Below are positions 1 through 42,602 of a stretch of DNA of 42,602 nucleotides, piece by piece (the first letter of the stretch is position 1; the number at the start of each line of letters is the position of its first letter). This DNA comes from Muribaculaceae bacterium (lineage in GTDB: Bacteria; Bacteroidota; Bacteroidia; Bacteroidales; Muribaculaceae), in the NCBI GenBank assembly GCA_017621225.1, contig JAGATN010000024.1, positions 1 to 42,602 of the forward strand, written 5' to 3'. The translations under genes and the position numbers were made by a program. The notes beneath the pieces are model-generated. The model was not told the DNA's origin. It saw nothing but the letters and a program-made list of their open reading frames with translations, and did no database searches.

Positions 1-1
1 A

Positions 2-445
2 ACGGTGATACCAACGCTCATGCACTGGCGCAAGATAGTGTTGAGGAATGTCTTCGGGGAGGAACCGCCGAAGGCAATACTTCTTGCCAACCGACGTTAC
101 TATATAGAGCACATCGCCGACCGCACCCACATAGCCATCATAGCGACAGTGGACGGTACAGACGCCGGATGCGGAGGGATATGCCTGACGGAGGAACTGC
201 CGTCGCCCGACAATCCGTCGGGACGCTGCGCGTATCTGATGAACATATTCGTGGCGGAGGAATACCGGCACCGGGGCATCGGGGGCGTGATAGTGAGATG
301 GCTCGTCGACAAAGCCCGTCAAAGCGGATGCGACAAGATATATCTGGAAACCACCAAGGAAGGAAAACCCGTATATGAAAAAGCCGGATTCAGGGAACTG
401 CCCGGAATTATGAAGTATGAAGACACTGAAGATAGCAAATCTTAA
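2..445 (+). CDS. GNAT-family N-acetyltransferase, 5' end cut by the window edge
   Basis: This is a GNAT-fold acyltransferase, expected to move an acetyl group from acetyl-CoA to an amine; the substrate cannot be read from the sequence. The acetyl-CoA binding loop appears as EEYRHRGIGG (R-x-x-G-x-G type), followed by the helix IVRWLVDKA and the C-terminal GNAT segment YEKAGFRE. The frame is open to the left edge. Although a GTG occurs at position 5, the first readable residues (IPTLMHWR) look like an internal part of a GNAT first strand and helix, so the real start is probably outside the window. The end overlaps the next gene by 29 bases, which suggests co-transcription with it. Confidence 0.85.
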   Translation, partial: TVIPTLMHWRKIVLRNVFGEEPPKAILLANRRYYIEHIADRTHIAIIATVDGTDAGCGGICLTEELPSPDNPSGRCAYLMNIFVAEEYRHRGIGGVIVRWLVDKARQSGCDKIYLETTKEGKPVYEKAGFRELPGIMKYEDTEDSKS

Positions 446-1088
446 AATTGTCGCCGCCGGGGAAACGACCGGCAGGATATGTTATGTGCTCTACCCGGTT
501 GACATTCCGAGCGACCGGATCGAGGAGGCGGCCAAGAGCTATGGAGTAACGATGGCGGTCATAACGGGCATGGACTGGAACAACGACCTGACGCCGTGGC
601 CCGCAGCGGGTGAGCCGCCCGGGAGTCCCGACTTCCGCGGAGAGGCCGGTGCCTTTCTGTCGTTGCTCACAGACCGGGTGTTGCCGGAGGTTGAGCGGGA
701 GCTGAACATCCCGGCCGGGGCGGAGCGGACACTCGCCGGAGTCTCCCTATCGGGGCTGTTCACGCTGTGGCAATGGATGATAAACGACACATTTCACAAT
801 ATCATAAGCCTCTCGGGCTCGTTCTGGTATGAAGGATTCGCGGAGTGGATAAAGGCACATGCGGTGTCAAATAAAAGCGGAAGGGCCTATTTCCTGCTTG
901 GCGATCAGGAGGCAAAAACAAAAGTCAAGGCATTCCAGCCGGTGCAGACCGACACGGAGGAGATAGTGGGCTACCTGCATGAAAACGGGGTAGACGATTT
1001 CTTCGAGCTGGTGCCGGGCAACCATTATCAATACGGGGGGCAGCGTCTGAACCGGGCCTTGGCGTGGATGTTCAGGCGACCGGATTAA
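417..1088 (+). CDS. Alpha/beta-hydrolase, esterase-like (Fes/YbbA type)
   Basis: A 223-residue protein resembling the putative esterase family (PF00756). The nucleophile elbow reads AGVSLSGLF, corresponding to the GHSLGG of relatives, with the glycine after the serine pair replaced by serine. A candidate acid lies in LLGDQEAKT and a candidate catalytic histidine in PGNHYQYGG near the C-terminus, so the triad order Ser-Asp-His is kept. No signal peptide is seen, so it is probably cytoplasmic. It overlaps the upstream acetyltransferase by 29 bases. The substrate is unknown. It could be a carboxylesterase or a hydrolase of acylated small molecules. Confidence 0.75.
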   Translation: MKTLKIANLKIVAAGETTGRICYVLYPVDIPSDRIEEAAKSYGVTMAVITGMDWNNDLTPWPAAGEPPGSPDFRGEAGAFLSLLTDRVLPEVERELNIPAGAERTLAGVSLSGLFTLWQWMINDTFHNIISLSGSFWYEGFAEWIKAHAVSNKSGRAYFLLGDQEAKTKVKAFQPVQTDTEEIVGYLHENGVDDFFELVPGNHYQYGGQRLNRALAWMFRRPD

Positions 1089-1146
1089 CGGAGAAGCCCC
1101 AATGGGGGCAAACTACGCGAAGTATTCTATTAAAACAATGATCACA

Positions 1147-1187
1147 CCGGCATTCAGAGTCAGATAGCAACTGACTTTCGATGCCGG
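1147..1187. terminator. Long imperfect hairpin after the esterase gene, possible terminator
   Basis: The arms CCGGCATTCAGAGTCAG and CTGACTTTCGATGCCGG pair over two blocks (7 bp and 6 bp) separated by a small internal loop, with a 7-base terminal loop. A T-rich but broken tract (TTGTAATTTTA) follows on the plus strand. It starts 58 bases after the esterase stop codon. The rest of 1089-1413 (325 bases) shows no convincing gene. Confidence 0.4.
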
Positions 1188-1380
1188 TTGTAATTTTACC
1201 GAGACGCTCGACATATCGGCAGATGTGATATCTGCGATCATAGCGGGCCGGAAGGTATATCCGTCATAAGAATTCAGATTACAGATACCGGAGTTCACTT
1301 CGACATTGGAGCGTGCCGCGGGAGGTCGAAATGCAATAAATTATTAGCATTTATGAAATAATCATGAAATGTTACCGAAG

Positions 1381-1388
1381 TATTTTTG
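1381..1388 (+). promoter_or_regulatory. Possible -7 element TAnnTTTG for the 50-aa ORF
   Basis: TATTTTTG matches the Bacteroidota sigma-ABfr -7 consensus TAnnTTTG and sits 25 bases before the ATG at 1414. There is no good TTG at the usual 19-21 base spacing upstream, so this rests on one box only. Confidence 0.35.
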
Positions 1389-1413
1389 CAGCATCAAATC
1401 AACAGGATAATCA

Positions 1414-1566
1414 ATGAATATTCAGAAGATTACAGATAGGGTAAAAGCATTTTTACTTTGGATATACATCGCGGCGGTCATTGGCGGGATTGTTTACGCA
1501 GCCTGCATGGGACAGGAAACAAAAACGCCGGGTGAAATCATATACGAGAAAACTCATACACGATAA
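1414..1566 (+). CDS. Small single-span membrane protein, 50 aa
   Basis: A 50-codon reading frame starts with ATG and ends with TAA just before the insertion sequence. The product has a basic amphipathic start (MNIQKITDRVKAF), one hydrophobic segment at about residues 13-31 (LLWIYIAAVIGGIVYAA), then a cysteine and a short polar tail. This is the layout of a single-pass membrane or lipoprotein-like peptide. A -7 box (TATTTTTG, 1381-1388) matching TAnnTTTG lies 25 bases upstream of the start, but no clear -33 box was found. I do not recognise a family. Confidence 0.45.
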   Translation: MNIQKITDRVKAFLLWIYIAAVIGGIVYAACMGQETKTPGEIIYEKTHTR

Positions 1567-1591
1567 AAATAAGAGCAGTGGGAAAAAGAGT

Positions 1592-1614
1592 CTAAGAGAG
1601 TGTTTGAATTTAAA
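1592..1614. repeat. IS terminal inverted repeat (transposase 3' side)
   Basis: This 23-base arm begins CTAAGAGAGTGTTTG and is the exact reverse complement of 2468-2490. Its core TAAGAGAGTGTTTGAATTTA matches the end of the miniature element at 6471 in 17 of 20 positions. Confidence 0.9.
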
Positions 1615-1620
1615 TAGATT

Positions 1621-2400
1621 TTAATGTTCGACATGATTGAACAACAATTTAAGGGTAGCAAAATCAATCATCTCTTCGGCGGAAGCATCGGATATTTCGT
1701 AGTTCCTTGCGAGTCTACGGAATCCGTCCAGCCATGAGAAAGTGCGTTCCACCACCCATCGAAGCGGTTTTGGAGTAAATCCATTTGTTCCGTTTGGAGT
1801 GGAACAGACCTCGATGTCGATGTTGAAATCACGCTTTATATTCTTAATAACCTCGCCACGGTATCCACGGTCGACAAGTCCTTTCCTGACCGAGGGCCAC
1901 GCATCGGAGACTTGTTCACACACCGGAGATGCGAGCCGGGAGTCATGTATTCCGGCACTGCTGACATATCTGCCGAGGATGAATCCGTTGCGGTCAACAG
2001 CGATATTGCGTTTAATGCCTTTTACCTTCTTGTTGGCATCGAAACCGTTGTCGATCTGGCGGTTGCCCCACTTGACGCTCTGGGCGTCAAGCGCCATCAC
2101 CGAAGGTGTGGCGGATTGCTTGCGTTTGCGACGTATCTTCATGACGAGTTTTTCTATACAGTGATTCAGATACCCTTCCGATCCCCATTTGTGGAAGTAC
2201 CAGTACACTGTCTGCCATTTGGGAAGGTCGTGTGGGAGCATACGCCACTGGCATCCACTGACCAGAAGATACAGAACTGCCTCGAATATGGAGCGCAGGG
2301 AATATTTGCGGTGTCTGCAATCATTTTCAAAGAATACTTTGTTTATATAAGACCATTGACCCTCGGTCAGATGTGTCTGATAGAAGCTGATTTTATGCAT
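1621..2400 (-). CDS. IS5-family DDE transposase, intact
   Basis: The 259-residue transposase catalyses cut-and-paste DNA transfer of its element. The N-terminal half (YLLVSGCQWRMLPHDLPKW) is the DUF4096-type domain of IS5 transposases. The DDE triad can be followed as Asp in VMALDAQSVKWG, Asp in LVDRGYRGE, and Glu in WVVERTFSWLDGFRRLARNYE, the Y-(2)-R-(3)-E-(6)-K-like block of this family. The frame is complete, without frameshift or stop, and the length is normal for the single-ORF IS5 groups, so it may be active. It could also act on the related ends of the miniature elements elsewhere in the window; that is inference. Confidence 0.93.
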   Translation of the reverse strand: MHKISFYQTHLTEGQWSYINKVFFENDCRHRKYSLRSIFEAVLYLLVSGCQWRMLPHDLPKWQTVYWYFHKWGSEGYLNHCIEKLVMKIRRKRKQSATPSVMALDAQSVKWGNRQIDNGFDANKKVKGIKRNIAVDRNGFILGRYVSSAGIHDSRLASPVCEQVSDAWPSVRKGLVDRGYRGEVIKNIKRDFNIDIEVCSTPNGTNGFTPKPLRWVVERTFSWLDGFRRLARNYEISDASAEEMIDFATLKLLFNHVEH

Positions 2401-2467
2401 ACTAATCTTTTTTCTTCTACAAACACTCTGATTGAGGGTTTGTTATGTCTCATATTGTTTAATTTGG

Positions 2468-2490
2468 TTTAAATTCAAACACTCTCTTAG
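2468..2490. repeat. IS terminal inverted repeat (transposase 5' side)
   Basis: This is the exact reverse complement of 1592-1614. The transposase promoter should lie between this arm and the start codon at 2400. Confidence 0.9.
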
Positions 2491-2536
2491 AAAAAGTCGA
2501 TTTTTTGGCCATTTTGAAACAAGCAATTTAACCCAT

Positions 2537-3079
2537 ATGAGTCTATTTAGCAATCTATTTAACGCCGCATTCGACTCCGAATGCAACATCTCCGACTCCG
2601 ACGTGCCATCAGGGTCGGGTGGCATCAACCTGGAGCGCTACACCTATGGGCAGTTGCTCCGCTGCCCCATTTTCCCCGAAGTGATGCGGGGCGTTTCCGA
2701 CCCCATTATACGCCGGTGGGCCGATGAGTGCAATGCCCGCAACCGTTCGGGCTTCGTGATGCGCAAAGTGGCAGGCGAATATTGTTTCGACGGACTGCAC
2801 GTAGGGCCTGAAGTCAAACTTCCGTCGCGTGCCGAACTGATAGCCATGTTCGGTCGGGTTCCGACGGCGGCCGAAATCAGAGAAACGTCTTACAGCCTGT
2901 TGCACAACGAGATAGCTCGACAGACCGGAATGAGCGCAGCCCGGGCAGCCTCGGCCATAGGCAATATGCTCGATTGCATGCCACACGAAGACGCATCGGG
3001 CTACGTATACATGGTGCCCAACTGGGCGCACAAATGGTTCCGCCATAGCGGATACGTATCACGCATTCTCGCTGATTAG
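2537..3079 (+). CDS. Hypothetical protein, 180 aa
   Basis: I do not recognise a family. I chose the ATG at 2537 because an upstream in-frame extension would read through the end of the insertion sequence. The product begins with a polar, acidic, serine-rich stretch (MSLFSNLFNAAFDSE...), followed by an alpha-helical region with several arginines and the segment NARNRSGFVMRKVAGEY. The C-terminal half contains AARAASAIGNML and ends with aromatic residues (WAHKWFRHSGYV). There is no signal peptide or membrane span. The IS end lies 47 bases upstream of the start, so its native promoter is probably displaced or replaced. Confidence 0.65.
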   Translation: MSLFSNLFNAAFDSECNISDSDVPSGSGGINLERYTYGQLLRCPIFPEVMRGVSDPIIRRWADECNARNRSGFVMRKVAGEYCFDGLHVGPEVKLPSRAELIAMFGRVPTAAEIRETSYSLLHNEIARQTGMSAARAASAIGNMLDCMPHEDASGYVYMVPNWAHKWFRHSGYVSRILAD

Positions 3080-3129
3080 TGATTTGCCTCGCGCCTTGCA
3101 TAGCAAATTATCGCGAAGCCTAAGAGTGG

Positions 3130-3510
3130 CTATTCACCTACTATGTAGTAGATCGATGAGCCATTGTCGAGATGCAGATTGGTTACGAACGGCTTTCCAT
3201 CCTCACTTGTCGATATCTCCAGATATTCTACCCCATGGCCTCCATTCACGCTTCCCGAAAGTGAAGCCCTAAATCCTTTTTCCACCGGACCGACCACCGA
3301 CTCGACGGTGCCCTCATAGCACTTATACTGCAACGTCTTTACGCCGTCAGGGGCTGCATAGCTCATTTGTATCTCATCGCCGGGAGTGACTCCCATTTTA
3401 TAACGCACATAATATTTGCTCTGCAAATCGTCATCATCGTCTTTGCAGCCTACAAAAACAAAAATGGCGGCAATCGCCATCAATCCCAAAAACAAAGATC
3501 TAAATTTCAT
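3130..3510 (-). CDS. Small surface or periplasmic lipoprotein, 126 aa
   Basis: The start is set at the ATG of MKFRSLFLG, because the longer frame adds a non-signal-like leader. Residues 1-22 form a lipoprotein signal peptide ending in a lipobox-like VFVGC. The cysteine is followed by K and five aspartates, an acidic stretch of the kind often found on exported lipoproteins in Bacteroidetes. The rest is short, mostly beta and without a recognised domain (ends IYYIVGE). A promoter-like box lies upstream at 3555-3562. The gene is convergent with the hypothetical gene at 2537. Confidence 0.7.
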   Translation of the reverse strand: MKFRSLFLGLMAIAAIFVFVGCKDDDDDLQSKYYVRYKMGVTPGDEIQMSYAAPDGVKTLQYKCYEGTVESVVGPVEKGFRASLSGSVNGGHGVEYLEISTSEDGKPFVTNLHLDNGSSIYYIVGE

Positions 3511-3554
3511 CTTTTCGTCATTTTTCAAGAGTAAACATACTCTAAACGTCGCCG

Positions 3555-3562
3555 CAAATTTA
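3555..3562 (-). promoter_or_regulatory. Possible -7 element for the small lipoprotein gene
   Basis: On the minus strand the sequence is TAAATTTG, a match to TAnnTTTG, 45 bases before the start codon. A convincing -33 box is not visible. Confidence 0.4.
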
Positions 3563-3690
3563 CACAATAATACCCACATAAAGTATGCCGATACCCCCAT
3601 CTTTTATATATATGACTTTGACACACCTGATAATGACTTAACATTCAATCATTCAAGCGTAAAAACTTAGAGAGAGTTTCATATATATAC

Positions 3691-5076
3691 CTACTCTAAT
3701 TTTACGAGCTCGGGTATGTAGCCGCGCACCGCAACTTCACGGTCGGTTCCATCGATGGTTACGGTGGCGTCGCGGTCGGCAAATATCATTGCCACCCTAT
3801 TTCCGGTCTCCTCGTCATGTTTCATGACAACGAGAATCTCCGCATCGCCAAGCCGATATCGGTTAAACTCCTGATGCCCGCGCCACATGGCCGGATTGTC
3901 GCGGCGAAAAGCCATGACATCCTTCACATAATTGAGCAAACGCCGTTCGCGGTCATCGTCGGGCGCAAGATGTCCGCTTGTGCGCGAAGCATTGTCGGGT
4001 TGCGCCCCCTCGCAGTCGCGCGACAAATCGGCAAACTCATCGCCATAATACAATGTCACCGGGCCGGGATAGCCCGCGAGAATGGCATAACGGGTCATGA
4101 GATTTATTTCGTTACCGTCGTCATAAAAATTGTCGGCCACCCTTACGCCGTCATGGTTGCTCAGAAACAAGTTTGGCAGCACGTCGGCGGGCGAATATCC
4201 CCTTTCGGCGGGCGACGAATACACCTTTATCACATCATCCCACCCATTGTCGAGTCCGCCCGAGTCGGCTTCGCCCATGGCACCGCATATGAGCTGCCGG
4301 CCGTCGAAATCGAATGCGCTTTTCAAACCGCCGTCGCGATATACGCGCGAACTGATGCTTGCGGCATCGCTCCAGTCCTCGCCCACCATATATCCAAGTG
4401 TGCCCCATTGCTTGCCCTTTTCGCGTCGACGATCGCAAACCGAGCGCACCGCCTCCGAAATCTCGCACCAATAGTTATGCCCATCCTGACATAGCTGATA
4501 AGCCTGGTCAAATCGCCAACCGTCGATGTCGAAACGGTCAATCCAGTAAGTGGCTACCTCCTTGAAATAGTCGAGCGATTCGGGATATTTCACGTTTCCC
4601 ATGCCGCCATCCTCGCCCCTGTCGCTCAGCACGGAAGTAGAGTCGATGCAAAATCCTGACGGCGAAGGCGATTTCACGCCTCCGTGATGGCCGAACACAC
4701 CGTCAAGAAACACGTACAACCCGCGCTCATGCGCCTTGTCGACGAGCTCGCGCAAGTCATCTTCAGTCCCGAAATGTGGATCTATCTTAAAATAATCATT
4801 GGCAAAATATCCCGAAGCTTGCAGCTTTTCACCTCCTTCAGCTTCCGAACTGTCGAAAATGGGCGTCAGCCATATGGCATTTACCCCCAAGCCCTTTATG
4901 TAATCGAGGGCATCGATCACGCCTCTGAGGTTGCCGTTTTTGCGTTCGTCGTCAGGGCCCCAGAGCTCATTGTAACCTTTGGCTCCGCCTTTACCGTGCA
5001 GAAAAGAGCCTACCATTACCTGATAAATCGTCAGCGCGCGCCAGTCGGCCGACGGATGAAATTCTTTTTGGTCCAT
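3691..5076 (-). CDS. GH13 alpha-amylase-family enzyme, cytoplasmic
   Basis: This enzyme is expected to cleave or rearrange alpha-glucosidic bonds. Counting from the ATG at 5076, conserved region II gives GWRFDQA with the nucleophile near residue 190, region III gives MVGEDWSD with the acid/base Glu near 233, and region IV gives FLSNHDG with His-Asp near 308-309. Region I is VFLDGVFGHHG, where the usual Asn before His is Gly. There is no signal peptide, so it probably acts on intracellular glycogen or imported maltodextrins rather than on extracellular starch. A GTG six bases upstream is a possible alternative start. It follows the lrg genes on the same strand but behind a hairpin. Confidence 0.88.
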   Translation of the reverse strand: MDQKEFHPSADWRALTIYQVMVGSFLHGKGGAKGYNELWGPDDERKNGNLRGVIDALDYIKGLGVNAIWLTPIFDSSEAEGGEKLQASGYFANDYFKIDPHFGTEDDLRELVDKAHERGLYVFLDGVFGHHGGVKSPSPSGFCIDSTSVLSDRGEDGGMGNVKYPESLDYFKEVATYWIDRFDIDGWRFDQAYQLCQDGHNYWCEISEAVRSVCDRRREKGKQWGTLGYMVGEDWSDAASISSRVYRDGGLKSAFDFDGRQLICGAMGEADSGGLDNGWDDVIKVYSSPAERGYSPADVLPNLFLSNHDGVRVADNFYDDGNEINLMTRYAILAGYPGPVTLYYGDEFADLSRDCEGAQPDNASRTSGHLAPDDDRERRLLNYVKDVMAFRRDNPAMWRGHQEFNRYRLGDAEILVVMKHDEETGNRVAMIFADRDATVTIDGTDREVAVRGYIPELVKLE

Positions 5077-5113
5077 AATCACGATTATTTAAAATATAAC
5101 ATGACAATGGCTT

Positions 5114-5154
5114 AAACGGCTATGCCGCAATCAAAGTTGCAGTCACAGCCGTTA
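5114..5154 (-). terminator. Hairpin between the lrg operon and the GH13 gene
   Basis: The minus strand reads AACGGCT ... AGCCGTT around a loop of about 25 bases that can pair further (TGC/GCG). There is no long T tract, so termination is likely but weak, and some read-through into the GH13 gene is possible. Confidence 0.45.
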
Positions 5155-5181
5155 AAATAATTAAATCAGGCTTTTACGGTT

Positions 5182-5379
5182 CTACTTGCCCTTGCGCACG
5201 GTAGTGTACCCCAAAACGGGCAATGCAATCAAATACAGCACTCCGATTATCCTCGTATATACGTCGGGCAGTTCGTAGCCCATTATCTTCGGACCGAACA
5301 TCGCCAACGTACATATGCCTATCACCACCAAGCTAAGCGACCACATGGCATCAATCGTCACATTCTTCACAATTTCCAT
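5182..5379 (-). CDS. Two-span small membrane protein, 65 aa, third gene of the lrg operon
   Basis: The product has two hydrophobic segments, at about residues 12-30 (WSLSLVVIGICTLAMFG) and 42-58 (RIIGVLYLIALPVLGYT), with a basic tail VRKGK. It begins 3 bases after lrgB, so the two are almost certainly translated from one message. I do not recognise the family. The position suggests an accessory subunit of, or regulator for, the LrgAB membrane system, but that rests on context only. Confidence 0.65.
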   Translation of the reverse strand: MEIVKNVTIDAMWSLSLVVIGICTLAMFGPKIMGYELPDVYTRIIGVLYLIALPVLGYTTVRKGK

Positions 5380-5382
5380 TAT

Positions 5383-6081
5383 TTATAATTGGTAACCGAG
5401 CATCGACAAAATGAAAGGCGTCAGCAATGCCGTAAACAAGCCGTTTATGGTAAGTCCCAACGACGAAAACGCCCCATAGCGATAACCCACGTCCATGGCG
5501 GCCGACGTGCCGACCGCGTGCGCGGCCGTTCCCATCGAAAGGCCTTGGGCTATCGGGCTCTTTACGCGCGACATCCTCATCATCCTGAATCCGGCCATTC
5601 CGCCAAATATGCCCGTGCATACCACCACGGCCGCCGTAAGAGCCGATATGCCTCCTATCGACGCCGTTATCTCCATAGCGATGGGGGTGGTGACCGACTT
5701 CGACGCCAGCGACAAAACAACCTCGCGCGACGCGCCCAACAATCGAGCCACGAGAACCACCGACGCTATGCCGGCAACGCAGCCGGCCAGCTCGGCCATC
5801 AATATCGGTATCAATTGCTTCTTTATGGCCTCAAGCTGACGATAAAGCGGCACTCCGAGGGCCACTACGGCCGGCTTAAGCCAAAAATCTATGTAATCGC
5901 CTCCGGCCGAATATGTCTCATAGTCAATGTCGGCGGCCAACAGAAAACATATGAGCACTATTATCGAAAGCATTATCGGGTTGAGCAATGCCAGGCCCGT
6001 GCGACGTTGAAGCAACTTGGCCGCCAAAAACACTACAAACGTAAGTGCCAGCAAAAAATATTTATTCTCGAGATACGGCAT
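5383..6081 (-). CDS. lrgB: LrgB/CidB-type membrane protein
   Basis: A 232-residue protein with about seven hydrophobic segments and the LrgB hallmarks: the loop LLGASREVVLSLASKSVTTPIA and the segment SMGTAAHAVGTSAA. The LrgAB/CidAB family has been studied as holin-like modulators of murein hydrolase export and, in plants and some bacteria, as transporters of glycolate or pyruvate. The exact role here cannot be told from the sequence. The gene overlaps lrgA by 20 bases, as expected for a pair acting together in the inner membrane. Confidence 0.9.
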   Translation of the reverse strand: MPYLENKYFLLALTFVVFLAAKLLQRRTGLALLNPIMLSIIVLICFLLAADIDYETYSAGGDYIDFWLKPAVVALGVPLYRQLEAIKKQLIPILMAELAGCVAGIASVVLVARLLGASREVVLSLASKSVTTPIAMEITASIGGISALTAAVVVCTGIFGGMAGFRMMRMSRVKSPIAQGLSMGTAAHAVGTSAAMDVGYRYGAFSSLGLTINGLFTALLTPFILSMLGYQL

Positions 6082-6439
6082 GATGCGATGATGAAACTGA
6101 TGAAACTATTCGACGTGATATCTGATGTACCCACCCGGTGACGGCAAGTATCACGAACGTGCTTATAACCGATGCCGCCACTATCGGCAGCCATTCCGCC
6201 TTTATCAAACCAAGGCATTTAATCAGGCCAACGCCTGCCGGAACGAAAAAGAATCCGAGATTACGAACGAGGAAGTCGGCCACTCCGTCGACCCACATAA
6301 GCCTTATCACGCGCATCTTAAGAGCGGCGGCAAGCAGGAGCATCCCTATGATGCTCGACGGAACGGGAATTCCCGTAAGCCACACAACCAGCTCTCCGAT
6401 AGCCAAGAAGGCAAACAAAACTGCACATTGCAATATCAT
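6062..6439 (-). CDS. lrgA: LrgA/CidA-type membrane protein
   Basis: A 125-residue protein with four hydrophobic segments. The LrgA signature GIPVPSSIIGMLLL is present near residue 30, and LGFFFVPAGVGL follows near residue 85. This is the usual holin-like partner of LrgB. Translation is coupled to lrgB by a 20-base overlap. A miniature mobile element (6474-6634) begins 35 bases upstream of the start codon, so the native promoter must lie in the short gap, inside the element or beyond it. Confidence 0.9.
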   Translation of the reverse strand: MILQCAVLFAFLAIGELVVWLTGIPVPSSIIGMLLLAAALKMRVIRLMWVDGVADFLVRNLGFFFVPAGVGLIKCLGLIKAEWLPIVAASVISTFVILAVTGWVHQISRRIVSSVSSSHHAVSRE

Positions 6440-6473
6440 AGCTGTTTAACTGTTTATTTTCATACTTACCTAA

Positions 6474-6634
6474 GAAACTGTTTAAATTTATTTGTCGAAA
6501 GAATTGAGAGGATTTGTCAAGTAGATTTTTGATATTTATGAAGGAGTTATGGGGTGCCATAATGACTGAATAAATATCAACAAGATGCTGACAAAGACCT
6601 CAATGACAAGACAAAATAAATTTTAAACAGTTTC
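6474..6634. mobile_element. MITE-like element, copy 1 (161 bp)
   Basis: The ends are inverted repeats: GAAACTGTTTAAATTTATTTGTC on the left, and on the right the complement of GAAACTGTTTAAAATTTATTTTGTC, differing by two indels. The element is flanked by the direct repeat TAA (6471-6473 and 6635-6637). There is no coding capacity. The centre holds GGAG, a 6-bp hairpin TTATGG-GGTG-CCATAA (6547-6562) and TGACTGAA, enclosed by a second inverted pair GATATTTAT / ATAAATATC. The second half is clearly related to the element at 41703. It lies between lrgA and the flavodiiron gene. Confidence 0.8.
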
Positions 6635-6757
6635 TAAACATTTGATGCAAAACCGACGTTCTATCAAGAAAGTAGATATGAGCATCACTTTTTCAGGGCA
6701 CAAATGTAATCAATTTAAACCAACTAAAGTTTCATTTGCGATGTTTTTTTCCCATCG

Positions 6758-6788
6758 TTGCCGGTTTCGCTTATATTCGCTATCTTTG
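6758..6788 (+). promoter_or_regulatory. Promoter of the flavodiiron gene
   Basis: TTG (6758-6760), a 20-base spacer and TATCTTTG (6781-6788) fit the Bacteroidota -33/-7 promoter exactly. The start codon follows at 6811, leaving a very short leader. Confidence 0.8.
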
Positions 6789-6810
6789 CCACAATCAAAT
6801 CAAGTATTAT

Positions 6811-7977
6811 ATGGCCAAAAAAATAACTGATTCAATCACTTATATCGGTGCCGATGATACCGACATCGAACTGTTTGAAAATCAATATCCACTACCCCAC
6901 GGAGTGTCATACAACTCCTACTTCATCGACGATGAGAAAATTGCCGTAACCGACACCATCGACATTCGTTGCAGCGACATATGGTTCGAGCAACTCGCCG
7001 AGCAACTTGCCGGCCGTCAGCCCGACTACCTGATAGTACACCATATGGAGCCCGACCATTCGGCCAACATACTTCGCGCCATGAGGATGTATACCGGCAT
7101 GAAACTCGTGGCAACCGCAAAAGCCATTGCCATGCTGCCACAATTTTTCGAGTCATTCGATTTTGCCGACCGCTGCATAGCGGTAAGAGACGGCGACACC
7201 CTTTCGCTCGGAAAATCGACGCTCACATTCATCACTGCGGCCATGATACACTGGCCCGAAGTGATGATGACATACGTCGACACCGACCGCCTTCTGTTCT
7301 CGGCCGATGCGTTCGGCAAGTTCGGAGCCATTTCATATGGCGACGATTGGCTCAATGAAGCCCGGCGATATTACGTCAACATAGTCGGGAAATACGGCCC
7401 GCAGGTGCAGTCGGCATTCAGAAAATTGGAAAAATACAAAATCGATGTCATAGCGCCCCTCCATGGCCCGGCGCTGACCTCCGACATAGCCTATTACGTA
7501 TCTTTCTATAACCTTTGGAGCACATATGTTCCGGAGCAGGAAGGCACCCTCGTAGCCTACGCCTCAATCTATGGCTCGACGGCGCGCGCGGCCTTGCGAT
7601 TTGCCGAGATGCTGCGATCGCGCGGCGACGAAGTGGTGACGGTCGACCTCTGCCGGGAAGACATGTCGGAAGCCGTGGCGCAAGCATTCAGAATGAGCCG
7701 ACTCGTAGTGGCCGCACCCACTTACGACTCCGGATTGTTCCCGGCGATGCACGACTTTCTCCATCATCTGCGCATAAAGAACTATCAGGGCCGAAAGGCA
7801 GCCATAATCGAGAACGGCTCGTGGGCTCCCGTGGCCGGGAAGCTGATGCGCGAAATGCTGTCGACGATGAAAAACGTCGAAACGGTCGACCAAACCGTTA
7901 CCATACGCAGCAGCCTGCACGCCGCCGACCTCCCCTCGATGGAAGCGCTTGCCGACGATTTATTGAAAAAGTCATGA
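6811..7977 (+). CDS. Flavodiiron protein (A-type oxygen/NO reductase)
   Basis: A 388-residue soluble enzyme that reduces O2 to water and/or NO to N2O, protecting anaerobes. The start is set at the ATG at 6811, behind a well-formed promoter; the longer frame runs through that promoter. The N-terminal metallo-beta-lactamase-like domain carries the di-iron ligands His78-x-Glu80-x-Asp82-His83, His147, Asp166 and His218. The C-terminal flavodoxin domain begins near residue 247 with the FMN loop ASIYGSTA. No rubredoxin or flavin-reductase extension is present, so it is class A and needs an external electron donor. It is transcribed alone, away from the lrg genes. Confidence 0.93.
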   Translation: MAKKITDSITYIGADDTDIELFENQYPLPHGVSYNSYFIDDEKIAVTDTIDIRCSDIWFEQLAEQLAGRQPDYLIVHHMEPDHSANILRAMRMYTGMKLVATAKAIAMLPQFFESFDFADRCIAVRDGDTLSLGKSTLTFITAAMIHWPEVMMTYVDTDRLLFSADAFGKFGAISYGDDWLNEARRYYVNIVGKYGPQVQSAFRKLEKYKIDVIAPLHGPALTSDIAYYVSFYNLWSTYVPEQEGTLVAYASIYGSTARAALRFAEMLRSRGDEVVTVDLCREDMSEAVAQAFRMSRLVVAAPTYDSGLFPAMHDFLHHLRIKNYQGRKAAIIENGSWAPVAGKLMREMLSTMKNVETVDQTVTIRSSLHAADLPSMEALADDLLKKS

Positions 7978-8077
7978 ACTTAGCATCATGCACTTTGTTC
8001 ATACCACATAATCAATATGTAAACAAACGACATTACAACCAACGACATAATCCTTTAACCCTATTAAATTAAATAAA

Positions 8078-9079
8078 ATGAATTATTTAACCAACGAAAA
8101 GCTCGTCATCGTAGGAGCGGCAGGCATGATAGGCTCAAACATGGCCCAGACTGCCCTGATGATGCATCTTACTCCAAACATCTGTCTGTACGATCCATTT
8201 GCGCCCGCACTCGAAGGGGTGGCCGAGGAGTTATACCATTGCGCCTTCGAAGGAGCAAACATAACGTTTACCTCCGACATAAAGGAAGCCCTCACCGGTG
8301 CCGCATACATCGTTTCGTCGGGTGGCGCCGCGCGCAAAGCAGGCATGACCCGTGAAGATTTGCTAAAGGGCAATGCACAGATCGCCGAGCAGTTTGGTAA
8401 AGACGTTCGTCAATACTGCCCCGATGTGAAGCACATAGTTGTGATATTCAACCCTGCCGACATAACAGGCTTGATCACATTGCTGTATTCGGGATTGAAG
8501 CCCTCGCAGGTAACCACTCTGGCCGCGCTCGACAGCACCCGCCTACGCCACGAACTTGCAAAGCATTTCAATGTGCCCGCCGACGAAGTGGTTAACTCGC
8601 GCACATATGGCGGACACGGCGAACAGATGGCCGTATTTGCCTCAACCACCACCATCAACGGCAAGCCTCTGACCGAATTCATCGGCACCGAGCAACTGCC
8701 GCAAAGCGAATGGGAAAGCTTGAAGCAGAGAGTCATTCAGGGCGGTAAGCACATCATCGACTTGCGCGGACGCTCATCGTTCCAAAGCCCCGCATACGTT
8801 TCAATCGAAATGATTGCGGCAGCAATGGGCGGAAAGCCGTTCAGATGGCCGGCCGGAACATACGTCGACAACGACCGTTTCAACCACATAATGATGGCCA
8901 TGGAAACTTCGATAACCAAAGACGGCGTAACCGTAAAGCCCGTAAATGGCACTCCCGAAGAAGAAAAGGAACTCGAAGCAAGCTATCAGCATCTTTGCCA
9001 ATTGCGCGACGAAGTGATAGCCATGGGCATACTTCCTCCCATCTCCGAATGGCACAAGCTCAATCCCAACATCGACTGA
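8078..9079 (+). CDS. mdh: Malate dehydrogenase
   Basis: A 333-residue enzyme of the lactate/malate dehydrogenase superfamily, converting malate and oxaloacetate with NAD(H). It probably serves the reductive branch leading to succinate or propionate in fermentation. Visible features are the Rossmann loop GAAGMIG (13-19), Asp39 at the end of the second strand (NAD preference), Arg in GGAARKAGM as the substrate-loop arginine, FNPAD, LDSTRLR with the substrate-binding arginines, and the catalytic His180 in TYGGHGEQM. The protein is slightly longer than the common 310-320 residues. A strong hairpin follows the stop codon. The leader of about 100 bases shows no clear promoter to me. Confidence 0.9.
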   Translation: MNYLTNEKLVIVGAAGMIGSNMAQTALMMHLTPNICLYDPFAPALEGVAEELYHCAFEGANITFTSDIKEALTGAAYIVSSGGAARKAGMTREDLLKGNAQIAEQFGKDVRQYCPDVKHIVVIFNPADITGLITLLYSGLKPSQVTTLAALDSTRLRHELAKHFNVPADEVVNSRTYGGHGEQMAVFASTTTINGKPLTEFIGTEQLPQSEWESLKQRVIQGGKHIIDLRGRSSFQSPAYVSIEMIAAAMGGKPFRWPAGTYVDNDRFNHIMMAMETSITKDGVTVKPVNGTPEEEKELEASYQHLCQLRDEVIAMGILPPISEWHKLNPNID

Positions 9080-9102
9080 TTTCCCCTGTAACTCAGAAAT
9101 AA

Positions 9103-9143
9103 TTAATGGCGGTGATACGGCACGTTCCGTATGCCGCCATTAA
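9103..9143 (+). terminator. Hairpin terminator after mdh
   Basis: The arms TTAATGGCGG and CCGCCATTAA pair perfectly, with an inner ATACGG/CCGTAT stem and a short loop. It starts 24 bases after the mdh stop. There is no T tract, which is common for Bacteroidota hairpins of this kind. Confidence 0.6.
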
Positions 9144-9242
9144 CATATATTGGGTGAATCCGTTAAATCATCGAAACGAAGCAACCGTATGCGCCGACAG
9201 CGCGTTATTACATCGTAATTCAAACTTAAACACACAAATATT

Positions 9243-9422
9243 ATGGCACTTATCAAATCTGAAAATCAGCGTGAAATCGACTCTCTGAAGAAAATCGAAG
9301 CACACATCGAACGTCGCGAGCGCCGCGAACGCATCTATCACGTACTCATTGGCGGACTCGGCTTCCTGGCCGTTGCCTCATATGTGACAGGTCATCTAAT
9401 CGGAGCACACCACAAAAAATAA
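9243..9422 (+). CDS. Small basic protein with one C-terminal membrane span, 59 aa
   Basis: The frame runs ATG to TAA with no competing gene. The product has a charged helical first half with a strongly basic patch (IERRERRERIYH, residues 22-33) and one hydrophobic segment at about 34-54 (VLIGGLGFLAVASYVTGHLIG), ending HHKK. This is the shape of a tail-anchored or single-span membrane protein whose cytoplasmic part could bind nucleic acid or acidic lipids. Codon use resembles nearby real genes. The family is not recognised. It is convergent with the wbqC-like gene. Confidence 0.6.
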   Translation: MALIKSENQREIDSLKKIEAHIERRERRERIYHVLIGGLGFLAVASYVTGHLIGAHHKK

Positions 9423-9447
9423 TGCATCTCCCCTCCCCGGATAAGCC

Positions 9448-10089
9448 TCATCCATATATGGCCGAACGTAGATATTCGGGCGATTCCGGGCCGAGATTAA
9501 ATATCAGATCGAGTATGCTGAGTCCGGATATGAATCCGAGCTTGGCTGCTCGCACCTGATAATACGGCATCGTGCAGCTAACGGGCATTTCCCCCTGCCG
9601 GCAATCACAGTCGTCAGAGCCGACGTTGCGCACCGCCGAATAGCTCACCGGCGAGTCTATTAGCAAGATGTCGCGCACCACGGCATCTATCGCTCCGTCG
9701 AGCGCAATCACACCCTCGCCCTGCCCCGGAATGCGTTCGCGCAAAAAGGGCAGAAATCTATCTATGTAAAATTCGAAGAAGGGCGTTCGGCCATAGGCTG
9801 ACTCCAATGCCACTCGGTGAACGTTCCACCACGCGCCGTGCGCCGACACTTTCACGTCGGCCCATCCACGGCCCGACGGCTTCTCTATCGGCACCGTCAG
9901 CATCAGCTCGCCCCGGGTGTCGGCTATGAGGCAACGATGCGTTTCCTTACGACGTTTGTCGAAATGCATCGAAGTGTCAACCACCGCACTGCCAAAGGCA
10001 GCCATCGAGGCATAATAATCTATCGACCCGAAATATCGCGGGGCAAGCAATATTCGTCGGTCAGGAAATTTAACAAGAGGCGAGTGCAT
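9448..10089 (-). CDS. WbqC-like family protein
   Basis: A 213-residue protein of the WbqC-like family (PF08889). Relatives were first noted in O-antigen gene clusters, but in Bacteroidota the gene is commonly found beside lepB and dapB, as here. Recognisable family segments are LLAPRYFGSIDYYA near the N-terminus, RCLIADTRGELMLTVPIE, and VHRVALESAYGRTPFFEFY in the middle. No signal peptide is visible. The biochemical function is not established. It starts 14 bases after lepB and is the last gene of the five-gene operon. Confidence 0.8.
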   Translation of the reverse strand: MHSPLVKFPDRRILLAPRYFGSIDYYASMAAFGSAVVDTSMHFDKRRKETHRCLIADTRGELMLTVPIEKPSGRGWADVKVSAHGAWWNVHRVALESAYGRTPFFEFYIDRFLPFLRERIPGQGEGVIALDGAIDAVVRDILLIDSPVSYSAVRNVGSDDCDCRQGEMPVSCTMPYYQVRAAKLGFISGLSILDLIFNLGPESPEYLRSAIYG

Positions 10090-10103
10090 GTCCTAACCCG
10101 TTG

Positions 10104-11567
10104 TCAAAATCCCGTATTTGCATCTTTGAACACGCGATTCCAGCGTATTCCACCGTTCAGGAGGCCCTTGTCCTTGTCGAACGACACGATTACGCGCATC
10201 GGCTTACCCACTATGTGGTCTTCGGGCACGAATCCCCAATAGCGCGAGTCGAGCGAATTGTCGCGATTGTCGCCCATCATGAAGTAATAATCCATTTCAA
10301 ACGTGTACTTTTCGGCCGGCTTGCCATCGATGTACACCGTGCCGTTCTCAATATAAGCATCGGGGTGATGCTCATAGTTGCGTATCACGCGATTATACAG
10401 ATCCCACGCTTCCTCGTCGAGCTTTATGGTAGCCCCCTTCTTGGGAATCCATATCTCGCCATAATCGGCGCGAGTCCAGTTTGCTCCCGCAACGTCGGGG
10501 AACAGATATTCGCCTGCGGGCGCAGGCATTTTCATTATCTTGCCTATGTTGGGGTCGGCCTCAAGCTTCTTGACCATGGCCGACGTCAATGGCGAAACAT
10601 ATACAGGCGGTATCGTGCCGTCGGGGTTTACCTTAAATCCAAGCGATTGCAGATTGGCCACATCCTCTCTGCCGAGCGACAATTCGTTTCTGTCGTCGAC
10701 CGATATGCCAATCTCATCCCATTCGTCATTGGTAAGCCTATGGTTCAGCGCCTGATAGTAGTAGTTAAACTGCACATCGGCGGGCGCGGGCTGCGCCACG
10801 CCATTTATATATATCGTGCCGTCTACTATCTTCAGCCTTTCGCCGGGAAGCCCCACGGCGCGCTTCACATAGTTTTCGCGGCGATCCACCGGACGATATA
10901 TCACGTCGCCAAACGACTCCTTGTTATATTTCACGGCATCGCGGCCAAACATCTTTACAAGCGTATAGTAATCGGGATTCTGCACCTTAAGCGCCACGGT
11001 GTCGCCTGCCGGGAAGTTGAACACCACGATGTCGCCCGACTTCACGTTGCCGAACCCCTTCAGGCGGTGATACTTCCAGTTGGGCCACTCCACGTAGCTC
11101 TTGGTGTTTATGATGGGAAACGTATTTTGAACCAACGGAAAATGCACCGGAGTCATAGGAACTCTCGGCCCGTAAGCCATCTTATTTACCCACAGATAGT
11201 CGCCCACGAGCAACGACTTTTCGAGCGACGATGACGGAATCTGGTAGTTTTGCCCTACGAAGGTGAATATGAAATACACCAGAATCAAAGCATACAGAAT
11301 GGCATCGACCCATCCCATTACCGAACGCACGGCCTTGCTCTTGCTGTTTTTCCACCACGTCAGAGGGATGTAACCGGTTATGTAAACGTCGAAAAGCAAC
11401 GGCAGGAACAACAGCACCCACCAACTGCCAAGCCACGCAACCCACGCTATGAATATCAAGGCCACGATTGAAAATCTAATCCATCGCGACCGTTTTGTCG
11501 CCTTTATGCGGGCCTTCAAATCGGTTGTGAAGTCATTGCCGGCGTTATTATCTGATTCCATCTGCAT
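10104..11567 (-). CDS. lepB: Signal peptidase I, long Bacteroidota form
   Basis: A 487-residue inner-membrane serine/lysine protease that removes signal peptides. Hydrophobic segments occur at about 31-68 and 86-104. The catalytic serine is Ser114 in PSSSLEKSL, the general base is Lys235 in YVKRAVGLPGE, and box E is GDNRDNSLDSR at 432-442. Between boxes D and E lies an insertion of about 170 residues (roughly 255-425), which makes the protein much longer than the 324 residues of E. coli LepB. Large insertions here are known in Bacteroidetes. The first ATG is used; a second lies two codons downstream. It follows dapB by 25 bases. Confidence 0.95.
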   Translation of the reverse strand: MQMESDNNAGNDFTTDLKARIKATKRSRWIRFSIVALIFIAWVAWLGSWWVLLFLPLLFDVYITGYIPLTWWKNSKSKAVRSVMGWVDAILYALILVYFIFTFVGQNYQIPSSSLEKSLLVGDYLWVNKMAYGPRVPMTPVHFPLVQNTFPIINTKSYVEWPNWKYHRLKGFGNVKSGDIVVFNFPAGDTVALKVQNPDYYTLVKMFGRDAVKYNKESFGDVIYRPVDRRENYVKRAVGLPGERLKIVDGTIYINGVAQPAPADVQFNYYYQALNHRLTNDEWDEIGISVDDRNELSLGREDVANLQSLGFKVNPDGTIPPVYVSPLTSAMVKKLEADPNIGKIMKMPAPAGEYLFPDVAGANWTRADYGEIWIPKKGATIKLDEEAWDLYNRVIRNYEHHPDAYIENGTVYIDGKPAEKYTFEMDYYFMMGDNRDNSLDSRYWGFVPEDHIVGKPMRVIVSFDKDKGLLNGGIRWNRVFKDANTGF

Positions 11568-11592
11568 TTTCAGTTATTTTTAGCGGTATGTA

Positions 11593-12348
11593 TTACTTTT
11601 TAAATATGTCGAGAATCGACGAATTGGCCACAAGGCCGTGCATCATGGCGTCCATGGTGAGAAATCCTTTTTTCCCCTTCACCCATTCGGCAGCCATCAC
11701 TGCTCCAAGAGCAAATCCGGCACGCGACTTGGCCTTATGCTCTATGGTTATGGTGTCGACCTCCGAATCCCACGATATTATGTGCGTACCGGGCACTTCG
11801 CCCTCGCGCTCGTGGTTGATGGTCATGGAGCCGGCGGGCGCGGGCGTTTCCTCCGTCCAAGCCTCGACGCGGCCGTTTTGCGCTATTATGCCTTCGGCAA
11901 GCGTTATGGCCGTGCCGCTCGGATGATCGAGCTTGTGTATGTGGTGTATCTCCGTCATTTCAGGCTTGTATTGCGGAAAACCATCCATCATGGCCGACAG
12001 ATATTTGTTGAGCGCAAAAAATATGTTCACGCCTATGCTGAAGTTTGACGTCCAGAAAAACGTAGCTTCGCCACGGTCGCACATCTCCTTTATTTCGCCC
12101 ATGCGCGAAGTCCATCCCGTGCTGCCCGACACCACCGGCACGTTGTTTGCAAACGCGCGCATATAGTTGCCGAATGCCGTTGACGGAGTGGTAAACTCTA
12201 TGGCCACGTCGGCGCTCCTGAATTCGGAAGAGTCAAAATCAGACTGATTGTCAACGTCGATCTTTGCCACTATCTCATGGCCGCGCTCAATGGCTATGCG
12301 TTCTATGGCATGACCCATCTTGCCATATCCTATAAGAGCTATCTTCAT
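11593..12348 (-). CDS. dapB: 4-hydroxy-tetrahydrodipicolinate reductase
   Basis: A 251-residue enzyme of the diaminopimelate/lysine pathway, reducing the product of DapA with NAD(P)H. The nucleotide-binding loop GYGKMG is at residues 7-12, and the substrate and catalytic motif EIHHIHKLDHPSGTA lies in the middle, followed by the C-terminal GAVMAAEWVKGKKG. The product feeds peptidoglycan and lysine synthesis. It is 29 bases downstream of mrp and 25 upstream of lepB, within the same operon. Confidence 0.95.
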   Translation of the reverse strand: MKIALIGYGKMGHAIERIAIERGHEIVAKIDVDNQSDFDSSEFRSADVAIEFTTPSTAFGNYMRAFANNVPVVSGSTGWTSRMGEIKEMCDRGEATFFWTSNFSIGVNIFFALNKYLSAMMDGFPQYKPEMTEIHHIHKLDHPSGTAITLAEGIIAQNGRVEAWTEETPAPAGSMTINHEREGEVPGTHIISWDSEVDTITIEHKAKSRAGFALGAVMAAEWVKGKKGFLTMDAMMHGLVANSSILDIFKK

Positions 12349-12377
12349 ATATGTATCGTTCTTTATTGGTCAAATTA

Positions 12378-13478
12378 TCATTTACGTGTCACGTCGACCT
12401 TATGCGTAGGCGGGAGCTCGGAGTTGCGGCGGTCAACCACGTCGATCACTTCATGCGCCAGATGACGGAATGCCTGTCCGGTAACGGTTTCGGCCAACGC
12501 TATCGGGCTGCCCTCGTCGCCACCGTCGCATATCGAGCCCACGATGGGAATCTGAGCCAGCAGCTTCACGCCAAGCTCGCGCGCGAGCGCAACGCCGCCC
12601 TCTTTTCCGAATATGTAGTAAGCCTCGTCGGGATGCTTCTCAGGGGTAAACCATGCCATGTTCTCCACCAGTCCGAGTATGGGCACATTCACCTTGTCGC
12701 CCGTAAACATGGCGATGCCTTTGCGCGCGTCGGCCAGCGCCACCTGCTGCGGCGTGGTCACTATCACCACTCCGGTGAGCGCGAGCGTTTGCACGAGCGT
12801 CAGATGTATGTCGCTCGTTCCGGGAGGCATGTCGATGAGAAAATAATCGAGTTCGCCCCAATCGGCCTCCTCGATCAGCTGTCGCAGGGCGTTTGACGCC
12901 ATGCTACCGCGCCAAAGCACCGGAGCGTTCTTATCGACGAGAAAACCTATCGACAGCAACTTGACGCCATAACGTTCGAGCGGAATTATCAGTTGCCGCC
13001 CGTTTACTTCGTGCATATAAAGATGCTCGTCCTCAACGCCAAACATTTTAGGCATCGAAGGGCCGAATATGTCGGCATCAAGCAATCCCACCTTATATCC
13101 TTCGGCCGCAAGAGCCACGGCAAGGTTGCTTGCCACGGTCGACTTACCTACGCCACCTTTTCCCGACGAAACGCCTATTATGTTTTTCACGCCGGGCAGA
13201 GGATTGACCTTTTCGACAGGCGTCTGGCGCGTAACCACGCCTACGGTCACTTCGACGTCGGGCGCCACGAAGGCATGGATGTTTGCCTCAGCCGCCTTTA
13301 TCATAGACTTGATGAAAGGATCGGTGGGCTTGTCGAACACGAGCGAAAAACTTACTTTGCGACCGTCGATGCGAATGTCGTCAGCCACCATTCCAAGCTC
13401 AACCACATTTTTGCCATTGCCGGGATATCGTACTTTGGCAAGCGCGTCGAGTATTAATCGGGGATATAATGGTTCCAT
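12378..13478 (-). CDS. mrp: Mrp/ApbC-type iron-sulfur carrier P-loop ATPase
   Basis: A 366-residue protein of the Mrp/NBP35 family, thought to carry Fe-S clusters to target proteins. The N-terminal MIP18/DUF59 domain spans about residues 1-85, followed by the deviant Walker A loop GKGGVGKST at 106-114 and the switch region LLDADIFGPSMPKMFG. The CxxC pair that many Mrp proteins carry after VENM is absent; the segment reads VENMAWFTPEKHPDE. This is common among Bacteroidota homologues as I know them. The start codon overlaps the trmB stop (TAATG), so translation is coupled. Confidence 0.93.
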   Translation of the reverse strand: MEPLYPRLILDALAKVRYPGNGKNVVELGMVADDIRIDGRKVSFSLVFDKPTDPFIKSMIKAAEANIHAFVAPDVEVTVGVVTRQTPVEKVNPLPGVKNIIGVSSGKGGVGKSTVASNLAVALAAEGYKVGLLDADIFGPSMPKMFGVEDEHLYMHEVNGRQLIIPLERYGVKLLSIGFLVDKNAPVLWRGSMASNALRQLIEEADWGELDYFLIDMPPGTSDIHLTLVQTLALTGVVIVTTPQQVALADARKGIAMFTGDKVNVPILGLVENMAWFTPEKHPDEAYYIFGKEGGVALARELGVKLLAQIPIVGSICDGGDEGSPIALAETVTGQAFRHLAHEVIDVVDRRNSELPPTHKVDVTRK

Positions 13479-14260
13479 TATTTTTGTTTTGTTGTAACTT
13501 TCGGATTACATAATTCAGGACATTGTATTTGTCCGCGCGAAAAGCTTCGATATGTGTCAAACTCAATCTCCACCTCAGGCTCGACGAGCGCGGTAGCCGC
13601 ATCGAGCACGAAGGCTATGTATTTTATGGTCAGGCCCCTGTCGAGCCACTGCTGCTCGTAAAACGTGCGTATCTGCAATATTTCGTCGGCCATGCCGCTA
13701 TGATACAGGTCGTCGGTTTGCACTTTTATCTCCAAGCCGTTAGTCTCGGCCATTATGCGCGTGTAGGTGTACAGAAACGGGCTGTCGGTTTTCAGCCGCA
13801 CCGGTCCGCCGTCGGCCAGCACCTGCCTATACAAGGCCAGGAAGCGCGTCGACGTAAGACGTTTGCGCACCTTCTTCATTTGCGGATCGGGAAACGTGAT
13901 CCATATCTCGCTCACCTCTCCCGGAGCAAAGAAATTTGGCAACAACTCGATGTCGGTGCGAAGAAAAGCCACGTTGGCGAGGCCCTCGTCATTGACCTGC
14001 CGCGCGCCGGTCCACATTCGCGCACCTTTTATGTCGATGCCTATGTAGTTTTTATCGGGATTTCGTCGCGCGAGCCCAACCGTATACTCGCCCTTTCCGC
14101 AACCGAGCTCGAGCACTATGGGATTATCGTTTTTGAAAAACCGTTCGCCCCATGAGCCGCGCATCGGAAAGCCGTCGCGCTGCAACACGGCGAAAGGCGA
14201 TTGGAACACGAAGTCAAACGACTCCATATCACTGAATTTTTTCAATTTATTTTTACCCAT
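13478..14260 (-). CDS. trmB: tRNA (guanine-N7-)-methyltransferase
   Basis: A 260-residue SAM-dependent enzyme that methylates G46 of tRNA. The SAM loop is [12 protein letters not shown] (near residue 52), followed by [13 protein letters not shown], and the TrmB signature [17 protein letters not shown] lies near residue 120. An N-terminal extension of about 35 residues precedes the methyltransferase core. The gene is first in the operon trmB-mrp-dapB-lepB-wbqC and follows a clear promoter at 14287-14318. Its last base is shared with the mrp start codon. Confidence 0.95.
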
Positions 14261-14286
14261 GGCTCAATATCGTAGTCAATATGACG

Positions 14287-14318
14287 CAAATTTACACAAA
14301 ATTCCACTTTGAGTCAAA
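14287..14318 (-). promoter_or_regulatory. Promoter of the trmB operon
   Basis: On the minus strand TTTG (14318-14315), a 20-base spacer and TAAATTTG (14294-14287) match the Bacteroidota consensus. The trmB start is 26 bases downstream. The double mobile element at 14336 begins 17 bases upstream of the -33 box, so the promoter survived its insertion. Confidence 0.8.
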
Positions 14319-14335
14319 ATCAAGTATGTTACTTA

Positions 14336-14673
14336 GAGGTTGTTTAAAAACAAATGTGAAAGCCGGAGTCCATTCTCTTGAGGTGGATTTCGGGATGAAT
14401 CGAAGGAGCAATGCCGTGGCATTGTGACTGAAATTCAGCACGAAAGGCATCCAAGAGAATGGATGCGACAAAGCATTTTTTTATAAACTCGACAAATAGA
14501 TTTTTAATGAATATAAATATTAAAAAAAGTTACCATAGGCCGAATGGATGCCTTTTTGGCTACCCCGTCCCTAATCTTCAGTCACAATGCCACAGCATTG
14601 CTCTTTCAGACTATGAACAGGTTAGCTCAAAAATACATCCACTCAGGCTTCACATTCGTTTTTAAACAACCTC
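14336..14673. mobile_element. MITE-like element, copy 2: back-to-back double unit (338 bp)
   Basis: The ends are near-perfect inverted repeats: GAGGTTGTTTAAAAACAAAT on the left, and on the right its complement with one changed base. TTA is duplicated on both sides (14333-14335 and 14674-14676). Each half carries its own hairpin core. On the plus strand at 14404-14430: GGAG, stem CAATGCC/GGCATTG, TGACTGAA. On the minus strand near 14578-14604: GAG, stem CAATGC/GCATTG, TGACTGAA. Both halves also share AGGCATCC. The middle is AT-rich spacer. The element fills most of the gap between trmB and gapA and has no credible coding frame. Confidence 0.8.
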
Positions 14674-14730
14674 TTAATGCAAAATATCAACTTTTGCAAA
14701 TAATTTTGAGCAGTATATCAAAATTATTAG

Positions 14731-14738
14731 TAATTTTG
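14731..14738 (+). promoter_or_regulatory. Probable -7 element of gapA
   Basis: TAATTTTG fits TAnnTTTG. A TTTTG lies 22 bases upstream (14704-14708), slightly longer than usual. The leader to the gapA start would be about 80 bases. Confidence 0.5.
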
Positions 14739-14802
14739 TGTCGCGCAAAAAAAGAAGATTAAAAGGTTTGTAAATTGCGTGTACTTGGATAGAGTAACAT
14801 AA

Positions 14803-15834
<1,032 letters not shown>

Positions 15835-15857
15835 TAAACCGTAATAATCACATAAAG

Positions 15858-15900
15858 CAATGACAGCCTGATTCATATGAGTCTGACTGTCATTGTTTTT
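15858..15900 (+). terminator. Rho-independent terminator of gapA
   Basis: CAATGACAG (15858-15866) pairs with CTGTCATTG (15887-15895), and the loop contains a further inner pairing around CATATG. Five T residues follow. It begins 24 bases after the gapA stop. Confidence 0.85.
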
Positions 15901-15949
15901 ATATCACAATTTGGCCCATAGCAACGGGCTTTTCGACGAAATTAGCACT

Positions 15950-17548
15950 ATGTATCGCATCATTTACATATTATCAGCTATAATATTGGCGTTGTTGCCG
16001 ATGGCATGCGACGAAAAGTCGGAGTATGATCCTCGCCTTGCAAATATCGCCCGACAATTTGACGACTATAATTGGGATATTACGGCCGACGAAATAGACT
16101 CGCTGTCGCTTGCCGATTTTTCGACACACGCCGACTCAGCTCTTTACATATTGCTATATTGCCGACACCAGCATAACAAGGGCATCACACTGCCGCTCGA
16201 CACGTTGATACCATTTGCATCCGACTATTACTCTACCGGGAAGGAGCCAATGAAAGCCATGATGGCCTGGTATATTCGCGCATGCACATATTTCGACAAC
16301 GGCTACGGAACCGAATCGACATATTATGCAATGAAAATGTATGATTATGCCAAGCAACTTGACAACGATCTGTATATGGCGCGCTTCCATGACATAATGG
16401 GCCATGCCTTGGCATACGGAAGCAAAGAATCGGCCCTAAACTACACACAAGCACTAAAGCATATTCATAAAGCACAACCAAAGTTTGCCTACAACATAAA
16501 ATATTTCTACGATCACGCATATACGGGTTGGGCCCAAGCCGACATTGCCGACAGCGCCCTCGCCGTTTGTAAATTCATGATTCCCATAATCAAGGAAGAC
16601 ACCATAAATTACAACATACAAAAATGGTCGGAAAATTATGCCGTTGCTTATATGCAGGCCCACAAAACGAATCTCGAAGACGCACTAAAAGCATATGATG
16701 AATTAGACTCCATCGGGTTAAAATATGATGCTCAAAGCCCTTATCACCAAGCAATCAAAATGGTGGTAGAGGGAATCACGACCAATAACCACGAACTGCT
16801 CAAAAAAGCAACACAATTCATAAAAGAGCATGGATTCAGCGATGCATTCCAATCGCAACCATATATGAGACGGGAGCATCTAAACGTATTGTCGGAACAA
16901 ACAAAATATTATAATGAGCGAATCGACACGCTTAAAAGCGACAACCACTCGCTGCATAGCAAACTGTTAATAGGCTGTGCCATAACCATCATATTGATAA
17001 TAGCCATAATAATGGCATACCATAGCGCCATACGCCGCAAAGAGAGGCGCCTGCGCGAAAAAATAGAACAGCTTAACGAGCTCAAATTTGACATGGAGAT
17101 GCGCATTGAAGACAAATCGGAAGTAACAAACAAACTGCGCACTCTCACCGACCAACTATATGCCGATCGACTTAAGCAACTTAACAATCTTTGCGATACA
17201 TTTTTCAACCATCGTGAATCGGGCGAAAAAGCCAAGGCGATATTTTATCACGAATTCGAACAACAGATATCGGATCTGGGATCGCAAAAATCAATCGACA
17301 GCATAGAGCATCTGGTAAACGAATGCAAAGACAATCTGATAGTGAAGCTTCGCGACCAACTTCCACAGCTCAAAAAGGCCGACGTAAATCTTCTCATCTA
17401 TATATATGCCGGATTTGCAGCACGTGCCATATGCCTGTTCACAGGCATTAGCAAGGACACATATTACATGCGCAGACGACGCATAAAAGCCCGCATCGAA
17501 AAATCGACCGCACCCGATCGCGAAATGTTCATAGAACAGATGAATTAA
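15950..17548 (+). CDS. Membrane-anchored TPR regulator with C-terminal LuxR-like helix-turn-helix
   Basis: I start at the ATG at 15950, because it gives a lipoprotein-type leader (residues 1-20, LLPMAC lipobox, Cys20). The longer frame begins inside the gapA terminator. Residues about 30-330 are helical and tyrosine/alanine-rich, typical of TPR-like repeats. One membrane span follows at about 339-360 (LLIGCAITIILIIAIIMAYH), then a basic, charged coiled coil. The C-terminal part, about 475-520, reads LKKADVNLLIYIYAGFAARAICLFTGISKDTYYMRRRRIKARI, interrupted here as it resembles LuxR-type HTH domains. The layout suggests a periplasmic sensor linked to a cytoplasmic DNA-binding domain, acting on the barrel gene downstream. 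The target is inferred from position. Confidence 0.72.
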   Translation: MYRIIYILSAIILALLPMACDEKSEYDPRLANIARQFDDYNWDITADEIDSLSLADFSTHADSALYILLYCRHQHNKGITLPLDTLIPFASDYYSTGKEPMKAMMAWYIRACTYFDNGYGTESTYYAMKMYDYAKQLDNDLYMARFHDIMGHALAYGSKESALNYTQALKHIHKAQPKFAYNIKYFYDHAYTGWAQADIADSALAVCKFMIPIIKEDTINYNIQKWSENYAVAYMQAHKTNLEDALKAYDELDSIGLKYDAQSPYHQAIKMVVEGITTNNHELLKKATQFIKEHGFSDAFQSQPYMRREHLNVLSEQTKYYNERIDTLKSDNHSLHSKLLIGCAITIILIIAIIMAYHSAIRRKERRLREKIEQLNELKFDMEMRIEDKSEVTNKLRTLTDQLYADRLKQLNNLCDTFFNHRESGEKAKAIFYHEFEQQISDLGSQKSIDSIEHLVNECKDNLIVKLRDQLPQLKKADVNLLIYIYAGFAARAICLFTGISKDTYYMRRRRIKARIEKSTAPDREMFIEQMN

Positions 17549-17752
17549 CGTAACACATTACAAATCAGCATTATAGTTAATGCATTGACAATCAGCGTGT
17601 TGACGCTTTGTCCTATCAGACACATACATACACTACTGATAACCAATACATTACAAACCAAAAAGTCTCATATTTTCAAGCCTAAAAATTAATCACAGAC
17701 CATAAAGAGTGGATAATTTTGCATCAAAACAAAACGCAAAAAATCACTCTTT

Positions 17753-20614
17753 ATGAAAAGTTTCTTTTTATCGGTTTTGCTTGTCGTATTGGCAATCATA
17801 ACCACAAACGCCCAAAAGCGTTCGGATGCCTCGGCATGGACAATAAGCGGATATGTCACCAATCTAATCACCGGCGAAAATGTCACCGACACGATACTCG
17901 TCGAGCTGATTACGCCCGACAGCGTAGTTGTCAACCGCGCACGTACATACGCATTGACCGGACAATATGCCAATTGGCAATTCGACGTCGGCAACGAATA
18001 CGACTCTTATATAATACGCCTGTCGAATCCCGCGTACGAAACCAACGAAATACCGGTAAAACTAACGCGCGGAAAACGTAAAGTGAAGTTGGGTGCCACC
18101 CCCATACGCCGCCTTACGATAGAGGAGCGCAACCTAATGCTCGGCGAGGTCACCGTAAAAGCCACGAAAATAAAATTTTACAACAAGGGCGACACAGTGG
18201 TATTCAACGCCGACGCCTTCAACATGGCACAAGGCTCCATGCTCGACGAACTCATAGCACAACTTCCCGGAGTGGAAATAAACATAAATGGCGTGATAAA
18301 AGTAAACGGCCGCCCGGTAAATGCATTGTTGCTTAACGGCAAGGACTTTTTCAAAGGCAACCGAGCCGTAATGTTGGAAAATCTGCATTCGTACATGGTG
18401 AAAAATGTGAAAATATACGAAAAAATAGAGCAGGAAGAACGTCAGCGCCATGTCATATCGAACGACAATCTGGTCATGGACATAAACCTCAAAAAGCAAT
18501 TCAACGAGGGAATCATTGCAAATGCATCGGCGGCAGGAGGCAGCAACGAGCGATACGAGCTTCGCGCTTTCGGGTTGATATACAATAACCGCAAACGCTT
18601 GGCAACGTATGCAAGCGCAAACAACATCAACCGCAATCTTAACCCGGGAAGCGACGGCAACTGGAACGAACAACGCAATCAAATGAACCAAACCACCCAA
18701 TCGGCGGGAATGGATTACGGATTGTTCGGCCAACAAAATCGTTACGAAATAAACGGCAACCTGACAGGAACCATAAGCAAGCCTTCAATCGAAGCGGTCA
18801 CCATACAGCAGTCGTTTCTGCCTCAAGGCGATACGTATAACTACTTTTTCAACAATTCAAGCCAGAAGTCATACCATCTTGCTACCGACCACAACCTTAG
18901 ACTACGTTTCGGCGACGCATTGGCCAACAGCATACGTGCTTCGATACAAGGAATGCTCAGCAAGAGCAATGTGCGAATGGATTATGTAAAAGCCCTGTTC
19001 AGCCAATCGCCGGAAGCCGAAGTGACACGCGACAGTCTGATTACCAATTCGAACCTTGCAAATTCGGCCCTCAACCGAATGCTCGAAAACAGGAAATCAC
19101 GTGTTAAAGATGCATCAATAACGGCATCGGCCGACGCACAATTCGCAGTTCGGGGTCGCGACGACGTGTTTGGATTCAATTCGTCATTCTTTGCAAGCAA
19201 CAGACATTACACGTCGAACAATGACTATAAGCTATTCATAGCCGCCGAGCCAAGCCAAATCACCGATAAAGAGAATCGCGCCCCTAACAGCAACGTAAAT
19301 GCCGTAGGCAGTGCTTACTACGACCTCAATTTCAACAACCATCTTTCAATGACTGCCAGATATCGCATATATCATTCGCACAGCAATAGCACAAACGACT
19401 GGTATGTCGCAGACCATATGCCACAAACGGTTTCGATGGCCGAGGAGGTAATGCGTCAACTTGACCCGGTAAACAGCTACCATACCAGAAGCTCGAGCAC
19501 TGACCAACATCCGTCGCTGCTGCTGAAGTACTATTATACCCGTAAGTTTGAGAATCAAGATGACGGATACTTCTATATGCATGCCTCGGCATCGCCCATA
19601 TTCCGAAATTCGAACCTGATATATACCGGATTCAACGATTTCAACCTCAAAAAGAATTTCGTGTTGCCCAACGCCGACGTGCTCGTACAATTCACCTCGC
19701 ACCGCAACTATCATTACCTCGACTTGAAGTATCGATTGAACACTTACGACCCGTCATTGCTTAACATGGTAGACCTCACACTGACATCCGATCCCCTAAA
19801 CCATCACAAAGGCAACCCCGACCTGAAATGCAGCACGACGCACCATTTCGAAGCCAACTATCGCGCCGACGGATTGTCTCGCGAACGCGGAATGTGGATT
19901 TCAGCCCAATTAATGTACGAATTTACCCGCAACGCCTCGGCATCAGCCAAATTTTACGACCGCACCACCGGCATAAACACCATAACTCCGATTAATGTCA
20001 ACGGCAACGGCTTTGCATCGGCACGCTCCGACCTCAACATACCCCTTACTCACGATCGTGCACTGACATTCGGCACCACCGCTTACTATCGATATTCACG
20101 AAATGCCGACGTAATTACCGAATCAGGCATGGAAACGCCCGTGAAAAGCATAGTAAACACCCAAAGCACATGGAACATACTATCGCTTGAATACACCTTC
20201 GGACGACATCGCATAAAGGCTCGTGGAGAAATGAATTACAGCCATCTCTCAAGTGCGCGCATGAACATCCAAAACATGGACATATTCGAATACTCGTATG
20301 GCATAAACGGAATGGCCACGCTACCCTTGAATTTTCAAATATCATCCGACATATTCATGCATTCCAACCGAGGATATAACGACAATTCAATGAACATAAA
20401 TTCGCTTGTCTGGAATGCCTCATTGGGCAAATCGATAGCAAAAGGCAAAGTGATACTGAAGCTCGAAGCGTTCGACATACTCGGCAAAATAAAGCGTACC
20501 CGCGTGCAACTCAATGCCCAAGGCCGCACCGAGACATTTACGAACACGCTGCCACGCTACGTAATGCTATACGTACAGTACAATTTCAATCATAAGCCCG
20601 CCAATAAACATTGA
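17753..20614 (+). CDS. Outer-membrane beta-barrel protein with carboxypeptidase-like plug region
   Basis: A 953-residue exported protein. Residues 1-20 are a signal peptide ending TTNAQ. Residues about 28-105 form a CarboxypepD_reg-like beta-sandwich (TISGYVTNLITGENVTD), then a plug-like domain (LDELIAQLPGVEINING, VNGRPVNALLLNGKDFF) and a C-terminal barrel of the OMP_b-brl type with many aromatic, asparagine-rich strands. It resembles TonB-dependent receptors, but I see no clear TonB box and no SusD partner nearby. A -7-like box (TAATTTTG, 17714-17721) lies upstream without a good -33. The last 70 residues are paralogous to the gene cut at the right edge. Confidence 0.85.
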   Translation: MKSFFLSVLLVVLAIITTNAQKRSDASAWTISGYVTNLITGENVTDTILVELITPDSVVVNRARTYALTGQYANWQFDVGNEYDSYIIRLSNPAYETNEIPVKLTRGKRKVKLGATPIRRLTIEERNLMLGEVTVKATKIKFYNKGDTVVFNADAFNMAQGSMLDELIAQLPGVEININGVIKVNGRPVNALLLNGKDFFKGNRAVMLENLHSYMVKNVKIYEKIEQEERQRHVISNDNLVMDINLKKQFNEGIIANASAAGGSNERYELRAFGLIYNNRKRLATYASANNINRNLNPGSDGNWNEQRNQMNQTTQSAGMDYGLFGQQNRYEINGNLTGTISKPSIEAVTIQQSFLPQGDTYNYFFNNSSQKSYHLATDHNLRLRFGDALANSIRASIQGMLSKSNVRMDYVKALFSQSPEAEVTRDSLITNSNLANSALNRMLENRKSRVKDASITASADAQFAVRGRDDVFGFNSSFFASNRHYTSNNDYKLFIAAEPSQITDKENRAPNSNVNAVGSAYYDLNFNNHLSMTARYRIYHSHSNSTNDWYVADHMPQTVSMAEEVMRQLDPVNSYHTRSSSTDQHPSLLLKYYYTRKFENQDDGYFYMHASASPIFRNSNLIYTGFNDFNLKKNFVLPNADVLVQFTSHRNYHYLDLKYRLNTYDPSLLNMVDLTLTSDPLNHHKGNPDLKCSTTHHFEANYRADGLSRERGMWISAQLMYEFTRNASASAKFYDRTTGINTITPINVNGNGFASARSDLNIPLTHDRALTFGTTAYYRYSRNADVITESGMETPVKSIVNTQSTWNILSLEYTFGRHRIKARGEMNYSHLSSARMNIQNMDIFEYSYGINGMATLPLNFQISSDIFMHSNRGYNDNSMNINSLVWNASLGKSIAKGKVILKLEAFDILGKIKRTRVQLNAQGRTETFTNTLPRYVMLYVQYNFNHKPANKH

Positions 20615-20633
20615 TAAAGTTAATAAATTCCTG

Positions 20634-20671
20634 TGTGCCCCCCGTTTATTTCGCGACGGGGGCACATTTTT
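20634..20671 (+). terminator. Rho-independent terminator after the barrel gene
   Basis: TGTGCCCCCCGT pairs with ACGGGGGCACA (one bulged C) around a 10-base loop and is followed by five T residues. It begins 20 bases after the stop codon. Confidence 0.88.
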
Positions 20672-20788
20672 GTTAACATACATATGATATTAGCAAAAAT
20701 ATTGTGTAATTTTGCCAAGTCGCATCGGCGTTGTCGCTGCGACGTAAGTGTAATTTAACAGTAATCACATAATCAAATTTTTTCAGCT

Positions 20789-21442
20789 ATGGACGACAGC
20801 CTGTTACCGTTTGCATTCATCTGTCTGACCTCATTCTTCACACTTACAAATCCACTCGGCACCATGCCCGTGTTTCTTTCAATGACAAAAGGACTCGACA
20901 ATGACGAGCGAAAAAACATTGTGAAACGCGCCACCATAATATCATTCGTAATCCTCATAATATTCACCATAGCCGGTCAGTTTTTGTTTACGCTGTTCGG
21001 CATCTCGACAAACGGATTTCGCATAGCGGCAGGCTTCATAATAATGAAAATAGGCTTCGACATGCTTCAGGCCCAATACTCAAACACCAAGCTGAAGGAG
21101 GAGGAAGTGAAGGTATACGCCAACGACATATCGATAACTCCGCTATCCATCCCCATGCTGTGCGGCCCCGGAGCCATTGCCAACGGCATCATGCTTATGG
21201 ACGATGCCAACACGATGCCCATGAAAATTACGCTCGTGGCAAGCATCGCGCTCATCTATCTGCTGACGTACATAATATTGCGCGCATCCACGAAGCTGCT
21301 GGCCATTCTCGGCGAAACGGGCAACAACGTGATGATGCGACTCATGGGCCTGATTCTTATGGTGATAGCCGTAGAGTGCTTTGTAGGCGGCGTAAAGCCC
21401 ATACTCATCGACATAATAAAGACAGGCAACGGCCTGCTGTAA
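20789..21442 (+). CDS. MarC-family inner-membrane protein
   Basis: A 217-residue protein with six hydrophobic segments. MarC-family features are FTLTNPLGTMPVFLSMT near the N-terminus, GFRIAAGFIIMKIGFDML, ITPLSIPMLCGPGAI, and the C-terminal MMRLMGLILMVIAVECFVGG. The family was named from the mar locus of E. coli, but its transport function is not established. It is preceded by a -7-like TAATTTTG (20707-20714) and stands alone, convergent with the DUF4038 gene, whose stop is 15 bases away. Confidence 0.88.
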   Translation: MDDSLLPFAFICLTSFFTLTNPLGTMPVFLSMTKGLDNDERKNIVKRATIISFVILIIFTIAGQFLFTLFGISTNGFRIAAGFIIMKIGFDMLQAQYSNTKLKEEEVKVYANDISITPLSIPMLCGPGAIANGIMLMDDANTMPMKITLVASIALIYLLTYIILRASTKLLAILGETGNNVMMRLMGLILMVIAVECFVGGVKPILIDIIKTGNGLL

Positions 21443-21456
21443 TACGCGCGTCCGGT

Positions 21457-22893
21457 TTAACGCGAGTAAGGCTTTCCGGGCGCGGGATATTTCTTTGAAG
21501 CATCGTCGAGCACAAGAACCCAATCGACCATTTCGCCCGCATCAGGCGAAACGAACGTGCGGTCGGCATCATTGTCATACACACCTATGCTTTTGGCCTT
21601 GCCCGTTCGCGGATCGTACCACCATGCACGCACTTTCGTAGCTCGAACGGCATCCTTGCTAACCGTAAACGGGCGTCCTACGGGGGCATAAACCATTGCA
21701 TACGTACGATCTTCGTCGCCCGTAGCACAAAAACGATACCTTCCCCGTCCGGGCATGGAGGTAGCCACGTCGCCCTTCACCAATACATATTCGGTGGCGG
21801 GAACTCTCGAGAAATAAGGCCGCGATTCGATCAGACGCCTGCCATGTATCATCTGCGACGACCCCGGCTGAGACAGGGCTTCTTGCCACGTCATCAACGG
21901 AGCGTTAACTCCATACGACTTCGAGGGGTCATACATCTGCCATATGGAATGATGGCCATAGGTGTGCCCGCAAGCGCCCGAAAACAAATCCCAATAAAGC
22001 GGACGGCGCACGTCGGACGAAATGGAATGTCCTCTCCTGTCGGCCTTAAACGCCACGGGGTGATCCTCATAAAGCGGCTCACCGTCTATGACAGGCTTCG
22101 ATGGCGACAACCGATAATCATCGTACGTCTTTGAATAGCTCTCAAACTCCACTTCATGGCCGTTTTGACGCATATTGAAGTCAAGCCAGTCATCGTTATG
22201 AAAAAACTGCGACGATCCGCACCAACCGGTGGAATGATACGTCATGAGGTGCGCGCCTCCATCACCGGCACGCAATCCGCGCGCCATGGCACGAATCATC
22301 TCTTTCTGATTTTCGTTTTCGGGGTTTCGGTCGCCACCCAATATCCATATCAGATTCGCATCCTTATAACGCTGCCCCAGAAAGCGGCCGTAACGCTCGG
22401 CATTCTCGACATCGAACGTCGGACGGCTACCATCGTGCCAATATCGGCCCCACGTGGGCAAAAACCCTATGCATAGGCCCAATTCATTGGCGCGATTGAC
22501 AATGTAGTCCACGTGATCCCAATAATCGTTGTTAGAGCCGGCTTTTACGGCAGGACGCGAGGGATCGCCATCCTCAAGAGGCAAAAATCCGTAGGCATTA
22601 GGCACCGACAGCCCGTCAAGCTCGGCCAATGCCACGGCCTGAATCACCGTAAAGCCCTTCGAGGCCCTGTCGGAGAGATAGCGATCGGCTTCTTCGCGCG
22701 ACAATTTATGAAACAGTTCCCAAGCTGTATCGCCAAGATAGAAAAACGGCCGGCCGTCGGAATATTGCAAAAATCGATTATTGTCCGAAATTCTTATGCT
22801 ACACGCCTTCGAGCCGTCGGCGGCTGAGAGCGCAGTTGCCCCGGCAAGTATGACGCACGCTATGGCAAGCCGTAGAATGCCTATTTTACTCAT
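21457..22893 (-). CDS. Secreted DUF4038-type glycoside hydrolase (GH140-like)
   Basis: A 478-residue exported enzyme with a signal peptide (residues about 1-25, ending LSAADG). It has the DUF4038 TIM-barrel pattern: [22 protein letters not shown], the acid/base candidate Asp188 in LGGDRNP and the nucleophile candidate Glu272 in VIDGEPLYE. The final 90 residues form a DUF5060/collagen-binding-like C-terminal beta-domain ([16 protein letters not shown]). A characterised GH140 relative in Bacteroides removes apiose from rhamnogalacturonan II. The substrate here is not certain. It is 11 bases downstream of the EEP gene, and the two form an operon. Confidence 0.85.
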
Positions 22894-22904
22894 ACGTATG
22901 TCAA

Positions 22905-23939
22905 TCAGTCTTTCAGAATGAATTTAACGAACACGCCCTTATGGTCGGTGGGCCATACGCCCAACGGCTCGATGAACGTGTCGGAGGTCTGTTCTTCGTA
23001 TCGCTTGCCCCGCTTCATCGACTCTTTCGGGCCTACGATGACCGCTTCGACGGGATGCATGTCGCGACGCGGATAATAGAACAGATAGTCAATGCGATCG
23101 CGCTCATCGGCTTCAGGTGCCCATGAAAGCTTTGAAATATTAACGTGAGGATTGTACGACGGATATGTGTAGCCGGGATGCGTCACAGGATCGGGATGCA
23201 CTATTCGATACGCATCCATATATCCGGCGTCGCGCAGCAAAGCCGTACAAGGCCAATCGATCACTACGCCATGATGGTCGGCCATATCGCGCGTGGCTTC
23301 CGTCCAGTCGAGCCCCGACGGTTCGTTGAAATCGCCCCCGAAAAATACGATTCGCCCGGCTGCCACCTCTTTTGCGGCATCGTCGATAAACGCCTTTATC
23401 TCCTCATCGCGAAACGACTTGTTGTTTCTGCTTATTATCGAATCGACATTGGTTAGCGGCTCCGGCATGCGTTTCCAGGTATTGCCGTCATAGCCACGCA
23501 CTTCGTAATAAGTATCGTTTTGATAGTCGAGGTGTCCGGTATATACGGTCACGGGGCGTCCGTGCACGTTAGAGCGCAATTTGTACACGGTTCCGTGGTC
23601 GCCGTGAATGGGATATACGGTGCTGCTGTCGGTTATGGCGTGTCGGCTCAAAAGGCCCGAATCGTATGAATAGAACGAATAATATTTTTCGCCGCGCTTG
23701 GCGAGAGCATCGACTATGCGATCGCAAAAGCGCGTGTCGTGGTAGTTTCGCGGTTCGCTGAGCGTCACGAAGTCAGGCTTCAAACGAGCTATTTCATCGG
23801 CAATGGCCTCAAAACCGCCATCCACCACCGTGCCTTCTTGCCATATGTTGAACTGAAATACAGATATCTCCTTAGGCGATTTGCCCAAAGCATCAAATGC
23901 CGTAAACAAAAGCAATACCCAAACTAACAATTTATTCAT
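22905..23939 (-). CDS. Secreted endonuclease/exonuclease/phosphatase-family enzyme
   Basis: A 344-residue protein with a signal peptide (about 1-19). It shows the metal-dependent phosphoesterase motifs of the EEP superfamily in order: [15 protein letters not shown] (metal-binding Glu), [23 protein letters not shown] and WPTDHKGV with the final Asp-His. Exported members cleave phosphodiesters such as sphingomyelin, inositol phosphates or DNA. Sequence alone does not decide between them. It is transcribed with the DUF4038 glycosidase, so it may remove phosphate groups from the same extracellular glycan or lipid. Confidence 0.85.
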
Positions 23940-24002
23940 AATGCAACTTCAAATTAATATTCAGCACAAAAAATATACGAATATACTTCTTTTCAATGAC
24001 AT

Positions 24003-24037
24003 AACAAAAGCGAACCCTGATTTTCATCAAGATTCGC
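24003..24037 (-). terminator. Terminator of the tRNA-Ala transcript
   Basis: On the minus strand GCGAATCTTGAT pairs with ATCAGGGTTCGC around a GAAA loop, with two G-U pairs, and is followed by TTTTGTT. It starts 4 bases after the CCA end of the tRNA. Confidence 0.8.
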
Positions 24038-24040
24038 CGT

Positions 24041-24117
24041 TGGTGGAGCATAGCGGACTCGAACCGCTCACCTCGACACTGCCAGTGTCGCGCTCTAGCC
24101 AGATGAGCTAATGCCCC
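24041..24117 (-). tRNA. tRNA-Ala (anticodon GGC)
   Basis: A 77-base cloverleaf including an encoded CCA end. The acceptor stem GGGGCAT/ATGCTCC contains the G3-U70 wobble pair that identifies alanine tRNAs. The anticodon arm CGACA-CTGGCAG-TGTCG gives anticodon GGC, reading GCC and GCU. The T arm is GAGCG-GTTCGAGTC-CGCT type, with the canonical GTTCGA. It has its own promoter and terminator. Confidence 0.96.
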
Positions 24118-24131
24118 AACTTTTAACGACA

Positions 24132-24163
24132 CAAAGGTAAGGCTTTTAATTCATTCCCACAAA
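24132..24163 (-). promoter_or_regulatory. Promoter of tRNA-Ala
   Basis: On the minus strand TTTG (24163-24160), a 20-base spacer and TACCTTTG (24139-24132) match the consensus. The tRNA 5' end is 14 bases beyond the -7 box. Confidence 0.85.
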
Positions 24164-24170
24164 TTTTTTG

Positions 24171-24205
24171 CCGAGTTTTCATTTGAAATCGTGATGGGAA
24201 CTCGG
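24171..24205. other. Hairpin downstream of the GH92 gene
   Basis: CCGAGTT pairs with AACTCGG across a 21-base loop, with a possible extension (TTC/GGG). It lies 42 bases past the GH92 stop and just upstream of the tRNA promoter. It could end GH92 transcription, although no T tract follows on the minus strand. Confidence 0.4.
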
Positions 24206-24246
24206 AAATGCGCCCCATTGTGGTGTCGTTTCTAAGTTCTCCGACC

Positions 24247-26580
24247 TCAAAGCGCCGTATCAGCTGAATAGTTGCCTAAGGACGGTGGAATGGATTCTTT
24301 GCTTACGGCTCTTGTCGTTTCCGGCATAGGAGACATTACGAAGCGGAGTTCCGCCCCATTGCGGATATCATCATACGTTATATATGATTTGTCATGCAAT
24401 TTTCCATTCAGATAAAACTCCTTGACATATACATTCTCCTTACTCCAGTTGTCGGCTGTCATTTTCAAATCCTTGCCGTTGCTCATGTGCATTACGACCT
24501 TGGGCAAGGCAGGAGATCCGATATTGTATATATTGCTCGAAGGAGCGGTAGGATAAAATCCCATGCAGTTGAATATGTACCACGCCGACATTTGTCCGCA
24601 GTCATCGTTCCCGCTTAATGCATCAGGAGTGTTTCCATAAAACTTGTCGACCACTTCACGGACACGTTGCTGACATTTCCAAGGTTCTCCAATATAATTA
24701 TAGAGGTAACTAACCTGATGGCAAGGCTCATTGCCGTGCCAGTATGCCCCGATTCTGCCCCATATATCGTGAGCGCCCGGAATGTCTTCCGGCAACGCCA
24801 CATTGAAGAGCGAGTCCAATCGATGCTTATAAAGTTCCTTACCCATTAAATCAATGTGTCCTGCCACATCATGCGGCACGTACCATGTATATTGCACAGT
24901 GAAACCTTCGGTAATGTCACCCCACCCGTTGACAGAGCCCGGACCCTCATAAGCCACCGGCGAAAAAGGCGTTCGCCAGTTCCCGTCAGAATCCTTGCCT
25001 CGCATATAACCGGTTGATTTGTCGAATATGTTACGATAAGACAAGGCACGTTTAAAGAACCGTTCGTATTCCTCATCCTTGCCAAGCTTCTTTGCTGCCA
25101 TGGCTATGCAAAAGTCATCATAAGCATATTCAAGCGTTTTGGAAACCGATTCTTTCTCTTTCTCAAATGGAACATATCCTTTTTCCATATAGTCGGGCAG
25201 ACAGTCATAATTGGTATTGTCAGCAGTGGCCACCATTGCCTCGAATGCCTTCTCCTTATCAAATCCCGGTATATCCTTGACAATCATGTCCGCGAGCACA
25301 GAGACGGCATGATATCCGATCATACACCATGTCTCATTTCCGTAGAATGACCATATCGGCAACATATGTTCCACGCTCTGATCATAATGAGCCAGCATCG
25401 AATTAGCGATATCCGCCTGAACATCGGTCTGGACAAGATTGAAAAGAGGGTGAAGGGCACGATAGGTGTCCCAAAGGGAAAATACGGTGAGATTTCTGAA
25501 ATTATCCGAGGTATGTATGCCTTTGTCAAGTCCTCGGTATTTGCCGTCAGAATCCTCGAAAATGAATGGATGCAGGAAAGTGTGGTATACGGATGTGTAA
25601 AAAGTCTCCTTTTGATTCCTGTCGCCCTCGATCTCAAATTTGGCAAGCTGATCGTTCCAGGCAAGTTCGCCCTTTTTCTTTAGGCTCTCAAAAGAGTCGT
25701 TGTCAATCTCTCCAAGATTGGCAAGGGCTCCCTGTGCGCTGACTCCCGATATGGCCGTGCGGACTTCAATGGTGTCACCACTGTCAGATGGGAATTCAAG
25801 CGCAAGTTTTACATTCTTGCCATAAGTTTCAAGATCGCTTCTGAACCTGTTGGTGTTGTATATTACCGGTTTGTCGTCCATATAAATTCTTGCTTCCGAT
25901 ATCGATCGGGAAAAACGTGCGGCAAAATAAATATGACGCTCCGGACCCCAACCGTTCACAAGCTTATAACCGGTAATGGTCGAATCGTTTACAATTCTGA
26001 TATTAGCCCATTCACATTTGCTGCGAAGTGTGTGATTCAGGTCAAGTAGCAGCCATGCATTATCGGCCTTGGGATAAGTGAATTTCAATATGCCTGCACG
26101 ATTGCCTGCGGTCATTTCAGCTTTTGTGCCGTAATCATCAAGTTCAAGAGAATAGTAAGCCGGTGAAGCATTTTCTTTTGAGTGCGAATATCTTGAACGG
26201 TAGCCTTCATCTGGGTTTTCATGCGTTCCGGGGTTGAGATGCAAATCGCCCGTACCCGGCATGAAAAGGAAGTCACCAAGATCGGGGATTCCGGTTCCGC
26301 TCAGATGGGTTAGGCTGAAGCCCAAAACCGTTGGATGGTCATATTTATAGCCTGCGGCAGTGTCATAGTCGTCGAAGTCTGTATCAGGACTGATCTGTAT
26401 TCCTCCGAAAGGTATCTGTGCCCCCGGATAGACATTTCCAAAGCCTGAAGTTCCGACCAATGGATTGACATATTGAGTTAGGTCTTCAATGATAGTTTCT
26501 GAAGTGTTATCATCATTTTTGCAAGCATTCATATGAAGTGCGAGCACGGCGCAGAGTGTGTAATATAAAGTCTTTTTCAT
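24247..26580 (-). CDS. GH92 alpha-mannosidase lipoprotein
   Basis: A 777-residue exo-alpha-mannosidase of family GH92, which acts with calcium and single displacement and commonly trims N-glycans or yeast mannan. The N-terminus is a lipoprotein signal (MKKTLYYTLCAVLALHMNAC, Cys20), so it is anchored to a membrane surface or the periplasm. The start of the N-domain is TQYVNPLVGTSGFGNVYPGA. The catalytic (alpha/alpha)6 domain includes FSLWDTYRALHPLF, ITEGFTVQYTWYVPHD (general acid Glu) and the acidic site GNDDCGQMSAWYIF. It is 9 bases downstream of the BSP gene, and the pair form an operon. Codons appear more AT-rich than in neighbours, so acquisition by transfer is possible. Confidence 0.93.
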   Translation of the reverse strand: MKKTLYYTLCAVLALHMNACKNDDNTSETIIEDLTQYVNPLVGTSGFGNVYPGAQIPFGGIQISPDTDFDDYDTAAGYKYDHPTVLGFSLTHLSGTGIPDLGDFLFMPGTGDLHLNPGTHENPDEGYRSRYSHSKENASPAYYSLELDDYGTKAEMTAGNRAGILKFTYPKADNAWLLLDLNHTLRSKCEWANIRIVNDSTITGYKLVNGWGPERHIYFAARFSRSISEARIYMDDKPVIYNTNRFRSDLETYGKNVKLALEFPSDSGDTIEVRTAISGVSAQGALANLGEIDNDSFESLKKKGELAWNDQLAKFEIEGDRNQKETFYTSVYHTFLHPFIFEDSDGKYRGLDKGIHTSDNFRNLTVFSLWDTYRALHPLFNLVQTDVQADIANSMLAHYDQSVEHMLPIWSFYGNETWCMIGYHAVSVLADMIVKDIPGFDKEKAFEAMVATADNTNYDCLPDYMEKGYVPFEKEKESVSKTLEYAYDDFCIAMAAKKLGKDEEYERFFKRALSYRNIFDKSTGYMRGKDSDGNWRTPFSPVAYEGPGSVNGWGDITEGFTVQYTWYVPHDVAGHIDLMGKELYKHRLDSLFNVALPEDIPGAHDIWGRIGAYWHGNEPCHQVSYLYNYIGEPWKCQQRVREVVDKFYGNTPDALSGNDDCGQMSAWYIFNCMGFYPTAPSSNIYNIGSPALPKVVMHMSNGKDLKMTADNWSKENVYVKEFYLNGKLHDKSYITYDDIRNGAELRFVMSPMPETTRAVSKESIPPSLGNYSADTAL

Positions 26581-26589
26581 TGGTCAATA

Positions 26590-27408
26590 TTACTTTTTGT
26601 CACCGACGGCAATCTGATATTCATTCCAGAGATTCTCAATAGAATTTTCCGGCTTATCTCCGAGTATATGTTTCATAGCTCCGTCGAATGACCATGGAAT
26701 TACCTGCAGTGCGGAAGCATTGAATTTTTTAATGAAGTCCTTGTCTTTGTTGAGTTGCATCCAATACAGAAAATATCCTAATGTTCTATAACCGTTCATC
26801 CATGAACCGCCACGTGGACGGTCGTTAGAGTTGAAGTCCTGGTCGAAACATCCGCACGCCACTCTCACGGCGTCGGCAGTTCCCTCTATGAATGCCCAGT
26901 ACGGACTTTTGCCGTCATATTCGCCACATCCCTTGGGCTCAAGCTGGAATGCATGGGTAAGCTCATGATATATTACGCCACGTGTCTCGTAATCAAGTTT
27001 AAGGGTATCGTTTTCAACGAAACTTTTTTCAATCCAATCCGTACTGTAATCAATCTGAACAGTGTTGCCGCCTCCACTTTTATATGAAATTCCATCAAAC
27101 GCACGCACTACATAATTGATAGTATCGATGTTGGGAATGCTGTCGGAGGGAGAAAAGTATAATGTCTGAACCACACGTCGTGCGTTGTCAGTAATATATT
27201 TGTCAGGATCAGTTACGATTTTTTGGTAGATTTCTGCACCTTTTGTCCCAGGTGACGTTATCTTGAAATTGATAAATCCGGGATTAAAGTCAGTCCACTG
27301 GTGCCCTATTTCTATCGGTAAATGGTATTTCGATTGACGAGCCGTTTGATTGGCTGATAAAATTGATGATGCACTCAATATGGCTACTGCGATTAATATT
27401 TTTTTCAT
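26590..27408 (-). CDS. Basic secretory protein (BSP)-type zinc metallopeptidase
   Basis: A 272-residue exported protein with a signal peptide (about 1-19). It matches the plant-type BSP family (PF04450). The zinc motif HELTH is at 148-152, and the third ligand region IEGTADAVR follows, with NGYRTLGYFLYWM after it. In gut Bacteroidetes such peptidases occur with GH92 mannosidases. Here the two genes are 9 bases apart, which suggests combined attack on mannosylated proteins: peptide cleavage by one, mannose removal by the other. That functional pairing is inference. No lipobox is seen, so it may be periplasmic or released. Confidence 0.85.
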   Translation of the reverse strand: MKKILIAVAILSASSILSANQTARQSKYHLPIEIGHQWTDFNPGFINFKITSPGTKGAEIYQKIVTDPDKYITDNARRVVQTLYFSPSDSIPNIDTINYVVRAFDGISYKSGGGNTVQIDYSTDWIEKSFVENDTLKLDYETRGVIYHELTHAFQLEPKGCGEYDGKSPYWAFIEGTADAVRVACGCFDQDFNSNDRPRGGSWMNGYRTLGYFLYWMQLNKDKDFIKKFNASALQVIPWSFDGAMKHILGDKPENSIENLWNEYQIAVGDKK

Positions 27409-27418
27409 ATTCAGCAGA

Positions 27419-27586
27419 TTAATAAATATTTATAAACGAAAAAAGTTGCACAATCCGCAGATTATCAGCAAAGTAGCGGCCAAACCACCAAGAACCATCG
27501 ATCTGCTTATGCGCAATTTCACAACAAAGTTCGACAGAATCCTCTAAATCTGCAAGGATTTCGCCGGGAATCATGTGTGTTTTCAT
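27419..27586 (-). CDS. Short ORF, 55 aa, immediately upstream of the BSP gene
   Basis: An uninterrupted ATG-to-TAA frame ends 10 bases before the BSP start. The product begins MKTHMIPGEILADLEDSVE, has CCEIAHKQIDGSWWFGRYFAD in the middle and ends in a hydrophobic tail that reads like run-off sequence. I do not recognise it. The charged, tryptophan-containing first 45 residues look protein-like, while the last ten look random. It may be the N-terminal remnant of a larger gene lost when the BSP-GH92 pair arrived, or a leader ORF coupled to BSP translation. Confidence 0.3.
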   Translation of the reverse strand: MKTHMIPGEILADLEDSVELCCEIAHKQIDGSWWFGRYFADNLRIVQLFSFINIY

Positions 27587-27624
27587 TTTTTAGCTGCAAA
27601 TATGGCAATCAACGCCGTGGCTTA

Positions 27625-28308
27625 TCATATGGTGTAAATCACCCCGATGCCAAGCGTAATGATGTCCTTAAACGGTATGCGCCCGTTAAGTATCTTTTGG
27701 CGCACATACAAATCGCAAGTCGATACTTCGTAATACACCGACAGTTCCCTGCCGAGGTAGCGCCGATGCTCCGGTATGTTTAAGGTGACACGCTGCCCTA
27801 TGCCCAGATGAAATCGCACGCGACTCGAAAAGCCATAATACCCTTCCGGATAGCGATCGGGCTCCGACGACCAGAAGTCGCCGTGAAGTATCGAGTTTAT
27901 GCCCACCGAAACCACAAGAGGCTTTACGTCGACAAGATGCTCTCGAAACAGAGTCCAGGGCAAAAAGGACTCTTTGAGAGTGGCCGTCCAGTACGATTTG
28001 CCGTGATAACGTTTCGGTAGGTAACCTATGAGGATATGCGTTTCCCATTGATCGTGGCTACCGTAATCCCAACCGGGACCTACGGAAAACATTCCCGTAC
28101 CGCCGGCATACTGAATGGTGAACAGATTGGGTATAAGCCTGTTCCAATGCTCCATGCGCCGTTCCATGCGTTGATGGTAGCGTGCCAATGCGATGCTGTC
28201 GGAATACTCTGCGGCCATCACGCCGTCAGCGCCGAAGGCCGAAGCAATGGCAACAGACAGCAGGCACAGAGCCTTCTTGACATTAATATTCAACCACTTC
28301 CATTTCAT
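27625..28308 (-). CDS. Exported beta-barrel-like protein of unknown function
   Basis: About 227 residues from the ATG of MKWKWLN (28308). Residues 10-34 form a signal peptide (VKKALCLLSVAIASAFG...MAA). The mature part alternates hydrophobic and polar residues with many aromatics (GGTGMFSVGPGWDYG, THILIGYLPKRYHG, YYGFSSRVRFHLGIG) and ends in ITLGIGVIYTI, compatible with an outer-membrane barrel of about eight to ten strands. No family is recognised. It overlaps the upstream metallophosphoesterase by 26 bases, so the two are co-expressed. Confidence 0.65.
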   Translation of the reverse strand: MKWKWLNINVKKALCLLSVAIASAFGADGVMAAEYSDSIALARYHQRMERRMEHWNRLIPNLFTIQYAGGTGMFSVGPGWDYGSHDQWETHILIGYLPKRYHGKSYWTATLKESFLPWTLFREHLVDVKPLVVSVGINSILHGDFWSSEPDRYPEGYYGFSSRVRFHLGIGQRVTLNIPEHRRYLGRELSVYYEVSTCDLYVRQKILNGRIPFKDIITLGIGVIYTI

Positions 28309-29179
28309 AACCGTCGGCATCTATTTCAAAAACGAAAAAACAACGTTTGGCCATATTGGGACACTGATAAAACAGCAGATCGTCATTGTATATGTTATTT
28401 ATCGACAATCGGTGATTGTGACCGTTTATGCAAAAACCTCTTTTGTATGATTTAAAGGTTTGTTCAGGAACGCCCGCCGAAACCTCGAGCGTATCGTCGC
28501 CGTCGCTTATCCCCGGAAAATACCTGAGATAGTTGCGAAACGGCTTGGCTACATTATTGTTAAACTGTTCGTCGTACGGACAAGCGTGCATCACCACCAC
28601 CGTATGGGTCACGCTTCCGGGTTGTGAGGCATTAAGACTCGCCACCTCGACAGCATCGTTTTCAATGAAATCCAAGTCGGGCACGGGCTCAGAGTAATCA
28701 TATTCGAGTGCATTGGTGTTAAGGCACAGAAAATGAACGCCCGCCACGTTAAACGAATAGTTCTTGGCACCATAAACGTACTCAAACGTATAGTCGCCGT
28801 TGCCCAGGCAATCATGATTGCCTATCACGGCAAAGAACGGTATGCCGCTCTTTTCAAGCAGATCGCGGCACCACATAAACTCTTTCGGCAGGCCGAAGTC
28901 GGTTTGATCGCCACCATGTATTATAAAATCTATGTCGCCGCGTCGCTTTATGACACCGATGGCTTCATCAAGCTCATCGTACGACGTTTGCGTATCCGTC
29001 AGAAACACGAACTTCATAGGCAAAGACTTGACCGTCGACGAAATGCGGGCAATGTTCTGCCGATTCACGTCGATATTACCGTGAATATTAGACGCGTAAG
29101 GATGATATTCGAAATTATCGCATCCTTGCATCATACACGCCAATGCCACTGCCAACAATACATTTATTATAGTTTTCAT
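28283..29179 (-). CDS. Calcineurin-like metallophosphoesterase lipoprotein
   Basis: A 298-residue protein with a lipoprotein signal (ACMMQGC, Cys20). The metallophosphoesterase motifs follow in order: FLTDTQTS (a variant of DxH, with Gln for His), HGGDQTD, IGNHDCLG, VVMHACPYD and INGHNHRL. The first-motif histidine is replaced, but other metal ligands are present, so activity on phosphomonoesters or diesters remains likely. Being exported and lipid-anchored, it probably acts in the periplasm. It forms a two-gene unit with the barrel-like protein downstream. Confidence 0.82.
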   Translation of the reverse strand: MKTIINVLLAVALACMMQGCDNFEYHPYASNIHGNIDVNRQNIARISSTVKSLPMKFVFLTDTQTSYDELDEAIGVIKRRGDIDFIIHGGDQTDFGLPKEFMWCRDLLEKSGIPFFAVIGNHDCLGNGDYTFEYVYGAKNYSFNVAGVHFLCLNTNALEYDYSEPVPDLDFIENDAVEVASLNASQPGSVTHTVVVMHACPYDEQFNNNVAKPFRNYLRYFPGISDGDDTLEVSAGVPEQTFKSYKRGFCINGHNHRLSINNIYNDDLLFYQCPNMAKRCFFVFEIDADGYEMEVVEY

Positions 29180-29220
29180 AGCGTAAAATTAGCCAATAAA
29201 CCATTACTACATAACGTCAG

Positions 29221-29261
29221 TTGCCATTTTCGACACTAAATGTCCAAAAACGGCAATTTTT
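29221..29261. other. Long hairpin between the RAYT gene and the phosphoesterase gene
   Basis: TTGCCATTTT and AAAACGGCAA pair imperfectly, with an inner GACA-CTAAA-TGTC stem. A T tract follows on the plus strand, but no plus-strand gene precedes it. On the minus strand it lies 17 bases after the RAYT stop codon, so it may still serve as a processing or stop signal there. Confidence 0.4.
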
Positions 29262-29277
29262 CATCTACGACGAGCTG

Positions 29278-30186
29278 TCAAGACTGCGATATCATTCCGG
29301 CCAGCTTATTCATTGCGAGGCAGTCGGCCCGCGAGAGTGATGGGGAAATAGGTGGATTTGTAGGAGTAAGGATAAGCAGATTGCCGCCGGCGCAACGTGC
29401 AAAATCGTTGCCGGATGGTTTTTGTCGTTCTCCGAGAATTTCGTTGGAAATAAGAATTATTCGGCCATCAATTTCTTCGGCTTTCTTCCTGATCTCTTTT
29501 TCCTCCTTGCTTATGAATGGCGAGACAAGAACGCCGCCGTTGGCCACCACATGCATCCACTTGTTCCTATTGGCATCTTTTACGGCAGCCGAATCAGCTC
29601 GATGTATCACCACCTGCTCTTTGAAGGGATTGTTTAGAAGATGCATGTTTCCGTAGGCGTTTAATTGTATATTGCCGATAGTTATGGAATTTATCTTGCT
29701 GAAATATTGAGGGAATGCCCTTCTGACAGCAAGCCTGTAAGGATTTTCCCTGAGATATTTATAGATAGTGTCCAAGCTTCGTGAGTTGTAGATGATCTGG
29801 TCGTTGAAACCGAGCTCAAATATGCGCGAGGTTTGCGCTAATTCGGCCGCCTTGAATTTGAATCTGGCCAATTTTCTGCCAATGGCCTCGTCAAGCCTGT
29901 CGGTAGCGGCGATCACCATATGAAGATGATCGGGCATAAGAGCGTATTGAAACAGCTTTAGGGCAGGATGAAGATCCGAAATCAATCTGAGCGCTTGCTT
30001 GACTGCCCTGCCGGTTGGTGAAGCCGCGATATAAGAAGAACCCGGGGAACCAACAGGAATGCGAAAATCACCTGCAAGCCTCCCGAAAGCGGGCGCCTCC
30101 TTCGCTTTCAGCATAGTTATATGATAGATGCATTTGGAAGCATAATCATGAAAACGCGCCCGGTTGTTTCCGCTCCAATTCTTCAT
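29278..30186 (-). CDS. RAYT-type (Y1) transposase with DprA-like C-terminal domain
   Basis: A 302-residue protein starting at the ATG of MKNWSG. A longer frame would begin with TTG inside the REP palindrome. Residues 1-155 form a REP-associated tyrosine transposase domain: YHITMLK, the HUH motif MPDHLHM (His87, His89), and the catalytic-type tyrosine in YKYLRENPYRLA (Tyr144). Residues about 205-300 form a second domain (ANGGVLVSPFISKEEKEI, GRIILISNE, CAGGNLLILTP) that resembles the Rossmann-like SLOG fold of DprA. Typical RAYTs lack this part; I recall similar fusions in Bacteroidales. Two REP-like palindromes lie directly upstream. A housekeeping rather than invasive role is likely. Confidence 0.82.
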   Translation of the reverse strand: MKNWSGNNRARFHDYASKCIYHITMLKAKEAPAFGRLAGDFRIPVGSPGSSYIAASPTGRAVKQALRLISDLHPALKLFQYALMPDHLHMVIAATDRLDEAIGRKLARFKFKAAELAQTSRIFELGFNDQIIYNSRSLDTIYKYLRENPYRLAVRRAFPQYFSKINSITIGNIQLNAYGNMHLLNNPFKEQVVIHRADSAAVKDANRNKWMHVVANGGVLVSPFISKEEKEIRKKAEEIDGRIILISNEILGERQKPSGNDFARCAGGNLLILTPTNPPISPSLSRADCLAMNKLAGMISQS

Positions 30187-30205
30187 TCTGATTTGATTTT
30201 GATTG

Positions 30206-30225
30206 ATCAGGGCTGAAGCCCTGAT
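30206..30225. repeat. REP-like palindrome 1
   Basis: ATCAGGGCTGAAGCCCTGAT has a 9-bp perfect stem with a 2-base loop (GA). It lies 19 bases upstream of the RAYT start codon and has the same GGGCTNNAGCCC core as palindrome 2. Confidence 0.85.
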
Positions 30226-30253
30226 GTGGTGCAAAAATTGATTTTTGAAATGG

Positions 30254-30273
30254 CTCGGGGCTTAAGCCCCGAG
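30254..30273. repeat. REP-like palindrome 2
   Basis: CTCGGGGCTTAAGCCCCGAG is a perfect 20-base palindrome, 28 bases from palindrome 1 and 11 bases after the yifB stop. It can also act as the yifB terminator hairpin. The pair resembles a REPIN-like doublet. Confidence 0.85.
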
Positions 30274-30284
30274 TGTAGCCTGGT

Positions 30285-31841
30285 TCAGAAAGGCGTGGCG
30301 GTGGAGGCGCCCCACGACGAGCGGTCGAGGCTGCGATAGCTCACCGCCTCAAGCATATGGGTGGGGAGAATGTCGGGCGAGGCATCGAGGTCGGCTATCG
30401 TACGCGCCACTTTCAGTATGCGATCATAAGCCCTGGCACTCATTTCGAGACGAGTCATAGTGTCGCGCAATATGGCGAAGCTCTCGGCATTGAGTTGCGC
30501 ATACAAGTTAAGCAGACGCGAATTCATCTGCGCATTGCAATATATCCCCTTCTCATCGGCAAATCGCTTTGACTGGATGGCGCGCGCCCTGATCACTCGC
30601 GCCCTGATATCGGCACTCGGTTCGCCGGGCGCCGCCGTTGCCAACTCGTCAAACGGCACCGGCATTATCTCCACCTGCAAGTCGATGCGATCGAGCAACG
30701 GGCCGGAGATGCGATTGAGATATCGCTGAACCGCCCCGGGAGGACACTGACATTGCTTGGTGGGATGATTGTAGAATCCGCACGGGCACGGATTCATACT
30801 CGCCACGAGCATAAATCCGGCCGGATACTCTATCGAATACTTGGCTCGCGATATGCATATGCGCCTATCTTCAAGCGGCTGACGCATTACCTCAAGCACA
30901 TTACGCGAAAATTCGGGAAACTCGTCAAGGAAAAGCACTCCGTTATGCGCCAACGAAATTTCACCGGGCACCGGATTCGAACCGCCACCCACCAAAGCCA
31001 CCGGCGATATGGTGTGGTGTGGTGCGCGGAAAGGTCGCTGAGCCATAAGCCGCGATCCGCGCTTAAGCTTTCCGGCTACCGAATGTATCTTTGTAGTTTC
31101 AAGCGCCTCGTTAAGAGTCAATGGCGGCATTATCGACGGCAATCGCTTGGCCATCATCGACTTTCCGGCTCCCGGAGGGCCTACGAGCAATATATTGTGA
31201 CCGCCGGCGCATGCTACCTCAAACGCACGTTTCACGTTTTCCTGTCCTTTCACCTCCGAAAAGTCGAAATCAAAATCATAGACCGCAGCCGAAAACTCCT
31301 CGCGAGTATTGACGACAGTCGGGCTTAACGACTTTTTATCGGACAGAAAGTCAAGCACCTCGGCAAGATTTTCTACGCCATACACATCGAGATTGTTTAC
31401 CACCGCTGCTTCAGTAGCATTGGCCTTAGGCACTATCATGCCTTCAAATCCGAGCGAACGGGCAAGAATAGCCATTGGCAATACGCCGCGAACCGGCAAC
31501 ACCGAGCCGTCGAGCGACAATTCGCCCATTATCATATATCGCGACAACTTATCCGAAGGAAGCTTCTCGGCGCCGGCCATTACGCCCACAGCTATCGGAA
31601 GATCGTAGGCGGCACCCTCCTTGCGCACGTCGGCAGGACTCATGTTTATCACTATCTTGCGGCGCGGAAAGTCGCGTCCGGTTTGTGTCAACGCCGACTG
31701 AACACGTTGATAGCTCTCCTTTACGGCCGTGTCTGGGAGCCCTACGAGATTAAACGTAAACCCAACCTCCACGAGCACTTCTATGGTTACCACGATGGCA
31801 TCGATGCCTTGAACGGCAGCTCCAAAAACCTTTACAAGCAT
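30285..31841 (-). CDS. ComM/YifB-type Mg-chelatase-like AAA+ ATPase
   Basis: A 518-residue protein of the YifB/ComM family; ComM is a hexameric branch-migration helicase aiding recombination during transformation in other bacteria. The N-terminal ChlI-like domain (VKVFGAAVQGIDAIVVTIEVLVE, shortened here) is followed by Walker A GPPGAGKSMMAKRLP near residue 220, Walker B VLFLDEFPEF, and a zinc-like CPCGFYNHPTKQCQCPP segment. The C-terminal Mg_chelatase_C domain ends with SYRSLDR. The gene is complete. It follows the DUF4369 gene on the same strand after 82 bases and precedes the REP palindromes. Confidence 0.93.
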   Translation of the reverse strand: MLVKVFGAAVQGIDAIVVTIEVLVEVGFTFNLVGLPDTAVKESYQRVQSALTQTGRDFPRRKIVINMSPADVRKEGAAYDLPIAVGVMAGAEKLPSDKLSRYMIMGELSLDGSVLPVRGVLPMAILARSLGFEGMIVPKANATEAAVVNNLDVYGVENLAEVLDFLSDKKSLSPTVVNTREEFSAAVYDFDFDFSEVKGQENVKRAFEVACAGGHNILLVGPPGAGKSMMAKRLPSIMPPLTLNEALETTKIHSVAGKLKRGSRLMAQRPFRAPHHTISPVALVGGGSNPVPGEISLAHNGVLFLDEFPEFSRNVLEVMRQPLEDRRICISRAKYSIEYPAGFMLVASMNPCPCGFYNHPTKQCQCPPGAVQRYLNRISGPLLDRIDLQVEIMPVPFDELATAAPGEPSADIRARVIRARAIQSKRFADEKGIYCNAQMNSRLLNLYAQLNAESFAILRDTMTRLEMSARAYDRILKVARTIADLDASPDILPTHMLEAVSYRSLDRSSWGASTATPF

Positions 31842-31923
31842 AATGACAGATGTGTATTTGATAAAATGATTGATGTTGTTGTTTCAAGTTGTCACGGATA
31901 GTTCAGCCGATTCGCACCCCGGC

Positions 31924-32943
31924 TCAATGTAGGCGGTCGGTTATCAGCTTACGGGCGGTGGTTATCGAGCCTCCCCTGTACAGTTGCGTTCCAATCGAAT
32001 CGACCACGATGAAAAACGGATAACGCGGTATCGACAGCTGTCGCAACGACACCGAAGCCACCGTTCCGGGAGCCCATACCTGCCACCACTTGGCCGAATC
32101 GCCGTCGACCGACGTGCGCCACGATGACGAATCGGAAGCCAACGACACCTCAACCGCCTTAAACCGACGCAAAGGGTATCGTTCGACCAATTCAAACAAA
32201 CGCGGCACTATCGAATCGCGGCTGCGGCGATCGTCGGACACGAACGCCAGAAGTGAATAAGATTGCGCCGTAGGATGATACCTCACAACGGTGTCCTTAC
32301 GCTCATAGAGCGACATGGGCTTTATGTCGGCGCGTGCCTGCGACGACAATTGCGACGATAGCAACGCGTTGAAATTCTGCATCACCGTTTGCGGGCGCGC
32401 GGAAGGCTCCACGAGCCCCATGAGAGAGTCGGCAAGCAATTCATAGCCCGGCACGTAGAAATAAGCTACCATAAGAGCCGAAGAAGCCAGATTGTCACGA
32501 TTGTTCCCGACAAATTCAGCTATCGACTTATTAATGGCATCCACGTCCTTACGATCTATCAGCTCGGCATTTTCGCCCACGAATTTAGATATGTCGGCCG
32601 ACGGGCCATTGCCTTTTACCTGGGGATGCAACAGGTCGGCAATGTTGAACTTGCATTTCAGTTCATCGCCATTTTCAGCCACGACAGTTGCCAACGGAGT
32701 ACGTCCGCTCAAGGTCAGCGCCACGAGCGTAGGACTCTTTGACGCACCTTTGAGTTCGAACTTTCCATCCTCCAACGATACCACCTCGTGCTTAATCGAT
32801 CCGTTGGCATAATATATCATCTCGATCATCTGGGCGTCGGCGCCCTCAACTTCGCCTTTTATGCTGAATTCAGTCTTCTCGCTGCACGCCATCGACATGG
32901 CAAGCAGCACCACGAGCAAAACTATGACATTAAGTTTATTCAT
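31924..32943 (-). CDS. DUF4369 lipoprotein with degenerate thioredoxin-like C-terminus
   Basis: A 339-residue exported lipoprotein (signal to LAMSMAC, Cys20). Residues about 27-115 fit the DUF4369 beta-domain that precedes thioredoxin/TlpA domains in Bacteroidetes (FSIKGEVEGADAQMIEMIYY). The C-terminal 130 residues have a thioredoxin-fold pattern (SYSLLAFVSDDRRSRDS, LRQLSIPRYPFFIVVDSIGTQLYRG). The position where CxxC is expected reads SDDRRSRD, so no redox cysteines remain. It is probably not an oxidoreductase and may act as a binding or scaffold protein. A clear promoter lies upstream. Confidence 0.8.
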   Translation of the reverse strand: MNKLNVIVLLVVLLAMSMACSEKTEFSIKGEVEGADAQMIEMIYYANGSIKHEVVSLEDGKFELKGASKSPTLVALTLSGRTPLATVVAENGDELKCKFNIADLLHPQVKGNGPSADISKFVGENAELIDRKDVDAINKSIAEFVGNNRDNLASSALMVAYFYVPGYELLADSLMGLVEPSARPQTVMQNFNALLSSQLSSQARADIKPMSLYERKDTVVRYHPTAQSYSLLAFVSDDRRSRDSIVPRLFELVERYPLRRFKAVEVSLASDSSSWRTSVDGDSAKWWQVWAPGTVASVSLRQLSIPRYPFFIVVDSIGTQLYRGGSITTARKLITDRLH

Positions 32944-32967
32944 ACTCTAAAAATATCTTTATAACCA

Positions 32968-32998
32968 CAAATTTACGATTATCCCCCCATACGACAAA
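32968..32998 (-). promoter_or_regulatory. Promoter of the DUF4369 gene
   Basis: On the minus strand TTTG (32998-32995), a 19-base spacer and TAAATTTG (32975-32968) match the consensus. The start codon is 24 bases further on. Confidence 0.82.
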
Positions 32999-33040
32999 GC
33001 AAAAAAGAAAAACAAACCACATTTTGCGCCTCGGCGACCT

Positions 33041-33070
33041 TTGTCCTATAAGCCAAAGTGCTTATCTTTG
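33041..33070 (+). promoter_or_regulatory. Promoter of the OMPLA gene
   Basis: TTG (33041-33043, preceded by T), a 19-base spacer and TATCTTTG (33063-33070) match the consensus. The start codon is at 33105. This promoter is divergent from that of the DUF4369 gene, with about 40 bases between the two -33 boxes. Confidence 0.82.
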
Positions 33071-33104
33071 CATTTCCAATTAATGCCAATCAAGGCCGTA
33101 GAGA

Positions 33105-33950
33105 ATGAAACATCTGATATTCATGCCGCTCTTAATTTTGCTCATGCTGGCCATTCCGGGCACGGCATCGAGCCAAATCGTGACACCCAAAGAAGGCATT
33201 ATCAATACCGACAGCGTGCGCCGCGACTTCGACAACGCGCCCTATTTCGGACTTTACAAAGACAACTACTTCGTATTCGGAACCACCGTCGGACAAAAAC
33301 CCACAAAAGAAAATACCAACATAAAATTCCAGATATCCATAGCACAACGATTAACGAAAAGCACCCTCCCGCTGCATTCGTATCTGTTTTTGTTCTATTC
33401 TCAGAAATGCTTCTGGAACGTACTCGAAAACTCCATGCCGATGACCGACCTAAACTTCAATCCCGGCATCGGATTGGCCAAACCTCTATTCGTCAAAAAC
33501 CGATTCATCGGAAAAATGATAATGCTGCTCGAGCACGAGAGCACCGGCCGCGACGGAATAGAATCACGCTCTTGGAACAAAATTTCATTCGGGGCAAACA
33601 TAATGATCGACCCTACGTTCATAGTGCACGGAAAATTCTGGATTCCGATAATCGACGGACAGAACAACCGCGACATACTCGACTATTGCGGAATATATCA
33701 GATGGGCTCATCATTCTCCACGTCCAACCGTCGTTTCGGAGCGTCGGTAATACTGACCAAACGCCGTGGATGGAAACTAAACTACAACACCATCATTGAG
33801 CTGAACTACCGATTGTTCAAGCGCGACAATCAGTTCTTGTTCCTGCAATACTACAACGGCTATGGCGAAGGACTGCTTGCATACAAGGAGTTCCACTCCA
33901 CGGTAAGAGTGGGCATAGTCATCAAGCCGCGTCTGTTTAGCGACTATTGA
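33105..33950 (+). CDS. pldA: Outer-membrane phospholipase A (OMPLA)
   Basis: A 281-residue outer-membrane enzyme that hydrolyses phospholipids, often those misplaced in the outer leaflet. A signal peptide covers about residues 1-23. The OMPLA active site is recognisable: His144 and Ser146 in LLEHESTGRDG, and Asn158 in RSWNKI, the same H-x-S ... N spacing as the E. coli enzyme. The strand FLFLQYYNGYGEGLLAY near the C-terminus is another family hallmark. The protein is a 12-stranded barrel by homology, and dimerises with calcium in known members. It is expressed alone from its own promoter. Confidence 0.92.
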   Translation: MKHLIFMPLLILLMLAIPGTASSQIVTPKEGIINTDSVRRDFDNAPYFGLYKDNYFVFGTTVGQKPTKENTNIKFQISIAQRLTKSTLPLHSYLFLFYSQKCFWNVLENSMPMTDLNFNPGIGLAKPLFVKNRFIGKMIMLLEHESTGRDGIESRSWNKISFGANIMIDPTFIVHGKFWIPIIDGQNNRDILDYCGIYQMGSSFSTSNRRFGASVILTKRRGWKLNYNTIIELNYRLFKRDNQFLFLQYYNGYGEGLLAYKEFHSTVRVGIVIKPRLFSDY

Positions 33951-33963
33951 TTACGTTGAGCCG

Positions 33964-34344
33964 TCAGACACCGAATATGTTTCTGAAAATCCACCAGCCC
34001 ACCACTACCACTAATGTGGCCATTATGGCCATACGCGAGTTCAGGGTATTGTAAAGCTTCGGATGCTTATTCCGCATCAATTGGGCGACAAACAGCAACG
34101 TTATTACAGGTATCATCACCAACAGCATGGCATTGTAGCGCCATGCCTCGGCAATATGTCCGTTAAGCAACGCATGTATGGCGCGCTGCGAGCCGCAACC
34201 CGGACAATCGAAACCGGTAAGCAGCTTGAACGGACATTTAGGGAACAACGGCAGGCATGGATCGAACATTCCGTAAATCACGAAAAGCACTGCCACCGCC
34301 ACGAACGCCGCCACAACGAGCCAACGCCCGGCACCGGCCGTCAT
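33964..34344 (-). CDS. DUF2752 membrane protein
   Basis: A 126-residue protein if started at the ATG that overlaps the upstream stop (ATGA); a longer start at 34410 is possible but would lie inside the GYF/CD225 gene. The DUF2752 hallmark CPFKLLTGFDCPGCGSQRA, here split as CPFKLLTGFDC and PGCGSQRA, lies after the first membrane span. Two more spans follow (AMLLVMIPVITLLFVAQL and MAIMATLVVVVGWWIF). The conserved cysteines suggest metal or disulfide chemistry, but no function is established. It is the last gene of the dtd operon. Confidence 0.82.
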   Translation of the reverse strand: MTAGAGRWLVVAAFVAVAVLFVIYGMFDPCLPLFPKCPFKLLTGFDCPGCGSQRAIHALLNGHIAEAWRYNAMLLVMIPVITLLFVAQLMRNKHPKLYNTLNSRMAIMATLVVVVGWWIFRNIFGV

Positions 34345-34838
34345 ATGAAGAACAGTACGAATTGGAACGGAATCCACACAAGGCCGCAAACCACCGATAT
34401 TATGACCCACATGGCAGCGGTGTTCGAGGCGCTCCGCGCCCCTTCATAATCGCCCGACGAAAATGCCGACGACACCTTAGTCGAATAAATCAATGCCACT
34501 ATGCCCGGTATGAGGCAGCAAAGCAGCATCACCACTATGCTCCACGCAAGATACGTGGGTGGCATGGGCTGCTTCTCGTTGGTGACATATGGCCGCTGAT
34601 AGTTGGGATCCATTGAGCCCATAGCGCCGTAGGCAGTAGCCGGAGCCTCGGGCACCGATGGCATGGCATAGTGCGGAGCGGTAAACAACGCTGAAAATTC
34701 AGGCAGCGTCGACACCGAATACCAATTGTCAAGTCCTTCACGCCACACCGGCACGTCGGGTCGCGACGCCAACCGCACGATGTCGTCATACGGAAGCGGC
34801 CCGAGTTTTACGCCATTGAGTATTATCCAGTAATTCAT
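34341..34838 (-). CDS. GYF-domain / CD225 (dispanin) membrane protein
   Basis: A 165-residue protein in two parts. Residues 1-50 are a bacterial GYF_2 (DUF4339) domain with WIILNGVKLGPLPYDD and VPVWREGLDNWYSV. A proline-rich linker follows (about 55-92). The C-terminal part has the two spans of the CD225/dispanin family: LAWSIVVMLLCCLIPGIVALIYSTKV and AAMWVIISVVCGLVWIPFQFVL, with the basic/polar loop SSAFSSGDYEGARSAS between. Eukaryotic CD225 proteins (IFITMs) alter membrane fusion; the bacterial role is unknown. Its stop overlaps the DUF2752 start by 4 bases, and deoC lies 16 bases upstream. Confidence 0.88.
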   Translation of the reverse strand: MNYWIILNGVKLGPLPYDDIVRLASRPDVPVWREGLDNWYSVSTLPEFSALFTAPHYAMPSVPEAPATAYGAMGSMDPNYQRPYVTNEKQPMPPTYLAWSIVVMLLCCLIPGIVALIYSTKVSSAFSSGDYEGARSASNTAAMWVIISVVCGLVWIPFQFVLFFI

Positions 34839-34854
34839 ATCAATATATTTATAA

Positions 34855-35739
34855 TTAGAAGAACTTCACATCCTCTCCAAGTATTTCCGACAACAGATTA
34901 TTTGCCAAACGGCTTGCGCCAATCCTGAAATATTCGTTGGTGAGCCACTTTTCGCCAAGCACCTCCTTGACTATGGTATAATAGCCCAAGGCATCCTCAA
35001 CGGTCGATATGCCTCCGGCAGGCTTTATGCCCACCATGCGCCCCGTAGCGCCATAATATTCCTTTATGCACTTGGCCATGACGTATACGGCCTCCAACGA
35101 AGCGCCCGGATAACCCTTTCCGGTCGATGTCTTAATGAAGTCGGCACCGGAATACATGGCCAGGACCGAGGCAGCGCGGATTTTTTCAGCCGTAGCCAAT
35201 GCTCCGGTCTCAAGAATGACCTTCAGACGGGCATTGCGGCACGAATGCTTTATTTCTTCAAGCTCATCGCACACTTCCTCCCAATCGTCGTCAAGGAAAT
35301 TTCCGAGATTCATCACCACATCGATTTCGTCGGCGCCTCCTTCAACGGCCAGAGCAGTTTCGGCCACCTTCACTTCAGGGAAAGTCTGCGACGAAGGAAA
35401 TCCGCCCGACACCGCCGCAATGTTTACCTCCGACACTTCGAGAACCGTTCGCACCACCTGTGCAAAGCAGGGATACACGCATATGGCCGCGACGCCGGGG
35501 AGGTCGCCGTGCTCCGATTCAAAAGCATTGACACGCTCGGTAAACTTGGCTACCGACTGAGGCGAGTCGGTGGCATTAAGCGTAGTCAGATCAATGAAAT
35601 TAAGCAACTGTTTCAGCACTTCGGGAGTACGATTTTCATCCAAATGCTTCGTCATTATTCGTTCGACTTCCGATTTCACTTTTTCGTCATCGGTAGTAAC
35701 CTGACTTTTGGCTACGGTGTCATGATATTTGTCTGCCAT
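34855..35739 (-). CDS. deoC: Deoxyribose-phosphate aldolase
   Basis: A 294-residue class I aldolase that splits 2-deoxyribose-5-phosphate into glyceraldehyde-3-phosphate and acetaldehyde, for use of deoxynucleosides. The Schiff-base lysine is Lys203 in ADFIKTSTGKG, the second active-site lysine is Lys239 in GIKPAGG, and Asp140 lies in DEIDVVMNLG. An N-terminal extension of about 40 residues precedes the core (IDLTTLNATDS), making it longer than the 250-residue E. coli enzyme. It follows the mazG-like gene by 21 bases in the same operon. Confidence 0.95.
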   Translation of the reverse strand: MADKYHDTVAKSQVTTDDEKVKSEVERIMTKHLDENRTPEVLKQLLNFIDLTTLNATDSPQSVAKFTERVNAFESEHGDLPGVAAICVYPCFAQVVRTVLEVSEVNIAAVSGGFPSSQTFPEVKVAETALAVEGGADEIDVVMNLGNFLDDDWEEVCDELEEIKHSCRNARLKVILETGALATAEKIRAASVLAMYSGADFIKTSTGKGYPGASLEAVYVMAKCIKEYYGATGRMVGIKPAGGISTVEDALGYYTIVKEVLGEKWLTNEYFRIGASRLANNLLSEILGEDVKFF

Positions 35740-35760
35740 AATACGTATATGTTTTAATAT

Positions 35761-36111
35761 TCATTGTAGTTTGGGATTGCGCTTGTGACGCTCTTTATCC
35801 CTAATGCTTTTCTTTTCAAGATTGTTCATAAAAGCGTCATTGAGATCAACGCCGGTCTGATTGGCTATCGCGGCAACCACCCATAACACGTCGGCCAATT
35901 CATCGGCAAGATCATGCTCGTCGCCATCCTTAAACGACTGGTCGCCATATTTACGCGCCATGATTCGTGCCACTTCGCCCGTTTCTTCGGTCAGTATGGC
36001 CATATTGGTCAAAGGTGAGAAATACCTCACGCCAATGGTGGTGATCCATCGGTCTACCGTTTCCTGCACGTCGCGCAAACTCAATGCATCGCTATCGTTC
36101 GTCATATTCAT
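35761..36111 (-). CDS. MazG-like nucleotide pyrophosphohydrolase
   Basis: A 116-residue all-alpha enzyme, starting at the ATG that overlaps the dtd stop (ATGA). It shows the MazG/dUTPase-like metal-binding pattern: [15 protein letters not shown] (E-x-x-E), and [17 protein letters not shown] (E-x-x-D). Members hydrolyse NTPs or dNTPs to monophosphates and pyrophosphate, cleaning the nucleotide pool. The neighbours dtd (tRNA proofreading) and deoC (deoxynucleoside breakdown) fit a quality-control and nucleotide-salvage theme. The short single-domain form resembles other Bacteroidota proteins of this type. Confidence 0.88.
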
Positions 36112-36560
36112 TCTTTTAACTTCGAGTCGATGATTATGGTCACGGGGCCATCGTTGATCAACTGCACTTGCATGTCGGCGCCAAACACGCCCGTGGCCAC
36201 CTGCCCATCTATGTGCCCGCGCAACGACTTGCAATAAGCCTCATAGAGCGGAACGGCCAATTCATGGCCGGCCGAGCGCAGATAACTTGGCCTGTTGCCC
36301 TTGCGCGTAGATGCAAGCAGCGTAAACTGACTTACCGCCAAAACGTCGCCATGCACGTCGACGACCGAACGATTCATCACGCCCGCCTCGTCGGGAAATA
36401 TTCGCAATGCAGCCGTTTTTGCCGCAAGCCACTCCACATCGGCTTCCGTGTCGCCGCACTCCACGCCTACCAACACGAGCAGACCTTTGTTTATGCTCGA
36501 ATGCAGCTCACCGCCAATCGATACTGATGCCTCGCTTACACGCTGTATGACCAATCGCAT
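36108..36560 (-). CDS. dtd: D-aminoacyl-tRNA deacylase
   Basis: A 150-residue enzyme that removes D-amino acids and mischarged glycine from tRNA. The start [13 protein letters not shown] is the conserved N-terminus; the longer frame adds four residues. The active-site motifs are VSQFTLLAS (SQxT) in the middle and the cis-proline loop near the C-terminus, which reads NDGPVTI, as normal for DTD. It is the first gene of the operon dtd-mazG-like-deoC-GYF/CD225-DUF2752 and has a strong promoter immediately upstream. Confidence 0.95.
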
Positions 36561-36590
36561 ATGATTATTCAATTAAATTAATGACATATG

Positions 36591-36621
36591 CAAAAGTAGT
36601 AAAGATTTTCACCATATCCAA
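36591..36621 (-). promoter_or_regulatory. Promoter of the dtd operon
   Basis: On the minus strand TTG (36621-36619), a 20-base spacer and TACTTTTG (36598-36591) match the consensus. The dtd start is 30 bases downstream of the -7 box. Confidence 0.85.
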
Positions 36622-36653
36622 CGCAATGCCACATCATATTGCCAATCATACTT

Positions 36654-36676
36654 ATCCATAAACCGAATTTATGGAT
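36654..36676 (-). terminator. Hairpin after uvrC
   Basis: ATCCATAAA and TTTATGGAT pair perfectly (9 bp) with a 5-base loop. It lies 57 bases past the uvrC stop and just upstream of the dtd promoter. No T tract follows, so it may be a weak terminator or an RNA 3' end stabiliser. Confidence 0.45.
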
Positions 36677-36732
36677 TAGAAGCCGCTGGCAATAAATATA
36701 ATGCACTGTATATCAGGGCGTTGATAGCGAAA

Positions 36733-38547
36733 TCAATCGTCCGTGGGATGCAGTGCGCCGTATATCACCGAAGCCTTTGCCGGCCCCACGACGCTTGCAA
36801 TGTCGTCCATATCAGCCTCTTTTATGCGCTTGAGGCTCTTAAAATGTATCAATAGGGCTTCGCGCGTTTTTTCGCCTATGCCCTTGATGGAATCCAACGC
36901 CGAAACCACCTGACCTTTACTGCGGCGATTGCGATGATGCGTTATGCCAAAGCGATGCGCCTCGTCGCGCAAATGCTGAACCACTCTCAACGACTCGGAA
37001 TTCTTATCGATGTACAACGGCACGCTATCGCCCGGAAAATATATTTCTTCAAGACGCTTTGCAATGCCGACAACTGCTATTACGCCGCGCAATCCCATTT
37101 CGTCGAGAGCTTCGACGGCAGCACTCAACTGCCCTTTTCCGCCATCCACCACTATCAATTGCGGCAGCCCCTCGCCTTCGGCCATCAGTCGTGTGTAACG
37201 GCGCGTGAGCACCTCCTTCATCGAAGCGAAATCATCGGGGCCCACCACCGTTTTGATGTTGAAATGCCTGTAATCTTTCTTCGACGGCTTGCCGTCGCGA
37301 AACACCACGCACGATGCCACCGGATTCGAACCTTGTATGTTTGAGTTGTCGAAGCATTCTATGTGTCGCGGCAATTCCGTAAGTCGGAAGTCCGACTTGA
37401 TGCGTTCGAGCAATCGGTCGGTGCGCTGTTCGGGATCGCGCTTCTCCATATGTTTCAGCATGTCTATTTTATGCTGACGGGCATTGCGCTCCGACACTTC
37501 AAGCAGCTTCGCGCGGTCGCCCCTTTGGGGTATGATGAACTTGGCACCTTCAACCTCCACGTCGGGCAGCTGCGCCACGATCACCTCATCGTAGGCAACG
37601 TCGAGCGACTGTCTGACCTCCTCCATAGCGTAGCCCAGCAGCTGTGGGATGCTCTCGTCGAGACGACGCTTATATTCGAGCGTAATGCATCTGACCACGG
37701 CGCCACGGCGAACGTGCATATAATTGATGAATACGTCGGCTCCGTCGTCATCCACGCCAAACACGTCGGTATCGTCGATGGTCTGGCTCACGATTACGCT
37801 CTTTGACGTATATCGCTCGACAAGCTGATACTTCTCTTTGACAAGCTGGGCTTCCTCAAACCGCAATTCACCGGCCAGACGCTCCATTTCGCCACGCAGA
37901 TATTCAAGCAACTCATCCATATCGCCACGCAATATCTGCTTCACCCTCTCTATCTGCTTGCCGTACTCCTCCTCCGAAACCAATCCCTTGCAAGGGCCGG
38001 CACAACGGTGCAAATGATAATCGAGACACAGGCGGCCCTTGCCGCGCTGAATGTATTCGGGCGTTATGGCGTGGCGACACGAACGCAGCATATACAGCTC
38101 GTGAATGAGATCGAGCACGAGCCTTGCCGATGCCGAATCGGTGTAAGGTCCGAAATATTTCGAGCCGTCCTTTATGCGCTTCCTGGTCATGAACACACGC
38201 GGGAAATGCTCTTTGGTCACCACTATCCAGGGATACGACTTGTCATCCTTGAGCAAAACGTTGTAACGAGGCTTGTACTCCTTTATCATCGAGTTTTCGA
38301 GATTCAACGCATCTTGCTCGGTGGGCACCACTATGTAGCTCATATCGGCAATGGCCCTTACCAACAGATTGGTCCGAAGCGAGTCGTGGGTACGATTGAA
38401 ATACGACGACACCCTACGCTTCAAATTCTTCGCCTTGCCGACATATATCACCGTACCCTCGGCGTCGTAATACATGTACACGCCGGGGGTAGTGGGCAAT
38501 ATTGAAATCTTATCGACTAATTCTTGTGTTTTCTTGTGTTTTGCCAT
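36733..38547 (-). CDS. uvrC: Excinuclease ABC subunit C
   Basis: A 604-residue nuclease that makes both incisions in nucleotide-excision repair with UvrAB. The start is the ATG of MAKHKK; an upstream TTG is possible. The N-terminal GIY-YIG domain reads TTPGVYMYYD...VIYVGKAKNLKRRV. The UVR coiled-coil motif ELRFEEAQLVKEKYQLV is near residue 215. The RNase H-like domain includes IECFDNSNIQGSNPVAS and VVDGGKGQL, and the C-terminal helix-hairpin-helix is LDSIKGIGEKTREALL. The gene is 27 bases downstream of apt in the ybeY-mnmG-apt-uvrC cluster. Confidence 0.97.
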   Translation of the reverse strand: MAKHKKTQELVDKISILPTTPGVYMYYDAEGTVIYVGKAKNLKRRVSSYFNRTHDSLRTNLLVRAIADMSYIVVPTEQDALNLENSMIKEYKPRYNVLLKDDKSYPWIVVTKEHFPRVFMTRKRIKDGSKYFGPYTDSASARLVLDLIHELYMLRSCRHAITPEYIQRGKGRLCLDYHLHRCAGPCKGLVSEEEYGKQIERVKQILRGDMDELLEYLRGEMERLAGELRFEEAQLVKEKYQLVERYTSKSVIVSQTIDDTDVFGVDDDGADVFINYMHVRRGAVVRCITLEYKRRLDESIPQLLGYAMEEVRQSLDVAYDEVIVAQLPDVEVEGAKFIIPQRGDRAKLLEVSERNARQHKIDMLKHMEKRDPEQRTDRLLERIKSDFRLTELPRHIECFDNSNIQGSNPVASCVVFRDGKPSKKDYRHFNIKTVVGPDDFASMKEVLTRRYTRLMAEGEGLPQLIVVDGGKGQLSAAVEALDEMGLRGVIAVVGIAKRLEEIYFPGDSVPLYIDKNSESLRVVQHLRDEAHRFGITHHRNRRSKGQVVSALDSIKGIGEKTREALLIHFKSLKRIKEADMDDIASVVGPAKASVIYGALHPTDD

Positions 38548-38574
38548 AGCATTCAAACGTGCCGTATGTATGTG

Positions 38575-39096
38575 TCAATCGTAAACTATGAGCGACGAAA
38601 CTTCGACACCTTCAGGCATTGCGGCCCGGCCATTCAAAGCCCCGAGCTCTATTATGAAATTGATGTATATTTTTTTCGGGTTCATGCTTTTCACAAGCTC
38701 GTATGCCGCAGCCATCGTTCCGCCCGTGGCGAGAACGTCGTCATGTATCACCACTATGTCATCTTCGGTTATGGCATCGCGATGCATCTCTATCGTATCC
38801 GTTCCGTACTCTTTGTCATACGAAACGCTGACGGTATCGGCGGGAAGCTTGCCCGGCTTTCGTGCAGGCACGAAACCGGCACCGAGTTCAAAAGCCAGAA
38901 TGGATCCGCCTATGAATCCACGCGATTCTATGCCCACCACTTTGGTCACGCCTTTGTCGCGATACAATTGCGACAAATCCCATCCTATTATATGAAGGGC
39001 GCGCGGATCCTTAAACACGGTTGTCAAATCACGAAAGACGATCCCCTTCTGAGGAAAATCGTAAACATCGCGAACTTTAGATTTAACGTATTCCAT
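38575..39096 (-). CDS. apt: Adenine phosphoribosyltransferase
   Basis: A 173-residue purine-salvage enzyme making AMP from adenine and PRPP. Family features are VYDFPQKGIVFRDLT at the N-terminus, ESRGFIGGSILAFELGAGFVPARKPGKLP in the middle and the PRPP-binding loop VVIHDDVLATGGTMAAA. The length is normal. It lies 59 bases after mnmG, and that gap holds the parS site. Confidence 0.96.
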   Translation of the reverse strand: MEYVKSKVRDVYDFPQKGIVFRDLTTVFKDPRALHIIGWDLSQLYRDKGVTKVVGIESRGFIGGSILAFELGAGFVPARKPGKLPADTVSVSYDKEYGTDTIEMHRDAITEDDIVVIHDDVLATGGTMAAAYELVKSMNPKKIYINFIIELGALNGRAAMPEGVEVSSLIVYD

Positions 39097-39139
39097 AATG
39101 TATGTTATTATATTTTTTTGATTTTTTGTATGTTATCAT

Positions 39140-39155
39140 TGTTTCACGTGAAACA
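39140..39155. promoter_or_regulatory. parS: parS: ParB-binding site
   Basis: TGTTTCACGTGAAACA is a perfect 16-base palindrome matching the bacterial parS consensus TGTTNCACGTGAAACA. ParB (Spo0J) loads CTP-dependent clamps at such sites for chromosome segregation. It directly abuts the mnmG stop codon, within the mnmG-apt gap. parS sites cluster around oriC in most genomes. Confidence 0.93.
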
Positions 39156-41039
39156 TCAACGCCCGAGTAACAGCAACAGGATGTTGATGTCGCTCGGCGA
39201 TATGCCCGGTATGCGCGAAGCTTGGGCAACCGTTTCGGGGTCGATGCGCGACAGTTTCTGACGCGCCTCGGTCGAAAGCGATTTGATGTCGTCGTAACAG
39301 AGACGGCCTCTCAGCTTCACATCTTCGAGACGATGAATCTTGTCAGCTATCAGCTGCTCCCTATCAATGTATCCTTGATACTTTATCAATATTTCGGCAG
39401 CCTCCAATATCTCATCGCGACGCTGCGACTCCACGTTTTCGTCAATGTAGCGGGCGAAGGCGGGTATCATTTCAGCCACCTTTTTCACATCGAGCTGCGG
39501 ACGCAATATCAGGTCGTAAAGTTTTATGCCCTGCTTCAGCTCCGACGTGCCGTATTGCGCCAGCATGGCGTTTACCTGCTCCGACACGTGCACGGTGTAA
39601 CGACGGGCAAAGTCGATTATGCCATCGCGCTGCTCGCGCTTCGATGCCATAAGTTCATAGCGACGATCGTCGACCAGCCCTATTTCATGACCACGCGGAG
39701 TGAGACGCATATCGGCATCATCCTGCCGCAGCAATATCCTGTATTCGGCCCTTGAGGTAAACATACGGTAAGGCTCGTCAACGCCTTTCGTAACGAGGTC
39801 GTCGATAAGCACACCTATGTAAGCTTCGTCACGACCGAGCACGAATTCACCCTTCTCCTGCACCGACAGCGCGGCATTAATGCCGGCAATCAAGCCCTGC
39901 CCTGCAGCTTCTTCATATCCGGTAGTACCGTTTACCTGTCCGGCAAAATAAAGGCCTTTCACGAGTTTGGTTTCAAGCGTATGCCGGAGCTGTGTCGGAT
40001 CGAAAAAGTCATATTCGATGGCATATCCCGGTCGGTAAATCGACAGATTCTTAAACGCCGGAATCGTGGCCAGAGCCTCAACCTGTATGTCGAACGGAAG
40101 CGACGACGAAAATCCGTTAAGATAATACTCGCGGGTGTCGCATCCTTCAGGCTCGATGAAAAGCTGATGCTCGGTCTTGTCGGCAAACGTAACGATCTTC
40201 GTCTCTATGCTCGGACAGTATCGCGGCCCGATGCTCTTGATCTGTCCGTTATACAACGGCGAATCGGGCAAACCCTTACGAAGCACCTCGTGCGTGGCTT
40301 CGTTGGTATATACTATGAAGCACGGAAGCTGCGGCAATTCGCGCTTCACGTCGGGCAGATATGAGAATGTATGGAAATCATCCTCCCCTTCCTGTATGGT
40401 AGCAAGGCCCCAGTCAACGGTACGTCCGTCGAGTCGCACCGGAGTCCCGGTTTTCATGCGTTCGCACGTAAAGCCCAAATCCTTTAGCTGTTCGGTAATG
40501 CCGTGCGATGCCGGTTCGGCAATGCGGCCGCCCGTAAACTGCACTCGCCCCACGTGCATAAGCCCGTTGAGAAAAGTTCCGGCGGTGAGCACCACCTTTC
40601 GGGCATTAAACTCCACGCCAAGCTTTGTTCGCACTCCGCGCACCTCTCCGTCTTCGATAATGAGAGCCGTGACGTCATCCTGCCACAGGTTCAGATTATT
40701 CATATTTTCGAGCGTATGCCGCCACAGGGCGCTGAATTTCATTCGGTCGCTCTGTGCGCGCGGACTCCACATTGCAGGCCCTTTCGACCTGTTCAGCATT
40801 CTGAATTGTATGGCAGTGCGATCGGTAACAATACCCATCTGTCCGCCAAGAGCATCAATTTCCCTTACTATCTGCCCCTTCGCAATACCCCCTACGGCCG
40901 GATTACAGCTCATCTGGGCTATCTTGTTCATGTCGATGGTAATCAGAAGGGTCGATGCCCCCAAACGCGCCGATGCAGCGGCAGCCTCGCATCCGGCGTG
41001 CCCCGCACCAATCACAATTACGTCATAATCAAACTTCAT
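39156..41039 (-). CDS. mnmG: tRNA uridine 5-carboxymethylaminomethyl modification enzyme
   Basis: A 627-residue FAD enzyme (also called GidA) that works with MnmE to modify U34 of several tRNAs. The FAD-binding loop is VIGAGHAGCEAA (11-22). The conserved blocks MSCNPAVGGIAKG, RTAIQFRMLNRSKGPA, GTFLNGLMHVG and the cysteine-containing CPSIETK and GYEEAAGQGL are present. The C-terminal helical domain ends with ARIPGISPSDINILLLLLGR, approximately. Length and motifs are normal. It is 18 bases downstream of ybeY. In many bacteria gidA is close to the replication origin, consistent with the adjacent parS. Confidence 0.97.
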   Translation of the reverse strand: MKFDYDVIVIGAGHAGCEAAAASARLGASTLLITIDMNKIAQMSCNPAVGGIAKGQIVREIDALGGQMGIVTDRTAIQFRMLNRSKGPAMWSPRAQSDRMKFSALWRHTLENMNNLNLWQDDVTALIIEDGEVRGVRTKLGVEFNARKVVLTAGTFLNGLMHVGRVQFTGGRIAEPASHGITEQLKDLGFTCERMKTGTPVRLDGRTVDWGLATIQEGEDDFHTFSYLPDVKRELPQLPCFIVYTNEATHEVLRKGLPDSPLYNGQIKSIGPRYCPSIETKIVTFADKTEHQLFIEPEGCDTREYYLNGFSSSLPFDIQVEALATIPAFKNLSIYRPGYAIEYDFFDPTQLRHTLETKLVKGLYFAGQVNGTTGYEEAAGQGLIAGINAALSVQEKGEFVLGRDEAYIGVLIDDLVTKGVDEPYRMFTSRAEYRILLRQDDADMRLTPRGHEIGLVDDRRYELMASKREQRDGIIDFARRYTVHVSEQVNAMLAQYGTSELKQGIKLYDLILRPQLDVKKVAEMIPAFARYIDENVESQRRDEILEAAEILIKYQGYIDREQLIADKIHRLEDVKLRGRLCYDDIKSLSTEARQKLSRIDPETVAQASRIPGISPSDINILLLLLGR

Positions 41040-41057
41040 ATGCCGCTGTATATATCG

Positions 41058-41489
41058 TTATTTGATAGTTTCAAACATATCGAGAGCCATATTTTCGTTG
41101 CCCTCCATAATCTCTCTTTCTCCGGGACCCTTGTCGTTTATGCCGCACAAATGCAGCACGCCGTGTATCACCACTCTCATCAACTCCCTGTCATACGGCT
41201 GACCAACCGACTCGGCATTGGTGGCTACGGTGTCAAGCGATATGAACATATCGCCACTCACAAGCTTACCGCGCGAATAGTCAAAGGTTATAATGTCGGT
41301 ATAATAGTCATGATTCAAAAATTGCTTGTTCACTTCTAATATTTTATCGTCATTACAAAATATGTAATTAAGCGAACCGACAATTTTGCCGTATCGGTCG
41401 GCCACGGCCGATATCCAACGAGCGATACGTTGCTTGTCGAAATCAGGGAGGTCAACTCCCTCTGACAAAAATTCAATAGAGGTTATCAT
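41058..41489 (-). CDS. ybeY: Endoribonuclease YbeY
   Basis: A 143-residue metal-dependent RNase involved in 16S rRNA maturation and ribosome quality control. The core motif is HGVLHLCGINDKGPGE: His109 and His113 are present, but the usual third histidine (H-G-x-L-H-L-x-G-x-D-H) is Lys120. Bacteroidota homologues that I know also have lysine there, so this is a lineage trait rather than decay. The first gene of the ybeY-mnmG-apt-uvrC cluster, it has its own promoter at 41508-41538. Confidence 0.93.
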   Translation of the reverse strand: MITSIEFLSEGVDLPDFDKQRIARWISAVADRYGKIVGSLNYIFCNDDKILEVNKQFLNHDYYTDIITFDYSRGKLVSGDMFISLDTVATNAESVGQPYDRELMRVVIHGVLHLCGINDKGPGEREIMEGNENMALDMFETIK

Positions 41490-41507
41490 CTGTCATGTTG
41501 TTACACA

Positions 41508-41538
41508 CAAAATTAATAATAAATCAGTGTTTCTGCAA
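41508..41538 (-). promoter_or_regulatory. Promoter of the ybeY-mnmG-apt-uvrC cluster
   Basis: On the minus strand TTG (41538-41536), a 20-base spacer and TAATTTTG (41515-41508) match the consensus. The start codon follows 18 bases after the -7 box. Confidence 0.82.
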
Positions 41539-41702
41539 GAATTTTGAAAACAGGCCGTCCGGCACATTTTTCCGACGAGCAATCAGGCAACGCCAAAAAA
41601 CAGCATTAACAGCTGATTATCAATCACTTACCCCTATTTTAAGCCGCTGAGAATCAAAAAATTGAGCGGCAATCGAATAATCACACTGATTTTTCAGCCT
41701 AA

Positions 41703-41864
41703 GAGTGTGTTCAGATTTGGCTTATGTTAAGATTTAGAGAGAATTTCAGAGTATGTTTGGTGATTGAGTGAGGGAGTTATGGGGTGCCATAACGACTGAA
41801 TGAAATCGACAAACAGACCTGAAAGGCCTCTAAAGATTTCACAAAGTTAAATGTAAACATACTC
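41703..41864. mobile_element. MITE-like element, copy 3 (162 bp)
   Basis: The left end GAGTGTGTTCAGATTTGGCTT and the complement of the right end (GAGTATGTTTACATTTAACTT) match in 15 of 21 positions. TAA is directly repeated on both sides (41700-41702 and 41865-41867). The centre holds GGAG, the hairpin TTATGG-GGTG-CCATAA (41777-41792) and CGACTGAAT, identical to copy 1 over this core except for one base. Length is within one base of copy 1. It lies upstream of ybeY, 165 bases beyond its promoter. Confidence 0.78.
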
Positions 41865-42084
41865 TAAAACTAATCAAAAAACCAACCCCCATGCACCCAA
41901 CCGAAAAAATTGCAATGCATCGGGGAAAAAGATATCATACAAACCTCGACAGGCCCAAACCTGAAAAACGCAACGTCTACACTCCCCTACCCTCTTTCTT
42001 AAGTCCACACCTTTTACATCCCAAGCATGGCAGCAGGCGCTATGCCGAGAATGAGACATATCGAACGAGCGACATTCGGCTCAG
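41865..42084. other. Non-coding stretch between the miniature element and the antitoxin remnant
   Basis: I see no credible reading frame or RNA here. It could contain decayed remains of the rest of the truncated antitoxin gene, but no similarity is visible. Confidence 0.5.
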
Positions 42085-42249
42085 CTATCGTATCGGATAG
42101 TGTAGCGTCTCATATGCTTCAACCACATCCGAAACAATAGTCAGCTCAATGGCGTTCTTGTCGCTTGCCGGAGTTTCGTCACTCACAAGCGGCAATAGCG
42201 CCTCAGTACGATCGAGAGCATACTCATATTGCTCTTTTAAAATTTCCAT
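42085..42249 (-). pseudogene. HigA-type antitoxin, N-terminal fragment (54 aa)
   Basis: Starting at the ATG of MEILKEQYE (42249), the product matches the N-terminal part of HigA-like antitoxins of Bacteroidetes: a helix YEYALDRTEALLPLV, the loop SDETPASDKNAIELTIVSD and then VVEAYETLHYPI. In full-length relatives a DNA-binding helix-turn-helix domain follows the HYPI segment, but here the next codons are CGA TAG, so the DNA-binding half is missing. No HigB-like toxin gene is found just upstream. It may be a dead remnant, or a short protein that still binds something. The nearby mobile element at 41703 may be linked to its decay. Confidence 0.6.
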
Positions 42250-42352
42250 GTCGTTATATTTATATAGCATTCATAATTTTTCTGCGCACAGTGCACAGGC
42301 CTAATAACTGACAGATGCGCCTGCGCATTGAGGCGATGTACGTGTTTGAACT

Positions 42353-42602
42353 TTAGTTTGTGTGTGTTTTTGATTTGCCTTTGGGCTGTTTGTTCCAACG
42401 ATATTGTATGTGGAACAGCACGTAGGCGGGGATGACGTTGCTCACCGTTTCGGTGCGCGCCTGCGCATTGATGGTGTAGGTTACGTTGGTAAGCTGGCGA
42501 AGGAGGTCGTAGGCATCGACCACGAACACCACGCTGCCTTTTAGTATCGACTTCGTGGCGCGGGCGTTCCACACCAGGTCGGTGGTGTTGAGCTGACGGT
42601 CG
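42353..42602 (-). CDS. C-terminal end of an outer-membrane beta-barrel protein, cut by the window edge
   Basis: Only the last 83 codons are in the window. The sequence (LVWNARATKSILKGSVVF, VDAYDLLRQ, INAQARTETVSNVIPAYVLFHIQYRW) is clearly paralogous to the end of the barrel protein at 17753-20614 (LVWNASLGKSIAKGKV, LNAQGRTETFTNTLPRYVM, VQYNFN), with about 40% identity by eye. It ends in a lysine-rich tail after the final aromatic strand. It is therefore a second OMP_b-brl-type protein. The gene continues beyond the right edge. Confidence 0.82.
   Translation of the reverse strand, partial: DRQLNTTDLVWNARATKSILKGSVVFVVDAYDLLRQLTNVTYTINAQARTETVSNVIPAYVLFHIQYRWNKQPKGKSKTHTN

Follow-up and report, generated by a model that had tools for sequence, protein, structure and literature searches.

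A covarying, strand-specific hairpin in miniature transposons of Bacteroidota and in a subclade of IS5-family elements

Results

Three MITEs and a hairpin-free insertion sequence lie in the window

The window, by which we mean the whole 42,602-nucleotide stretch of Muribaculaceae DNA that was analyzed, contains three elements that have terminal inverted repeats (TIRs), lack a transposase gene and are under about 600 bp, as expected of MITEs. MITE A (161 bp; 6474-6634, + strand; row L030) has the TIRs GAAACTGTTTAAA...TTTAAACAGTTTC, with 0 and 0 mismatches, carries one hairpin and is flanked by identical TAA target duplications (6471-6473 and 6635-6637). Its left neighbor is lrgA, on the - strand. 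MITE B (162 bp; 41703-41864, + strand) also lies between identical TAA flanks (41700-41702 and 41865-41867); its left TIR has 4 mismatches to the B consensus end and its right TIR has 1. MITE C (338 bp; 14336-14673, assigned to neither strand) has the TIR GAGGTTGTTTAAAAAC, a TTA/TTA duplication (14333-14335 and 14674-14676) and two hairpins that face inward.

The + strand of the window contains three matches to the pattern GGAG-N10..24-GACTGAA (at 6543, 14405 and 41773) compared to 0.20 expected, and 0/100 shuffles of the window reached three matches. These are the three cores that an earlier note on this DNA had described, and we confirmed the stems as it gave them. The core of A (6540-6570, + strand) reads GAAGGAG-TTATGG-GGTG-CCATAA-TGACTGAA, that of B (41770-41800, + strand) GAGGGAG-TTATGG-GGTG-CCATAA-CGACTGAA and the left core of C (14402-14432, + strand) GAAGGAG-CAATGC-CGTG-GCATTG-TGACTGAA. 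A fourth, inverted core, the right one of C (14577-14607, - strand), reads GAAAGAG-CAATGC-TGTG-GCATTG-TGACTGAA, such that TTATGG/CCATAA forms the stem in two cores and CAATGC/GCATTG in two. The earlier note overlooked that these cores are the tips of MITEs, in which the hairpin extends outward by a further 50 nt or so on either side. In alignment A4 and model R2, the hairpin domains span 6506-6605 (+) in A, 41736-41835 (+) in B and, in C, 14368-14467 (+) on the left and 14542-14641 (-, inverted) on the right. Model R1 also scores the window cores, with E-values that are circular because the window copies sat in its training set.

The window also contains an IS5-family insertion sequence (IS) of about 891 bp (1596-2486, - strand) with the TIR GAGAGTGTTTGAATTTAAA and the flanks TAA and TTA. 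Its region (1591-2491) has 24-nt perfect inverted ends and the domains DUF4096 and DDE_Tnp_1. It carries no hairpin, and its locus (L175) contains no match to R2. The ends of this IS are similar to those of the window MITEs, not equal to them. It might supply the transposase for B-like ends. A second PF01609 place in this genome, on C45, contains internal stops.

The hairpin tip is a tandem G.A motif and its arms covary

When folded as RNA, A, B and the two halves of C had z scores of -9.4, -7.2, -6.0 and -7.95, and in each case 0/200 shuffles folded as well. Two of eight stretches, both from other genomes, folded weakly (L069:300-440, z -2.0; L076:310-449, z -1.8), and both truncate the 5' arm. 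In most folds, the tip consists of an apical stem, a 2x2 loop, two pairs and a second 2x2 loop. As each of these loops is GA facing GA, GGAG and GACTGAA form the opposing halves of one motif, UGAAGGAG/YGACUGAA, with the pairing order U-A, G.A, A.G, A-U, G-C, G.A, A.G, G-Y. The hairpin spans the element, and its tip thus holds two tandem G.A/A.G steps with two ordinary pairs between them. The earlier note had taken GGAG and GACTGAA to be kept flanks; they are kept, but as partners in this motif rather than as separate tags, and its suggestion that GGAG could be a ribosome site found no support in our analysis. The apical stem is variable in sequence and mostly 6-7 bp. Many hairpins have a bulged purine some 22 nt farther from the tip, followed by 3 bp and then an A.G or GA/GA mismatch. 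At the bulge (column 15 in 50 rows), A was found in 27 rows, G in 15, T in 6 and C in 2.

The central proposal of the earlier note, that selection acts on the fold of an RNA or DNA hairpin and not on its sequence, is supported by the pairing. Across 89 distinct cores, which derive from 111 R1 matches in 82 sources, the stem letters vary while the seven stem pairs form in 98.6% of cells (slid controls, 20-53%), and six of the seven changed on both sides. Among 13 hand-picked cores, 97.8% of cells were paired, again with 6/7 pairs changed on both sides. On some measures, neither set was separated from its shuffles, which equaled the 13 cores in further pair types in 351/500 cases and in both-side changes in 11/500, and the 89 cores in 59/500 and 9/500, respectively. 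In a 10-pair set, with three pairs added between and outside the G.A steps, 96.5% of cells were paired (slid, 25-45%) and eight pairs changed on both sides, a number equaled in 38/500 shuffles. The inner variable pair (n=88) was A-U in 59 cores, G-C in 18, G.U in 6 and other in 5. At its basal pair, the tip most often had G.U (57/89), a state found in 4/534 cells over the six remaining apical-stem pairs.

The full hairpin separates clearly from its controls. In A4 (50 rows, 34 pairs), 84.6% of cells were paired, compared to 40-43% when slid; 32 pairs changed on both sides, and 0/500 shuffles were as high on any of five measures. The four G.A positions held G.A in 47, 50, 50 and 50 of the 50 rows. 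These rows, 97-100 nt long and nearly gapless, were picked from 157 overlapping R1 rows and comprise 45 of 48 arm clusters together with window B (replacing L001), both halves of C, L190 and the second L178 hairpin; clusters L151 and L069:213 are left out. The unpaired stems and freely varying flanks that the earlier note had named as evidence against its proposal were absent from our matches, which had been gathered with the core or its models. Since the rows were gathered in this way, the invariance of GAAGGAG and GACTGAA is partly a product of how they were selected.

One strand is selected, reading inward from the transposon end

To count mismatches, we aligned the two arms beyond the core under a scoring scheme that treated all mismatch types alike. 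Across 132 elements grouped into 48 clusters, G.A outnumbered T.C by 242 to 14 and G.T outnumbered A.C by 116 to 42; A.A occurred 47 times and T.T 18 times, and G.G 40 times and C.C twice. The 10 clusters (21 elements) from records not labeled Muribaculaceae gave G.A 41 and T.C 2, G.T 33 and A.C 12, A.A 16 and T.T 5, and G.G 9 and C.C 1. If the constraint acted on duplex DNA, the two counts in each comparison would be equal; the inequality indicates that one strand is selected.

Where neighboring hairpins are separated by less than 700 nt, they face inward at 36 places and outward at two, and stand in tandem at two. The 36 inward places are 39 pairs minus the repeats (L265 = L076, L277 = L210 and L195 = L133) and include L124. 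The selected strand therefore reads 5' to 3' from the transposon end inward.

The genome of the window carries many recent copies

The genome to which the window belongs (2.53 Mb, 94% complete) contains 34 matches to the core pattern, compared to four for a reversed control pattern. These correspond to 30 hairpin places, as L004, L025 and L026 are without a hairpin and L028 and L029 are one place. Scoring with R1 gave at least 45 copies. Among 35 A and B copies, a set that leaves out four rows of C or D type and six matches without both ends, 31 are 161-163 bp long and 27 have identical 3-bp flanks (17/22 for A and 10/13 for B), which are TNA in 26 of the 27. Six contigs of this genome stop within A-type elements (L010, L012, L015, L018, L224 and L225); the repeat thus breaks the assembly, and the copy numbers are underestimates. 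At L007:1265-1600, an A-type and a B-type element adjoin in the same orientation, so that this tandem pair consists of two separate elements.

All 39 rows from this genome fall outside called ORFs of at least 80 aa. Of these rows (37 distinct elements), 13 are antisense with respect to the flanking ORFs, 11 sense, nine divergent and six convergent. We thus saw no orientation preference toward flanking ORFs among these rows, using a crude ORF caller that misread at least window element A.

A subclade of IS5-family elements carries the hairpin

Of the 149 genomes in the family of the window genome, 36 contain PF13340. When 30 PF13340 loci were examined, the hairpin lay inside the IS in nine (L183, L185, L186, L188, L190, L193, L194, L195 and L201) and at both IS ends in five (L185, L186, L193, L195 and L201). 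The hairpin-bearing type consists of DUF4096 and a DDE transposase between TIRs, with the hairpin within. At L176 and L178, the matches fall outside the IS, those at L178 in neighboring MITEs. The two ends of L186, which has a TTA duplication, carry hairpins with differing stems. L190 keeps a 279-aa transposase frame with the hairpin upstream; some 85 nt separate the end of the hairpin from the first start codon found, which leaves the ribosome site uncovered. The right end of L190 (2241-2284) is without a hairpin, while the adjacent end sequences remain, as if it had been cleanly deleted.

In a transposase tree of 25 rows that includes three fragments (two of them hairpin-bearing) and carries a long-branch warning, the seven hairpin-bearing frames of at least 100 aa fell on one side of one branch (88/98). 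This held in 87% of bootstrap trees, and 0/500 label shuffles were as low.

Hairpin-free IS elements with A-, B- and C-like ends also occur in other genomes (L174, L173 and L187/L191/L196, respectively), and their ends are closer to those of A, B and C than are the ends of the window IS. These relatives have also multiplied, as the L174 type is present in several near-identical copies in genome G130. At L178:1222-2421, a hairpin MITE, a hairpin-free IS and another hairpin MITE stand in a row with TTA between them. A hairpin MITE and the adjoining hairpin-free IS at this locus share their first 13 bases, and insertion may favor the TNA left by an earlier insertion.

The hairpin occurs with other ends and is patchy outside Muribaculaceae

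Elements of D type (L008, L028, L138 and L205-L208) are 182-191 bp long, with AGTAAGTCG-like ends that are flanked by TA on each side in 7/7 cases. Another four elements have GAACTGATTTAAAC- or GAAGTGATTTAAAC-like ends, two of them with ANT duplications (L149 and L221). We considered IS630 as a partner for the D type and rejected it, since PF13358 (DDE_3) gave no match in 10 genomes. One 2.7-Mb genome, G063, contains 87 D-type end matches (46 + 41) with up to three mismatches, a large burst of the TA-flanked MITE.

Within the family of the window genome, the hairpin is present in 75/149 genomes and 18/30 genera, and most matches in named records are in Muribaculaceae or unplaced Bacteroidales bins. 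A sample of the order gave 4/393 genomes, one of them (G485) outside the family, and a sample of the phylum gave 3/395, one of them weak and another, G403, from a different family with at least 10 copies. The G403 element was found by R2, and its core differs. Among 80 loci listed for the strict core pattern in GTDB genomes are Phaeodactylibacter xiamenensis (class Saprospiria), a Chitinophagales MAG, Prevotellaceae and horse-gut MAGs. Outside Muribaculaceae, the element is thus patchy across Bacteroidota, as seen with models whose training rows came from the family, with a single addition (L145, in R2), and which may overlook more divergent versions. Most of 25 elements examined from the GTDB scan are 154-172 bp long; 15/25 have a 3-bp duplication at their best ends, two of these at ends that give lengths of 239 and 501 bp. 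A- or B-like MITEs were also found in MAG contigs labeled Paenibacillus and Lachnoclostridium (L274, L308 and L319), for which the labels or the binning may be wrong. The single match in viral contigs is probably in a bacterial contig (compare the Paramuribaculum record L263).

The hairpin matches no named family

Scans of Rfam (4227 families) at E up to 5 for four loci or up to 1 for 10 loci gave no family for the hairpin; the only matches were to a tRNA next to L008 and, at L186, to a miRNA model with a score well below its cut-off. No such element is described in the open literature that we searched, in which the core letters were sought only as GGAG. The earlier note was thus right, within these 14 loci and that literature, to know of no named family. 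We also looked for an intrinsic terminator (a GC stem and T run) in A and found none at 6440-6700. L190 has two terminator-like sites compared to 1.1 expected; one (1297-1282) is the apical stem on the opposite strand and the other (2281) is outside the hairpin.

Discussion

The cores in the window are the tips of a long hairpin that is carried by MITEs of Bacteroidota, mainly those of gut species, and by one IS5-family subclade. MITEs and structured IS ends are already known; a covarying, strand-specific module shared by MITEs with different ends is not described in the literature that we searched. IS10, IS50 and IS200 provide examples of control of impinging transcription. RNA control of a transposase gene is reported for the ISPpu9 5' UTR in the portion of PMC8450116 available to us. 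These cases resemble ours in having structured RNA at or near IS ends, but here, as far as those accounts extend, the structure is also in gene-less MITEs, at both ends and in several transposon groups.

As described in the accessible parts of the papers on BrickBuilt of Porphyromonas gingivalis (PMC4596501) and MITECca01 of Cardinium (PMC9769881, which sets it against ISCca4 of the IS982 group) and of a review (PMC10969869), bacterial MITEs are, like ours, short, non-coding, multicopy and mostly intergenic, with TIRs, a target duplication and a transcript that folds into a stem-loop. They differ, to the extent those parts show, in that here a covarying, strand-specific hairpin is common to MITE families with different ends. 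The subterminal hairpins of IS200/IS605 elements, in the sections of PMC6006769 we could draw on, are likewise strand-specific structures near the ends; our elements differ from them in having TIRs, target duplications, DDE-transposase relatives and paired hairpins that are mutually inverted.

The explanation that we favor joins three parts, namely that RNA is the acting form, that a host factor reads it and that persistence benefits. We offer the three together tentatively, at somewhat below an even chance. Transcripts from neighboring genes would run into the element and fold into the hairpin, and a host factor (an RNA-binding protein, a nuclease or a ribosomal protein) would read the tandem G.A helix. 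As a result, impinging transcription into the element might be limited, or the inserted transcript might be made stable and harmless, and any small transposon carrying the hairpin would be helped to persist. An RNA form is favored because G.U is tolerated in the arms and is commonest at the base of the apical stem; a purely RNA reading is weakened because the rest of that stem is almost without G.U. The explanation as a whole is weakened by the lack of a gene-orientation trend (with crude ORF calls), the lack of a terminator in A, the position of the L190 hairpin away from the ribosome site and the multiplication of hairpin-free relatives. That a host factor reads the hairpin, as the earlier note had suggested, is possible.

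Single-stranded DNA, extruded during replication or transposition and recruiting a host replication or repair factor, could instead be the acting form. Though we consider this less likely, it is a serious rival, because at each end of the transposon the strand that carries the hairpin is also the one with the 5' terminus. It would fit two-hairpin elements, which use the same chemical strand at either end, as well as the near absence of G.T from most of the apical stem, the absence of an orientation preference among the 39 rows and the fact that tandem G.A is stable in DNA too. It fits poorly with arms in which G.T is 2.8 times as frequent as A.C, with a core pair whose commonest state is G.T and with a genome in which we found no single-strand (Y1) transposase. 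A host-side function, in which copies have been turned into small RNAs or mRNA processing sites, would agree with the very stable folds and with the position of all 39 rows outside called ORFs of at least 80 aa, but the lack of an orientation trend and the recent copies with clean target duplications make it rather improbable.

The remaining rivals explain the hairpin through transposition or descent. Because it is found with TNA-, ANT- and TA-flanked ends, the hairpin is probably not a site that a single transposase recognizes. Its presence in the IS5-family subclade, at both ends in 5/30 loci, could mean that it is part of transposase recognition as an internal enhancer site. We find this quite improbable, since it is also carried by MITEs whose ends are TA-flanked, ANT-flanked or like those of hairpin-free IS elements, and reading of duplex DNA would not yield strand-specific mismatches. 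That the elements are passive palindromes, self-complementary MITEs with a core merely shared by descent, would account for the TIRs and common architecture; it is very improbable given strand-specific mismatches and changes on both sides at nearly all pairs of A4 (32/34). Scarcely credible is a REP element moved by a RAYT (Y1) transposase. According to what was available of PMC2817692, PMC3733652 and PMC6006769, REPs and REPINs share with our elements a tetranucleotide adjoining a hairpin, many intergenic copies and inverted doublets. However, the tetranucleotide here is GGAG, compared to the GTAG or GTGG of REPs (PMC6006769, in part), and our elements are 160-340 bp long, with TIRs and target duplications and no linked Y1 transposase in the loci tested. 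Y1_Tnp (PF01797) has no match in the genome of the window; it is present in 87/149 family genomes, while G000 and G016 are without it yet carry cores, and 30 Y1 loci from those 87 genomes gave no R1 match at E up to 1.

Beyond the RNA-based explanation that we favor stands a broader proposal, which we regard as about evenly balanced between right and wrong: that the hairpin is a portable, transposase-independent structured module on unrelated small DNA transposons across Bacteroidota, in which the ends change while the folded strand is kept, and that it acts by way of a host factor recognizing the tandem G.A helix. If so, it would be a hitch-hiker on hitch-hikers. MITEs are usually viewed as decayed transposons with a meaningless middle. 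Here, the best-conserved part lies in the middle and it is the ends that vary, in several families belonging to a phylum prominent in the gut. Such a conserved middle points to a host factor that recognizes the tandem G.A helix, for which our analysis provides a ready covariance model and the exact bases to mutate. Should the hairpin tame read-through RNA, it would show how non-autonomous elements stay tolerable to their host.
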